Assembly: GCA_022561385.1 (NCBI GenBank)
Contig: JADFRG010000008.1
Coordinates: 22,459-86,458 of the forward strand
DNA: 64,000 nucleotides
Direction of reading: 5' to 3'
From: Chloroflexota bacterium
GTDB lineage: Bacteria; Chloroflexota; Anaerolineae; Anaerolineales; E44-bin32
Both the position numbers and the translations under genes were made by a program. This document shows positions 1-64,000 of this stretch, piece by piece; position 1 is the first letter of the stretch; every line of letters starts with the position of its first letter. The notes below the pieces were generated by a model. The model made no database searches. It saw only the letters and a list, made by a program, of their open reading frames with translations, and was not told the DNA's origin.

Positions 1-576
1 GGTCATAAGAGTCGTGAATTCGCCCGGCATGTACGCCAGCCAGCGCCCGCCCTCAATCTGAGTGGATTGTGTACCGGCGCCGAAAATTTCTTTGGTGGCA
101 GCCCGATAGGAAGAAAGCATCGGAACGGCCAAATCCGCGTCGACCTCGAATTCCCCGATCGTATTGAGCGGCATACCGGACAGGTTGTCATACACGGCGT
201 ACCCTTGTACTTTCGCCACGTTTTTCTGGCGAATGACCAGACTCTTGCCTTCCGTTGTCGCCGCTTTCCATTCCTCTGAATCCGGCGACATTTCGACGTA
301 GCGCCTGACGGTCTGTTGCTCACGGCGATAGTGTTCGTACAGTTCTTGAAACTGGGAACGGTTGATCACCCCCGAGGCGAATTCCTCCGCCAGCTTGTTG
401 ATCTTGCCCTGAACGCGCTCCAGGTACGCTTCGGGATTCTCAAGCGGGGACGGATCGCCGTCCGTGTTAGTTTGCGGGATAGTCGATACAGCGGCCCCTT
501 GCCGAGGTTCCGCGGGGGCCGCCGATGACTGGGGCTGAGTACCGCCCAATATGAAGTCGCGCAGGCGTTTTAACAT
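1..576 (-). CDS. Hypothetical protein, truncated by the left window edge
   Basis: Reverse-strand frame from ATG (574-576) reads MLKRLRDFILGGTQPQSSAAPAEPRQ...YLERVQGKINKLAEEFASGVINRSQFQELYEHYRREQQTVRRYVEMSPDSEEWKAATTEGKSLVIRQKNVAKVQGYAVYDNLSG... and runs open to base 1. The ORF track missed it because it is open-ended. Confidence 0.75.
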   Translation of the reverse strand, partial: MLKRLRDFILGGTQPQSSAAPAEPRQGAAVSTIPQTNTDGDPSPLENPEAYLERVQGKINKLAEEFASGVINRSQFQELYEHYRREQQTVRRYVEMSPDSEEWKAATTEGKSLVIRQKNVAKVQGYAVYDNLSGMPLNTIGEFEVDADLAVPMLSSYRAATKEIFGAGTQSTQIEGGRWLAYMPGEFTTLMT

Positions 577-639
577 GACGTTTGCCCGATCGCGGGCATT
601 ATATCATGGGGGTTTTTAGGGGATAAATGGGAAGAGAGT

Positions 640-2097
640 CTAGTCTGCCCCGGCCACCTGACGGCCGTATTCAAGCAACGACTCAAGGTTTTCCGGGGTG
701 GCAGCCTCTGCGTAGACACGGAGCAGGGGCTCTGTTCCGGAGGGTCGCACCAGGAGCCAGGAGTCGTCGCTCATATGGAACTTCACTCCATCCTGGTCGC
801 TCACCCGCTCTACCTTCAGCTCCCCGATGGCCTTTGGGGCTCCGCTAATGAGCCGCGAGGAGAGCTGTTCTCTGGGAACCGGTCGCGTCAGTCGTAAGTC
901 CAGTCGCCCATAATGTGAGGGCCCCACATCCTTCAGGAGCTCGTCGACTAATTCTTCCAACGTAGATCCGGTTGCGGCGACCATTTCCAATATCAGCAGG
1001 CCGATAAGAACCCCATCGCCCTCGGGGATATGGCCCTTAAAAGAAATACCGCCCGACTCCTCGCCCCCAATAATTACATCCTCGCGCAGCATCCAGTCGG
1101 CGATGTGGTCGAATCCGACTGGGGTCTCTATAACCTCCAGGCCATATTTTTTACCCAGCCGATTGATCATCTGCGTGGTGGACACAGTTTTGACGATTTT
1201 TCCGCTCCACCCCCGCTGCTCCACCAGGTATTTCAACGCCAAAGACATCAGCCGGTGGGGATTGACGAACTCTCCCCTGCCATCCATGGCACCGATCCGA
1301 TCCGCATCTCCATCCGTAGCCAGGCCGAGCTGACCGTGGCCGGCCGCGATGGATCCGGCCAACGCTCCCAGATAGCGCGCGATCGGCTCGGGATGAATCC
1401 CTCCGAAGCCCGGATTCATCTCCCCGCGCACCTCCGTTACCTCGCATCCGGTCCCCTGGAGGATGCCCTTGATCTGACCGCGGCCCGATCCGTACATCGA
1501 GTCCACCGCTACATGCTGCGGATTCTCGGCAATAACATCGAAATCGATCAGAGTGCGCAGGTGATCGTGGTAGCTTGGGGTGGGATTGAAGCGTTCGATC
1601 AATCCCGCCTCTCTGGATTGGTCGTAGTCCATAAGGTTCGGGCCTCGACCGCGCGATTCGTTGTCGTTGAAGTAGAACTCGACCCTGCGACACTGCTCCC
1701 TCGAAGCGGCGCCTCCGTAGGAGGCCTTGAGCTTGAGCCCGTTGTAGCGTGGTGCATTGTGCGAGGCGGTGATCATGATGCCCGCGATCGCGCCCAGCTC
1801 CCGCACCGCAAACGAAACGCAGGGGGTCGGAACGTCGGCACTGGTCAGGAACACCTTGATGCCATTCCCGGCCAACACGCGGGCCGCCTCGACTGCGAAC
1901 CGATCGGAGAGGAAACGGGTGTCGAATCCGACAACCACCCGCCGTGAATCCGGATTATCTGCCTGACTGGAACCGTTGAGCAATTCGTCCGCGGCCACGG
2001 CGTCCGCAATCGCCTGGCTCACCAGACGTACGTTGTAGAAGGTAAAGGTATCCGACATGACTCCCCGCCAGCCATCGGTTCCAAACGTTATAGGCAT
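640..2097 (-). CDS. Phosphoglucomutase/phosphomannomutase (alpha-D-phosphohexomutase family)
   Basis: FGTDGWRGVMSDTFT N-terminus, catalytic TASHNAPRYNGLK, metal-binding DGDADR, GGEESGG and C-terminal RPSGTEPLLRVYAE motifs. Confidence 0.95.
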   Translation of the reverse strand: MPITFGTDGWRGVMSDTFTFYNVRLVSQAIADAVAADELLNGSSQADNPDSRRVVVGFDTRFLSDRFAVEAARVLAGNGIKVFLTSADVPTPCVSFAVRELGAIAGIMITASHNAPRYNGLKLKASYGGAASREQCRRVEFYFNDNESRGRGPNLMDYDQSREAGLIERFNPTPSYHDHLRTLIDFDVIAENPQHVAVDSMYGSGRGQIKGILQGTGCEVTEVRGEMNPGFGGIHPEPIARYLGALAGSIAAGHGQLGLATDGDADRIGAMDGRGEFVNPHRLMSLALKYLVEQRGWSGKIVKTVSTTQMINRLGKKYGLEVIETPVGFDHIADWMLREDVIIGGEESGGISFKGHIPEGDGVLIGLLILEMVAATGSTLEELVDELLKDVGPSHYGRLDLRLTRPVPREQLSSRLISGAPKAIGELKVERVSDQDGVKFHMSDDSWLLVRPSGTEPLLRVYAEAATPENLESLLEYGRQVAGAD

Positions 2098-2119
2098 ATA
2101 GGTCCTCTGGGTCGGGATT

Positions 2120-3448
2120 CTAACCGCGGTATTTCAGTCCGAGCACGATATCGTTCAAGTTCGTGCCCGTCGGTCCGGTCTTGATTAACGCTCCGACCGC
2201 CTCGAGCAGTGGATAGGCGTCGTTCCGCGCCAGGGCCGCGTCCGGGTGAAATCCTAGCTTCTTCGCGCGTCGCATGCTGTTGTTATCGATTCTGGCTCCC
2301 GCCGCATCCGTCGGACCGTCGATGCCGTCGGTGGCCAGCGACATCACCGCGAATTTGCCCGCGCCCTCCATAGCGGCGGCCGCTCCGAGAGCTAGTTCTT
2401 GATTTCGGCCCCCCAGGCCATCCCCACGGATCCTGACCGTGGTTTCCCCACCCATAATCAGGCAGTCGCCGGGATCGGCATCCCTCAGGTGAGCCGCCAG
2501 GCGCCAGCCGGCAACTCGTGCTTCCCCATGCAGGTTGCTTGTCAGGATTTTGGGCTGGAAACCGAGCTCCCCGGCCTTCTCCGCCACGGCGTCAAGGACC
2601 ATTCGATTGTTGCCTATCAGGAGGTTGATCGGCCGCCGCGCGGGAGACGGCTTTGGACGGGGTTGTCCAAGCGACTTCCGGATCGAAGTCGGTACCGCTT
2701 CCCAAATTCCGTATTTGTGCAGGATTCTTGCCGCTCGCTCCGGGCGGACCGATCGAACCACGGTGGGTCCGGAAGCTATCGAACCCAGCCGATCACCAAC
2801 CACGTCAGAGAGAATCAGGGAGATCACCCGCGCGGGAGCCGCGAGTCGGGCCAGCCCGCCCGACTTGAGCTGCGAAAGCGCGCCACGCACCCGATTGATT
2901 TCACCGATAGGCGCACCTGAGGCTAAGAGCAGTTGGTTCATCGCGCTCAGGTCTTCCATGCTAATACCTCGAAGGGGCAGCTCGATCATGGCCGAAGCGC
3001 CGCCCGAGACTAGAACCAGCACAAGGTCCTCAGGGCCGGCCTCTGCCAGCATGGCGGCCACGCTCACCCCCGCGTCCAGACTGCCCGGGCCAGGGAATGG
3101 GTGCTCCGTCTCAACCGAATGAAAAGACCGGGACAGCTTGACCGCAGGGTTGCTACGATTCGCCCCCGGGTAGCGGGGTAAGGTGACCAAACCTTCCTGC
3201 ACTCTCCTTCCCAGCAGGGAGGAAGTCGCGGAAGCCATTGCCGGTGCGGCCTTCCCAATTGCAATGACGTAAAGCTTCCCGTGTGGCTGAAGGTCCACAC
3301 GGTGATCTCCGGCCTGGAGGGTCTGACCTTCCAGGCGGAGATGCCGCCGTACGATCGCCGCAGCGTCGGCCGCCGATAAGGCGGCTTTCTTGAGCGCGGT
3401 CAGGTGGCTTTTGCGTCTAGCGTATTCGGTCAACGGAGCGACCCCCAA
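2120..3448 (-). CDS. Glycerate 2-kinase, MOFRL family
   Basis: GKAAPAMA, VLVLVSGGASAMIELP, LILSDVVGD, GGETTVRIRGDGLGGRNQELAL, and C-terminal TGTNLNDIV motifs. Confidence 0.92.
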   Translation of the reverse strand: MGVAPLTEYARRKSHLTALKKAALSAADAAAIVRRHLRLEGQTLQAGDHRVDLQPHGKLYVIAIGKAAPAMASATSSLLGRRVQEGLVTLPRYPGANRSNPAVKLSRSFHSVETEHPFPGPGSLDAGVSVAAMLAEAGPEDLVLVLVSGGASAMIELPLRGISMEDLSAMNQLLLASGAPIGEINRVRGALSQLKSGGLARLAAPARVISLILSDVVGDRLGSIASGPTVVRSVRPERAARILHKYGIWEAVPTSIRKSLGQPRPKPSPARRPINLLIGNNRMVLDAVAEKAGELGFQPKILTSNLHGEARVAGWRLAAHLRDADPGDCLIMGGETTVRIRGDGLGGRNQELALGAAAAMEGAGKFAVMSLATDGIDGPTDAAGARIDNNSMRRAKKLGFHPDAALARNDAYPLLEAVGALIKTGPTGTNLNDIVLGLKYRG

Positions 3449-3868
3449 GTGGGTAATCGATCAGTGCTCAGAATTATCTGTATCGGCCACCGCCGAAGCG
3501 GCCGTTACGGTATCCGATCCGACCGGTCAGTGCTACCGGCGCCGCGGCATCCAATCGACCGGTCCGCACCGCCGACGCCGTCTGGTCAAAACCTTCCCAT
3601 CCGACGACTTATCGTCGATGAACCTTCCTCCCGGTGATAGGTTCGCGCAATGAGAAATATGGCCTCGGGCGCGGCCCAAAGAGCGAGTTCCGCCGGCACA
3701 TTGGCCGTCGAAGGGGGGCCTTTTTGTGTCGGGTTGGAAGCCGGTGGGAAGGTGGAAACCGGGAGAATCCTCGAAAATGAGCAGCCCGCAAACGGGAAAA
3801 TTCCCAGCAGCAGGGCCGCGCCTGGGGGACGTAGCGATACATAGGCGCCATGCTACAATCGCGCCAAG

Positions 3869-5716
3869 ATGCCCCAAGTAATGCTTGAGGGGATCCCCGC
3901 CAAGCCCGGCTGCTATCTCATGAAGGACAAAGCAGGCCGGGTGATCTATGTTGGCAAGGCGGTGAATCTCCGCAGCCGCGTTCGCTCCTACTATCACGCT
4001 TCAGCCGCCCATGATCGGAAGACAGTGGAGCTGGTCGCGCGCATCGCGGACATAGAATGGATCGTCGTCGATTCCGAGCTCGAGGCATTGATTCTCGAGA
4101 TGAATCTGATCAAGCGGCACAAGCCGAAATACAACGTGCGGCTCAAAGACGACAAACGATATCCATATATCCGGGTTCACTGGGCGGACCCCTTTCCGAA
4201 GGTCACTATGACCCGTCGCATGGTCAACGACGGCAGCCGTTATTACGGACCCTATACAAGTGTATGGGCCGTGCACCAGACCCTGGATGTCTTGCGGAAG
4301 ATCTTCCCCTATCTGACATGCGACCGAACGATTACCGGTGAGGATCTGCGAGCCTGTCTGTACCACGATATCAAGCTGTGCCTGGCCCCGTGTATCGGGG
4401 TCGTTAACCAGGCGACCTATCGCTCGATGATTGAAGATATATGCAGATTTCTCGAGGGGCATACGGAGCCGATCCTCGAGCGGCTTGAGAACGAGATGGA
4501 GCGCGCTTCCGCCGAAATGGAGTACGAACGGGCGGCGGCCTTCCGCGATCAACTGACTGCGATCGAAAAGGTGGTGGAAGGCCAGAAGGTGGTTTCAAAA
4601 GACAAGCTGGATTCAGACGTAATTGCCTTCGCCAGGGACGATCGAAATGCCTGCGTCCAGGTCTTCTTCATTCGCCGTGGAAAGATGATCGGACGAGAGT
4701 ACTTCGTTTTGGAGGGAACGAGCCAGGCCGAGGACGAAGAGGTGGTGCGCGCCTTTGTTAAGCAATTCTACGCAAATTCGGCGACCCTCCCGCAGCGGGT
4801 GCTGCTCCCGTTGGAAATTGAGGAGGCATCCATCATCGAAAGCTGGTTGAATCGTCGAAGTGGGCATCGCAAGGTCAAGATCACTGTGCCGCAGCGAGGC
4901 ATAAAGAAGGAGCTGGTCGCCATGGCGGCCGAAAATGCAGCCGAGACCCTAAACATGCTCAGGGCCCAATGGGAGGCCGATCGCAGCAAACACGTCCAGG
5001 CTTTGTCTGAACTACAAGAAGCGCTGGGCCTCGCAGATCCGCCCAACCGGATCGAAGGCTACGATATCTCAAACCTGCAGGGCACGGCCGCGGCCGGGTC
5101 TATGGTTATTTTTGAGCAGGGGTCACCGAACAAATCACTCTATCGCAAGTTCACCATCAAGTCCGTACAGGGTCAGGATGATTTTGCGAGTATGGAAGAG
5201 CTGCTCAAACGCAGGTTCAGTCGTTGGGAGCTCTCACAGGAGACCGCGAAAGGGCCAGGCGCCAAACTCGATCGCGCGTTTGGCGTGCTGCCAGAGTTGA
5301 TACTCATCGATGGGGGGAAGGGTCAGCTCGGGAGGGCGGCCGATGTGTTGAAGTCCTTCGGCCTGGAAGGTAAAGTCCCCATCGTGGGTCTGGCGAAGCG
5401 TCACGAAGAAATATTTCGACTGAACCGCGCCGACCCACTCATCCTGCCCAGGAACTCTCAAGCGCTGTTCCTGGTGCAGAGAGTGCGGGATGAAGCCCAT
5501 CGCTTTGCGCTCAGTCACCATCGAACGCAGAGAAGACGGAGCGGGCTCACCTCACGGCTCGATACGATTCAAGGCATCGGTCCTGCTCGCCGCAAGGCGC
5601 TCCTGCAGGCCTTCGGCGATCTGGAGGGTTTGCGTTCTGCGGGAGTAGGAGAGATCGAAGGCATACGTGGTATCAATCGTGAGTTGGCGGAACGCGTTAA
5701 GACCGAGATCGCTTAG
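3869..5716 (+). CDS. uvrC: Excinuclease ABC subunit C
   Basis: GIY-YIG-like N-terminus (KPGCYLMKDKAGRVIYVGKAVNLRSRVRSYY), UvrB-binding segment, RIEGYDISNLQG, LILIDGGKGQL, C-terminal helix-hairpin-helix (IQGIGPARRKALLQAFGDLEGL). Confidence 0.97.
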   Translation: MPQVMLEGIPAKPGCYLMKDKAGRVIYVGKAVNLRSRVRSYYHASAAHDRKTVELVARIADIEWIVVDSELEALILEMNLIKRHKPKYNVRLKDDKRYPYIRVHWADPFPKVTMTRRMVNDGSRYYGPYTSVWAVHQTLDVLRKIFPYLTCDRTITGEDLRACLYHDIKLCLAPCIGVVNQATYRSMIEDICRFLEGHTEPILERLENEMERASAEMEYERAAAFRDQLTAIEKVVEGQKVVSKDKLDSDVIAFARDDRNACVQVFFIRRGKMIGREYFVLEGTSQAEDEEVVRAFVKQFYANSATLPQRVLLPLEIEEASIIESWLNRRSGHRKVKITVPQRGIKKELVAMAAENAAETLNMLRAQWEADRSKHVQALSELQEALGLADPPNRIEGYDISNLQGTAAAGSMVIFEQGSPNKSLYRKFTIKSVQGQDDFASMEELLKRRFSRWELSQETAKGPGAKLDRAFGVLPELILIDGGKGQLGRAADVLKSFGLEGKVPIVGLAKRHEEIFRLNRADPLILPRNSQALFLVQRVRDEAHRFALSHHRTQRRRSGLTSRLDTIQGIGPARRKALLQAFGDLEGLRSAGVGEIEGIRGINRELAERVKTEIA

Positions 5717-5752
5717 TCGGTTTTTGTTCGGGGGAAACGAATACCACATCCG

Positions 5753-6160
5753 ATGAGACAAGCCTGGATCATTGACGACGACGACGAGATGAACCACGCC
5801 GTGCGGTTGATGCTCGAGCTGCTCGACTTCGAAGTGTTGACCTATCGGGCGGCCCGCCCAGCGGCCAAGATGCTGCTTGATGGCCGGCGGCCCGATCTGA
5901 TCGTACTGGACATCAACATGCCGGAGGTGACCGGCATGGATTTCCTGGAGTTTCTCGGCATGCGGGCCGAATTGAAGGGTCTGCCGGTGATCATGTTATC
6001 CACCGAAGCCTCAGATGTGCGCGTGAATGAGGCCATGAAATTAGGGGCCAGCGGCTTCGTATCAAAACCAGTTACCATTGAGGAATTGGAGACGGTGATC
6101 GCCAAAGCACTCCCAGAACAGCGAAAACGCAAACCAAGAGGAGGTTCAAATGTTAGTTAG
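5753..6160 (+). CDS. Response regulator receiver-domain protein (no output domain)
   Basis: IDDDDEMNHAVRLMLELL, phospho-acceptor DLIVLDINMPEVTG, KPVTIEEL. The ORF ends after the receiver domain. Confidence 0.9.
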   Translation: MRQAWIIDDDDEMNHAVRLMLELLDFEVLTYRAARPAAKMLLDGRRPDLIVLDINMPEVTGMDFLEFLGMRAELKGLPVIMLSTEASDVRVNEAMKLGASGFVSKPVTIEELETVIAKALPEQRKRKPRGGSNVS

Positions 6161-6569
6161 ACGAGCATCAGCCACATGGCACGGCAGCATTGGGGAGGGC
6201 CATGGGCATATGGAATTCGGAGATTTCGAAGGATCGTATTCGGTCGCCTCGCGCTTTGAAGATGGTGAAGGTACCAATCCGGAGGAGTTGCTCGGCGCGG
6301 CCCATGCCGGATGTTTTTCTATGGCGCTGTCTTCAAACTTGAGCGCCGCGGGCCATCCACCAAAATCCGTGGAAACGTCCGCGCAAGTGCACATCGACAA
6401 GCTGGAAGCGGGTTGGACTGTGACGCGTGTGCATCTCGTAACGAAGGCAGAAGTTGCCGGCCTCGAGGCCGAGGCTTTCCAAGAATTCGCGGAAGATGCC
6501 AAGGCGAACTGCCCTATTTCACGCGCCCTGGCGGGAGTCGAGATCACGCTGGAGGCCAGCCTGTCCTGA
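6150..6569 (+). CDS. OsmC/Ohr family protein
   Basis: TNPEELLGAAHAGCFSMALSSNL (first Cys) and KANCPISRAL (second Cys), typical OsmC cysteines. Confidence 0.92.
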   Translation: MLVRRASATWHGSIGEGHGHMEFGDFEGSYSVASRFEDGEGTNPEELLGAAHAGCFSMALSSNLSAAGHPPKSVETSAQVHIDKLEAGWTVTRVHLVTKAEVAGLEAEAFQEFAEDAKANCPISRALAGVEITLEASLS

Positions 6570-6585
6570 CGGCCTCGTAAGGCCT

Positions 6586-6618
6586 GTCGGGATAGGCTCC
6601 CAGAGAGCCGATCCCGAC
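6586..6618. other. Stem-loop downstream of the OsmC gene
   Basis: GTCGGGAT-A-GGCTC / GAGCC-G-ATCCCGAC with a 5-nt loop. There is no U-tract, so it is not called a terminator. Confidence 0.6.
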
Positions 6619-6756
6619 ACCATGCTCTGCACCTACCCAACGCAGTCTGCGCCTTGTAGCCGCCTTGCAGCCTGAGCTCAGCCTGTGCCCGGCGGGCATC
6701 AAATGGCCAGGGTAAACGTTACGGCTCAACTCGCGAGCCGCGCTGCCCATTCCGAG

Positions 6757-8358
6757 CTATTCCAGACCCTGCTCCTGGGATTCCGGGGGCGCGCCGATCA
6801 GCAAACCCAGCCGAAGGGCAGCCTCCTGCAGCCGGTGCCAGTGAAGAGGGTCCACAACGGCGTCATCGGATCCTAGCCGCCTCCCCAGGTAACGACGAGT
6901 GGTAGGGTCTTTCAATAACGTGTCGAGCACCTCGGGATCTTCCACATGAAGGATGGTCTGGCGTTCAACTTTGGCCTCCATCCCGGCCTGCTCCCATCGA
7001 TGCAGGGCCTTGAGAACGCCTTCCGGAGCGGCCATCTCAACCAGAATCTTGCGGGCATGGGTGGCGGTGAGCCCGCGATCGCCTGCAGAACTTAACGATT
7101 GGGCCGTCAGCCGGAAATAATAAGCCCCGCGGTCTATCCGGTCCCATGAACAAAGCCGAGCAAGTTGATAACGCAGCGTCCGATCCGCGTCGCGCGCGAT
7201 CCGAATACGTCCGTCTGGCCACATCACCACCTTACCGCCGTCTGACGGGCTTCGGCGAGTGGCTGGGTCCGCGGTCTTCACGAGGCGGAAAGCGGAGCGA
7301 TCACGGCTGAGATCGACGAATCCCAGCCAGAACATCGGACCCGCGATCAAGTGTTTCAAGTACTGGCCCTCGAGCTTGTGCCAGGCGCCGAAGCCATGCA
7401 AACTGCTGCCGTCCTCGTCGTCTTGCAGGTACCAGCTCTCGAATCCTCCGGGCGGGCGCATGAATCCCGGATCGGTGTCATACACCGCGTCGACCAGGCT
7501 GGATAGCGACCACCAGGTGTGGGTCGGTACCGTCTGAATCAAGTCGAGCGCAGCGTGCCTGCCTGCCAGCGGATCGTTCGGCCACTCGCCGGTTGGGCTC
7601 ATCACGCCGGGCGTTTGGGAGAGGTCGTTCCATGCCGTGGAAGATTGCCAGGCCTCGCGAAGAAGCTTGGATGCTTGATCACGGGGCATTTGCAGGAAAT
7701 CGCGTGTCCGTTCCGGGAAACCCTCAACACCTGCTTCCTGTAACAGAACCTCGATCAGAGCCAGCGAATCCGGCTGCCGCAGGAACTGCAGCAACCAGGT
7801 GCGGCCCGCCTCCCCGGCGCGTCGGTGTGCGGCCAAAACTGTGGTCGCATCGTCCACCGCATCGGTATTCGATTGGATACTTTGCTTCACGGGTGAGGCG
7901 GGTTCCCCTAACGGGTGAGGTTCGAGGCGGCTGACCTCCGGCATTTTTTCCAATAGATCGTCTGGGACGAACCCGTATTCTTGAGGTCCGGCGTCAAAGT
8001 CCGCGAACGCCCTGGCCATCAGGCCTCGATACCAGAGAATTTCCAGCGCAGAAGCCGGCTCTTGCCACGGTTCCAGGCGGTCTCTTTTGCCCGGGCCCAT
8101 TTCCCTGAGCGGACCAAATTTGCGAACGAGGGCCTCCATCGGCAGTCGTCCGCCGCCCTGCAGCAGGAATTCGAGGGCATGTCTTGCGCCTCCAGGCAGC
8201 GCCTCCACGATCTCCGGCGCCCGGTCCAGCATGGCGCGGGACAGACCCTGAACCGTTGCGGTATGTGGATCATTGAGGAGTTCCAATCCCCAGAGTTGGG
8301 CGATGATTTTCAGGTGGCCCCGGTCGTGATCCTGGAGGGTTTGGGCGAGCGACTGCAC
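6757..8358 (-). CDS. Large hypothetical protein, possibly related to the XPB/Ssl2 helicase N-terminal domain family
   Basis: Long single ORF with coding composition. Segments such as LVRKFGPLREMGPGKRDRLEPWQEPASALEILWYRGLMARAF and C-terminal RQTILHVEDPEVLDTLLKDPTTRRYLGRRLGSDDAVVDPLHWHRLQEAALRLG resemble helicase-associated proteins. The family call is tentative. Confidence 0.6.
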   Translation of the reverse strand: MQSLAQTLQDHDRGHLKIIAQLWGLELLNDPHTATVQGLSRAMLDRAPEIVEALPGGARHALEFLLQGGGRLPMEALVRKFGPLREMGPGKRDRLEPWQEPASALEILWYRGLMARAFADFDAGPQEYGFVPDDLLEKMPEVSRLEPHPLGEPASPVKQSIQSNTDAVDDATTVLAAHRRAGEAGRTWLLQFLRQPDSLALIEVLLQEAGVEGFPERTRDFLQMPRDQASKLLREAWQSSTAWNDLSQTPGVMSPTGEWPNDPLAGRHAALDLIQTVPTHTWWSLSSLVDAVYDTDPGFMRPPGGFESWYLQDDEDGSSLHGFGAWHKLEGQYLKHLIAGPMFWLGFVDLSRDRSAFRLVKTADPATRRSPSDGGKVVMWPDGRIRIARDADRTLRYQLARLCSWDRIDRGAYYFRLTAQSLSSAGDRGLTATHARKILVEMAAPEGVLKALHRWEQAGMEAKVERQTILHVEDPEVLDTLLKDPTTRRYLGRRLGSDDAVVDPLHWHRLQEAALRLGLLIGAPPESQEQGLE

Positions 8359-8369
8359 GGCCGGTGCGG

Positions 8370-9284
8370 TCAGACGAGGAGACGGATAGCTTTGGGGAGC
8401 ACCTGTACGCTGAGCTTCTGGACGTTGCTCGTGGAGTTGGCGAAGATTTCCCCGTCGGTGTGGATGAGCAGCGGCCGATCTGCCTCGAGCTCAAGCTCCC
8501 GAAATCGACCCAGATGGACTTCTTTGAAACGTCCATGCGTGCCGCGCATGAACTCTGGGATCAGTCGAAACATCTTGAGGCGGGATACCCATTCCACCAT
8601 TGCGTAATCGAGCACGCCGTCATCCGGCCGGGCCTCGGGTGCGAGGATAAAACCGCCACCCTCGCGCTGTCCGTTACAGAAAGTAATCATCAGAAATTCA
8701 TTATCGATCTCTTCCGAGTCCGTGCGGATTTTGAAATGGGGAGCATGATGATCGCGAATGATGGTTTTCACTGCGGCCACAAAGTACATGGGAGTGCCCT
8801 GAAGACGAGTGATGGCCTGAGAGTGGATGACCGCGGCTGCGTCAAAACCGATACCCAGAGAGTTGTCCCAGTACTCGGTGCGACCGGAAGCGTCTGTCAC
8901 CATTCCGATATCCAGGCCTTTGGGTTCTCCGGAAAAAGCGCGTTGGATCGCCGCCGAAGGATCAGGTTCGATCCCGACATTGGCACAAAAATCGTTTCCA
9001 TTTCCAATCGGCACCGCGGCCAGCATGGGGCGGCGCTCAGAATCGACCTGCATCAATCCGTTGATGACCTCATGCACCGTCCCATCGCCACCGATGGCTA
9101 CCACCACCTCAAAGCCATCGTTCGCGGCTTCTAAGGCTAAGTCCGTGGCATGCGTGGGGTGCTCGGTGCTGGTCCATTCAGCACCTCCCATTTGTTCGAT
9201 CGTCGCCTGCAGCGCAGAGGCCACGCGCCATCCACGGCCGTTGTCCGCGTGAGGGTTAAAGATCAGCTTGATTCGGCGATCCAC
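8370..9284 (-). CDS. Diacylglycerol kinase-like lipid kinase (YegS/BmrU type)
   Basis: LIFNPHADNGRG, VVAIGGDGTVHEVINGL, AAVPIGNGNDFCANVGI, EFLMITFCNGQREGGGFILAPEARPDDGVLDY, LLIHTDGE. Confidence 0.93.
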   Translation of the reverse strand: MDRRIKLIFNPHADNGRGWRVASALQATIEQMGGAEWTSTEHPTHATDLALEAANDGFEVVVAIGGDGTVHEVINGLMQVDSERRPMLAAVPIGNGNDFCANVGIEPDPSAAIQRAFSGEPKGLDIGMVTDASGRTEYWDNSLGIGFDAAAVIHSQAITRLQGTPMYFVAAVKTIIRDHHAPHFKIRTDSEEIDNEFLMITFCNGQREGGGFILAPEARPDDGVLDYAMVEWVSRLKMFRLIPEFMRGTHGRFKEVHLGRFRELELEADRPLLIHTDGEIFANSTSNVQKLSVQVLPKAIRLLV

Positions 9285-9769
9285 CTACCAATTTGTCCTT
9301 TGAGCTTGAAACGGGGATGACAAGGGCGATTATAGTCGAGATGTGTACCCCGCATCGAATTCCCGCATAACACCTTATCGATACTGCGTGAGCGACCGAC
9401 TAGTACTTTTTTTAAGCGAAAAAAGGATTGACTCTTGAGCCGAGTCTGCGTAGAGTCGGGTCAGTAGGAGCCTCAGGCCACCAAGGACAGCTACTCCCCC
9501 GTCGGCCGTGGCGCTACTCTGACCAAGCAGCCCAAGCCATTCAGTGGGTGGCGAAGGGAAAGTAGTACGCCGGTCGGTCGGAGTTCCGCCCTTCCCTGCG
9601 GTGAACAGATGTGGGGCCTTCCGGCAAGAGCGGCAGTGCCGGCCGTCCAGCGGATTGGCAGGAGGCTCTGCTTCTTTTGCACGAACTCTCTTGTATGAAC
9701 CGTAATGTATGGCCCCCTCATACTCACTCAACCCCCTAGCTTCAAGATAGATTCGAGCAAATCAGAGCT

Positions 9770-11533
9770 TTAAGGACGGCTGTCGAGCCGCGCGGGTGGG
9801 GGCCGCAGATCGGCGGTACGTCCCAGCACCCGGTAGGCGGTGGTACCTTCATCCAGTTCTTCGGGCTCGAAGGTAAATTGGTGGTGGGCAGGCGCCAGAT
9901 ATTCACGGGTGCGATCGCTGATCCATAGTTCTCCATTTTCAGCACGGGTTTGAAGCTTGCGTGCGGTGGTCACCGGATCTCCATCGGAAGGGTGGCCCTC
10001 GCGGTTATTTGTGCCCTCATCCGGTTCGCCATCGGGGATAAAAGGCGCCTCGACCACCGTACCGGTATCGATTCCAACCGCCAGCCCAGAATCGCCTCGC
10101 TCTTTATAGGCCGTTCGAACGTGCTCGAGCAGCGAAAGCGCGGCGTGGGTGGCCAGTAGCGCGCTCACTTGAGGCGGCGCGCGATTAGGCGAGATCCCAA
10201 AGGTGGCGGTCAGGGCCGAGTCTTCTCCGAGACCTGCGGTTCCGCCATGTTGTTCAATAATCCGTACACTCTCAGAGAAGAGGGCGGCGTCCTCCAATGA
10301 CGACAATCTCGCGTGGAGTATCGAAACTTTTTCGGCATAACCGAGGGTCGGAGGTAGAACGGCCTCGCCGGCATACGGCTGTCGTTTGGATGGCCCAGGC
10401 AAACGCAGCTTAAACCAGGCTGGCAGGATTAAAAGCGAGCCAATGGCTACCGAGATCAAGAACGGATAACGAGGCCCAATAAGCTCCCAAATCTGGCTGC
10501 CAATCCAGGGGCCCGGGAGAGAGAATATGCCGATCGAAGTCGCGAACAGGCCGTAAGCCACACCCCGCAGGTGTCGGGGAACAACTTTCGAAATGAGCGA
10601 ACTCCCTGAAGGGGCAAACAGTCCGAAGCCGATTCCCTGCAGGGCGAAGGACAGCGTGAACCCCAGGTCGCCGGCCGAGAGCGCAAGGACCAGTCTCGAA
10701 CCGACGCCGGAGATTAGAGCCAGCGCGATGACGGCCCGTTCGCTGGTCCGGTCCACCAGCCACCCCGCCGGATAAAGCGTGAGCAGCAGAGCCAGCCCGT
10801 AAACGCCTTCCATGAATCCAATGCTCTCCAGGCTGATCCCCTGGATATCGGTCAGGTAAACAGGGATTAGATCGAACGACAGCCTCATGGCGATATCGCG
10901 AATTCCATCGATGATCAAAATCCAGGCGATAACGCCGCCCGCAATAAACAGGGACCACATTTGAGCGAAGGAGCTCCTTAGCGATTTCCACGACACCTGC
11001 TGATCGGAAGGAACCGACGAGGGAGTTGTACGCAGGAGGAAGAAGAAGATGACGGCTGCGAATGTGAAGGCAAATGCCGCGACGCCGAACATCAACTGGA
11101 AGCCTAGAGCGGCGGCCAGGAGACCACCGATTACTGGCGCGATCACGCCCGACGCGCGGTAGACCGTCTGCGAAATTCCGAACATCCTCCCCCGGGAGGG
11201 CTCCGGCGTGATGTCGGCGATAAAGGCGGCGTAAGCTGGAATGGTGAGCGAGGCGGTTATGGCCATCAGGGCCGGGGCAAGCAGCGCGGCCTCCCAGGTT
11301 GGGGCGAGCGCGTAGACGGTGAAGGTCAGCACACCGGTCACGCTCCCGATGAGGATTACTTGCAGGCGACCGACGACATCCGATAGCCAGCCGCCGAGCA
11401 GCTTGACCAGAATGGGGAAAATCATGGAAATGGTGAAGAACAGCCCTAACTGGGTGATGCTGGCGCCCAACTCGCGGATGTAGATCGGAATCAGCACCAG
11501 CGGCATGGTGATGGCGAAGTTCGTCAGCGCCAT
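9770..11533 (-). CDS. MFS transporter with C-terminal class III adenylate/guanylate-cyclase-like domain
   Basis: N-terminal multi-TM MFS (GGWLSDVVGRLQVILIG; AGWLVDRTSERAVIAL). C-terminal about 200 aa with cyclase-like layout VSILHARLSSLED...IIEQHGGTAGLGEDSALTATFG...LAVGIDTGTVV...GDPVTTARKLQTRAENGELWISDRTREYL. Confidence 0.82.
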   Translation of the reverse strand: MALTNFAITMPLVLIPIYIRELGASITQLGLFFTISMIFPILVKLLGGWLSDVVGRLQVILIGSVTGVLTFTVYALAPTWEAALLAPALMAITASLTIPAYAAFIADITPEPSRGRMFGISQTVYRASGVIAPVIGGLLAAALGFQLMFGVAAFAFTFAAVIFFFLLRTTPSSVPSDQQVSWKSLRSSFAQMWSLFIAGGVIAWILIIDGIRDIAMRLSFDLIPVYLTDIQGISLESIGFMEGVYGLALLLTLYPAGWLVDRTSERAVIALALISGVGSRLVLALSAGDLGFTLSFALQGIGFGLFAPSGSSLISKVVPRHLRGVAYGLFATSIGIFSLPGPWIGSQIWELIGPRYPFLISVAIGSLLILPAWFKLRLPGPSKRQPYAGEAVLPPTLGYAEKVSILHARLSSLEDAALFSESVRIIEQHGGTAGLGEDSALTATFGISPNRAPPQVSALLATHAALSLLEHVRTAYKERGDSGLAVGIDTGTVVEAPFIPDGEPDEGTNNREGHPSDGDPVTTARKLQTRAENGELWISDRTREYLAPAHHQFTFEPEELDEGTTAYRVLGRTADLRPPPARLDSRP

Positions 11534-11669
11534 GCCGATGAGAAAAATGAGCGTGCGTCGGTCGATTGTCAGCCGGTCTGGGATATCCCCACCCCCTGAT
11601 AGGAATTAAATGGGGTCGCCGATCTCAGCAAACTTGTGCACCCGCTATGGGGTGCAAGAATGTGGCCGT

Positions 11670-12281
11670 TCAGCCAGTGACGAGCTGATCCACCTCCGCG
11701 ATCGCTTGAACGCGGCTGCGGAATAGAATTGCGTGCATTCCTAGTTCCCGGGCTGCGGCGATGTTGCTTTCAAAGTCATCAACAAAAACTGCACAGTCTG
11801 CCGGCACCTTCAACCTCTCGAGCGCGAGTTCGTATATGGCGGGATCCGGTTTCGCGAGACCGACCTCGGCCGAGATAACCAGGTCATCAAAGGCGTCATC
11901 GACGTGAAAATGATGTACCAGCAGCTCTCGAAGCTCGAGCCAGGCGTTCGATATGAGTCCGGTTTGAAATTGGGGTCTCAATTCTCGGATGTAGCTTACC
12001 AATTTTTGGTCGAGGTCATCGCCCTGCCAGAAGTCCCGGGTCAGCTGTTGCCCTTCCTCTCGACTCAGATCTAGCTCCTGGCGGACCCATTCCCAAACCT
12101 GTTCCGCGTTGACTTCCCCCAAGGCCGCCTTGTGACCCATTTCTCCAGCGAAGATAAACCGATCGAGCTGCCGGGGCTCCATACCCAAGCGTTGCTCCCA
12201 ATGTTCGCGCCTGGTTCTATCTTCCGTCCGCACGATCACGCCGCCCAGGTCCCAGAAGATGGCTTGAATCTCAGGCATCAA
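11670..12281 (-). CDS. HAD superfamily hydrolase (subfamily IA)
   Basis: IFWDLGGVIV, TGLISNAWLELRELL, GLAKPDPAIYELALERL, VFVDDFESNIAAARELGMHAILF. Confidence 0.93.
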   Translation of the reverse strand: MMPEIQAIFWDLGGVIVRTEDRTRREHWEQRLGMEPRQLDRFIFAGEMGHKAALGEVNAEQVWEWVRQELDLSREEGQQLTRDFWQGDDLDQKLVSYIRELRPQFQTGLISNAWLELRELLVHHFHVDDAFDDLVISAEVGLAKPDPAIYELALERLKVPADCAVFVDDFESNIAAARELGMHAILFRSRVQAIAEVDQLVTG

Positions 12282-12344
12282 TCTCGCTCGGTTGAAGTGT
12301 ATCCGAGGGGACTAAAACACAACTAATGTTTGTGAGCAGGGGGC

Positions 12345-13370
12345 TCATTTGGGGTCTGAGAGGGTCATCCATTCTTTGCCCGGCCTGAGCTCCTTTGCGT
12401 AAATATCATAGCGAAGGGTTATTTTCATACCAGCCTTCTCGTATAGTCGGATGGCGCCGGTGGGATTCCGTCCATCGACCCCCAAGCCAACTTTGAGCGT
12501 GCCGCGTCGCCGGAATTCCGCTAACGCATGCAGCAGAAGTGCCTGGGCGAGCCCCTGCCGGCGCCACGGCCGGCGAACGCTGAGGGTGCGGATCCAACCC
12601 ATTTCGAGATCATGGTCGGCTTGCGGCCGGGCGCGCGCGAGGCCTGCGATCTGATCACCGTCCCAGGCGATAAACCACAACCCGGGATCGTATGCAGTAC
12701 CGTGAAAACTGGAGTGCGACCAGCGCTTAAACCCCACTTCGAATGACTCTGGCACGTGCCCCCAGTGATCCTCGAACGCCTCATCCTCGGCACGGTAGAC
12801 CGCCTCCGCGTCCCGCCGGCGATCAAACGGCCTGAGTTGGATTCCATCCGGCCATTTGGGGGAGTCGGTCGGCTCCTGAAAATCGATCGTCATACGCCAA
12901 AAAAAACGGTCCGCCCGATAACCTCGATCGGTGAGCAAATGCTCGGACGGTTTGTGGCCGTGAAATACCCCCACCCGCATGACAACCCGTGCCTCGGGAG
13001 GAACGCGGGGGATGACCTGCGCGGCGCGCCGCTCGGCCCACGCCACCAAATAACTGCCGATGCCGAGCCCTTCATGGTCAGGATCGACCTGGCCGACCAC
13101 CCAGGGATCCACTGGAATCTCGGAGGTATCCCAAACCTCACTCGTTCCGACGAGATCGCCCCGCGCGTCCTCGACCAGTCGGACGCTCAAACGGGGATCG
13201 AAACCCGGCTCCTCCCACTTGGCGCGGGCTCGGTCGAGATTCGTCTCATCGCTGCCAATCACCGAGTTGGCAAAGGCATTCGCGAACTCGACCACCCGCT
13301 CCAGATCGGTGATGGTCGCCAATCGCGATGAAAATCCATCTGGCAAATTGTCTACGGGAGCCACGATCAT
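12345..13370 (-). CDS. GNAT-family N-acetyltransferase, probable tandem GNAT domains
   Basis: C-terminal IRTLSVRRPWRRQGLAQALLLHALAEFRRRGTLKVGLGVDGRNPTGAIRLYEKAGM. N-terminal half contains VDPDHEGLGIGSYLVAWAERRA. Confidence 0.9.
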   Translation of the reverse strand: MIVAPVDNLPDGFSSRLATITDLERVVEFANAFANSVIGSDETNLDRARAKWEEPGFDPRLSVRLVEDARGDLVGTSEVWDTSEIPVDPWVVGQVDPDHEGLGIGSYLVAWAERRAAQVIPRVPPEARVVMRVGVFHGHKPSEHLLTDRGYRADRFFWRMTIDFQEPTDSPKWPDGIQLRPFDRRRDAEAVYRAEDEAFEDHWGHVPESFEVGFKRWSHSSFHGTAYDPGLWFIAWDGDQIAGLARARPQADHDLEMGWIRTLSVRRPWRRQGLAQALLLHALAEFRRRGTLKVGLGVDGRNPTGAIRLYEKAGMKITLRYDIYAKELRPGKEWMTLSDPK

Positions 13371-13483
13371 GCTTCAAGTGCACACAATAGTTGGTCTATC
13401 GTTCGAAATTGTGGAAACGAGACCGTCATAGAGCGGAATATCCGTGTTGACGGATCCACGAGAGAATTTATGGGCTCCGTCGG

Positions 13484-14515
13484 TTATCCCGGTCTCACTG
13501 CGTTGAGCAAGTCGGCCAGCATGCCATAGGCCGTCGTGGACGGACCCGGATCCGCGCCCACAATCGTGAGGTCGCCGAGAACATCGCTCGTGAACGTGAT
13601 CGAGGACGAGGTCCCTCGCAGCTGATAAAGCGGGTCCTCAGGTCCGACGCGTTCGGGACGCACTCTTCCTCGCACCTTGCCATTCTCGCGCCAGCCGCTG
13701 CAGACCAGCTTCCAGCGCTGCCCGTCTCGAGCGGCCTCTATAATCTGTTCCGCATCCAACTTGCCGATTCCCTCGCGTTCCACATCCTGGATATCCAGCG
13801 GATCGTCCATCAGCACGGTGGCTAATGCGGCCACTTTGATAGCCGCGTCCCACCCGTCGATGTCCCCTGAGGGATCGGTCTCAGCTATGCCGATGGCTTG
13901 CGCTTTCTTCAAGGCAACCTCGAACGAATTCCCGGCCTCCATTTCAGACAGTAGGAAGTTTGTAGTCGAATTAAGCACCCCCCGAAAGGAAGTCAGCTGG
14001 GCACCCGGCATACACTCGCGCCAGGTCGAAAATATCGGTGCGCCATCCATCACCGTAGCTTCAAAAAGAAAGCGGCTGCCGTTAACTCGAGCGAGCTCAG
14101 ACAGCGCCCGGTATCCGTGCACGACGGGACCCTTATTGGATGTGATCGCGTGTATGCCGCGTCGCAGCACGGTCTCAAGGTATCCGATCGCGGGTTGGCC
14201 GTTCTGGTAGTCGACTGGAATGCTTTCAAGGACCGCCTCGGCCTCAATGCCCTCCAGCAGCCGCAGGATGTCGCTGGTGGCTGCGCCCTCGGTCAGCTCG
14301 GCCAGGTTTCCCCCCTCCTCCTGAATCTTGAGCGCAAGCGTGAGATCTAATCCCCTATCGTCCTTGGCCACTCCATGCCGGCCGGTGGCTATTGCGACGA
14401 CGCTCAGATCCAGCCCGTAACGTTCTTCAACCTCTGCGTGTTTTGCGCCGATCAGGCGCGCAAGCGCGCGGCCCACGTTTCCAAATCCAAGCAGAACCAA
14501 CCGCACTGTCATCAC
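13484..14515 (-). CDS. Homoserine dehydrogenase
   Basis: LVLLGFGNVGRALARLI, TSNKGPVV, FEATVMDGAPIF, GVLNSTTNFLLSEME, ETDPSGDIDGWDAAIKVAALA. Confidence 0.92.
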   Translation of the reverse strand: MMTVRLVLLGFGNVGRALARLIGAKHAEVEERYGLDLSVVAIATGRHGVAKDDRGLDLTLALKIQEEGGNLAELTEGAATSDILRLLEGIEAEAVLESIPVDYQNGQPAIGYLETVLRRGIHAITSNKGPVVHGYRALSELARVNGSRFLFEATVMDGAPIFSTWRECMPGAQLTSFRGVLNSTTNFLLSEMEAGNSFEVALKKAQAIGIAETDPSGDIDGWDAAIKVAALATVLMDDPLDIQDVEREGIGKLDAEQIIEAARDGQRWKLVCSGWRENGKVRGRVRPERVGPEDPLYQLRGTSSSITFTSDVLGDLTIVGADPGPSTTAYGMLADLLNAVRPG

Positions 14516-14630
14516 TGAAGTTTAGCCCCCGCCACGCGGGTATAACGAACGGCGAATGCTCTCTCCTCTCAGGCGTTCAATCCTGCGCTAGCGCGCACGC
14601 GTCCGCGATGGGTGGGTGACCCAGTGGACA

Positions 14631-15353
14631 TCAAACCAGCGGCCACGGGTAATTTTGCCGCGGCCCCGGCTCGGGAAACTGCCTATCGCTGAGAAGGTTG
14701 AATATCCGATCCCTCAGGGCCTTGATTTCGGTGGATGAGAGCAACCGCGCAAGATCCGGTCGCAAGGACGACCCTCGATCTTCGAGCTTGGGCGCGAGAC
14801 GCTCTAGGTCCTCGAGCAAGGCGGTCGGAATGGCTTCGCCGGCAAAATCCCAGATCACCGTCCGAAGTTTGTACTGCTCATGAAAACAGATGCCGTGATC
14901 GATCAATTGAATGCGACCATCGGGCATAAGAATCACATGCCCGGCCTTACGATCGGCATTATTAATCAGCAGGTCATAAAGTGCAGCCGGCCGCAACAGC
15001 TGTTTCTCATCTTCCGAGAGGGTGAAGTAACTGCTCGCCGGATCCAAATTTAAGTAAAGCTGGAGCGATCCGCCCCCGGCCGGGCCGTCCTCGCGGGAGA
15101 CTGTGGGGGGAACCAGGTCCCAACCCAGGGCCTGGCTGGTCAAAAAGGCCGCCACCTCACGAAGCGCAAGCGTGTCGCTTGGAAAGTCCCACAGCGGCCG
15201 CACACCTTTAGAAGGTTTGTACACGGCCAACAGCGGCCCGTTGGCGGTCACTACGTCGACCAGGAATGTGTGGTTGGATCCCCAGTCAAACTGCCCTCGG
15301 AGACTGATCTCACCTGTGTTGAGGGAATGCAAAACGGAAGGGATGGAACCCAT
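14631..15353 (-). CDS. SCO1664-family protein (distant PI3/4-kinase-like)
   Basis: Start refined to ATG at 15353 (MGSIPSVLHSLNTGEISLRGQFDWGSNHTFLVDV). Kinase-like motifs LLAVYKPSKGVRPLWDFPSDTLALREVAAF, LYDLLINNADRKAGHVIL, IQLIDHGICFHEQYKLRTVIWDFAGE. Confidence 0.85.
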   Translation of the reverse strand: MGSIPSVLHSLNTGEISLRGQFDWGSNHTFLVDVVTANGPLLAVYKPSKGVRPLWDFPSDTLALREVAAFLTSQALGWDLVPPTVSREDGPAGGGSLQLYLNLDPASSYFTLSEDEKQLLRPAALYDLLINNADRKAGHVILMPDGRIQLIDHGICFHEQYKLRTVIWDFAGEAIPTALLEDLERLAPKLEDRGSSLRPDLARLLSSTEIKALRDRIFNLLSDRQFPEPGPRQNYPWPLV

Positions 15354-15366
15354 ATCGGAAGGGAAA

Positions 15367-15876
15367 TTAAATCTTGTGCCCGTTGCTCTTGGGGCAGAAG
15401 TGACCTTCGGGATCCTTTGGCTCGCCGCAATTGCCGCAGATCGGCCGACCTTGACTTGCGACTTCAATTCCCCATAAACACATGGCTCGCAGCTGTGATC
15501 GTGTACACCAAAAGCGCACAACTTCCGAACCCTGGCCTTCCGAATCGAGCTGACGCGCCACGAGCACCAGCCGGTCACTCTCCTCATCGTAACTCAAACC
15601 GATCTGACCGACCCGAAAAATCGGATCCAGAGGCTGCTCCAGCTCCATCTCGTCCTGGTTGTAGTCGGCAGAGGCTTCCGGTAGATCCGGCAATCGATCA
15701 CTGAGTTCGTCAAGGAATTCCTCCAGCCCAACTGCGAGCGATTGCACCTGATGCTTTTCAATGATAAGGGTCACAAGCTCGCGATCTTTGCGGGCCTGAA
15801 GGTAAAAGACGCGCTTTCCGGGAGGGCCGACGGCCCCGGTTGTGATGCGACTGACTGGATTTAGCTCTAATTCCAT
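15367..15876 (-). CDS. DUF3090 family protein with C-terminal Zn-ribbon-like CxxC..C motif
   Basis: RVFYLQARKDRELVTLIIEKHQVQSLAVGLEEFLDEL ... TRSQLRAMCLWGIEVASQGRPICGNCGEPKDPEGHFCPKSNGH. Confidence 0.85.
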   Translation of the reverse strand: MELELNPVSRITTGAVGPPGKRVFYLQARKDRELVTLIIEKHQVQSLAVGLEEFLDELSDRLPDLPEASADYNQDEMELEQPLDPIFRVGQIGLSYDEESDRLVLVARQLDSEGQGSEVVRFWCTRSQLRAMCLWGIEVASQGRPICGNCGEPKDPEGHFCPKSNGHKI

Positions 15877-15894
15877 GCTGAGGTTTGAACCGTG

Positions 15895-16500
15895 CTACGG
15901 GGGCGATAATTGAAGTATAACATTCAGCTGAATGAGCCTGGCAAACCCGTCTTCTATCGACAATTCAGAGATCGAGGCCGGTTCAACATGGAGCCGCTGA
16001 AACAAATCTAAGGGTAAGCCGATGTAATATCCGATGGCCAACTTGATCGGATCGGCGTGAGAGACGCAGGCGATGGCACCGGAGTGTTCCGAACGGAGGC
16101 CCTCCAGGGTCTCGACGATTCGTGACTGCGCCTCCAGAAACGATTCACCATCCGGAAAACGTGCCAGAGAGGGTGCGCGTTGGATAATTGGCCACAGCTT
16201 CCGCCGGCGCGCGGCTCGCAAACTCAAGCCCTCCCAGCGGCCGATCCTCAACTCGCCCAGACCACTCAGGATGCGGACATCTAATCCCTGGAGGGAGGCG
16301 ATCTCTTCGGCGGTTTCAGTAGCTCGCTCTAAGGGGCTCGAGTAAACCGCTTGAAGCTTTACCCGCCGAAGCATTTCGGCCGTCCTAACTGCTTGCTCTC
16401 TTCCCGCCGCGTTCAGGTGTACGCCCGGCAGCCATCCTGCCAACTTTCCCTGCTCGACGTAATCATTCAGGCCATGTCTGACGAGGTATATGGCGGTCAT
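15895..16500 (-). CDS. Histidine phosphatase / probable phosphomutase, MSMEG_4193-like
   Basis: YLVRHGLNDYVEQGKLAGWLPGVHLNAAGREQA (RHG motif), VYSSPLERATETAEEIA, ACVSHADPIKLAIGYYIGLPLDLFQRLHVEPASISEL. Confidence 0.88.
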   Translation of the reverse strand: MTAIYLVRHGLNDYVEQGKLAGWLPGVHLNAAGREQAVRTAEMLRRVKLQAVYSSPLERATETAEEIASLQGLDVRILSGLGELRIGRWEGLSLRAARRRKLWPIIQRAPSLARFPDGESFLEAQSRIVETLEGLRSEHSGAIACVSHADPIKLAIGYYIGLPLDLFQRLHVEPASISELSIEDGFARLIQLNVILQLSPP

Positions 16501-17948
16501 GCAGTATCGCGAGCCAGCGTGTGGCGCCGTTTGAGGCTTTGAATCTCGGCTTCAGGGAGATCAGGGACCTCAATGAAGTCCTCCAGCTCAAGCGCCTGGC
16601 GTTGGGCGCGCCTCCACCGATCGAGCCGATCGGCCACCTCCCGCTCGTACCCTAGACCGGAGGGGTTATAAAAATAAGTCCCGAGCAGTTTATCGGGTAA
16701 GTAGCCCTGGCCGACAAAGTGTTCGGCATGGTCGTGGGGATAGTTGTACTCGCTCCCGTGGCCCAAAGCAGCCGCATCCCGGTTTGGGTCCTTCAGATGT
16801 TCGGGAACTTCAACCGCCCCCTGTTCTTCAATCGACTTATAGGCCTTGAAGTAGGCGCCCGCGGAGTTGGATTTTGGTGCGGTAGACAAATAAAGCGTGG
16901 CCTCCACAAGCGGGTAGATCCCTTCGGGCAGGCCGACGAATTGGAAGGCCTGCATGGCGGCAGAGGCCACCACCAGGCCCATGGGATCCGCAAGTCCAAT
17001 GTCTTCCGAGGCCAGGATCAACAACCTTCTGAGGATGAAGCGCGGATCCTCCCCGGCGTAGATCATTTTGGCGAGCCAAAACAAGGCCGCGTCTGGATCC
17101 GAACCCCTTATCGACTTGATGTAGGCTGAGACGGTGTCGTAGTGTGCGTCACCATCTTTGTCATAAAGCACGGCCCGCCGCTGAATCGATTCCTGGGCGA
17201 TTTCGAGCGTGATGTGGATCTTGTCCCCCTCGTTCGCCGGCGTGGAATCAACCGCCAACTCCAGCGCATTGAGCGCATTTCGGGCGTCCCCGCCAGCCAC
17301 ACGTACCAGGTGAGCCAGGGCCTCCGGCTCGATAAACACACTCCTTGTGCCGTAGCCGCGCTGTTCATCCGTCAGGGCCGACCGAATAATGCGAATGACC
17401 TCCTCGTCCTGTAACGGTCGCAGCTGAAACACGCGGGAACGCGAAACCAGCGCGCCGATGACCTCGAAATAGGGATTCTCCGTCGTGGCCCCGATGAGAG
17501 TGATCAGGCCTTGTTCGACGTGGGGAAGAAGGGCGTCCTGCTGGGCCTTGTTCCACCGGTGCACCTCGTCCACGAAAAGAATCGTCCTTTGGCCGTGGTA
17601 CTTGCGGCGCTCCCGGGCCGCGTCGATGACCTTACGGAGCTCGGGCTTTCCCGCCAGTACGGCGGACATGCTCTCGAATGCCGAGGTTGTGGTGTTGGCA
17701 ACAATCATTGCCAGGGTTGTCTTACCCGTACCTGGAGGTCCCCACAAAATGATGGAGGAGAACAACCGGTCGCTCTCGATCGCTCTGCGGAGCAACCGAC
17801 CTTCGCCGACGATGTGCTCCTGGCCCTCGAACTCGTCCAGGGTATTAGGCCGCATGCGGGCCGCAAGAGGCGCCTCCGACGTAAAACGCTCGTTTAAGGC
17901 ATGGTCAAACAGGTCCGGGGAGCGCATGTCGCGCATTGTACCAGTCAC
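16497..17948 (-). CDS. rarA: Replication-associated recombination protein A
   Basis: LAARMRPNTLDEFEGQEHIVG, GPPGTGKTTLA, TILFVDEVHRWNKAQQDALLP, LIGATTENPYFEVIGALVSRSRVF, AGGDARNALNALELA. Confidence 0.95.
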   Translation of the reverse strand: MTGTMRDMRSPDLFDHALNERFTSEAPLAARMRPNTLDEFEGQEHIVGEGRLLRRAIESDRLFSSIILWGPPGTGKTTLAMIVANTTTSAFESMSAVLAGKPELRKVIDAARERRKYHGQRTILFVDEVHRWNKAQQDALLPHVEQGLITLIGATTENPYFEVIGALVSRSRVFQLRPLQDEEVIRIIRSALTDEQRGYGTRSVFIEPEALAHLVRVAGGDARNALNALELAVDSTPANEGDKIHITLEIAQESIQRRAVLYDKDGDAHYDTVSAYIKSIRGSDPDAALFWLAKMIYAGEDPRFILRRLLILASEDIGLADPMGLVVASAAMQAFQFVGLPEGIYPLVEATLYLSTAPKSNSAGAYFKAYKSIEEQGAVEVPEHLKDPNRDAAALGHGSEYNYPHDHAEHFVGQGYLPDKLLGTYFYNPSGLGYEREVADRLDRWRRAQRQALELEDFIEVPDLPEAEIQSLKRRHTLARDTA

Positions 17949-17968
17949 TATGATAAGATGGCCGCGTT

Positions 17969-18619
17969 TTGCAGGAAGACGGAATTTTATTGGCCTCTGC
18001 TTCGCCGCGCAGGCTGGAACTGATCGCGCTCATGGGCTGGAGGGTGAGAGTATCCGCTGCGGAGGTAGATGAGAGCCGGCGTCCGGGAGAGGGTCCGCGG
18101 GCCATGACCCGGCGGCTAGCCTTAGCCAAGGCGGTGGCGGCGGGCGGCATTTCGGGCCTGATTCTCGGAGCGGATACCGTCGTGGTTGACGGAGACCGGC
18201 TGCTCGGTAAGCCTGAAAACCTGGAGGATGCCAGGCGGATGCTTGAGGACCTGAGGGGTCGAAGCCATCGGGTGGTCACCAGCATCGCGCTGCTCGATCT
18301 GGATGCGGGCACGCAAGTCGTCGATACCTGCGAAAGCCGCGTCCCGATGAGGGAATTTGACGACGCCGATCTTGAGAACTACCTGGCCAGCGGCAATCCG
18401 CTTGACAAGGCGGGGTCCTATGCCATTCAGGATAGGGATTTTATGCCGGTTGATGTCGGTGGAATGCAAGAATGTTTCGCGAACGTAATGGGGTTGCCAC
18501 TTTGCCACGTCGTGAGAAATCTGCCCGAGGCGCCCCCGGTCGACGTACCGGCCGCGTGCCAGGCGCATACTGGCTATCAATGTCCGATTTACCGGGAAGT
18601 TCTCGAGGGAAAATGGTGA
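17969..18619 (+). CDS. maf: Maf-like nucleotide pyrophosphatase
   Basis: ILLASASPRRLELIALMGW, GADTVVVDGDRLLGKPENLEDARRML, GSYAIQDRD. Confidence 0.93.
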   Translation: MQEDGILLASASPRRLELIALMGWRVRVSAAEVDESRRPGEGPRAMTRRLALAKAVAAGGISGLILGADTVVVDGDRLLGKPENLEDARRMLEDLRGRSHRVVTSIALLDLDAGTQVVDTCESRVPMREFDDADLENYLASGNPLDKAGSYAIQDRDFMPVDVGGMQECFANVMGLPLCHVVRNLPEAPPVDVPAACQAHTGYQCPIYREVLEGKW

Positions 18620-20850
18620 AGCTGATCCAGCTCGCAACCTGGGCATTCATTCTGGCGGCCTGCGGGACGTCTACAACGGCCGCACCTGCCCCGCCCAGCG
18701 AACTGCCCGATCCCCTGGTGCTCACCGATTCAGCCCCAGATCCCGAGGCCGCCGCGCGCAATTTCATGAATGCCTGGAAGGCGCGCGACTATTCCACGAT
18801 GTACGACATGCTCAGCCCGCTCACGCAAGACAGCATCACAAAGGAAGCATTCGCACAGCGATACGAAGACATATCGCGCAGCGCTGCCCTGACCGGCCTT
18901 GACTACGAGATCGTGTCCTCTTTCATCGTGAACCCACGACAGTCTCAAGTCCGCCTGCAGACCGCGCTACACAGCCTGGTGGCCGGCGATATCAATCGAG
19001 ATTTGAAAATGGAATTGACCTTGGTGGACGAGGCTTGGAGAGTGGCCTGGAGCGATGGATTGATCCTTCCGGAATTGGAGAACGGCAGGAACTTGTTCCT
19101 GGATGTCGTCACTCCCACGCGGGCCAACATTTATGACCGGAACGGATTGGCTCTCGCCGCGAATTTGGGGGCGGTCGCGCTCTGGATCGTGCCCAATCAG
19201 ATTGGTGACGAAGAGGCAGAGCTCGAGATGCTCAGCACCCTCCGTCGATTGATGGATTACCCCTCGAACGACTCCATCCAAATTCTCTACCATCAAATAC
19301 GGGACACAGATTTCCGGGTAAACCTGGGGGAGGTCCCACTGGAGGCGTTCCAACAGGTACAAGGCATACTGTCGGGCGTAGGCGGCGTGCAGTGGGGCAA
19401 CTATGATACGCGTCTCTACTTCGACGGAGGCCTGGCGCCGCACGCGGTTGGGTACATAAGCTGGATCCCGGAAGAGGATTTGCAGGACTACCTTTCGCAG
19501 GGATACCAGGGCGACGAGTTTGTTGGACAGATCGGCCTGGAGTACTGGTACGAGGAGGCCCTCCGGGGTCGGCCCGGCGGTACGCTTTATACAACCGACG
19601 CTGCGGGTCGACCGGACACGGTCATCGCTTCGCAAGAATCGGAACCCCCCTTCGCGGTGTATACGACGTTCGATCGCGAACTGCAGCGTCATGTACAGCA
19701 GGCATTGGAGGATAGCGGCCTGACCGGATCAGTCATCGTTCTGGAGCGAGATACCGGCGCGGTGCTGGCGATGGCTTCTACGCCTGATTTCGATCCCAAT
19801 ATTTTCGACACGAACAATCCCAACAGCGCCTCCGGACTCACCGAACTCCTTCAGGTAGCGAAAAATCCTCTTCTCAACCGCGCCACGGTGGGTGCATACC
19901 CCATGGGGTCGGTCTTCAAGACCATCACCATGGCGGCCGCCCTCGAATCGGGCTTTTACGACGCAGACACGATCTACAATTGCGGGCTCGAGTTCAGGGA
20001 GCTGCCTGGCATCACACTTTATGACTGGCGCTTCGAAAAAGAGTTGCCTGCTTCAGGAGAAATTACGTTGCAGCAGGCACTGGTGCGGTCGTGCAACCCT
20101 TATTTCTTCCACATCGGCCTGGATTTGTTCAATCGGGGGCTGGAAACGGCTATCCCGGATATGGCGAAGGCCTTTGGGCTGGGCATGCCAACCGGAATAG
20201 AAATTGGTGAGCAGGGGGGGCTGGTACCGGATCCTGAGACCAAGCTGAAATTGTTTGACGACGAGTGGGCGCCCAGGGATTCGGTGCAGTTAGCGATCGG
20301 ACAAAGCTTCTTGCAAGCCACTCCGATCCAGGTCGCCCGCATGGTCGCCGCCATCGGAAACGGCGGCACGCTTTATCAACCACAGATCATAAACCGAGTT
20401 GAGAGCGCGGAAGGCGAAATCCTTTCCCAATTTAAACCTATCGTGCAGGGGACGCTGCCGGTCAGCTCTGAAAACTTGGAGGTCATTCAGCAGGCCATGG
20501 TCGGGGTGATCCGCGATCCGCGGGGCACCGCCCGAAAGGTGTTCCTGGGCCTCAATGTGGACATGGCCGGTAAGACGGGCACCGCGCAGACCGGCGATCT
20601 TACGGACCCACACGCCTGGTTCGTGGCCTACACTTTCGAGGGGCGTGAGGATATCCCCGATATTGCCGTGGTTGTGGCCCTGGAATTTCAAGGCGAGGGA
20701 TCGGAATGGGCCGCGCCGGTCGCCCGACGAATCATCGAATCCTACTTTTTTGGACGACCGATTAAGCTGTATCCTTGGGAAGCACGCATTCGTATCCCAG
20801 CAACTCCCGAGCCGGAATCCGAAGAGGGCGAAGGCGGGCAAGAGGGCTGA
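18613..20850 (+). CDS. Penicillin-binding protein (transpeptidase, NTF2-like N-terminal domain, lipoprotein-type signal)
   Basis: Start refined to ATG 18613 (MVKLIQLATWAFILAACGTS lipobox), overlapping the maf stop. Motifs: AYPMGSVFKTITMAAAL (SxxK), SCN (VRSCNPYFF), KTGTAQTGD (KTG). Confidence 0.93.
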   Translation: MVKLIQLATWAFILAACGTSTTAAPAPPSELPDPLVLTDSAPDPEAAARNFMNAWKARDYSTMYDMLSPLTQDSITKEAFAQRYEDISRSAALTGLDYEIVSSFIVNPRQSQVRLQTALHSLVAGDINRDLKMELTLVDEAWRVAWSDGLILPELENGRNLFLDVVTPTRANIYDRNGLALAANLGAVALWIVPNQIGDEEAELEMLSTLRRLMDYPSNDSIQILYHQIRDTDFRVNLGEVPLEAFQQVQGILSGVGGVQWGNYDTRLYFDGGLAPHAVGYISWIPEEDLQDYLSQGYQGDEFVGQIGLEYWYEEALRGRPGGTLYTTDAAGRPDTVIASQESEPPFAVYTTFDRELQRHVQQALEDSGLTGSVIVLERDTGAVLAMASTPDFDPNIFDTNNPNSASGLTELLQVAKNPLLNRATVGAYPMGSVFKTITMAAALESGFYDADTIYNCGLEFRELPGITLYDWRFEKELPASGEITLQQALVRSCNPYFFHIGLDLFNRGLETAIPDMAKAFGLGMPTGIEIGEQGGLVPDPETKLKLFDDEWAPRDSVQLAIGQSFLQATPIQVARMVAAIGNGGTLYQPQIINRVESAEGEILSQFKPIVQGTLPVSSENLEVIQQAMVGVIRDPRGTARKVFLGLNVDMAGKTGTAQTGDLTDPHAWFVAYTFEGREDIPDIAVVVALEFQGEGSEWAAPVARRIIESYFFGRPIKLYPWEARIRIPATPEPESEEGEGGQEG

Positions 20851-20912
20851 ATGGGCCGACGGATCGCCTGTCTCCAAATTTTCCACCGCAACCCATCCAA
20901 CCGCATAGTTGC

Positions 20913-21812
20913 ATGGACTTAGGCGAGTCTTCAATCGGGCTCGTTCTTCGCGCGCGCTCGGGTTTCTATGACGTGGAAACCGAGGCCGGTATGGTTCAAG
21001 CGCAGTTAAGAGGGCGCGTGCGAAAGGACAGCCACGCGATCGCGATCGGCGACCGGGTGCAGGTTCGCGGAACGGAAGGCGGCAAGGTAATGATTGAGTC
21101 CGTGCAGCCGCGAGAACGAGTGCTCTCCCGGCGCGACCCCGGTCGGGAGGCGGAGCAGGTGCTGATTGCCAATCCAGATCAGGCGGTGTTCGTTTTCGCC
21201 TGCGCCGACCCGGATCCAAACTTCCGAATGATGGATCGATTGCTTGTGATGGCAGAGAGCGAAGCGATTCCTTCGATAATTTGCGCCAATAAGATCGACC
21301 TGGTGAAACCAAATAGCGCCAGGGAGGAATTCGGCGAGTACAGCGACATCGGTTACCCGGTGTTTTACACCTCCGCTACAAATGGCAAAGGGGTCAAGGC
21401 GCTGCGCAAGCAGCTGAAAGATAAGATCTCTGTGTTTGCCGGCCCCTCTGGAGCGGGGAAATCCACGCTGCTAAATGCACTTCAGCCGGGGCTGGGTCTG
21501 CATACCCAGGAGGTCAGCGAGGTCGGGTTAGGCGCACACACCACGGTTGTTCGAGAACTGCTGCCTCTCATCGGAGGAGGTTACGTGGCCGACACCCCTG
21601 GTTTGAGAGCATTCGCACTCTGGGACATCGAGCCGGAGGAATTGGACGGGTACATGCCCGACCTGGCAGCGCTGGTTGACCGCTGTGAATTCAACGATTG
21701 CACACACATTCACGAGCCGGGTTGTGCCATTTTGGCGGCGGTGGAGGCCGGTCAGATTAGCCCGGAGCGATACTATTCATACTTGCGGATGCGCGAGGGC
21801 GACGTCAACTGA
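20913..21812 (+). CDS. rsgA: Ribosome small-subunit-dependent GTPase A
   Basis: Start refined to ATG 20913 (MDLGESSIGLVLRARSGFYDVE). Motifs: ICANKIDL, VFAGPSGAGKSTLLNAL, DTPGLRAFALW, CEFNDCTHIHEPGCAI. Confidence 0.95.
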   Translation: MDLGESSIGLVLRARSGFYDVETEAGMVQAQLRGRVRKDSHAIAIGDRVQVRGTEGGKVMIESVQPRERVLSRRDPGREAEQVLIANPDQAVFVFACADPDPNFRMMDRLLVMAESEAIPSIICANKIDLVKPNSAREEFGEYSDIGYPVFYTSATNGKGVKALRKQLKDKISVFAGPSGAGKSTLLNALQPGLGLHTQEVSEVGLGAHTTVVRELLPLIGGGYVADTPGLRAFALWDIEPEELDGYMPDLAALVDRCEFNDCTHIHEPGCAILAAVEAGQISPERYYSYLRMREGDVN

Positions 21813-21814
21813 GC

Positions 21815-21960
21815 GTGGGTGCATGGGCGCTGGGGTGCTGGGGAGCGCTCTCGCATACTCGCTCGCCGACAAATGCATACATTCAACCGCCGCGTGCTCC
21901 CGTACTCCCCAGCTCCCGCGCACGTCGGCTCCCCTGCTCAGGAGCGCCCCTGCACCTTTG
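21815..21960. repeat. Intergenic G-rich/C-rich palindromic element, copy 1
   Basis: GGGTGCATGGGCGCTGGGGTGCTGGGGAGCGCTC ... GTGCTCCCGTACTCCCCAGCTCCCGCGCAC...CTCCCCTGCTCAGGAGCGCCCCTGCAC. It resembles the elements near 35.7, 38.1 and 39.2 kb. Confidence 0.6.
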
Positions 21961-22019
21961 CTAAAATCGATCGCCGACCCTCGAGCTCTCGAGATAAGCG
22001 CGCGCTCGGGACCGGAATC

Positions 22020-22046
22020 AAAAAGGGCCACTGGGGCCCTTTTCAT
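22020..22046. terminator. Bidirectional intrinsic terminator between rsgA (+) and coaE (-)
   Basis: AAAAAGGGCC-actg-GGGCCCTTTTCATTTT. Confidence 0.75.
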
Positions 22047-22064
22047 TTTCCGAGGATCGGAGGC

Positions 22065-23198
22065 CTAGAGCGGTCGCAGGACCCGGTTTTCCTTTAAGCG
22101 CTTAAACCAGAGGGACGATCCGCGCGGCATCGACTCCATAGCCGCCTCTTGCCAGGCTCGAACGCCGAGGCCCTGCACGGTTTGGGGCCGGTAACCGACG
22201 CTTCGCCAGGCGGAGGCGTGCTGCGCCAGGTAAGGCGGGAGAAACAGCAATGATGCCTCGCTCTGAAGTTCGTTGGAGGCCGTTTCCACCTGATTCATCA
22301 AGGCAGGAATGGCTTCATCCAGGGGAAGGTTCGGCGCAAAATACAGCTCGTCGATGCGAGTCACCAAATTCTCGACTTGCCAGCCTGCGATGCCGGCCGT
22401 GTGGTTGTCGCGCTCAATCAAAAGGAAGGCCTTCTCTCCGAAGGCCGCCATCACGTCTTCGCGGTTCATGGTCTTCTTTCCATGTGTGACTTGTGTAATA
22501 AATCGAGCGATTTCGTCGGCATCCTGCGGCAGACCACGCCGGACCACTAACTCCCCGGGTCGCGCCTGCGGTGGCTGCTCCAACAGGGGTTCCTTGGGTT
22601 TCGGCAGCTCGGCCCACGCAGCCTGAACCTGCTCCCAGGTGTTTTCAAAGGAGCCCTCGTTGCGGATCACCACCGAGGCCGCGCGCAGCTTACTCGTCTG
22701 CGGGGATTGGGCCGAAATGCGCTGCTTGGAAGCGGCTTCGGAAAGCTGCCGTTTGTGCATCAGGCGCGAAACTTGAAGCTCTTCCGCGGCGGATACGACC
22801 CATACCGCGTCACAACCTGCGGCCAGATCGGATTCCAATAATTTGATGGCTTCGATCACTACCACGCTGTGTTTGGCCCGGCGGATGAGTAGATCAATGG
22901 CGTGGGTCACCAGCGGATGAACGATTTTCTCGAGTTTATCGAGCGCCCCTTGATCCGAGAAGACGATCTTCGCCAGTCGGGCGCGGTCAATCTGGCCTTC
23001 GTCGTCGACGATCCACTCGCCAAAAGATTTCAATACCAGCGGAAATCCGGGCGCACCTTTGGCCATGGCGCGATGTGCGAGAGCATCGGCGTCGATGCCG
23101 TAGCCCCCAAGATGTTCCAGCATCTTGCGCACGACGCTCTTGCCTGTGGCAATATTTCCGGTAAGACCAATGACGTACTTGCCCGGCCAGCGACTCAA
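22065..23198 (-). CDS. coaE: Dephospho-CoA kinase with C-terminal GNAT-like extension
   Basis: N-terminus YVIGLTGNIATGKSVVRKMLEHLG (P-loop), DADALAHRAM, HPLV. C-terminal about 170 aa reads VVRRGLPQDADEIARFITQVTHGKKTMNREDVMAAFGEKAFLLIERDNHTAGIAGWQVENLVTRIDELYFAPN. Confidence 0.85.
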   Translation of the reverse strand: MSRWPGKYVIGLTGNIATGKSVVRKMLEHLGGYGIDADALAHRAMAKGAPGFPLVLKSFGEWIVDDEGQIDRARLAKIVFSDQGALDKLEKIVHPLVTHAIDLLIRRAKHSVVVIEAIKLLESDLAAGCDAVWVVSAAEELQVSRLMHKRQLSEAASKQRISAQSPQTSKLRAASVVIRNEGSFENTWEQVQAAWAELPKPKEPLLEQPPQARPGELVVRRGLPQDADEIARFITQVTHGKKTMNREDVMAAFGEKAFLLIERDNHTAGIAGWQVENLVTRIDELYFAPNLPLDEAIPALMNQVETASNELQSEASLLFLPPYLAQHASAWRSVGYRPQTVQGLGVRAWQEAAMESMPRGSSLWFKRLKENRVLRPL

Positions 23199-23261
23199 AT
23201 CACGAATCCTTAAGGGAACCTTTGATTGTAACTTTCAGGATCGGGGTTGTCAAAGATCGGC

Positions 23262-25652
23262 TCAGCGGCCGAGTTGAGCGAAATAAATCTGATCCCCTGC
23301 GGCCACAAAGAGGTCGTTCGGAGGTGCCCCGGTGATGGCGCTCACCTGAGCTTCGAACGTGGTGGGGTACTGAGCCTGGTATACGAGGCGCATGCTGTAA
23401 TGGAAGACCGTACCCTCGATCCCGTCCAGGAAAAATAGCGAAGGTTCCGGAGGCGGGGAGTATACAAAACGTAGCGGATCGGCACCCGGAATCGTGGCCC
23501 GAGGACCGAATCCGGCTCGTTCGTCCTGAAACTGCGGCTCCGATTCGCATTCGACTCGAATACGAAGGTTGCCTTCGAGCGTGTTTTCTATCGTCCTGCG
23601 ACATCGATCAATTCTGCCATCTGCGTATAAGATAATAAGCTCGTCCTGGGCAAGTGCCAAGTCAATCGCCGTTCCTAATTCTCGCACCTCCTCCACGAAG
23701 TAAAGGGCAGGCGAACCGCTAAACAAGCCGTCGGCCGCGTCGTAGATCCAAACCGCGTTTTTTACAGGGTCCAAGACGTAAAGTTTATTTCCGAACACTT
23801 CGATGGATTGGATCGTTCCCCATCCCAGATCGGGGGCGGCCAGCTGGCCGGTAAGCGGCTCAGCCCCGGGTGCGCAATATAGAAGGGAGCCGTTTCCATC
23901 GATCGCCACCACTCCCTCCGTGCCCAGGGCTCCGGGCTCGCGCTGGATCACCATGCTGATCGGACGGCCGAAGGCCGGAATGTTGTCCGCGCCGGCCAGG
24001 CATTCAAACTGGCTATCAATTTCATATCCGCGCCCCGTGGCCCAGGCATGCCAGATTGTCCCTGTCCCTTCGTCGTAGGCATAGAGATCGGTTGCGGTGG
24101 CCGCAACAAAGGTCAGGTTGGCTTTCGGGCCGAAGCCCCCACTCACGGCGGGCACAAAATCCAATCGGATGACCTGATCGAGCTCGTCGAATGCCAGCTG
24201 GATCTGGCTGCCAAGGCGGAGGGACTCTTGAGACGTCCGATAACTTTCCGCCAGGTCGAGCCATTGGGAAGCCAGAAGCCAATCTGGGCGCGAATCCTCA
24301 CCCGGTGCCTGGATTTGAGCGGAGATTACGGCCGATTGCGCCTGCGCGAGGTAACTTTCAAATTGCTCCACACGGCCGTGTTTGAAGTAGATCAAGCTGG
24401 ATAGACCGACCACCAGGATCGGCACCGCCGCGGCAGTGAAAGCCAGCAAATTCGGCGAGAATTCGTCGAACTGCTGGGGGTCCAGCGTTCCCGGGATAAG
24501 TCGGACAATCACCTCAACTGCCATGCGCGAGACTCGCTTCGTGGCCGCTCTAAGCCGAAAGGCGATTCGGCGCATGCCAAACCCGGGAATGTTCCTCGAG
24601 AAGTCATCGGGGTCGTGCCCCGGATCCTCTAATTCCTCGGCAACGGTCCGCCGCCCGGGCCCTTCCACATCGGAGGTGGAGGCCCGCGCCGGCGCGTCGG
24701 ATGGACGCCCGCTCGAGTGCTCGCTCCCGGCAGGGTGCTCCTGCCCGACGGGGTGCTCGTGCCCTACAGTGTGCTCGCCCTCGGCAATCGGGGGATCTGG
24801 CGAAGATTGACTGGAACCATCGCCCGTTTCCAAAGCTGTGAGGCCTACACCGGGTCCCGAGTTCGCGTCAGGCGCCGATCTGGGTGAGCCATCCGAACCC
24901 GACAGGATTTCTGTGGATCGATCACTCGCGTCGAGGGCGGATCGCGCGGGGGCATCCAAGCCCGTGAGTCCCGCCGGGGAAGGCGCGCTGAGGTCGGGGG
25001 CGGATCTTGGCGAGGCAACTGAGGCTGTGGCTGGAACCTGGATCACCAGGCCGGTGATGTCGCGATCGGTAGCCTCCACCAGGCGATCGGAGACCTGTTC
25101 CAGCGCAAGCCCGGTGAGTCCGGCGAGAGAAAGATCAGACCACGGGACGTCGTCGGCCGCGGTGAGAATGATGAGATCTGACGGCCGCACTTCGAGGTGC
25201 TGGAATTGGATCATGGGGGCCAGCGAGCTGCCGAGGGGCCGCTTAGACCCGTACATCCGACTCACGACTCCGAATCGGACCAGAATAATCTCCCCGGCTC
25301 CGCACTCGGAGAAATAGAGGTTTTGGCCGCGGAGTGCACCTACCACCAGGCCTGCTTCAAGGCCGCTGTCTACCAGCTCTTGATTAACAGCCATGGCTGC
25401 CTGGCGAAGGGCCGCCGTTACGGATCCGGGCGTGCCAAAGAAGGCTTGTGCGGCCGACTGCGCAAGCCTGGACGTACGACCTTCGCCGGCGGTGCCGAGC
25501 AGCTTGAGGCTGACAAAAAGGTAATCGTGAGCACGCCCTCGCGCCGCCTTGCGTGGAGGCGAAAGCGCAAGCGTGCCAGGTGGCGGGGAATTCTGTTCTT
25601 CCCCCCCTGCCACATGTAACAGGTCGATGTTCGCTTTTAGGAGTTCAGTCAC
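23262..25652 (-). CDS. Membrane protein: PP2C-like N-terminal domain, low-complexity linker, TM segment, C-terminal propeller-like domain
   Basis: N-terminal QNLYFSECGAGEIILVRFG...DLIILTAADDVPWSDLSLAGL. Linker GEHTVGHEHPVGQEHPAGSEHSSG. TM LLAFTAAAVPILVVGLSSLIYF. C-terminal repeats with FGNKLYVLDPVKNAVWIYD. Confidence 0.65.
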   Translation of the reverse strand: MTELLKANIDLLHVAGGEEQNSPPPGTLALSPPRKAARGRAHDYLFVSLKLLGTAGEGRTSRLAQSAAQAFFGTPGSVTAALRQAAMAVNQELVDSGLEAGLVVGALRGQNLYFSECGAGEIILVRFGVVSRMYGSKRPLGSSLAPMIQFQHLEVRPSDLIILTAADDVPWSDLSLAGLTGLALEQVSDRLVEATDRDITGLVIQVPATASVASPRSAPDLSAPSPAGLTGLDAPARSALDASDRSTEILSGSDGSPRSAPDANSGPGVGLTALETGDGSSQSSPDPPIAEGEHTVGHEHPVGQEHPAGSEHSSGRPSDAPARASTSDVEGPGRRTVAEELEDPGHDPDDFSRNIPGFGMRRIAFRLRAATKRVSRMAVEVIVRLIPGTLDPQQFDEFSPNLLAFTAAAVPILVVGLSSLIYFKHGRVEQFESYLAQAQSAVISAQIQAPGEDSRPDWLLASQWLDLAESYRTSQESLRLGSQIQLAFDELDQVIRLDFVPAVSGGFGPKANLTFVAATATDLYAYDEGTGTIWHAWATGRGYEIDSQFECLAGADNIPAFGRPISMVIQREPGALGTEGVVAIDGNGSLLYCAPGAEPLTGQLAAPDLGWGTIQSIEVFGNKLYVLDPVKNAVWIYDAADGLFSGSPALYFVEEVRELGTAIDLALAQDELIILYADGRIDRCRRTIENTLEGNLRIRVECESEPQFQDERAGFGPRATIPGADPLRFVYSPPPEPSLFFLDGIEGTVFHYSMRLVYQAQYPTTFEAQVSAITGAPPNDLFVAAGDQIYFAQLGR
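24717..24776 (-). repeat. 18-bp in-frame tandem repeat encoding EHxxGx units
   Basis: GTGCTC recurs at 24717, 24735, 24753 and 24771 (exact 18-nt period), translating on the minus strand to GEHTVGHEHPVGQEHPAGSEH. Confidence 0.85.
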
Positions 25653-25750
25653 GGCCGGTTATTTTACAGGTACGACCTGCGGTCAGCAATCGAGTTGCAA
25701 GAACCAGACCCGTGTAATTGTCTTGCCAGGTGGTGGTTATTGATAGTGGG

Positions 25751-26683
25751 TTACCAGGGCCAGAAGCCGAGCCATAAGCTGAAGCCCGTTCCGATGGCTA
25801 CCAGGACCAAAAGTCCTAGGGCCGCGGTCACCAGAACCAGGCCCGAACGCAACCGTCCGCGAGGACGCGCCGCTTCTTTATCTGGAACTTCGACAATAAT
25901 CAGAGTGATATTGTCGTGTCCGCCACGCGCTCTGGCCATATCTACCAGGATGCTCGCGGCTCGTTCCGGTGAATTCTCCGACAGCACTTCTAAAAGCTCC
26001 TGATCTTCCACCAGATCGGTCAGTCCGTCGGAACAAAGCAGCATTTGGTCGTGCGCGGCCAGCTTCAGACCCTGATTGGCTTCGGAGGCTTTATCGCTTT
26101 CATCGGCAGAAAGTCGCAGGCGAAGGTCCGGTATGGGGTCCCTTTCGCCGCCCAGGTGCCGATGAAGCACGTGGGCGTTGGGATGGTCTTGAGCCTCCTC
26201 CGGTGTCAGGATGCCGTGTTTGATGGCTTCTTGGATCCAGGTGTGATCAATTGAGATCTGCTGGATCGTGCCGGACCGCACGAGATAGGTCCGGCTATCG
26301 CCAACCGAGATGGTATACAAGCGGCGACCCACTACCATCGCGGTCGCAATAGTGGAGCCCATGCCTTCGAGCGCCTTGTCCTTGTTTGAGGATTCGGAAA
26401 TTGATCGACCCGCGCCGATGATGGCTTCCGAGAGTTCCGCCACGGGATCGTCGCCGCTCGATTTGGCGATGGCGCTGGGGACCTGATCTGCGGCGATCTG
26501 TGAGGCTACTTCGCCCGCTTGATGGCCGCCGATCCCGTCGGCTACGAGGGCCAGCATAACCGGAGCCTTGTCCGACTCCCGCGAATAAGAGGTAACAGAA
26601 TAGCGGTCCTCGTTGATCTCCCGGGTCTCACCCGGGTGCGACAACGCGGCGACTGTCAGATGGGAGCGATCGGTGGGGATCAT
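25751..26683 (-). CDS. PP2C-family Ser/Thr protein phosphatase with C-terminal TM helix
   Basis: THPGETREINEDRY-like start (SHPGETREINEDRYSV), VADGIGGHQAGEVAS, YTISVGDSRTYLVRSG, LLCSDGLTDLV, GGHDNITLIIVE. C-terminal TM LVLVTAALGLLVLVAIGTGF. Confidence 0.93.
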   Translation of the reverse strand: MIPTDRSHLTVAALSHPGETREINEDRYSVTSYSRESDKAPVMLALVADGIGGHQAGEVASQIAADQVPSAIAKSSGDDPVAELSEAIIGAGRSISESSNKDKALEGMGSTIATAMVVGRRLYTISVGDSRTYLVRSGTIQQISIDHTWIQEAIKHGILTPEEAQDHPNAHVLHRHLGGERDPIPDLRLRLSADESDKASEANQGLKLAAHDQMLLCSDGLTDLVEDQELLEVLSENSPERAASILVDMARARGGHDNITLIIVEVPDKEAARPRGRLRSGLVLVTAALGLLVLVAIGTGFSLWLGFWPW

Positions 26684-28512
26684 GCGGCGGGTGGTCCCTC
26701 GTCTGGGGAAATCCGGATCTCCCGAGGGGGACGATCACCAGGTAGCTGAAAGCGGAATTCTACACGGCCCAGTTGAATATGATCGCCATGTTGCAGCCGG
26801 CGGCCAGATTTTGGCACAAGCTCGTAATTGATCCAACTCCCGGCGACACTGCCTTGGTCCCGCAGCAGATAATCGCCATCCGCCTGACGGATCAGCCGCG
26901 CATGCATCCGCTCGACAGATGGATCGTCCAAAACGATGGCGGCCAGAGATGCGTCTCTCCCGAGCACAACATCTACCCCGGTCAGCGGAATCGGGTCACC
27001 CGCCGGCCGCAGCGGGATTAACAGCGCCTCCGGTGGGGCAGCGCTTCGAAGCCGGGTGCGCTTGATCGGATTTAACCGGACTACGGCCGCCGGCTCCGGG
27101 AGCGCCGCCCGCCGAACAAGCGTCGTGAGACCAATCACAAGCACCATGCCGGCCACAATAACGGCCAGAACCGCCACCACCGAATCAAGTGCCGGGCGAA
27201 GGGCGGAGAACCCTTGCTCCGGCCTGGAAATCACTAGCTGGACCGGATGTTTGATCGTTTCCGCTTGCAGGCCGAGGGAATCCTCTACAAGGACGCGCAG
27301 GATATGGGGGCCGCTTTGACGGTACTCCGTAAGGTCCCATTCAAATCGATCGAACGGCGCTTCTCGCCGCACGTCAACAACTTCCTCGTCGACCAACAAT
27401 GAACTCCGCCGGATGCTGCGAACATGCCCATCCGGGAATGTGGTCAAGATCTGGAGATCGAAAGAGGTTGGGGAAATCGCCTCCAGCTCTATCTCCGGGT
27501 CATCCGTCTGTCGAATGATCTCGTTCGGCGGCTGGATAAATGCCACTTCGGGAGCTTGTACGTTGATTTCATAACGTACCGAAGATGAACTCGATTCAAA
27601 CTCGTCGTTGCTGACCTGGATCTGCAGCAAGTGGATCCCCGACGTATCTGCCCGGGAAGAGAACGTGACCTCGTATTGATACCGTTGATTCAAGATGCGA
27701 TCCGCGATGGCCTCTATGCCGCCATCAGGATCGAAAGCCAAAAACTGGCCGCCGGTGGAAGCCGCCAATTCTTTTAGCGTCTCAACTTCGGGAAGATCCA
27801 GGCCCTCCGGGCTGGAGAATAAGACCGGATAAATGGCGGTAGCAGAATCGCTGGCACGGGAGATCGCGTTCGCAAGGGGTAGATCCCGTGGGGTCTCGAT
27901 GAGGGGAGTCATGAATACCAGCGAGCTCGGAAGCGCTTCGGCCTCCAGAGGGTCATCGGAGAAATCGAGCGCTAACAACAGCAAATCGAAACCGGATATG
28001 CTCCCTTCAAAGGTGGGCTCCATTTGGTCCAGGACGGCCGCCAGCTCGGCGGCCGAACTGGAATGCTGGATGAGCAGACCGTCTGCGGTCAGCAGGCTGA
28101 GGTCGTCTACACCGATCAGGCTGTTATCCGGGTCGCGCCAATAATCGAGCAGTTCATCCTTGGCGTAGTCGAAGCGGGTTCGACCATGGGAGTCGCGCAC
28201 TCCCAGGCCAGGCGCAGTGTTGATGACGTAAACTTGTCGGGTTCCGACCAACACCTCTTCGACCACCAGGTCGTCCACCGGCCGGTCATCTTCAAGAATT
28301 CGAAAATTCTCGGCGCGAAGGCCGGGGATGCGCCGGCCCGCCTCATCTGAAACCCCTATCCGCAGGCTTATGGTCGGAAAGGCCTGCGTATTCGGCTCGG
28401 ATACGCTGAGAGAAGGTTGAAGCTGCACGGCGGGGCGGAGCGTTAGTACAAGGAGAAGGCCAAAATTCCCCCACCGGCGCCGGCTCAAAAATCGGCGCGC
28501 GGCTACTCCCAT
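26680..28512 (-). CDS. VWA-like domain protein with TM helix and C-terminal FHA domain
   Basis: N-terminal RIGVSDEAGRRIPGLRAENFRILEDDRPV. TM VVAVLAVIVAGMVLVIGLTTLV. C-terminal FHA DVVLGRDASLAAIVLDDPSVERMHARLIRQADGDYLLRDQGSVAGSWINYELV. Confidence 0.85.
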   Translation of the reverse strand: MGVAARRFLSRRRWGNFGLLLVLTLRPAVQLQPSLSVSEPNTQAFPTISLRIGVSDEAGRRIPGLRAENFRILEDDRPVDDLVVEEVLVGTRQVYVINTAPGLGVRDSHGRTRFDYAKDELLDYWRDPDNSLIGVDDLSLLTADGLLIQHSSSAAELAAVLDQMEPTFEGSISGFDLLLLALDFSDDPLEAEALPSSLVFMTPLIETPRDLPLANAISRASDSATAIYPVLFSSPEGLDLPEVETLKELAASTGGQFLAFDPDGGIEAIADRILNQRYQYEVTFSSRADTSGIHLLQIQVSNDEFESSSSSVRYEINVQAPEVAFIQPPNEIIRQTDDPEIELEAISPTSFDLQILTTFPDGHVRSIRRSSLLVDEEVVDVRREAPFDRFEWDLTEYRQSGPHILRVLVEDSLGLQAETIKHPVQLVISRPEQGFSALRPALDSVVAVLAVIVAGMVLVIGLTTLVRRAALPEPAAVVRLNPIKRTRLRSAAPPEALLIPLRPAGDPIPLTGVDVVLGRDASLAAIVLDDPSVERMHARLIRQADGDYLLRDQGSVAGSWINYELVPKSGRRLQHGDHIQLGRVEFRFQLPGDRPPREIRISPDEGPPAA

Positions 28513-30026
28513 TCGATGGTCGCGGGCGGCTTGCTCGTGATGTCGTAAACCACGCGATTGACTCCGGTGACCTCATTAACGATCCGACTGCTGATCCCTG
28601 CAAGCAGATCGTGCGGTAGTCGTGCCCAGTCCGCGGTCATGAAGTCCTCCGTTGTAACCACTCGCAGCGCGATCGTCTCGCCATAGGCTCGCCGGTCTCC
28701 CATCACACCCACCGAACGCACAGGCAACAGGACGGCAAATGCCTGGGCGGAGGTTTGTTGATGCGATTTCAATTCGTCCGTGAGAATTCGGTCCGCGGCA
28801 CGTAGGGCCGCGAGTCGAGCCGACGTGACCTCGCCCAAGCACCTTATTGCGAGGCCCGGGCCGGGGAACGGCTGGCGCTCAAGAACCTCCGCTGGCAAGT
28901 CAAGACCGCGGCCCAGCTCGCGGACTTCATCTTTGAAGAGCAACCGCAGGGGTTCAACGAGCGCGAAGTCCATGTCTGCGGGTAGACCGCCGACGTTGTG
29001 ATGGGTCTTGATCCGAGCCGAAACTTCACGATCCTTGCCGCTGGATTCGACGATATCCGGGTAGATTGTGCCTTGCACGAGAAATCGCGGAGGTTTTAGA
29101 GGCGCAGCCGCCTCTTCAAACAATCGAATGAAAAGTTCGCCGATGATTCGACGTTTCTGCTCGGGATCGGTAACACCTTCGAGGCTGGCCAGAAATTTAT
29201 CCGCGGCGTCAATTACCTGTAGCTGGTCATTTAGCAGCGGACCGAGGCTCGCCGAAACCATGGCCGATTCGCCGCTTCGGAGCAGTCCGGTGTCCACGAA
29301 CACACACTTCAGTCGTTCTCCCAGGGCCCGATAGGCCAACACGGACGCTACCGCGGAATCGACCCCTCCGCTTACCGCCGCGATTGCGCTTCCCTCGCCC
29401 ACCTGCTCCTGAATGTCCCGGATGGCTCTGGGAATATTAGATGAAGGAGACCAATCGGCCTTGGCCCCGCAAATGTCCACCGCGAATCGCCGCAATATTT
29501 CACCGCCACCCGGCGTGTGTTCTACCTCGGGGTGGAATTGCAGGCCATAAATCCGGGCAGTTGGATCCCCCATCGCCGCGTAGGGTGAATTATTCGAGCT
29601 AGCAATGACTTGAAATCCGCTGGGCAAAACCTCCACGCGGTCACCGTGCGACATCCAGACCGGCTGCGATCCAAGCTCAAGCAGGCCGTCTCCGTCCTCG
29701 ACGTGGATTTCCGCCACCCCATACTCGCGCGATTGGGCGGGAGCCACCTGGCCTCCCAGGGCCTCCGCCAGAGCCTGCATTCCGTAGCAGATTCCCAAGA
29801 TCGGTTGCCCCGATTCAAGAACGAATTCAGGAATCTTAGGCGCGTTTTCTTCATAGATTGAGGCCGGTCCGCCGGACAGGATGTAGCCTGAAGGGTTGAT
29901 GGACAGGACGTCTTCGGCGGGCGTGTCGTACGCAAAGAGTTCGCAGTAAACCCGAGCCTCGCGCACCCGGCGTGTGATCAGCTGTGAGGTTTGGGAGCCA
30001 AAGTCGATGACCGCAATGGTGTCCAT
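28503..30026 (-). CDS. guaA: GMP synthase (glutamine-hydrolysing)
   Basis: GILGICYGMQ-type GATase motif (PILGICYGMQALAEALGGQV), AVSGGVDSAVASVLAYRALG, QPFPGPGLAIRCLGEV, C-terminal NRVVYDITSKPPATIEWE. Confidence 0.97.
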   Translation of the reverse strand: MDTIAVIDFGSQTSQLITRRVREARVYCELFAYDTPAEDVLSINPSGYILSGGPASIYEENAPKIPEFVLESGQPILGICYGMQALAEALGGQVAPAQSREYGVAEIHVEDGDGLLELGSQPVWMSHGDRVEVLPSGFQVIASSNNSPYAAMGDPTARIYGLQFHPEVEHTPGGGEILRRFAVDICGAKADWSPSSNIPRAIRDIQEQVGEGSAIAAVSGGVDSAVASVLAYRALGERLKCVFVDTGLLRSGESAMVSASLGPLLNDQLQVIDAADKFLASLEGVTDPEQKRRIIGELFIRLFEEAAAPLKPPRFLVQGTIYPDIVESSGKDREVSARIKTHHNVGGLPADMDFALVEPLRLLFKDEVRELGRGLDLPAEVLERQPFPGPGLAIRCLGEVTSARLAALRAADRILTDELKSHQQTSAQAFAVLLPVRSVGVMGDRRAYGETIALRVVTTEDFMTADWARLPHDLLAGISSRIVNEVTGVNRVVYDITSKPPATIEWE

Positions 30027-30035
30027 CAGGGGCGT

Positions 30036-30611
30036 TTATCTACCCTCGAAAACGATCTTGCCGTCGGTCATGTCGGTGATCACGGCCAGGGCTTCGATCG
30101 GTACCTCCAGCCGGCTCAGCAGGTCGCGCCCTCCCTCAAATCGCTTTTCTATCAAGGTGCCAATCCCCACCACCGTGGCTCCGGCTGCACTGGCCAACCG
30201 CACCAGTCCCATGATGGTCTGGCCCGAGGCAAGGAAGTCGTCGATGATCAACACCCTTTCCTCGCGGCCTAAATACTCGGGCGAGACGATGAGTTCGACC
30301 GTACGACCCTTCGTGTGCGAGGGTGCCAGCGTCATAAGGATCTGATCCGGCATCGTGATGGGTTTGGACTTCCGCGCGTAAACTACGGGCAATTCGAGTT
30401 CGGCTGCGGTGGTCAGGGCCGGTGCGATGCCTGAAATTTCGGCCGTCAGCACCTTCGTGGCGGCCGCCTCGCGAAAACGATCCGCGAGCTCCTTCCCACA
30501 CGCGACCATAAGGTGAGGATCGACCTGATGATTGATGAAGCCGTCGACCTTGAGGATGCCTCCGCCGAGGTTGACACCGTCTTTCAGGATTCGTTGTTCA
30601 AGGAGTTTCAC
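30036..30611 (-). CDS. xpt: Xanthine phosphoribosyltransferase
   Basis: Start refined to GTG 30611 (VKLLEQRILKDGVNLGGGILKVDGFINHQVDP). PRTase motif VLIIDDFLASGQT, C-terminal ITDMTDGKIVFEGR. Confidence 0.88.
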   Translation of the reverse strand: MKLLEQRILKDGVNLGGGILKVDGFINHQVDPHLMVACGKELADRFREAAATKVLTAEISGIAPALTTAAELELPVVYARKSKPITMPDQILMTLAPSHTKGRTVELIVSPEYLGREERVLIIDDFLASGQTIMGLVRLASAAGATVVGIGTLIEKRFEGGRDLLSRLEVPIEALAVITDMTDGKIVFEGR

Positions 30612-30699
30612 GTTATTTATCGCGGTGGGAACGCTCGATTTTACAACCGGCGGGGGGCTCCGCCAAGCCCGGTGCAGAATCCGACGGTGCGCGGACCGC

Positions 30700-30728
30700 T
30701 TGACATAGAACGGATGTTCCGCTAGAAT
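30700..30728 (+). promoter_or_regulatory. lexA promoter with embedded LexA/SOS box
   Basis: TTGACA (30700-30705), 17-nt spacer, TAGAAT (30723-30728). GAAC-GGAT-GTTC (30708-30719) lies in the spacer and matches the Gram-positive-type SOS box core GAAC-N4-GTTC. Confidence 0.88.
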
Positions 30729-30775
30729 AAGAACAAGCGTGCGCAATTCCGCGCGAATCGCGCAAGGAGGTTGGA

Positions 30776-31426
30776 ATGGCTCGCGGCAAGCTTTCAGATC
30801 GCCAACGCAAGATTCTCGATTTCATTCGGATGTTCGGTCTTCAGAGTGGGTATCCACCATCGATTCGCGAGATCGGAAAGGCGGTGGGTATCTCCTCGAC
30901 ATCGGTTGTGAATTACAACTTGAACCGGCTGGTCGAACAGGGGCATTTGGATCGAGACCAAAATGTCTCGCGCGGCCTTCGGTTGACAGAGAAAATCTCT
31001 TCGCAGGTGAACGCTATCATACGCATACCCCTGGTGGGTCGGATCTTTGCGAGTGAGCCGGTGCCAGTTCCGGGGACCGATTCTCCGATGTTTGGGTCGG
31101 ATGAAGCCATAGAGATCACGGAGGGTTTGCTCAGCTCCACGGAAGACCTCTTCGCCCTTGAGGTGAAAGGGGACTCGATGATCGATGCCATGATCAGCGA
31201 GGGCGATATAGTGGTTATGCAGCGGAGGTCGGAATGGTCCAATGGGGACTTGGTGGCGGTGTGGCTGAAAGACAAGGAAGAGACCACGCTAAAACATATC
31301 TATCGCGAAGGTGACACCGTGCGACTGCAACCTGCCAATCCCACCATGGAGCCGATCATCATCAAGGACCCGGAGAACCTCGAGGTTCAGGGCAAAGTAA
31401 TGCTGGTCGTGCGGCAGCTGAGCTAA
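30776..31426 (+). CDS. lexA: LexA repressor
   Basis: LSDRQRKILDFIRMFGLQSGYPPSIREIGKAVGISSTSVV DNA-binding domain; FALEVKGDSMIDAMISEGDIVV catalytic Ser region; preceding AAGGAGG. Confidence 0.96.
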   Translation: MARGKLSDRQRKILDFIRMFGLQSGYPPSIREIGKAVGISSTSVVNYNLNRLVEQGHLDRDQNVSRGLRLTEKISSQVNAIIRIPLVGRIFASEPVPVPGTDSPMFGSDEAIEITEGLLSSTEDLFALEVKGDSMIDAMISEGDIVVMQRRSEWSNGDLVAVWLKDKEETTLKHIYREGDTVRLQPANPTMEPIIIKDPENLEVQGKVMLVVRQLS

Positions 31427-31459
31427 AATCAAGCGGCACCAGCCCAGTATGGTCACATT

Positions 31460-31495
31460 TTACCCGGCGACTACGAGTCGCCGGGTATCTTTTTC
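31460..31495 (+). terminator. Intrinsic terminator of lexA
   Basis: ACCCGGCGAC (31462-31471) / GTCGCCGGGT (31477-31486), 5-nt loop, then ATCTTTTTC. Confidence 0.9.
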
Positions 31496-31566
31496 GGAAG
31501 GATCCCATCCAAGGAATGGGTGCCTGGAATTGAATACCAGGGTCCGTCTGCGGTCCGGTGCAGTAG

Positions 31567-32355
31567 TCAGGTATTGGAGGCCAGTTCGGCCTGTGTCCGG
31601 GCGATGTCTAGCTCGAGCTCCCTGGCAATCTGACCCAGCAGGTCCTGGCCAGATTGTCGAGCCATGCTCACCTCGAGCTGAAGTCGAGCCAGAGCTGAAT
31701 TAACAAGTTCATCCAGCTGCCGAGTGAGTTTCTGAATAACTTGGTCGAGCCTCAGAACCTCACTCGATAATTGCGCCAAGGTCTCCGCTCGAGACTGGAC
31801 CATCGCCCGGACCGGACGATCTGGCTTTTGCTGCAGCTCGAGAAGAGCCTCGAGGTCATGTTTCTGGTACGCCGCGTTGACTGCGGCCATCATCGACTCG
31901 CGCCACTCTTTTTCCTGTGAATCCGTGGTTAAATCCGGATGAAAGCGCTTGGCTAGCTCCCGGTACAGCGTCTTGAGCTCAGAGTCATCCGGCCGGGGGC
32001 TTGTACGGGGCGGTGCAATCGGCGACTCGCTGCGTGTCCAAGCTCGCTCAAATTGACGGACAACATCGGGCGCTTCCTCCAGATTTTTTCCCCACTGCGC
32101 GCGCCGCTCGGAAGCGTGTCGCGATTCGCTGAGCTGGGCACGAAGGCCGGTCAGCTGCCGTTCGAGCGGCCGGATACGCCTTCCGAGCTCCCTCTCAAAT
32201 TGTTCTAACGATACGCGCAGGTCGAAGAGTTCGAGCTCCAGATCGGCTACCGCCTCCTGTCGCTCGGAGATATTGGCCCGCAGAGTTCTAAGCTCGGGAT
32301 CTCTAGCATCTCGGATCGTACTAGAAAGCGAGGAGCGATTGCGGCGGCCGAACAT
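31567..32355 (-). CDS. J-domain (DnaJ-like) protein with N-terminal coiled coil
   Basis: LKTLYRELAKRFHPDLTTDSQEKEWRESMMAAVNAAYQKHDLEALLEL (HPD motif). Flanking heptad-rich, charged sequence. Confidence 0.8.
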   Translation of the reverse strand: MFGRRNRSSLSSTIRDARDPELRTLRANISERQEAVADLELELFDLRVSLEQFERELGRRIRPLERQLTGLRAQLSESRHASERRAQWGKNLEEAPDVVRQFERAWTRSESPIAPPRTSPRPDDSELKTLYRELAKRFHPDLTTDSQEKEWRESMMAAVNAAYQKHDLEALLELQQKPDRPVRAMVQSRAETLAQLSSEVLRLDQVIQKLTRQLDELVNSALARLQLEVSMARQSGQDLLGQIARELELDIARTQAELASNT

Positions 32356-32505
32356 CGGTTGGATTGTACACGAAGCGTTTGCCCACGATCGTTGGCGAGA
32401 TTTGCGTCAGGCGATCTGCCTCAACGCCGCGGAAGGCCTCTCGAATTGGATGCGGGCCGTTGCCTGAAGGCTCTCCTGGACCCGCTCTGGTATACTCGTC
32501 GCCGC

Positions 32506-32581
32506 CGGGGTGTGGCGCAGTCGGAAGCGCGCCGCGTTTGGGACGCGGAGGTCGGCGGTTCAAGTCCGCCCACCCCGACCA
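32506..32581 (+). tRNA. tRNA-Pro (TGG), CCA encoded
   Basis: Acceptor CGGGGTG/CACCCCG, anticodon arm CCGCG-TTTGGGA-CGCGG, GTTCAAGTC T-loop, ACCA end. Confidence 0.95.
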
Positions 32582-32641
32582 GCTCAGCAACCCTCCGATA
32601 CAACCTACTTATCTGCCATCTACCTATTACGATAGGGTGTA

Positions 32642-32965
32642 ATGCGCGGCAAACGGACGAATATCTCGAAGGCCAAAGTCGATCTAGTGCTGGTCGATGC
32701 CCGTTATGAGCGGGATACTGGAAGACTGGTGTTTGCTCGCGGTTACGCACGGACCGGGCAGGTGTGGACGGACATCAAGCTGTTTGACCGCGCAAGCCTC
32801 GTCGCGGACCTGGAGAAAGGCCAGAAAGTTGTGACGGGTCGGAACTCGGAACTGTCCGGTGACTTCGAAGACCTGTCTCCGGTCTATTTCGGCCCAGAAC
32901 AGCAGCTCCTCGCCGGAGGTGAGAGCGAGCACGACGGTGACGATCTGAAGCTTCCGATCCTTTGA
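32642..32965 (+). CDS. Hypothetical protein (about 107 aa)
   Basis: Compact ORF between tRNAs: MRGKRTNISKAKVDLVLVDARYERDTGRLVFARGYARTGQVWTDIKLFDRASLVADLEKGQKVVTG. Confidence 0.6.
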   Translation: MRGKRTNISKAKVDLVLVDARYERDTGRLVFARGYARTGQVWTDIKLFDRASLVADLEKGQKVVTGRNSELSGDFEDLSPVYFGPEQQLLAGGESEHDGDDLKLPIL

Positions 32966-33059
32966 AGAGTGATCGCAGCCGGGCTCACGGGTCCAGTTGC
33001 CGAGCAAAATCCGTGGATCGGGCCCCGTGGTAGAATGCCCGCGCAACTTCCCCCTCCAA

Positions 33060-33134
33060 GCGGGCATAGCTCAGGTGGTAGAGCGCGGGCCTTCCAAGCC
33101 CGATGCACGGGTTCGAACCCCGTTGCCCGCTCCA
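33060..33134 (+). tRNA. tRNA-Gly (TCC), CCA encoded
   Basis: GCGGGCA/TGCCCGC acceptor, CGGGC-CTTCCAA-GCCCG anticodon arm, GGTTCGAACCC T-arm, TCCA. Confidence 0.95.
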
Positions 33135-33145
33135 TTCAATGGAAA

Positions 33146-33221
33146 GGGCCCGTAGCTCAGTGGTTAGAGCGGCCGGCTCATAACCGGTTGGTCGCAGGTT
33201 CGATCCCTGCCGGGCCCACCA
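33146..33221 (+). tRNA. tRNA with CAT anticodon (elongator Met or Ile2), CCA encoded
   Basis: GGGCCCG/CGGGCCC acceptor, CCGG-CTCATAA-CCGG anticodon arm, GGTTCGATCC T-arm, ACCA. Confidence 0.93.
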
Positions 33222-33225
33222 AATA

Positions 33226-33250
33226 CCCGCCTGCTGGCGGGCGTTTTATT
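33226..33250 (+). terminator. Terminator downstream of the tRNA-CAT gene
   Basis: CCCGCC-TGCT-GGCGGG followed by CGTTTTATT. Confidence 0.75.
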
Positions 33251-33355
33251 CCCCATTCGCGCCGTTAAGAAATTTGCTCGCCCATAGGAGTCAAGGGGAC
33301 TTGGAAATTCGGCACCAAGTATGCGAATATAATCGAACATTCGTAAAATCAGCGC

Positions 33356-34279
33356 ATGGATGAAGAGAAAGAAGGCATGGGTTTGTTCGAGCGCCTGGCC
33401 AGGTGGATTAAAGGCTCGAAAGCGGAACCGGGGCCGAATGCCGATCTGGCCGATACTGCGCCGCTGACTTTGGGTAATCCGGATCAGATCCCGACTGGAA
33501 AGATCCGGGAGAGCCTTGAAGCCGGAAGCGCCCAGTCAGTGGGTCTCGAGCGTGAGAACAACGAGGATTCAGTTTTCACGATGTATGGGGCTTCATATGG
33601 TGAGGATGCGCTCCCGGAATTTGGTCTCTTTTGCGTGGCGGATGGAGCGGGGGGACTGGGATATGGGGAGCTGGCAAGCTCGATTGCGTTGCGGGCGGTG
33701 ATCAGCAGCTTGATGGAGAACGCGGTGCTTAGCGCGCTGCAACTCGAAGATACCGATCCACAACCGAGTATTGAGGACATTGCACGACAGGCCATCGAAC
33801 ATGCCAATCGGGAGGTCATTAACTCTGCCAACGGTGGAGTAACAACCCTGACCGTGGCGATGATCCTCAACGGGCAGATGGTTATCGGCCACGTGGGCGA
33901 CAGCCGAGCGTACCTGGTTGAAAATGGCAAGCCGCGGCTGCTGACCCGTGACCACTCCTACTCATGGCGTCTGGTCGAGATTGGGCAGATTACTGTTGAA
34001 GAAGCAATGGAGCATCCGAAGCGAAACCAACTGTGGAACGCGGTGGGGCAGGGCAATAACTTGGCGATCGAAGTGGATGTGTATCCGGAGCCGCACGGCG
34101 GTTTCCTGCTGCTGTGCTCGGATGGCCTCTGGGGAGAGGTGCCCGAAAGCGAGCTGAGTTCGGTGATAACCTCGTTCGACGAGCCGAACGAAGCCTGCGA
34201 GGAACTCGTGCGGGTGGCCAACGCCGCCGGTGGGCCGGACAACATCACCGCCTTGCTGGTGGCCTTCCCCGGAATTTGA
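33356..34279 (+). CDS. PP2C-family Ser/Thr protein phosphatase
   Basis: SVGLERENNEDSVFTM, CVADGAGGLGYGELAS, MVIGHVGDSRAYLVENG, LLCSDGLWGEV, GGPDNITALLVAF. Confidence 0.92.
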   Translation: MDEEKEGMGLFERLARWIKGSKAEPGPNADLADTAPLTLGNPDQIPTGKIRESLEAGSAQSVGLERENNEDSVFTMYGASYGEDALPEFGLFCVADGAGGLGYGELASSIALRAVISSLMENAVLSALQLEDTDPQPSIEDIARQAIEHANREVINSANGGVTTLTVAMILNGQMVIGHVGDSRAYLVENGKPRLLTRDHSYSWRLVEIGQITVEEAMEHPKRNQLWNAVGQGNNLAIEVDVYPEPHGGFLLLCSDGLWGEVPESELSSVITSFDEPNEACEELVRVANAAGGPDNITALLVAFPGI

Positions 34280-34359
34280 GGTCAGCCCCCGAGGACACGG
34301 CATACGAGCCGGATCGGAATCTCACCGGTCTCGGGCTGAATGACGAAGTATTAGCGGAA

Positions 34360-34570
34360 CCCCCCCCATTTTTTATTTGAGCCTTTAACAGCGAACCGCC
34401 GAATGTGGGGGGTGCATTCGGCGGTCCAAATCACTTCGGGGCCCTACCGCCCGTGCAGGGGGAACACGCGTTTGGTAGACATTATCCCCTGAGACAAGCC
34501 CCTTAACTTTCGATCGGAGCCGTCCTGCGAGGATCTTATCATACGCGCAGGACGAGTTGGATTAAGGGGA
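34360..34570 (+). other. Unassigned structured intergenic region (candidate ncRNA or leader)
   Basis: 11-bp hairpin ACCGCCGAATG/CATTCGGCGGT (34395-34425). Nested hairpin CCCCTTAA (34499-34506)/TTAAGGGG (34562-34569) enclosing CGTCCTGCG/CGCAGGACG (34521-34554). No convincing ORF. Confidence 0.5.
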
Positions 34571-34607
34571 TGTAAGCGCCCCCTCCGATACCGTTACGGG
34601 CTGGGCT

Positions 34608-35363
34608 ATGCTATTATCCGCCGCCGTGGGAAGCGTGCGTCGACCGACGTGGCGGCAGTTCTTACCATTCTTGCTCCTGAATGTGGTAGTTTCGGCCGCG
34701 GTGGTGCTTTTGGTCCTCTTCGTCTTCGATCGCGGAGATGTGCTGCCATCTTCTGTTCCGACCCCGACCTTCGACGTAGCGCGTCGATTGGAGAGCGCGA
34801 AACCCACGCCTGCCCCAACGGTTCCACCCTCCCCCACTCCGGTGACCTACACCGTCCAGCCAGGCGATACGCTGGGAGCAATATCCGCCAAACTTGATAT
34901 CCCAATTGAAAATCTCATGGCTGCCAACGGGCTAGCCAACCCGGATGCGCTGTCGGCCGGCCAGGTGTTGACTCTTCCCTCGTCGGACGATCCTCCCCCT
35001 CCAACCCCTCAACCGCCGGGAGTGATTATCACTGCCACACCGGAAGGACTTCCTCAAGTTATCATCCGTGGTGCCTATGAGCGCGAGGATCTTGAGCAAG
35101 AATTTGTCTATCTCGAAAACATCGGAGGGGTGGCGGTCATGGCCGGCTGGTCGCTCTACGATGGGGAGGGAAACACGTTCACGTTTCCCGGATTTACGTT
35201 GTATCGAGGTGGAGGAGTAAATGTTTATTCGCGGGCCGGAAACAATTCCGTAATCAATCTCTATTGGGGGATGGACGAGCCCCTTTGGGTCCCAGGAAAG
35301 GTGATCACGTTGCTAGATAACACAGGCAAAGTTCACTCTACTTTCGGAGTCCCAGAAGGTTAA
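34608..35363 (+). CDS. Membrane-anchored LysM protein with C-terminal lamin-tail-like domain
   Basis: TM FLPFLLLNVVVSAAVVLLVLFVF. LysM VTYTVQPGDTLGAISAKLDIPIENLMAANGLANPDALSAGQVLTLP. LTD-like FVYLENIGGVAVMAGWSLYDGEGNTFTFPGFTLYRGGGVNVYS. Confidence 0.85.
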   Translation: MLLSAAVGSVRRPTWRQFLPFLLLNVVVSAAVVLLVLFVFDRGDVLPSSVPTPTFDVARRLESAKPTPAPTVPPSPTPVTYTVQPGDTLGAISAKLDIPIENLMAANGLANPDALSAGQVLTLPSSDDPPPPTPQPPGVIITATPEGLPQVIIRGAYEREDLEQEFVYLENIGGVAVMAGWSLYDGEGNTFTFPGFTLYRGGGVNVYSRAGNNSVINLYWGMDEPLWVPGKVITLLDNTGKVHSTFGVPEG

Positions 35364-35384
35364 CGTTTCTCAGGTAGAAATAAA

Positions 35385-35414
35385 AAAACCCCGGCGAGCA
35401 GACGCCGGGGTTTT
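35385..35414. terminator. Bidirectional terminator between the LysM gene (+) and tatA (-)
   Basis: AAAACCCCGGCG-agcaga-CGCCGGGGTTTT. Confidence 0.92.
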
Positions 35415-35434
35415 GCATTTACAAGCGACCGAAC

Positions 35435-35623
35435 TCAGTCCTCCGCATCCTCGGAAGACTCTCCCTTTTCGGATGCGTTCGCATCATCGTCTCGAATGCC
35501 CCGGCGGAATTCTCGAATGCCTTTGCCTAGTTCGCCGCCCAGACGGCCCAGCCGTCCAACACCAAAAAGCAACACGGCGATGAGCAGGATGATGATGAGC
35601 TCAGTAGGGCCCAAGTTTGGCAT
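35435..35623 (-). CDS. tatA: Twin-arginine translocase TatA/TatE family subunit
   Basis: MPNLGPTELIIILLIAVLLFGVGRLGRLGGELGKGIREFRRGI. Confidence 0.95.
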   Translation of the reverse strand: MPNLGPTELIIILLIAVLLFGVGRLGRLGGELGKGIREFRRGIRDDDANASEKGESSEDAED

Positions 35624-35689
35624 TCTCGACTCCCGATCGTAAAGTCACGAAGATTATAGTCCGCTTCCACTCCCGGCGCGTAATCTAAG

Positions 35690-35880
35690 CAGGGGAGCGT
35701 GAGAGCAGGGGAGTCCCTGGGCAGGGGAGCGCTGGAGTTGCTGGGAATGGGTGCTTCCGGAAAAAAGAGCCACGGCAACTGGGCACTACAGCTGGCGTCT
35801 AGGCTCCCCCGCCCGCAGGCTCCCAGGCACCCCTGCTCTCAAGCTCCCTGCTCTCACGCTCCTCTGCTCAACAGTACAAT
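35690..35880. repeat. Intergenic G-rich/C-rich palindromic element, copy 2
   Basis: GCAGGGGAGCGTGAGAGCAGGGGAGTCCCTGGGCAGGGGAGCGCTGGAG ... GGCTCCCAGGCACCCCTGCTCTCAAGCTCCCTGCTCTCACGCTCCTCTGCTC. Confidence 0.75.
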
Positions 35881-35913
35881 AACTCACGAAATGAGAAGGA
35901 AAGGTTCGTGTAG

Positions 35914-37731
35914 ATGAGACAGGCACTGTACCGGGAGTGGCGACCCCTGGCATGGGACGCGGTCGTGGGTCAGGAGCATGTCGTACGTACTCTCCACAAT
36001 GCCGTCAAGGCCGAGCGGATCTCACATGCCTACCTGTTTTCAGGACCGCGCGGCACGGGGAAGACAAGCACCGCCCGAATTTTGGCCAAGGCGATCAATT
36101 GCCTCGAAGAATCTTTGGCGGACCGGCCCTGCAACAAGTGCCGGGCCTGCGTCGCGGTCAATGAGGGGCGTTATCTGGACCTCATAGAAATTGATGCGGC
36201 CTCCAACACCAGTGTGGAGGATGTCCGTGACCTGCGAGATCGTATCAATTTCGCGCCCAACGAAGGCCGTTACAAAGTTTATATCGTGGATGAAGTCCAT
36301 ATGTTGTCGACGGCCGCCTTCAATGCATTGTTGAAGACATTGGAGGAGCCGCCGCCCCACGCAATTTTTATCCTGGCTACCACCGAGATCCACAAGGTCC
36401 CGGCAACGGTGCTTTCCCGGTGCCAACGACATGAATTCAGGCGAATTCCAGTGGATGAGATAGTCAGCTACCTCGATAACAAGATTGAGGAAGGCGGCTA
36501 CCAGGTCGAAACCGAAGCCATGAAACTCATCGCCCGGCAGGCTACGGGCAGTTTGCGTGACGCGATCTCGTTGCTGGATCAGCTGGTGTCGATGGGGGAG
36601 GCTGTAACTCTGGGGCAGGCCCAGGAAATATTGGGAACTGCGGTGGACGAGGCGGTGGGGGAGCTTGTGCAGGCGATCGCGGACGGGGAAATTGGATCAG
36701 GGCTCGAAATCATCAACCGAGCCATAGATGGCGGTATCGACCCCCGGCAGTTCGCAAGACAAGTCGTGGAATGGCTGAGGTCGCTATTGTTGATCTCCGC
36801 CGGCGATAAGGTCGACCTGCAGGATGAAAACAGAGTTAATCAAGCGCGCTCCATGCGGACCCAAGGTATCTTGCCCGCTATGCACGCATTCAGCCAGGCG
36901 ACCCGCGGCGAACGCACGGCGTGGCAGCCGGGTCTAGCGCTGGAATTGGCATTCATGGACGCGGTCCTGAGCTCGCCTAAGTCGCAACCAGCACTGCAGG
37001 AATCCGAGCAAGTGACAAAATCGGAACATGAACCTGAGGCCGAGCGGAAAGTCGACGCCCGGCCCAATCGCGGTTCGCGCTCTGGAGCTGAGTCGGAGGT
37101 CGCAGAGGAAGCGCCTCCTAACTTTCAGGACCCGGACGCCGCGCATCCCGGCTCCCAATTCTCGGGGAATGAGCTCGAGCGGGAGCAGGAGCATGGTCCT
37201 TCGTCAGGTCGTGGAGCCCGCCTCGAGGCGGAGCCGGAGATTGCGGACGAGCCGAAGGTCGAGAACTCGGCAGCGGGCCGACCGGAAACTGAACCCGGAA
37301 CCGATTTTCAGCGGGTGCTCGACGCGTGGCCGGATCTGCTGGCCGCGGCGTACGGACGTGACCCTCAGACGCAAGCTTTGCTGAATTCGTGTAAGCCGCT
37401 TGGGGTGGACGACCACACCCTCGTCTTGGGATTTCAAAGCGACTTGCTTAGGGAAAAGATGGAAAAGGGCCACAACCGGAGAATCGTTAGCGAAGCGCTT
37501 GTAGCGGTGTTGGAGGCAGATCTGGATGTCCGCTGCGTGCTGTTGCAAGATTGGGGAAACGATCGATCCACAGCAACCTCGCCTCCATTGCCGGAAGGGG
37601 GCATGGTTGCGACTGCGTTGCGCGATCTCGGTGCCGAGGTCGTGGACTACGGGCCTGAGGTCGAGGCGGAGGGCGCCGGCGCAGATTTCAAGAAGAACAG
37701 CAAAAAAAATGGTGATGAGGAGGAGCGGTGA
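35914..37731 (+). CDS. dnaX: DNA polymerase III subunit gamma/tau
   Basis: YREWRPLAWDAVVGQEHVVRTLHNAV, FSGPRGTGKTSTARILAKAINC, CxxC zinc module (CNKCRAC), DEVHMLSTAAFNALLKTLEEPP. Confidence 0.96.
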   Translation: MRQALYREWRPLAWDAVVGQEHVVRTLHNAVKAERISHAYLFSGPRGTGKTSTARILAKAINCLEESLADRPCNKCRACVAVNEGRYLDLIEIDAASNTSVEDVRDLRDRINFAPNEGRYKVYIVDEVHMLSTAAFNALLKTLEEPPPHAIFILATTEIHKVPATVLSRCQRHEFRRIPVDEIVSYLDNKIEEGGYQVETEAMKLIARQATGSLRDAISLLDQLVSMGEAVTLGQAQEILGTAVDEAVGELVQAIADGEIGSGLEIINRAIDGGIDPRQFARQVVEWLRSLLLISAGDKVDLQDENRVNQARSMRTQGILPAMHAFSQATRGERTAWQPGLALELAFMDAVLSSPKSQPALQESEQVTKSEHEPEAERKVDARPNRGSRSGAESEVAEEAPPNFQDPDAAHPGSQFSGNELEREQEHGPSSGRGARLEAEPEIADEPKVENSAAGRPETEPGTDFQRVLDAWPDLLAAAYGRDPQTQALLNSCKPLGVDDHTLVLGFQSDLLREKMEKGHNRRIVSEALVAVLEADLDVRCVLLQDWGNDRSTATSPPLPEGGMVATALRDLGAEVVDYGPEVEAEGAGADFKKNSKKNGDEEER

Positions 37732-38033
37732 AAAGCGAGGAAGACGCAGGATCCGTGCGAAATCGAATGGACCAAGAGCTGCGCAAAGCACAATCTGAGC
37801 TCGCTAAATCCAGTGTGGAGGCTACGGCCGGACGAGGCGCAGTCAAGGTAACCATGTCGGGAACCCAAGAGTGCCTGAGCGTGGAGATTGTGGATGACAT
37901 CCTCCAATCTGGTGACGTGCGTCATTTAGAGGGCCTGGTGCTGCTCGCGGTGAATCAGGCAATTCGAGACTCTCAATTGATGGCCGCCCGCCGGCTCAGT
38001 CCCTTCTCTGGGGATCTCGACCCCCAGCCATGA
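37728..38033 (+). CDS. YbaB/EbfC nucleoid-associated protein
   Basis: Follows dnaX with a 4-nt overlap. MDQELRKAQSELAKSSVEATAGRGAVKVTMSGTQECLSVEI...DVRHLEGLVLLAVNQAIRDSQ. Confidence 0.88.
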   Translation: MKSEEDAGSVRNRMDQELRKAQSELAKSSVEATAGRGAVKVTMSGTQECLSVEIVDDILQSGDVRHLEGLVLLAVNQAIRDSQLMAARRLSPFSGDLDPQP

Positions 38034-38039
38034 GCAGAG

Positions 38040-38280
38040 CCACTTGGGAGCAGGGGAGCTGGGGGGTGTGCGGAAGTTGCAGTGCTGCCGTCCTGGAGAG
38101 AACGTGAGCGCATCAGAGCAAATCGTGCGGGCGTGCCAAAAACATCAGCCGGATTTCGCGCGAAATGCTCCCTCTCCTCTCGTTCAGGCGTTCCTAAGCT
38201 CTCCGAACCCCTGCTCCCGCGCTCCCCTGCCCCCGCGCACCCCGACCTCCGCGCCCCCCTTCGCTCGAGTCTCAGCCTTC
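38040..38280. repeat. Intergenic G-rich/C-rich element, copy 3
   Basis: TTGGGAGCAGGGGAGCTGGGGGGTGTGCGG ... CCCCTGCTCCCGCGCTCCCCTGCCCCCGCGCACCCCGACC. Confidence 0.65.
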
Positions 38281-38296
38281 GGCCCTTGGCTTGCCT

Positions 38297-38573
38297 ATGA
38301 GCAGCGCCCTGCCACGCTCAGTCGAGCGGCTGCCTGCAGCCCATCAGGTCGAACCCTGCCTCACGGAATCTTTGCCTATGAGCAGCGCCCTGCCACGCTC
38401 AGTCGAGCGGCTGCCTGCAGCCCATCGGTCGAACCCTGCCTCACGGAATCTTTGCTTATGAGCAGCGCCCTGCCACGCTCAGTCGAGCGGCTGCCTGCAG
38501 CCCATCGGTCGAACCCTGCCTCACGGAATCTTTGCCTATGAGCAGCGCCCTGCCACGCTCAGTCGAGCGGCTG
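38297..38573 (+). repeat. Tandem 80/81-bp direct repeat duplicating the recR translation-start region (four starts)
   Basis: ATGAGCAGCGCCCTGCCACGCTCAGTCGAGCGGCTG at 38297, 38378, 38458 and 38538. Inter-copy spacer CCTGCAGCCCATC(A)GGTCGAACCCTGCCTCACGGAATCTTTGCYT. Confidence 0.97.
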
Positions 38574-39146
38574 ATCGAGGCCTTCGCGCGGCTCCCGGGG
38601 ATAGGTCCTAAGACCGCCTCCCGGCTCACCTATCACCTTCTTCGTACCGGGGAGGGTGAGAGTCGAGAGTTGGCTAAAGCGCTGGTGGCCGTAAGGGAGG
38701 GCACGGTTTTCTGTTCGCGCTGCTTCAACATAACCTCGAAGGAGTCCGACCCGTGCGAGATCTGCGAAGATCCCGGACGGGAGGCGGGTGTGCTTTGCGT
38801 TGTGGAGGAACCGCTGGATGTGCTGGCGATCGAACGCACGCGAAACTATGCGGGCCGGTACCATGTATTACATGGTGCAATTTCGCCGGTAGAGGGGATC
38901 GGTCCTGACGATCTTCGGATCCGCGAGTTATTAGCTCGCGTGGACGCGGAAGAAATCAAAGAGCTTATCGTGGCCACTAATCCAACTCTCGAGGGTGAGG
39001 CTACGGCTATGTATCTCAAGGAGGCCGTCCACAATCCAGAACTCCGGATGACGCGTCTTGCCCGCGGACTTCCTGCCGGCGGCGATCTGGAATACGCGGA
39101 CGCTCGAACGCTTTCGGAGGCGCTGGAGGGGCGGCGAGAAGTCTAG
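38538..39146 (+). CDS. recR: Recombination protein RecR
   Basis: MSSALPRSVERLIEAFARLPGIGPKTASRLTYHLL, CSRCFNITSKESDPCEICEDPGRE, LCVVEEPLDVLAIERT, TNPTLEGEATAMYL. Start set at 38538, the last of four repeated starts. Confidence 0.95.
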   Translation: MSSALPRSVERLIEAFARLPGIGPKTASRLTYHLLRTGEGESRELAKALVAVREGTVFCSRCFNITSKESDPCEICEDPGREAGVLCVVEEPLDVLAIERTRNYAGRYHVLHGAISPVEGIGPDDLRIRELLARVDAEEIKELIVATNPTLEGEATAMYLKEAVHNPELRMTRLARGLPAGGDLEYADARTLSEALEGRREV

Positions 39147-39149
39147 AGG

Positions 39150-39312
39150 CTGGGGACCTTCTGAGCGGGGGAGCGTGGGCGAATAGGAGCTTGGGAGCCA
39201 GCTTGTGCGTGCTGGGCCTGTGCGTTTGCTCCCTTGCCCCCTGCTCCGTCGCTGCCCCGCTCAGAAGCTCCTCTGCACCGCCGCTCCCCTGCCCCCCGCG
39301 CCCAAAAAAGCC
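39150..39312. repeat. Intergenic G-rich/C-rich element, copy 4, upstream of the rRNA promoter
   Basis: GAGCGGGGGAGCGTGGGCGAATAGGAGCTTGGGAGCC ... GCTCCCTTGCCCCCTGCTCCGTCGCTGCCCCGCTCAGAAGCTCCTCTGC...CCGCTCCCCTGCCCCCCGCGC. Confidence 0.7.
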
Positions 39313-39333
39313 CCCCGCGCCTACGGACAAACC

Positions 39334-39361
39334 TTGACTTCAGCCCCAGCCCCCTTATAAT
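39334..39361 (+). promoter_or_regulatory. Probable rRNA operon promoter
   Basis: TTGACT (39334-39339), 16-nt spacer, TATAAT (39356-39361), about 250 nt upstream of 16S. Confidence 0.8.
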
Positions 39362-39516
39362 TGCGTAGCAAGTTACCCGCGGTCTCGTCCCTTCGGGGAA
39401 AGACATTGACAAATTAATGCGGTCAGAGACCTGGGTCTCTAAGGAGATCTGTTCGGTCTGCCAGGGATGCCGGTGTGTGAGTAAATCACATCGGCGTTTT
39501 ATGTCTCGCGCGGGGT

Positions 39517-39543
39517 ACCTTAACAATTGAATAGTGATAGGAA
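39517..39543 (+). other. 5' arm of the pre-16S processing stem (3' arm 41227-41253)
   Basis: ACCTTAACAATTGAATAGTGATAGGAA is complementary to TTCCTATCACTATTCAGTTGTTAAGGT over 27 nt with a single U-G wobble. Confidence 0.92.
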
Positions 39544-39607
39544 GCCAGTAATAAAGTTCGGGCTTTGTCTTTGAGATCTGAACCACATCTCTGATGTGGA
39601 GAAGAAT

Positions 39608-41129
<1,522 letters not shown>

Positions 41130-41362
41130 GTCTTGAGCTAAAGCCTGTGGGCTGCGGCTCCAGCTCCAGCAACAAACCGGAAATCCGCCCTACCTCGGTG
41201 TATGGGCGTCTAACCCCGAATCAGGTTTCCTATCACTATTCAGTTGTTAAGGTGGAGGGGGCCATGCCCCCCAACCTCCCGCCGGCGGAGGTTAGCTGGA
41301 ACGGAATGCGCGCGGTCCTCAGGGCCGAGCGTCCCGGCGGCGCCAGGGCACATTACTAACGC

Positions 41363-41436
41363 GGGCCTTTAGCTCAGTTGGTTAGAGCGTTCCTCTGATA
41401 AGGGAAAGGTCCCAGGTTCGAATCCTGGAAGGCCCA
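41363..41436 (+). tRNA. tRNA-Ile (GAT), CCA not encoded
   Basis: GGGCCTT/AAGGCCC acceptor, CTGATAA anticodon loop, GGTTCGAATCC T-arm. Followed by CTCATAACGG instead of CCA. Confidence 0.96.
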
Positions 41437-41508
41437 CTCATAACGGGTCAGTGGTGGCCTGACGTTGCGTGGGTAGATAGGTCCGCAGGAGAGCAGGCAC
41501 CGACGCTC

Positions 41509-41584
41509 GGGGATGTAGCTCAGCTGGGAGAGCGCCGCCTTTGCAAGGCGGAGGCCAGGGGTTCGAATCCCCTCATCTCCACCA
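41509..41584 (+). tRNA. tRNA-Ala (TGC), CCA encoded
   Basis: GGGGATG/CATCTCC acceptor, CTTTGCAAGG anticodon arm, GGTTCGAATCC, ACCA. Confidence 0.97.
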
Positions 41585-42009
41585 GGCGACTGGTGGCAGC
41601 GGACAAGCCGGAAAAGGAGCAGGACGCAATCGGATACGGACGGGTTTCAAGTAACTAAATAGAATCGACCGACATATTCGCCATGGAGGCTAGCGCCTCC
41701 AAAATGGGGCCCGGCGGAATGCCGGGCCGCAGTGTGTCTAGCCAAATTGGCAACCGGGCTGTGGGCCTGATCCAGGTTTGATCAGAATTGAACCTGATCA
41801 CAAGGGATCAGAAGCACAGCCGGGCGGCCAACCACCGGAAAGATCACGGTGCAGCGGCTGTTCGGGGAGGCGGGTTCCGAAGACCCGCCGCCCTCAATCG
41901 GACCTTAACAACTGAATAGCATCGAGAGTACTCAGCAATCGCGTAGTTCCGAGAGATCCAGGAATCGATCGGAACGCCTGCAAAGCGCGAGCGTTGATGC
42001 TCTCACCGC

Positions 42010-42035
42010 GAAGAACGTCAATTTCTCCGTATCAC
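42010..42035 (+). other. 5' arm of the pre-23S processing stem (3' arm 45033-45058)
   Basis: GAAGAACGTCAATTTCTCCGTATCAC pairs with GTGATACGGAGAAATTGGCGTTCTTC over 26 nt with one wobble. Confidence 0.92.
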
Positions 42036-42039
42036 AACA

Positions 42040-45033
<2,994 letters not shown>

Positions 45034-45084
45034 TGATACGGAGAAATTGGCGTTCTTCACAGGAGTATGCCAGTTGGCGAAGGA

Positions 45085-45162
45085 GGAGATTGCGTCGCTT
45101 CGCTCGCAATGACACCGACCTACGTATGTCATTGCGAGGCGCACAGCGCCGAAGCAATCTCC
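45085..45162. repeat. REP/MITE-like palindromic element between 23S and 5S
   Basis: Termini GGAGATTGC / GCAATCTCC; inner TCGCAATGACA / TGTCATTGCGA. Overall inverted-repeat structure. Confidence 0.85.
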
Positions 45163-45232
45163 AAGTGGAGTAAGAACTGTCGCCAACAGCGCGGACTGCT
45201 ATTCAGTTGTTAACAACTTCATAAGTCGAATC

Positions 45233-45356
<124 letters not shown>

Positions 45357-45371
45357 TTTTCTTTTAAGCTC

Positions 45372-45407
45372 AACGAGCCCCGATTTCTGTGGGGCTCGTT
45401 TGATTTT
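45372..45407 (+). terminator. rRNA operon terminator
   Basis: AACGAGCCCC-gatttctgt-GGGGCTCGTT followed by TGATTTT. Confidence 0.9.
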
Positions 45408-45461
45408 CGGACCTTCTGGCTTCGAAGCGCGCAGGTCCCTCTGAACTGCGCGAGCGCGTAC

Positions 45462-46730
45462 CTATCCGCTCCCTGCCGCGTAGCGAACGATATCTGCAGC
45501 CTCATACCAAATCAAGTGGGGAGAGCCATCCGCGTCGATGGCCAACTCGACCAGCTGTCCCAGCACCACGCTTCCCGGCTCCACGACCTCCTGACCGATC
45601 CAGCCTTCATCTGTCTTTTGCGCATAGATCAATTGGTCCCTATCGGTATAGGCGAGATGCAGGGTCCCCTCGCCATCGAAAGCCAGGGAGGTGATCTTTC
45701 TCGCTCCGGGGCTACCCATTCGGATGTTCTGAAGAGTCCCTACAGCTTCGATTTGCCAACCAGAGGCGTCTTGCCACGCATGACGCACCGTGCCGGATTC
45801 ACGGCTCTCAGCGACGTAGTAAGCGATGTGAGGAGTCCCGTCCGTATCGAAAATCAGTGAGGCGTATCGGCCGACGTCGCCTTGATTATCCACCACTTCC
45901 ACGGACCAGCCGCCCGCTCCAAGCGAAGCGAATTCCAACTGCTGATCACGATCGTTGTAGTAAGCGATGGCTGGCGATCCTGAGGGATCGAGCTGAATGC
46001 TGGTCGCGAATTCGTATTTGATCGACCCACTCCCTACTTCAACTACGACGACCGCTCCATCCACCAGCGTGGCATATTCGACTCCGCTCCCACTCCCAAA
46101 CTGCGAGGGGTCTATGGCAGCCGTATGCCAGACGCCGGCCTCGTCCACGACGATCGAGTTGTCCCATCCGTCATGTCCATCATCTGCGACCGTCGTCAAT
46201 TCCCAGCCGCTCTCGGTGAGCTGAGCGATGACTTCATCGCCAAGCGCCGGATCAAACTGAAGGCCCTGATGATCGTGGTAGGCGATGAGGGGCTCGCCGC
46301 TCGGGTTCAAGGCCAAATCGATCGGACCGTAGAAATACCCCCCGACTACGGTCTCAACTTCGAAATCGCCGTTGCGATTTTGGGCATAGAAAAGCGCCCC
46401 GCGGTCGGCCTCGGTCAGAAAAGTAACATGGGCGACTCCTTCCGCATCCATCGCAAACGCGGGCTTGATACCCTCACCGACCTCCTGCACTTCCCATGTC
46501 AAGGAGATCTCCCCGATCTGGATGGATGGGGCCGCGATGACCATCTCTTCCGGAGCTGCGGTGGGCCCAGGTTCGGTGGCGGCGGTGCTCGGCTCTTCCT
46601 CGGTCGCAATCGGCCCCGGTTGAGCGACGGCAGTACTCGGCCTTGCGGTGTCCTCCGCGACATTGGAACACGCCGCGAGCGCCGTGAAAAGAATCGGAAT
46701 ACCGATAACTAATGTTTTGGTTGGATGCAT
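45462..46730 (-). CDS. Secreted lipoprotein with propeller-like repeats
   Basis: Start refined to MHPTKTLVIGIPILFTALAACSN (lipobox). Repeats such as DPSGSPAIAYYNDRDQQLEFASLGAGGWSVEVVDNQGDVGRYASLIFDTDGTPHIAYYV. Confidence 0.8.
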   Translation of the reverse strand: MHPTKTLVIGIPILFTALAACSNVAEDTARPSTAVAQPGPIATEEEPSTAATEPGPTAAPEEMVIAAPSIQIGEISLTWEVQEVGEGIKPAFAMDAEGVAHVTFLTEADRGALFYAQNRNGDFEVETVVGGYFYGPIDLALNPSGEPLIAYHDHQGLQFDPALGDEVIAQLTESGWELTTVADDGHDGWDNSIVVDEAGVWHTAAIDPSQFGSGSGVEYATLVDGAVVVVEVGSGSIKYEFATSIQLDPSGSPAIAYYNDRDQQLEFASLGAGGWSVEVVDNQGDVGRYASLIFDTDGTPHIAYYVAESRESGTVRHAWQDASGWQIEAVGTLQNIRMGSPGARKITSLAFDGEGTLHLAYTDRDQLIYAQKTDEGWIGQEVVEPGSVVLGQLVELAIDADGSPHLIWYEAADIVRYAAGSG

Positions 46731-46841
46731 AACCACGACCTCCAGATGCCGAATAGTCGGCTGACTGCACATAGACTAATCGGGCCAACATCGAAAGACG
46801 GTAATCTCGAAGACAGTGTCGATTGGAGTATTTCCCCTCTC

Positions 46842-47060
46842 CTGGAAGGCCCATTCATAACGGATCGATTGTGGCCTGACATCCCGTAAGATGGACCCCC
46901 GAAAGGCCGCCGGCCAACAGGCCTACTCATAACAAATCAATTCTGGTCGGGCACCCCATGGGATCTGCCTCACGGAAGCCCGCGGGCCAGGGGGGCCACG
47001 CATAACGGGTTTATGGCGGCCCGACATCCCGTTGAAGGGAAGTTCTCCCAACTCATAAAT
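46842..47060 (+). repeat. Three degenerate ~72-bp tandem units related to the tRNA-Ile 3' end plus 16S-23S spacer
   Basis: CTGGAAGGCCCATTCATAACGGATCGATTGTGGCCTGACATCCCGT / AACAGGCCTACTCATAACAAATCAATTCTGGTCGGGCACCCCATG / AGGGGGGCCACGCATAACGGGTTTATGGCGGCCCGACATCCCGT. Compare spacer 41422-41470 CCTGGAAGGCCCACTCATAACGGGTCAGTGGTGGCCTGACGTTGCGT. Confidence 0.85.
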
Positions 47061-47405
47061 TTAACCGTTTCCGGCCCATCTGGTCGAAATCTGGAGCCCG
47101 GGTTCGTTGTTCCGTCGGTAGTCCACTGATCTGGGTGAGGAATTTGAGGAGGCTCAGATGCCACGCAGATTGCCCAGCGGCGTGCTCGCCCGTTGAGGGC
47201 TGGAGTGCAACAGCCGTGATCCGATCAACAAGGACGTACAACGCCGTAAGCGTCGCAGCCTCCTTCACACCCGATCGATCCCTCATATATGAGAATCGAG
47301 TGAATTCAGAGTTTTCCCACCATGGGGGGAGATCCGACTTCCCTGCCTTCGGCGTAATGGATAGCGAGAAGGCACGTGTACGTATCCGAACCTCAAGGAG
47401 GAGAA

Positions 47406-48197
47406 ATGAACACCATGAAAATGAGCTTGTTAGGAGGCGCGCTGGCCTTGATCGCGGCCGGCTGTGCCACACCGACCGCGGAGCCTAGCGCCGTTCCGGT
47501 TCCAACCGAGGAACCGACGGAGGAGATGGCCGAAGCCATGGCGCCGGCCGTGAAGGTAAGCGACCAGGACGCCAGCGGTGGGACGGTCACGATCGACGAA
47601 GTTGTATCTGATGGACCGGGCTGGTTGGTGATCCATATCACCAGGGACGGTGGTCCCGGGCCGGTCATCGGCCAATCCGCAGTGGAAGCGGGGAGCAACA
47701 TGGGCGTGACGGTAGACATCGACCTGGATAAGGCCACCGGCCAACTCTTTGCCATGCTTCACCTGGATGCCGGCACCGTCGGAGAGTACGAGTTTCCCGG
47801 CGACGATGCCCCGGTTTTTGTGGACGATGTGATTGTGAACGTGCCTTTCGAGGCCACTTTCCCCGTCGATGACTCCGTAACAGCAGAGGATCAAGCCGCG
47901 GTCGATGGAACGGTCACGATTGCCTTCGTATCGGCGGCCGCACCGGGCTGGATCGTGATCCATGCGCAGGCCGATGGTGCACCGGGTCCCGTCATTGGGT
48001 CCGCACCGATCTTTTTGGGCTACAACGCGGACGTTGCGGTTGAAATCGACATGGGCGCGGCGACGGATACCCTGTACGCCATGATGCACCTCGACTTAGG
48101 CGCGGCCGGTGTTTATGAATTCCCCGGCGACGATGTGCCTGTGTTCGACGCAGATGGCAATGTCGTGCTTGCACCCTTCGCGCTGCTAGCAGAATAA
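47406..48197 (+). CDS. Lipoprotein with two DUF7282-like repeats
   Basis: Start refined to MNTMKMSLLGGALALIAAGCAT after AAGGAGGAGAA. Two repeats of GxVTIxxVxSxxPGWxVIHxxxDGxPGPVIGxxxxxxGxNxxVxVxIDxxxATxxLxAMxHLDxGxxGxYEFPGDDxPVF. Confidence 0.85.
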   Translation: MNTMKMSLLGGALALIAAGCATPTAEPSAVPVPTEEPTEEMAEAMAPAVKVSDQDASGGTVTIDEVVSDGPGWLVIHITRDGGPGPVIGQSAVEAGSNMGVTVDIDLDKATGQLFAMLHLDAGTVGEYEFPGDDAPVFVDDVIVNVPFEATFPVDDSVTAEDQAAVDGTVTIAFVSAAAPGWIVIHAQADGAPGPVIGSAPIFLGYNADVAVEIDMGAATDTLYAMMHLDLGAAGVYEFPGDDVPVFDADGNVVLAPFALLAE

Positions 48198-48369
48198 GCC
48201 GGGCGCGAACACCGCGAGTGACGTCAGCGCGGGAGACGCCAATGTGAGTCCCGCTCGGTCCTGGATGTTCTGGGATGTCTGAAGTCATGTAAGTCAGCGG
48301 TACCCGTAAACGCAATGCGGGCTGAGGCCCCACTCAAGTGACCTCGGCTCTGCGCTTCTCAGACATGAC

Positions 48370-48415
48370 AATACCGAAGGGGCCGGTCTACTAACCGGCC
48401 CCTTCGGTATTTTAT
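48370..48415. terminator. Strong intrinsic terminator
   Basis: 18-bp stem AATACCGAAGGGGCCGGT / ACCGGCCCCTTCGGTATT, 6-nt loop, then TTTAT. Confidence 0.88.
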
Positions 48416-48431
48416 GGATCAAACAACCTGT

Positions 48432-49019
48432 TCAAACCGGCACAAATTCAGCTTCTTGCGGGCTCCGTTTACTGGCTTTCCAGGGAGTCCCGAGCCACCG
48501 CAGCAGGAAGTAATCCGCTCCGTAGTGACCGGCCACCTTCCAGGCCAAGATCAGCCCGATGGCGACTACAAACAGCACAGGATTGGTGCTGGCGGAGCCT
48601 GCCATCATAAAGTTCCAGTTCATGAGCGCTCCGAAGAGAGCCGCGATCCCTGCAAAGGCACCGATCACGAGCGCCGCGCCGACGAGCAGCTCACCGTAAG
48701 CGACCACTTTTCCAAACCAAGTGTAGGCTTCCACCTCCAACAAGGCCTGAATAAACGAGCGGTACCAATCAAAGGCGATTGGCGGCCTTCCGGCCTCCGG
48801 GATGGCGATAGCGTTCGTCCAATATCCCTTTAGTGCCTGCCCCCCATCCACCCATGCCGGATTGCTCACCTTGTGCAGAGCTGCATCAACCCACCAATAG
48901 CCTAGCCATAGGCGCGGCACCAACCAGATCAGACCGGCTCGCGGGCTGTTGAAGAGCCACTCCACAAGGGGAGCATCGGCGATCGTTGATCCTCTCGGGA
49001 TCCTAAATTTGGGGCTCAT
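48432..49019 (-). CDS. DoxX/DoxD-family membrane protein
   Basis: WLVPRLWLGYWWVDAALHKVSNPAW ... FGKVVAYGELLVGAALVIGAFAGIAALFGALMNWNFMMAGSASTNPVLFVVAIGLILAWKVAGHYGADYFLL. Confidence 0.85.
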   Translation of the reverse strand: MSPKFRIPRGSTIADAPLVEWLFNSPRAGLIWLVPRLWLGYWWVDAALHKVSNPAWVDGGQALKGYWTNAIAIPEAGRPPIAFDWYRSFIQALLEVEAYTWFGKVVAYGELLVGAALVIGAFAGIAALFGALMNWNFMMAGSASTNPVLFVVAIGLILAWKVAGHYGADYFLLRWLGTPWKASKRSPQEAEFVPV

Positions 49020-49150
49020 TTTTCCCTCCTTTAAGCAAGTTGTTCGACAGCTTCGATTTTAAAGATTCGGTGGACCGGGCATAAGTGATAAATTTCACAT
49101 ATCGATGTTACATAAAGCTGTAAGGGGGGATAGTTATAATCCCCGACGCG

Positions 49151-49717
49151 GTGAACAACATCGATCTGGCCGAAGATGCCGTACTGATGAGGAAAGTGGC
49201 TGGCGGAGATCGCCGCGCTTTCTTGAGTCTTTACGACAAGTATGCGGCCAGGGTTTATGGCCTGGCGCTGCGCGTACTTGGCGACCGGATGACTGCGGAA
49301 GAGATCGCTCAGGACGCGTTCGTCAGGATGTGGACTCGGGCCGAGACCTTCGACCCGAAACGCGGTAGGCTTTCCTCCTGGCTGCTCACCATCACCCGTC
49401 GCCTGGCACTGGATCGGATCCGTTTTGAATCCCGCCGCCCACCGACTTCGAACTATTCCAATCCCGGCGAAGCTCCCGAATACGTCCCCGATCCAGCGAG
49501 CGAAACCGAGGAAGCTCGCTGGGCGACTCTGAAGTTCGCCCTCAATACACTTCCTGAGGAACAGCGATTGGTGATCGAGCTGGCCTTCTACCATGGCATG
49601 TCGCACAGCCAAATCGCGGAATACCAGGCGACCCCGCTCGGGACGGTTAAGACCCGACTTCGGCTCGGAATGAAAAAATTACGGCTGGAATGGGACCAGG
49701 GGGAGAAATCCAATTGA
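49151..49717 (+). CDS. ECF-type RNA polymerase sigma factor (SigK-like)
   Basis: FLSLYDKYAARVYGLALRVLGDRMTAEEIAQDAFVRMWTRAETFDPKRGRLSSWLLTITRRLALDRIR ... LPEEQRLVIELAFYHGMSHSQIAEYQATPLGTVKTRLRLGMKKLR. Confidence 0.94.
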   Translation: MNNIDLAEDAVLMRKVAGGDRRAFLSLYDKYAARVYGLALRVLGDRMTAEEIAQDAFVRMWTRAETFDPKRGRLSSWLLTITRRLALDRIRFESRRPPTSNYSNPGEAPEYVPDPASETEEARWATLKFALNTLPEEQRLVIELAFYHGMSHSQIAEYQATPLGTVKTRLRLGMKKLRLEWDQGEKSN

Positions 49718-49756
49718 CGAAGCCCAGCGTTAATACTAGAGGGGAGGGTTGAGCGG

Positions 49757-50491
49757 ATGGATCACCAAGCCGAAGAGCAGCTGGCAGCTTATGTGTTGGG
49801 CGCCTTGGATCCCGAGGAGCGCTTGCAAGTGGAGGCTCACCTGAGTGGATGCCCAAGGTGTCAAGCCGCGCTCGCAGCTTACGAAGGTGTCGCGCAGGGG
49901 TTATTACATGCCGCGGATCCTAAACGTCCCCCAAGGTCCATTCGCTCCAACCTGGCAAAGCAGCTAGGCAAGACCAGGGCCCGTCCCAGTTGGAGGAGAT
50001 CCCTGCAGAGAGTTCCCGCGGCGGGGCTCGGGCTGGCGGTCGGCTTGATAATCCTCCTGACAGCAAATCTCGGATTATTGGTTCAATCTCAGCGGCTAAT
50101 TGAGCAAGGCCAGAAGGCTCTGGCTCAGCAGCAAGCCGGGCAGACCGCGGTTGCGCTCGCTAGTTATCCTAGCTCCCAGGTTGCGCTGATCGAGGAAGAC
50201 GGTGTACGAGGGACCTTCGTCTACGATCCGAGCCTTCCTGTTGCAGTCATGTATGTCTGGGGCCTCCCGCGCCTCTCCGACGACCAGGTGTACCAGGCCT
50301 GGCTGGTCGACGCTCAAGGTGAGCGTCTCAACGGCGGCCTGATAACCTTCGGCGCGGATCAAGGCTTCGGCTGGCTGATGATTGAGGCGCCGAAAATGAT
50401 GGAGGACTATATCGCCTTGGGGGTCACCCTGGAACCGGCCGGAGGAAGTCCTGCGCCCACCGGGCCCCGGATTCTTGGGGTTGATCTTTAA
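49757..50491 (+). CDS. Anti-sigma factor (RskA-like, zinc-binding N-terminus)
   Basis: EEQLAAYVLGALDPEERLQVEAHLSGCPRCQAALAAYE, TM LGLAVGLIILLTANLGLLV, C-terminal VYDPSLPVAVMYVWGLPRLSDDQVYQAWLVDAQGERLNGGLI. Confidence 0.9.
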   Translation: MDHQAEEQLAAYVLGALDPEERLQVEAHLSGCPRCQAALAAYEGVAQGLLHAADPKRPPRSIRSNLAKQLGKTRARPSWRRSLQRVPAAGLGLAVGLIILLTANLGLLVQSQRLIEQGQKALAQQQAGQTAVALASYPSSQVALIEEDGVRGTFVYDPSLPVAVMYVWGLPRLSDDQVYQAWLVDAQGERLNGGLITFGADQGFGWLMIEAPKMMEDYIALGVTLEPAGGSPAPTGPRILGVDL

Positions 50492-50853
50492 CTCGCCCTC
50501 GGAACAACCATTCCCATGCTTCGGAAATTGATGCTTTCAATGCCACCCGAGTATCTCGTTCGGAGTGTCGGGCACCTGTTATTGTTAGCTGCGCCCGCGG
50601 TTGAGCTCGAATGAACTGTGCCGCCGCGTCCGGGACCCCTTGGCATCCTTGAATCGGATCTCCTCTGGCGCCCCGAGTTCGCTAGCCTCAATGGAGCGCC
50701 GACCGGTTCTATGCCCATCGGCTGGCGAGCGCCCTCATCGTGTCCGAATAAGACAGTGAAAGCCGAGTTGAAAGGAGAGATCCAGTCCGACTTACTCTGA
50801 CGTACTGCCAATAACGCCGAACTTGAATTTGACCAAGTACCCAAGGAGGCACA

Positions 50854-51915
50854 ATGAGGCCGACAAAACTATCGTTATTAGCTGGAGGATTCGCGCTCGT
50901 GCTCGTTGGATGCTCGAGCGCTACAACTGAACCGGCGGCCGCGCCCACCGCTGCCGAGGTGCAGGCCGCGGAGCCGGTTGTACCTTCCGTCACGGTTGTC
51001 GATCAGGACGTAAGCGGCGGAACGGTGACGATCGGGGAAGTGGTAGCCGATCGGCCTGGCTGGATCGTAATTCACATCTCGCAGGACGGTGCACCGGGTC
51101 CGGTCATCGGTCAATCTGCTGTCCCAGAAGGAAGCAGCTCAAACGTGGAGGTGGAAATCGACCTCGAGATGGCGACCGAGCAATTGTTCGCCATGCTGCA
51201 TTTTGATGCAGGAACCGAAGGGGTGTACGAGTTCCCTGGCGACGATGCGCCGGTATTTGTTGATGACGTGATCGTGAACGTGCCCTTCCAGGCTGAGTTT
51301 CAAATCGAAGACGCGGTAAGTGTGAGCGATCAAGCTGCGTCGAATGGCACGGTCAGGGTGGATCTGGTTTCCTCGCAGGAACCGGGCTGGATCGTGATCC
51401 ATGCCGCCGCGGATGGGGCCCCGGGCGCAGTCATTGGATTTGCTCCGGTCGGGATCGGCAGCAATACCGATGTATCCGTCGATATCGATCTTGAGCAGGC
51501 GACCGAGACGCTGTACGCGATGCTGCACTTGGATCTGGGCGTCGCAGGAGAATACGAATTCCCAGGGGACGACGCGCCGGTGTTCGACGGTGCAGGAAAT
51601 GTTGTGTTGGCTCCGTTTGCACTCCTGGAGTCCCAGGCCGCAGCCGGAGGGGAAGAAGTCCGGGTGGTGGACGTCGATTTCAGGTTGAAAGTCATCACGA
51701 TACCGGTCGGCACAACGGTGACCTTCGTCTACGATGCCAACCTGCCACACACGGCCACCTCCGACACAGGTCTCTTCGATAGCGGAACGCTCAAAGAAGG
51801 AGATACTTTTTCCTTTACCTTCGACGAAGCAGGAGAATTTCCATACTTTTGTAAGTTTCATGGAGGCCCCGGCGGAAGTGGAATGTCGGGATCTGTGGTC
51901 GTAACCGAGGGCTAG
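50854..51915 (+). CDS. Lipoprotein with two DUF7282-like repeats and C-terminal cupredoxin-like domain
   Basis: MRPTKLSLLAGGFALVLVGCSS signal after AAGGAGG. Two repeats paralogous to 47406-48197. C-terminus ITIPVGTTVTFVYDANLPHTATSDTGLFDSGTLKEGDTFSFTFDEAGEFPYFCKFHGGPGGSGMSGSVVV. Confidence 0.9.
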   Translation: MRPTKLSLLAGGFALVLVGCSSATTEPAAAPTAAEVQAAEPVVPSVTVVDQDVSGGTVTIGEVVADRPGWIVIHISQDGAPGPVIGQSAVPEGSSSNVEVEIDLEMATEQLFAMLHFDAGTEGVYEFPGDDAPVFVDDVIVNVPFQAEFQIEDAVSVSDQAASNGTVRVDLVSSQEPGWIVIHAAADGAPGAVIGFAPVGIGSNTDVSVDIDLEQATETLYAMLHLDLGVAGEYEFPGDDAPVFDGAGNVVLAPFALLESQAAAGGEEVRVVDVDFRLKVITIPVGTTVTFVYDANLPHTATSDTGLFDSGTLKEGDTFSFTFDEAGEFPYFCKFHGGPGGSGMSGSVVVTEG

Positions 51916-51935
51916 TTCTCATCCTCCAAATTGGG

Positions 51936-51970
51936 AAAAGGGTCAGCAGGCAGCTGACCCTTTTCATTTC
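51936..51970 (+). terminator. Intrinsic terminator downstream of the cupredoxin lipoprotein
   Basis: AAAAGGGTCAGC-aggca-GCTGACCCTTTTCATTT. Confidence 0.9.
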
Positions 51971-52073
51971 TGCAGCCTATTGGGATACACCTTCAAAGGC
52001 CGCCGCTCCTTTCTCTCAATCGAATTCAGGCCGATGAGCACTTCGTAGGCCTCTGAGTTATCATGGCCGAGCC

Positions 52074-52670
52074 ATGGACGAGTTGGCGCTTATCCAAGGA
52101 GCGAAGTCGGGCGACCTGGATGCCTTCAACCGTCTGGTCTTGAATTACCAGGGGTTGGCATTTAACGTCGCCCTGCGCATTATGGGGGACGAACCCTCGG
52201 CAGCCGACGCGACCCAGGAGGCTTTCATTTCGGCCTATCGTGGATTGAAACGATATCGTGGAGGCTCGTTCCGCGCCTGGCTGCTGCGCATCGTTACCAA
52301 CGCCTGCTACGACGAGCTTCGCCGCCTCAAACGGCGGCCGGCGGCCTCTCTGGATGAAATGATGGAGCAAGAGGCTGCTCTGCCGGTTGCCAGCCCGACA
52401 GAAGGCCCGGAGGCCGCGGTTCAACGGTCGGAATTGATCCGGGTGATAGAAGATTGCCTTCAGGGCCTGGCGCCCGAGTTCAGGGTGGTAGCAGTTCTGG
52501 TCGATATTCAAGGCTTCAACTACCAGGAAGTGGCCGAATCCATTGGAAAACCCCTGGGGACGGTCAAGAGCCGCCTGGCGCGGGCCCGGGCCAAGCTTAG
52601 AGAATGCCTGCAGGAACATGGGGAACTCCTGCCGACTTCGATTCGTCTACAGAACGAGGCGGCCCGATGA
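52074..52670 (+). CDS. ECF-type RNA polymerase sigma factor
   Basis: DLDAFNRLVLNYQGLAFNVALRIMGDEPSAADATQEAFISAYRGLKRYRGGSFRAWLLRIVTNACYDELRR ... GFNYQEVAESIGKPLGTVKSRLARARAKLRECL. Confidence 0.95.
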   Translation: MDELALIQGAKSGDLDAFNRLVLNYQGLAFNVALRIMGDEPSAADATQEAFISAYRGLKRYRGGSFRAWLLRIVTNACYDELRRLKRRPAASLDEMMEQEAALPVASPTEGPEAAVQRSELIRVIEDCLQGLAPEFRVVAVLVDIQGFNYQEVAESIGKPLGTVKSRLARARAKLRECLQEHGELLPTSIRLQNEAAR

Positions 52671-53473
52671 CCGACATAGAAGGGACAACACACAGGGACT
52701 TGGAGCGGCTCTCGGCTTTTATGGATGGTGAACTCAGCCCTGCCGAAGCCGAGAAGCTCGCGGCGCGCCTGAAAACGGATAAGCAACTCAGCGGAACGCT
52801 TGAGGGCCTGCGGGCGACCGCGGCGGTTGTGGGCGGCCTCCCCGATGTCCGTCCGCCGCAGAGCTTCGCGCTGACCGAAGAGATGGTGCGGCCGCGGCGA
52901 GCCTATCCCATCCTGCAATTGAGCACGGCCATGGCCGCTTTAGGATTCGTTTTAGTGGTCGGGGCTGATTTATACCTAAACAACATCGGGAGCTCCGCGG
53001 TCGATATTCCCGAGCAGGCATTTTTCGCGGCCGACGAATTGGCCTCGCAGGCTGAAGAGCGGCCTGCCGACGCAGCGCCGGCGGCGGCCCCCGGCCTCGA
53101 GGAGGCGGCCGCGGAGCCGGCCCCAGGTGAACTGGCGGCCGCAGCCGAGCCTCAGGCCGATTCTATAGAAGATGCCGATGTCCTGCCCGCCCAGCCTATC
53201 CTGGGCGCGGACGAGGCCGCGGCTGGCGAAGCGCGCGCCGAGCAGGGGGCAGCCGAGCCAGAGGCGGTGTTCGAGGAGCAGCTAGCCGCGGAGGGAGCGC
53301 TCAAAGCCGACGGGCAGCGGGAATCCCTGACCGAGGAGTTGCCCGCGCAAGTGAGTGTCGCGGAGGAGGCCGCTCCTTTCTCACAGGGTCCGCTGCGGGT
53401 CGTAGAGATCGGTCTGGCTGCGATCGTAATCCTCCTGCTTGGGCTTACACTCTGGGTTCGTCAGAGAGGTTGA
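52667..53473 (+). CDS. Anti-sigma factor-like protein with Ala/Glu-rich segment between two predicted TM helices
   Basis: Overlaps the sigma stop by 4 nt. MTDIEGTTHRDLERLSAFMDGELSPAEAEKLAARLKTDKQL. TM LSTAMAALGFVLVVGADLYL. Long Ala/Glu-rich region. TM VVEIGLAAIVILLLGLTLWV. Confidence 0.85.
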   Translation: MTDIEGTTHRDLERLSAFMDGELSPAEAEKLAARLKTDKQLSGTLEGLRATAAVVGGLPDVRPPQSFALTEEMVRPRRAYPILQLSTAMAALGFVLVVGADLYLNNIGSSAVDIPEQAFFAADELASQAEERPADAAPAAAPGLEEAAAEPAPGELAAAAEPQADSIEDADVLPAQPILGADEAAAGEARAEQGAAEPEAVFEEQLAAEGALKADGQRESLTEELPAQVSVAEEAAPFSQGPLRVVEIGLAAIVILLLGLTLWVRQRG

Positions 53474-53976
53474 TGGCCGAGAGGGAACCCATCCAATTCT
53501 GCACGACCTGCGGCTCAAAAGTAGAGCAGCGTCAGGCGTTCGGGCAGCTCCGTCCGGTTTGCAGCTCCTGTGGGCGGGTGCATTTTCTGGATCCCAAAGT
53601 GGGCGCAGGAGTTTTGCTTTCAAAGGACGATAAGATTCTGCTCGTTCGTCGCGCGGTGGAACCGGAGTTAGGCAAGTGGACTATCCCCGCCGGCTTTGTG
53701 GAGGGGGACGAAGATCCGAAAGATACTGCCGTTCGTGAGTGTAAGGAGGAAACTGGGCTCGAAGTACGGATTGTGAGCATCCTGGATGTGATTCATGGAA
53801 GAGAACATTCAAGCGGGGCCAGCATCGTGATTATTTATACGGGCGAGATCATCGGTGGGGATCTTATCGCCGGCGACGATGCAGACGCAGCCGATTTTTT
53901 TGTTCCCTCCAAACTGCCGCCGCTGGCATTCGAAGCCACCCGGGTGGCCATCGAGGGCTGGAAGTCCCAGGTTTAA
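53473..53976 (+). CDS. NUDIX hydrolase with N-terminal zinc ribbon
   Basis: [34 protein letters not shown] ribbon; Nudix box [25 protein letters not shown]. Confidence 0.93.
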
Positions 53977-53999
53977 GCGACCCCGGGCAATCGCGCAAC

Positions 54000-54746
54000 G
54001 TGAAGATCGAAGTATTCACCCTGTTTCCAGAAGTGATGTCGCCTTACCTCTCGGCCAGCATCCTTGGTCGGGCGCAGGCGGCCGGTCTGGTGGAAATTGG
54101 CCTGCACAACATCCGGGATTATGCGTTGGATCGGCACTCCACTACGGACGACGAACCCTACGGGGGTGGGGGAGGTATGGTCATGAAGCCAGAGCCGCTA
54201 TTCGAAGCCGTGGAAGCCGTTCTTGGGGAGCAGCTCGCCGATACTCGAGTGGTGCTGCTGACTCCCCAGGGCCGTGTGTTCAACCAGGCCGTCGCACAGG
54301 AGCTAGCCGGCTTGCGCCGACTAGCGCTCATATCGGGGCGATACGAGGGAGTGGATGAAAGGGTGCGTGAACATCTGGCGGACGACGAAATCTCCGTTGG
54401 AGATTATGTATTGACCGGTGGTGAGCTGCCCGCGTTGGTTGTAATTGACGCGGTGGTCAGACTGCTGCCCGGGGCCCTGGGGGATGAGGCCGCTAGCTCC
54501 CAGGATTCACACTCCGGGGGGTTGCTCGAGGGTGCACATTACACTCGGCCGGCGGAATACCGCGGCTGGCAAGTTCCCGAGATCCTGCGATCCGGGGATC
54601 ACGCTAAGATCGCGGCCTGGCGGCGAGAGCAATCTTTGCGCCGCACCTTCTACAGGCGGCCAGATCTTCTGGGGGCCGCCAGTCTCGATGAGGCGGATCG
54701 AGAGTTCTTGGATCGACTGGCAACCGAGGATGAGGCCGCCCAATGA
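54000..54746 (+). CDS. trmD: tRNA (guanine-N1-)-methyltransferase
   Basis: GTG start. [106 protein letters not shown]. Confidence 0.97.
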
Positions 54747-54825
54747 TCGATGCTCGAGCAAGCGGATTTGCGCTCCAGCTCCCTGCACCTCGACCGTGGC
54801 GGATCGGCAAGGACCCGGCCTTACT

Positions 54826-56769
54826 ATGAAACGCGGGGTTCTCATTGGTCTGGCGCTTCTGCTTCTGGCCGGCTGTGCTCGGTCTGTAGAACTCGAGCTG
54901 CCGCTCACCATCCCGCCCATTCCGGATCCAACCGACCCACCTCCGCTACCCACCAGTGAGCCCTCAACCAGCAGTCTGATCATCTGCCTGGGGAAGGAGC
55001 CCGCATCACTCTACCGTTATGGAGCCGACTACCTCTACGGAGACACCGCCCGGGAGGCCGAAGCGGTGCTGCAGGCTATTTATGACGGCCCGCTCGACGT
55101 CAGGCAGTACGAATATCGTCCGGTCATCCTTGAAAAGCTGCCGGATCTGGCGGATGGGGACGCGCGTTATGAGGCGGTATCAGTGGGCGAAGGTGAGCTT
55201 TATCTCAACCCACACACGCTGCGGCCAGAAATTCTCGATATTGGAGATCCCTATCTGCCGGCCGGTTGCCAGTCGGAGGACTGTGTATTGACTTACGCTG
55301 GTGGCACGGTCAGCATGGATCGGCTTGTCGTCGATTTCCGGCTTCGATCCGATGTGCGTTGGTCAGATGGGGAACCGCTGACGGTTGAGGATTCGCTTTT
55401 CTCCTTCGAATTAGATCGACACGTCGACACGCCCACGCTAAAGACTCAGGTGAATCGGACCGCCACTTATGAGGTGGTGGACGCGCAGACTATCCGCTGG
55501 ACCGGCATCCCGGGCTACAAGGATTCCGAATACTTCTCTAATTTTTGGAGTCCGCTGCCGAAACATTTGCTCGACAAACTTAGCGCTGAAGAATTGCTAA
55601 ACGCCGAGGGTACCAACCTGGCGCCAATCGGCTGGGGGCCCTTTGTTCTCCAGGAGTGGAGACCCGGACAGTATATTACGCTGGAACGAAATCCGGATTA
55701 TTTCCGCGCGGACGAAGGTTTACCGGGCTTCGACGTACTCCAGTTTCGGTTTCTGCAGGGAGGAACTCAGGGCAGTATCGAGCAGCTGTTAACAAGCGAA
55801 TGCGACATCTTAGACGAAACTGCGATTGCCGATGCCCTTGGAGGTGCGGTCCTGGATCCTGGGGCGTTGGCCGAACTGGCCAGTCTGGATGCCGCGGGAA
55901 AAATTGAGGTCGCCTGGACCCCAGGCGCCGAAATGGAACGGCTCGATTTCGGACTGGCTCCCATCTTACCGGCCGGGATTCCGGACCTGTTTGCCGACTC
56001 GAGAACCAGGGCCGCGGTGGCGGCATGTATAAACCGGGAACGAATTATCTCCCGAACACTTTTTGGCCTGTCCGAGGTTCCGAACAGTTATCTTCCTCCC
56101 GCCCATCCAGCCGCCTTCGGCGCGCTCGAAGCGATTAGTTTCAGCCCGGCCGATGGAATGGCACTTTTAGAAGAAGCCGGATGGTCGCAAGAGGATGCCA
56201 ACCCGGGTGCCCCACGCATTGCCCTCGGAGTCGAGGGGGTCTCAAATGGGACCAAGCTCTCCTTTTCGTATCTCACCACCCCGGATGAGTTCCATCGCGC
56301 GGTAGCGGCGAGGCTCGAGGAAGACCTGGCAGTCTGCGGAATTGAGCTTACGACCGAATTCCTCTCTCAAGCCGACCTCTTTCAACCCTGGCCCGACGGG
56401 CCCGCGTTTGGCCGCTCCTTCCAGACGGTCGGATGGGCGTGGCCGGGCTGGGTCAGCCCGCTTTGCGAAATGTTTGCCAGCCGCGAAATCCCGTCCGATG
56501 AGAAACCGTTTGGCGTGAACGCGGCGGGGTTCAGCCTGGCCGAGTACGACCGAGCCTGCAGCACGCTCTTGCTTGGCCGCAGCGATTCTCAAGAGTACTC
56601 GGATGCGGTCCGCGTGACGCAGGAGCTGTTCCGAGAATCGCTCCCCTCCATCCCTTTGTATATGCGACCAAGAGTGCTCGCGCACCGACTATCGGTCTGC
56701 GGGATCGAGCTGGATCCGATCTCCTTCAGCGCTTTCTGGAATATCGAGAGCTTAGAAACCTGTCCGTAG
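54826..56769 (+). CDS. ABC transporter substrate-binding lipoprotein, family 5 (peptide/Ni type)
   Basis: Start refined to MKRGVLIGLALLLLAGCARS. Motifs DFRLRSDVRWSDGEPLTVEDSLFSFEL, GPFVLQEWRPGQYITLERNPDYF, AVAACINRERIISRTLFG. Confidence 0.9.
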   Translation: MKRGVLIGLALLLLAGCARSVELELPLTIPPIPDPTDPPPLPTSEPSTSSLIICLGKEPASLYRYGADYLYGDTAREAEAVLQAIYDGPLDVRQYEYRPVILEKLPDLADGDARYEAVSVGEGELYLNPHTLRPEILDIGDPYLPAGCQSEDCVLTYAGGTVSMDRLVVDFRLRSDVRWSDGEPLTVEDSLFSFELDRHVDTPTLKTQVNRTATYEVVDAQTIRWTGIPGYKDSEYFSNFWSPLPKHLLDKLSAEELLNAEGTNLAPIGWGPFVLQEWRPGQYITLERNPDYFRADEGLPGFDVLQFRFLQGGTQGSIEQLLTSECDILDETAIADALGGAVLDPGALAELASLDAAGKIEVAWTPGAEMERLDFGLAPILPAGIPDLFADSRTRAAVAACINRERIISRTLFGLSEVPNSYLPPAHPAAFGALEAISFSPADGMALLEEAGWSQEDANPGAPRIALGVEGVSNGTKLSFSYLTTPDEFHRAVAARLEEDLAVCGIELTTEFLSQADLFQPWPDGPAFGRSFQTVGWAWPGWVSPLCEMFASREIPSDEKPFGVNAAGFSLAEYDRACSTLLLGRSDSQEYSDAVRVTQELFRESLPSIPLYMRPRVLAHRLSVCGIELDPISFSAFWNIESLETCP

Positions 56770-56856
56770 GATCCCCATCCAGTTCGCGGCCATCCGTACT
56801 TAGAAAACGCTACACTTGCTAATCGTTCGGCACCGGTATGTTAAGCTTTCTAGCCA

Positions 56857-57828
56857 GTGTCTGATCCCTCCCCTTTCGCCGAAAAACTGATCTCCAACAT
56901 TGAACGCGTCATCATTGGCAAGAGGCAAGTTATCGAGCTTGCCGTCATAGGACTGCTGAGCGAGGGGCACCTGCTGATCGAGGACGTTCCCGGCGTTGGA
57001 AAAACGATGCTGGCGCGCAGCGTGGCGTGCTCCTTAGGAGTCGTATTCAGCCGCATCCAGTTCACTCCCGACATGCTTCCCAGCGACATCACGGGAATTT
57101 CATTTTTTAACCAGAGCAAACAAGAGTTCGAATATCGGCCGGGTCCGATCATGGCCAACATCGTGCTTACCGACGAGATCAATCGCGCCACTCCGAAGAC
57201 ACAATCGGCGCTGCTGGAGGCGATGCAGGAACGGCAGGTCACCGTGGATGGGGTGAGCCATCCACTGCCCAGGCCGTTCATGGTCCTGGCCACGCAGAAC
57301 CCGATCGAATATGAGGGAACTTTTCCCCTTCCCGAGGCGCAGAAGGATCGGTTTCTAATGCGAGTCAAGCTCGGATATCCGGATAAGCGTGACGAAATGC
57401 TTCTGCTCGACCGCCAGAAGCACCATCACCCGCTGCAGGATCTGGAGCCGGTGGCCGGCGCTGAAGAGTTGATGAGCGCTCAGCAATCGGTTAGAGAAGT
57501 TCATGTTTCGGAGGCCATCGCGCGGTACATCGTGGACCTGGTGGACAGCACCCGCAATCATCCCGAGATCACGCTCGGCGCCAGTCCAAGAGGAAGCCTG
57601 GGACTCTATCGAGCATCGCAGGCACGCGCCTGGATTCGTGCGCGCGATTATGTTCTTCCGGATGATGTAAAAGCGCTGGTGCGCTCTGTGCTGGCACACC
57701 GCATGATCGTTAGCCCCAAGGCTCGGCTTCGGGAGGTACGCGCGGAGGAATTGCTGGATGAGCTGCTGCTCAAGGTCGCGGTTCCCGGGGGCGAGGGGGT
57801 AGAGCAACCGGCCGCCAGCCGGTCCTAA
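56857..57828 (+). CDS. MoxR-family AAA+ ATPase
   Basis: [97 protein letters not shown]. Confidence 0.95.
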
Positions 57829-57866
57829 GATCGAGCAGAATAGCTCGCGTTTCACTCGACTATCCA

Positions 57867-59066
57867 ATGAATACCGTGCAACGTCGGCCCGCAGCAACCC
57901 TACTTCTGATCATCGTGCTGATCTTATTGGGTCTGCAGATGGTTGGCGTCTATCGGGGATGGAGGATCGTGCTCATAGGGTTCGCCGGGACTCTGCTGGT
58001 GGGGCGGCTGTGGGCCGCAAGGCTGCGCCGTGGGCTCAAACTCGAGCACGATGTTCAGTTCGGATGGTTTGAGGTGGGAGACCGCGTACTTTCACATATC
58101 GCGCTGACCAACAAGAGCCGGTTCCCAGCATTATGGGTGGAAGTAAACGATCGCTCGACTCTACCTTCGGCCTCCCCCGACCGAGGTGTGGCAGTGTCGG
58201 GCAAGGGCCAGCTGCGTTGGCTCAAAGAAGCGATTTGCACACGAAGGGGACTTTTTGCTCTGGGACCCATGAGCCTGAAAACGGGCGACCCGTTTGGTTT
58301 GTACGCCGTTAGATTGGACTATCCAGAAACCGTTCCGTTTCTGGTGATGCCTCAGGTCGTTCCGCTGCCCTTCATCCACGTCGCAGCCGGCGGGATGGCC
58401 AGCGAGGGACGGATCCGCAACGACGCTCCGGAACAATCAGTCATTTCCTCCTCTGCGCGAGTGTATGAGCCGGGAGACGCCTTGCGCTGGGTCCACTGGC
58501 CCACCACTGCTCGGCGTGGTGAGCTCCATGTCCGCCGCTTCGAGGGAGCGCCTTCGGGGGATTGGTGGATTGTGCTGGATGCCGAGCTGGATATCCAGGC
58601 CGGCTCGGGCGACGACTCGACTCTGGAGCACGCCGTGATCCTGGCTGCCTCACTGGCGGATCGTGGCCTGCGGGCTGGCCGGTCGGTGGGGTTGGCGGCC
58701 GCCGATCAAGAATTAATCTGGCTGCCTCCCCGGGGCTCCGAGGCACACCGCTGGCAGATCATGCGATCGCTCGCGTTGCTCTCCTATGGCGATCATGGAG
58801 TAGGCGAGCTGCTCTCGATGCTGCAACCCAACGCCACTCGGGCCAGCCTGATTATCATCACCCCCGCGGTTGATGCGAGCTGGATCGAGGCCTTGATTCC
58901 GCTCCTACATCGCGGGGATGTGCCGACCGTATTGTTGTTGGATCCGAAGTCGTTCGGTGGAACGGGAGACTCGGCCGAGGTGATCTCTGCGCTTTCCGAA
59001 TTAGGCGTGGCCTACTATCAAATTGACCGAGAACTGCTCGGGAATCCACGACCCAGGGCAGCTTGA
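57867..59066 (+). CDS. DUF58-family protein
   Basis: GDPFGLYAVRLDYPETVPFLVMPQVVPLP, VRVYEPGDALRWVHWPTTARRGELHVRRFEG-type DUF58 motif. Confidence 0.92.
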   Translation: MNTVQRRPAATLLLIIVLILLGLQMVGVYRGWRIVLIGFAGTLLVGRLWAARLRRGLKLEHDVQFGWFEVGDRVLSHIALTNKSRFPALWVEVNDRSTLPSASPDRGVAVSGKGQLRWLKEAICTRRGLFALGPMSLKTGDPFGLYAVRLDYPETVPFLVMPQVVPLPFIHVAAGGMASEGRIRNDAPEQSVISSSARVYEPGDALRWVHWPTTARRGELHVRRFEGAPSGDWWIVLDAELDIQAGSGDDSTLEHAVILAASLADRGLRAGRSVGLAAADQELIWLPPRGSEAHRWQIMRSLALLSYGDHGVGELLSMLQPNATRASLIIITPAVDASWIEALIPLLHRGDVPTVLLLDPKSFGGTGDSAEVISALSELGVAYYQIDRELLGNPRPRAA

Positions 59067-59124
59067 CCCGGATCTACCTCCGGCCATGAGGACCTCAACC
59101 GCAGGACAAAACAAGTAAACAAAC

Positions 59125-61530
59125 ATGGACAGCTTCCTGGAATTCAAGCCACGGATCGAAGGTAACCCGCCCAGGTTACCGCCTATTGCGCTCGTGAGTT
59201 TTGCGCTGCTGCTTGTGGCGCTGTTGATCGTGGCCCGCGGGATTTCCGACGTGAGCCTCGGCCTGGAGGCGTTTCTGCTCGCAGCGATGGCGATCGGCGG
59301 AGCCGTCGTTGGGTGGTCGCTCGCGCTCACCCATATGGGAATGGGACTGGCGTTCCTTGTATCTCTCCTGGCGGGTGTGGTCGGCATGCTTTTCATGGTG
59401 GGGCAGATCGGCGACAAGTTTGCGGCGATGGTGGGCTCGCTGGTCGAAATGGCGGGCCCCTTGTGGCGGTCGGTCGTCGCTGCGGGAGTTCCCGACTGGT
59501 CTCCGGTGGCGGAAACGGCTGCCCTACTCGCCCGTGCGGTCTCGGTGGTGACCGGACGCGGCGTCCATTGGCTGACGACCTGGATCCGCGGGGAGCCCTC
59601 CTTTGACCCGGTCGCCGCGGCATTGATTTGGAGTTTGCTCATCTGGTCGGTGGCCGCATGGGCTGGCTGGATTTATGGCAGGCACCATCGGGCGCTGATC
59701 GCATTGCTCCCCGCAAGCGTGCTCATGATTTCAACCTTCGCCTACCTCGGCGCCGAATCCGGGCCGGTCATCTGGCTGCTCGCCGTTCTCCTGATCTTAT
59801 TGGCGCTTGCGAGACATACGCTGCTCCGAAAAGAGTGGTTGCGGCGAAAGGTCAAGTTCTCCGAGCGCATCTGGCAGGGCATCGGCGGCTGGGCGCTTAT
59901 CGTCTCCGTGGCGTTGGTCGCCTTGGCAGCCGCATTACAGAACGTGTCGCTCGAAGACTTCCTGCGGGCTCCTCGCACCCTCAGCGACGAACAAGAGGCG
60001 CTTAGAGAGACCGTGACGGACGCGCTCGGGTTAAGAGATCAACGTTTTGAGCGCCAGCGCGCCGTGATGGACAAGCTCCGTGCCCCCGGGCTGCCTCGCC
60101 AGCAACTCATCGGGTCCGGGCCTGAGCTCTCCGAAAAGATCGTCATGGAGGTCCGTGATCTTCCGGGCGATACTTCCGGTCCGATTTCGGGCCGTTTCTA
60201 CCTGAGGAGCACCACCTACGATGTCTATACCAGCCGCGGGTGGATGACTTCGGAGACCGACGTCAAAGGTTATGCGGCGGGGGAGCGGATTCGGCCAGAG
60301 AGCCGGCCCGGCTACCGTTCGGTGCTGCAGGAGATTTCCGTGGTCGGTGAGCTGGGGCCGCTGGTTTATGCAGCCGGGCCGCTGGTGTCCGCCGACCGGG
60401 AGTTTTTAGTGCAATGGCGCGGTGAAAGTGATGATTTCGGAGCGATCTTAATGGAGGGCGACGAGTCCTACCGGTCGCAGTCCTTAATCCTGGATCTGAC
60501 CGCAGACGAGTTGAAAGCTGCGGACCAGTCCTATCCGGATTGGGTCAGTCCACACTACCTGGAACTGCCGAGAACGCTGCCCGATCGCGTATTCGTCTTG
60601 GCCCGCAATCTGACTGCGAATGAGGCCACGCCCTATGACCGTGCGCGAGCGATCGAGGGCTACCTGCGGGCTTTTCCATATACGCTGGATTTGGACCTGC
60701 CGCCCGCCGGGCAGGACGTGGTGGACTACTTCCTGTTTGACCTGCAGAAAGGTTATTGTGACTATTATGCCAGCTCGATGGTTGTGTTAGCCAGAGCCTC
60801 GGGTTTGCCGGCCAGGCTGGTGGTCGGCTACATCGCCGAACGGTACGATGAGGATTTGCAAGCGTACGTAATTTCGGAGGCCGAGGCGCACTCCTGGGCG
60901 GAAATTTACTTTCCAGGCTACGGCTGGATCGAGTTCGAGCCGACCGGCGGCCGGGAACCCGTCTATAGATTGGAGGAGACCGATGGGCTGGCTTCATCTT
61001 CATCTTCCGCGACCGCGGATGAAAGGGACCTGGACGGGTCGGCTAGCGGCCTCGAAGTAGGTGGAGAGCTCGGCATAAGTTGGATTCTGCTGGCGCTGCC
61101 GGTGGCGATCGTCGGTGCCGCAGCCCTTTACTGGGAGCGCCTGAGATATCGTGGTTTTTCCGCTGAGCAAGTATCGGTCGATCTCTATGTGGCGATGAGG
61201 CGGCTGGCCGGCCGGCTCGCGATCCCGCTCCACGATGGGTATACCCCGGCTCAGTTTGCGGAGGTTCTTGGGCTTGCGCTCAAGGCTAAGGGAGAAAGGT
61301 ACACGTACGTCGCGTCGGCTGTCGAGGACGTGGCCTTCCTGGCCAAGGCCTATGAAGACGTGAGCTACAGGATGCATACAGATCAGCTTCCCGCTAAAGC
61401 GCTCTTGATTCGTACTTGGGGCCGGATCAGAAGACGACTGTGGTTGTTGTGGATGGTGGAGAAAATCGGCGGTCTGAGGATTCCTCTTATAATTCCGGCT
61501 ACCGGCCATAAGGATGGAGAAGCGTTCTGA
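59125..61530 (+). CDS. Transglutaminase-like membrane protein (TgpA-like)
   Basis: Multiple N-terminal TM helices. VDYFLFDLQKGYCDYYASSMVVLARASGLPARLVVGYIAER...EAEAHSWAEIYFPGYGWIEFEPTGG (Cys-His-Asp). C-terminal TM. Confidence 0.93.
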   Translation: MDSFLEFKPRIEGNPPRLPPIALVSFALLLVALLIVARGISDVSLGLEAFLLAAMAIGGAVVGWSLALTHMGMGLAFLVSLLAGVVGMLFMVGQIGDKFAAMVGSLVEMAGPLWRSVVAAGVPDWSPVAETAALLARAVSVVTGRGVHWLTTWIRGEPSFDPVAAALIWSLLIWSVAAWAGWIYGRHHRALIALLPASVLMISTFAYLGAESGPVIWLLAVLLILLALARHTLLRKEWLRRKVKFSERIWQGIGGWALIVSVALVALAAALQNVSLEDFLRAPRTLSDEQEALRETVTDALGLRDQRFERQRAVMDKLRAPGLPRQQLIGSGPELSEKIVMEVRDLPGDTSGPISGRFYLRSTTYDVYTSRGWMTSETDVKGYAAGERIRPESRPGYRSVLQEISVVGELGPLVYAAGPLVSADREFLVQWRGESDDFGAILMEGDESYRSQSLILDLTADELKAADQSYPDWVSPHYLELPRTLPDRVFVLARNLTANEATPYDRARAIEGYLRAFPYTLDLDLPPAGQDVVDYFLFDLQKGYCDYYASSMVVLARASGLPARLVVGYIAERYDEDLQAYVISEAEAHSWAEIYFPGYGWIEFEPTGGREPVYRLEETDGLASSSSSATADERDLDGSASGLEVGGELGISWILLALPVAIVGAAALYWERLRYRGFSAEQVSVDLYVAMRRLAGRLAIPLHDGYTPAQFAEVLGLALKAKGERYTYVASAVEDVAFLAKAYEDVSYRMHTDQLPAKALLIRTWGRIRRRLWLLWMVEKIGGLRIPLIIPATGHKDGEAF

Positions 61531-61586
61531 GCGAACCACAAGTCACAGGACTGGAAACCGAGCGAGCCGCGGGCCCTGCGACCGAT

Positions 61587-62608
61587 ATGGGGCAGGCGCC
61601 GGATTCTCTGCTCGAGGTCAGAGATCTGGTCACACAGTTCAATACCGAGGATGGAACCGTACATGCGGTGAACGGAATCTCCTATTCGCTCCACGATGGA
61701 GAAACGATGGGAATAGTTGGCGAGAGCGGGTGCGGCAAATCTGTGCACGCCTTGTCGATCATGCGATTGATTCCTACCCCCCCCGGCAAAATCGTCGCGG
61801 GCCAGGTTTTTTATCAGCGGCGTGATCTCCTGCAAGCCTCTGAGGAAGACATGCGCCACGTCCGAGGCGGAGAGATTGCAATGATATTTCAAGACCCGAT
61901 GACCTCTCTCAATCCGGTGATGACCATCGGAAGGCAGATCACCGAGGCGGTGGAACTTCATCGCGGGCTGAAGGGAAAAGCCGCGACGAATCGAGCGATA
62001 GAGATGCTTGAGATGGTCGGCATCCCAGAGCCTGCGCAGCGCGTCAAGTCCTATCCTCATGAGTTCTCCGGTGGGATGCGCCAAAGAGCGATGATTGCGA
62101 TGGCGCTTTCTACCGAGCCCACGATCTTGATCGCCGATGAGCCAACTACCGCATTGGACGTGACGATTCAGGCTCAAATTGTGGATCTCGTGACCCGCCT
62201 GCGGGACACGCTCGAGATGTCGATGATTTGGATCACTCACGACCTGGGCGTCGTGGCGGGCCTGGCGGATCGAGTTCAAGTGATGTATGCCGGTTTTCTC
62301 GTCGAGAGAGCCTCGGTGAAGGAAATCTATGCCAACCCACGCCATCCCTATACGCTTGGACTGCTGAACTCATTGCCGAGGGTGGACAGGCGCAAAACGC
62401 ATAAGCGGCTGAATCCAATTCCCGGACGACCTCCAGATCTGCTCGACCTGCCCCCGGGATGCCCCTTTGTTTCGCGCTGCCCGTTCGCGATCGAGCGCTG
62501 CCTGGAAGAAAATCCTCAACTCGAAAGGATCGCTGACGGCCATGAGATCGCGTGTTGGGTAGATGTCAGATCCGCTCCTACGCATGAGGCGGGAGTGGTG
62601 TTCCTGTC

Positions 62609-62612
<4 letters not shown>
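61587..62612 (+). CDS. Oligopeptide/dipeptide ABC transporter ATP-binding protein (DppD/OppD-like)
   Basis: [84 protein letters not shown], oligopeptide C-terminal [14 protein letters not shown]. Confidence 0.95.
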
Positions 62613-63613
<1,001 letters not shown>

Positions 63614-63792
63614 CCGGTTAGAATAATGTAAGCTGTTTTTGCCCTAAACTAATAGACGTTTCAGCGCAAATTTTCACAAGAAGGGAGGTGCTTGATTATT
63701 GGGATACCCTGACGGCGCTTATCAACACCGGCCTGGCGATGAACGCATAGGCCATGCTCCAAGATGATGAGACTTAGAGGAGGAATTAGGTA

Positions 63793-64000
63793 ATGAGGAA
63801 GAAGAGATGGATGGCGTTTAGCCTGACCCTTGCTTTTGGGGTGGTGCTAGGCGCCTGCGCACAGCCGGCCGCCCCCGCGGCCGTGCCCGATGTCGACACG
63901 AGCGGCTTCGAGGCCGAGATCGCGGACCTCCAGGCGGAGCTTGCCGCGGCCCAGGCGGCTGGATCGGATGAAGTTGCCGCCCTTCAGGCCGAGCTGGAAG
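63793..64000 (+). CDS. Lipoprotein with coiled-coil N-terminus, truncated by the window end (possibly an ABC substrate-binding protein)
   Basis: AGGAGG SD, then MRKKRWMAFSLTLAFGVVLGACAQPAAPAAVPDVDTSGFEAEIADLQAELAAAQAAGSDEVAALQAELE, running open to base 64000. Confidence 0.75.
   Translation, partial: MRKKRWMAFSLTLAFGVVLGACAQPAAPAAVPDVDTSGFEAEIADLQAELAAAQAAGSDEVAALQAELE

Follow-up and report, generated by a model that had tools for sequence, protein, structure and literature searches.

The four intergenic regions analysed here are a dispersed family of octamer repeats, in which a G-rich arm of NNGGGAGC units is followed by a C-rich arm of GCTCCCNN units. Arrays occur only in spacers, the hexamer within the unit is kept while the remaining dinucleotide drifts, and paired arms follow the order G then C both here and in unrelated genomes. 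In a pair of sister species the length of one array has changed by an exact multiple of eight, and the flanking genes are nearly identical. We consider it probable that these octamer-period intergenic repeats are slippage-driven spacer DNA, tolerated at gene edges and able to form hairpins and G-quadruplexes (G4), with any function being putative.

Four paired-arm elements in the window

The window is the whole 64-kb stretch of DNA that was analysed. A chain detector (GGGAGC or GCTCCC with at most one mismatch, spacing of ∼ 8n, score cut-off 3.5) found exactly eight arrays with a score of at least 3.5, one G arm and one C arm per region (arm chains, G then C: 21817–21949, 35693–35863, 38046–38258 and 39153–39303). 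Outside the four regions the detector found no chained GGGAGC or GCTCCC words in the window, and there were zero matches in the reversed sequence and in ten local shuffles. With these controls empty, the common G-rich-left, C-rich-right architecture given in the preliminary description is real, and the observation of four regions with mirrored arms is confirmed. The arms had been placed 100–200 nt apart; the detected arms are separated by 30–154 nt. Two features had been overlooked: the words sit on an 8-nt grid, and the polarity is fixed. The parts are as follows.

21813–21850, + strand: element 1, G-rich arm; NNGGGAGC-like octamers, starting directly after the rsgA stop codon
21817–21843: element 1, G4 motif within the G-rich arm
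21890–21960, + strand: element 1, C-rich arm; GCTCCCNN-like octamers, toward the convergent coaE
35686–35760, + strand: element 2, G-rich arm; folds end to end onto the C arm
35796–35872, + strand: element 2, C-rich arm; 40 nt before the dnaX start
35806–35833, − strand: element 2, G4 motif in the C-rich arm
38036–38075, + strand: element 3, short G-rich arm; immediately downstream of the ybaB stop codon
38160–38262, + strand: element 3, C-rich arm; detected core 38213–38258
38208–38243, − strand: element 3, G4 motif in the C-rich arm
39147–39215, + strand: element 4, G-rich arm; immediately downstream of the recR stop codon
39220–39312, + strand: element 4, C-rich arm; upstream of the promoter-like site of the rRNA operon
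39286–39316, − strand: element 4, G4 motif at the C-rich arm

Element 1 is flanked by the convergent genes rsgA and coaE, element 2 by a tatA-like ORF and dnaX, and element 3 by ybaB and recR. Element 4 follows recR and is succeeded by a promoter-like site (39334–39361) in front of the rRNA operon (the tatA-like name comes from a reading of the translation, the other neighbour names from Pfam). Three of the four fall within 3.7 kb, in one tatA/dnaX/ybaB/recR/rrn stretch. The meaning initially attached to the nearness of replication, repair and rRNA genes is not supported, as three elements share this stretch and the fourth is between rsgA and coaE. The elements are found in convergent, divergent and co-directional spacers alike, so their placement does not point to a common gene function.

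Two other features adjoin the elements. The site directly after element 4 is a strong sigma-70-like promoter (TTGACT, 16 nt, TATAAT; 11/12 matches) and is probably the promoter of the rRNA operon. Immediately after element 3 there is an 80-bp tandem repeat (38291–38573; 3.5 copies, 98% alike), each copy of which repeats the recR start (ATGAGCAGCGCCCTGCC...); recR is therefore preceded by several near-identical copies of its first codons.

Anatomy of the repeat unit

The repeat unit is 8 nt long, NNGGGAGC on the left and its complement GCTCCCNN on the right. Word spacings are multiples of 8 in 61 of 90 cases inside the elements versus 29 of 249 elsewhere (12.5% expected). Tandem Repeats Finder independently reported periods of 24, 15, 16 and 16 in elements 2, 3 and 4, and blocks of 32, 48 and 64 nt are duplicated within long arrays. 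In 197 in-register units from this genome, conservation is 78–97% at the six hexamer positions, and the other two are almost free; units were picked out through near-matches to the hexamer, a procedure biased towards it, but to the same degree at each of its positions. Best preserved on the G strand are the GC that follows the A (94–97%) and the third G of the tract; the first two G (81–85%) and the A are kept less well. Only the octamer arms match between the four elements and their cores are unrelated, in line with the original view of word-based arms that are no clean copies of a single transposon.

In all six pairs of this genome the G arm precedes the C arm; in other genomes this order prevails by 14 versus 1 (a few arms are counted twice there). 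Strong C arrays have weaker G chains on their 5′ side, not on their 3′ side (13 versus 1 in this genome, 30 versus 9 in cyanobacteria).

Distribution in this genome and in others

The genome that contains the window comprises 2.9 Mb in 94 contigs; its 16S is no more than ∼ 80% identical to the best plasmid-borne 16S, from Thermomicrobium, and its placement in Chloroflexota is tentative. GCTCCCNNGCTCCC, with at most one mismatch, occurs 157 times in it, versus 39 for the reversed pattern. Chance occurrence of the words might be considered at a GC content of ∼ 59%, but this count, the strong 8-nt period and the empty reversed and shuffled windows refute it, and we give it practically no weight. 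In the window and targeted stretches, arrays occupy at least 19 spacers, including some weak two-unit cases, and none of 27 arrays overlaps coding sequence as called with a simple custom script, on which this figure depends. The proposed location between genes is thereby upheld. The largest array has 42 detected units over 354 bp. A 400-kb sample from five other contigs, of matching composition, contained no arrays, so the family is regional or clustered. The enrichment anticipated genome-wide is thus borne out by the counts and by the lack of coding overlap, but not as an even spread. Contamination of the bin by foreign array-bearing contigs was rejected, since tetranucleotide profiles agree.

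Several arrays begin no more than 15 nt from a stop codon. TGAGC stop codons were rejected as seeds of the arrays (3 of 27 stops next to arrays versus 42 of 801 other stops, p = 0.18). In this genome the nearer gene is the one at which the G strand starts in 16 cases versus 10 (p = 0.33). Contig C5 ends inside a C-rich octamer array (L002, 18379–18475); the assembly therefore probably breaks at such arrays and under-counts them. At 2670–2775 of the same stretch a different palindrome (GTCATTGCGAGGAGCGCAGCGACGAAGCAATT ... GGAGATTGCTTCGCTACGCTCGCAATGAC) stands beside a G-rich array and looks like another dispersed palindromic family.

A three-unit array was found in 6 of 301 sampled genomes of the phylum, with 32 matches (12 of them in this genome) versus 3 for the reversed pattern. 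A four-unit scan of named genomes yielded at least 119 stretches. Among the matches listed, most are from Cyanobacteria and Phycisphaerae, and Chloroflexota, Armatimonadetes, Methylomirabilota, Latescibacterota, Nitrospinota and others are also represented; in this list the hexamer array is common to Cyanobacteria, Planctomycetota, Chloroflexota and other groups. Some matches are perfect single-unit repeats (e.g. Edaphovirga, Micromonospora) and may be ordinary slippage. One Phycisphaerae genome has about 950 three-unit matches and one Anabaena 83; both were picked because they matched, and the counts show extent, not frequency.

All 40 arrays examined in the Phycisphaerae genome lie outside coding sequence. 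There the G strand begins next to the closer gene by 33 versus 4, whatever the gene direction (cyanobacteria: 21 versus 9). As 20 of its arrays follow stops and 17 precede starts, placement there follows the spacer edge and not gene direction. Spacers of Phycisphaerae bacterium 8_bin.18 (L069, L120, L123, L143, L145, L150) are packed with nested repeats, with octamer arms outside and inverted GTAGGGTGCGTCATCGACGC blocks, GGGTGCCCCATC arrays and heptamer GGGAACA arrays inside. Carriage by phage was rejected: viral contigs hold few arrays, mostly perfect single-unit repeats, and their 24 stretches are only somewhat more than the 11, 15 and 14 of scrambled C-rich controls. Carriage by plasmids was also rejected, there being no plasmid match for element 2.

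Folding and G-quadruplex potential

Element 2 (35686–35872) folds end to end at −113.2 kcal/mol (z = −6.7 versus shuffles). Folding is modest for element 4 (39147, z = −2.4) and element 1 (21813, z = −2.1), and element 3 (38036, z = −0.8) folds no better than shuffles; because whole-sequence shuffles mix both arms, all of these z values overstate selection on pairing. The long imperfect hairpins suggested at the outset are thus exceptional in element 2, modest in elements 4 and 1 and unsupported in element 3. An apparent mirroring of unit order throughout the elements in a first permutation test was due to cuts at random phase, which disrupted the register; with units in register the signal vanished. 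There is no overall excess of mirroring (in-register permutation p = 0.37, from few units and with low power; cross-element p = 0.38). Mirrored order holds for element 2 alone, from its folding and its outer units. Accordingly, word order does differ between the arms of most elements, as had been stated, and less so in 35686–35872, where the outer units largely match.

The arrays could be functional RNA hairpins at transcript ends or leaders (mRNA stabilizers, attenuators or unusual terminators), kept by selection on pairing. The very stable fold of element 2, the paired arms that are always inverted and the array starts within 15 nt of stop codons are all consistent with this. However, element 3 and the mirroring tests do not fit, and neither does placement by spacer edge in the Phycisphaerae genome. 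In 4.1 kb scanned for terminators (elements 2–4) only one weak GC-rich stem with a T-run was found, beside element 4, which is fewer than in shuffles; a canonical intrinsic terminator at the arms in this stretch was therefore rejected. A search of Rfam 15 returned only rRNA and tRNA at gathering scores and one irrelevant match (E 0.18). We regard selected RNA hairpins as unlikely.

There is exactly one canonical G4 motif per element, and together these make up 4 of the window's 7; the suggested proneness to G-quadruplexes is to this extent supported as a prediction from motifs. Selection for G4 formation near genes, with the arrays acting as switches, would account for these motifs, and the heptamer relatives discussed below form G4 in vitro (PMC4692102). 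However, in this genome the GC that would lie in the loop is better conserved than the two G at the start of the tract, and the motifs fall on either strand. The pattern of base conservation does not favour G4 as the main constraint, and we consider such switches very doubtful.

Comparison of sister species

Four orthologous comparisons were made between two sister genomes of the phylum (G002 and G015); two further ortholog searches in the sister species found none, the genomes being incomplete. At locus one the array is conserved in place. Locus two shows heavy turnover of units beside a nearly identical coding flank. At locus three the C arm of one species has exactly three more octamers (24 nt) between near-identical coding flanks, and this longer allele also has extra sequence on the G side. 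Such a change in octamer steps is direct evidence of tandem expansion or contraction. At locus four (L273, G015:C307 versus L033, G002:C265) an octamer element in one species corresponds to an unrelated hairpin-like sequence in the sister, with flanks ∼ 97% identical; one palindrome has apparently been replaced by another.

Locus four would also fit non-autonomous mobile palindromes (REP- or MITE-like) that are moved by a transposase recognizing the iterated arm ends, as would the dispersal in spacers, the fixed G-to-C polarity and the patchy occurrence across genomes. In contrast, the array conserved at locus one and the octamer-step change in place at locus three are not expected of mobile units, and the elements have unrelated cores and no fixed ends. 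No match to the Y1 (RAYT) transposase family PF01797 was found in the genome of the window (G000, 92% complete). The GTAG tag, sought on both strands, was found only once, at an internal position of element 2, and in none of the other three elements; the CGTC tag occurs once per element and never at an end. A conserved palindromic core common to the copies was not found. REP/RAYT identity was rejected on the lack of Y1 transposase, end tag and common core, and mobile palindromes in general seem to us distinctly unlikely.

Discussion

By analogy, the closest known counterparts of the window elements are the G-rich intergenic heptamer repeats of Xanthomonas (GGGAATC) and Nostoc/Anabaena (GGGGA(C/T)T) described by Rehm and colleagues (PMC4692102). 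These are mainly intergenic and dispersed, have no known function, lie close to whichever gene is 5′ of the G strand, in either gene direction, and form G4 in vitro; inverted pairs are common in Xanthomonas and few in Anabaena (PMC4692102). The octamer arrays likewise have a G-rich short tandem unit with a G-tract and some free positions, are dispersed and mainly intergenic, and form inverted pairs in convergent orientation; their G4, formed in vitro by the heptamers, are predicted from motifs. They differ in unit length (8 nt, NNGGGAGC, not 7), core and host lineages, and are clustered, not evenly spread, in the genome of the window. With an 8-nt unit they are a variant and not a member of the heptamer family.

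Other known repeats are more distant. A prokaryote satellite survey reports an octamer satellite family, (AGGGGAGT)2, in Mesorhizobium ciceri, with a G-rich unit very close to AGGGGAGC at several sites in one genome; it is given there as one species' family, and the section on it describes no inverted arms or positional rule (PMC6749651). The TAACTGA heptamer repeats of Beggiatoaceae, Cyanobacteria and Bacteroidetes are also short-unit intergenic direct repeats, patchy across distant phyla, but are not G-rich, lie mostly just upstream of start codons and are not described as inverted (PMC4679880). REP/BIME sequences with RAYT transposases are likewise dispersed, hairpin-capable intergenic palindromes (PMC3733652), from which the window elements differ in having no stem-foot tetranucleotide tag or conserved 20–40 bp unit and no Y1 transposase in their genome. 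A literature search on the exact octamers gave papers on subjects other than bacterial repeats.

We suggest that the arrays grow and turn over by slipped-strand events or unequal recombination in octamer blocks, and that they are tolerated because spacers can absorb them. The 8-nt grid, the 32-, 48- and 64-nt blocks, the 24-nt sister difference and the turnover at a second site support turnover in octamer blocks. The G arm may fold back on the C arm as a hairpin or cruciform, and template switching there could keep the arms inverted. If the arrays influence genes at all, a hairpin or G-quadruplex at the gene edge would be responsible, and not a coded product or a sequence-specific regulatory site. 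The reading as spacer repeats is also supported by the conserved hexamer with its nearly free dinucleotide, by the absence of arrays from coding sequence here and in the Phycisphaerae genome, and by the G-to-C order. By analogy, the inverted pairing and a positional rule like that seen in the Phycisphaerae genome, both published for heptamers (PMC4692102), argue for it too.

Some observations do not fit slippage alone. It leaves unexplained why one hexamer recurs in many phyla and why two bases vary while six do not, nor does it explain the clustering in the genome. The hairpin in place of an array at locus four looks like replacement, and the absence of significant overall mirroring of unit order within elements gives no support to fold-back copying. 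Alternatively, GGGAGC at an 8-nt step, patchy in unrelated phyla, might be maintained by a common factor, passed on horizontally, that binds to this hexamer or copies it. We think this quite improbable; if true, the arrays would represent a widespread type of spacer DNA that is written or maintained, and not simple slippage.

Detailed descriptions of G-rich short-unit spacer repeats exist for two bacterial groups; the unit there is 7 nt long and no cause is known. The 8-nt variant of distant phyla combines one conserved hexamer and two nearly unconstrained bases with a fixed order of arms and turnover in octamer steps, and is a comparative handle on the origin and upkeep of such repeats, for which Phycisphaerae bacterium 8_bin.18 would be the best model. 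Some of the assembly breaks and 'palindromes' met with in environmental genomes may likewise be due to octamer arrays.
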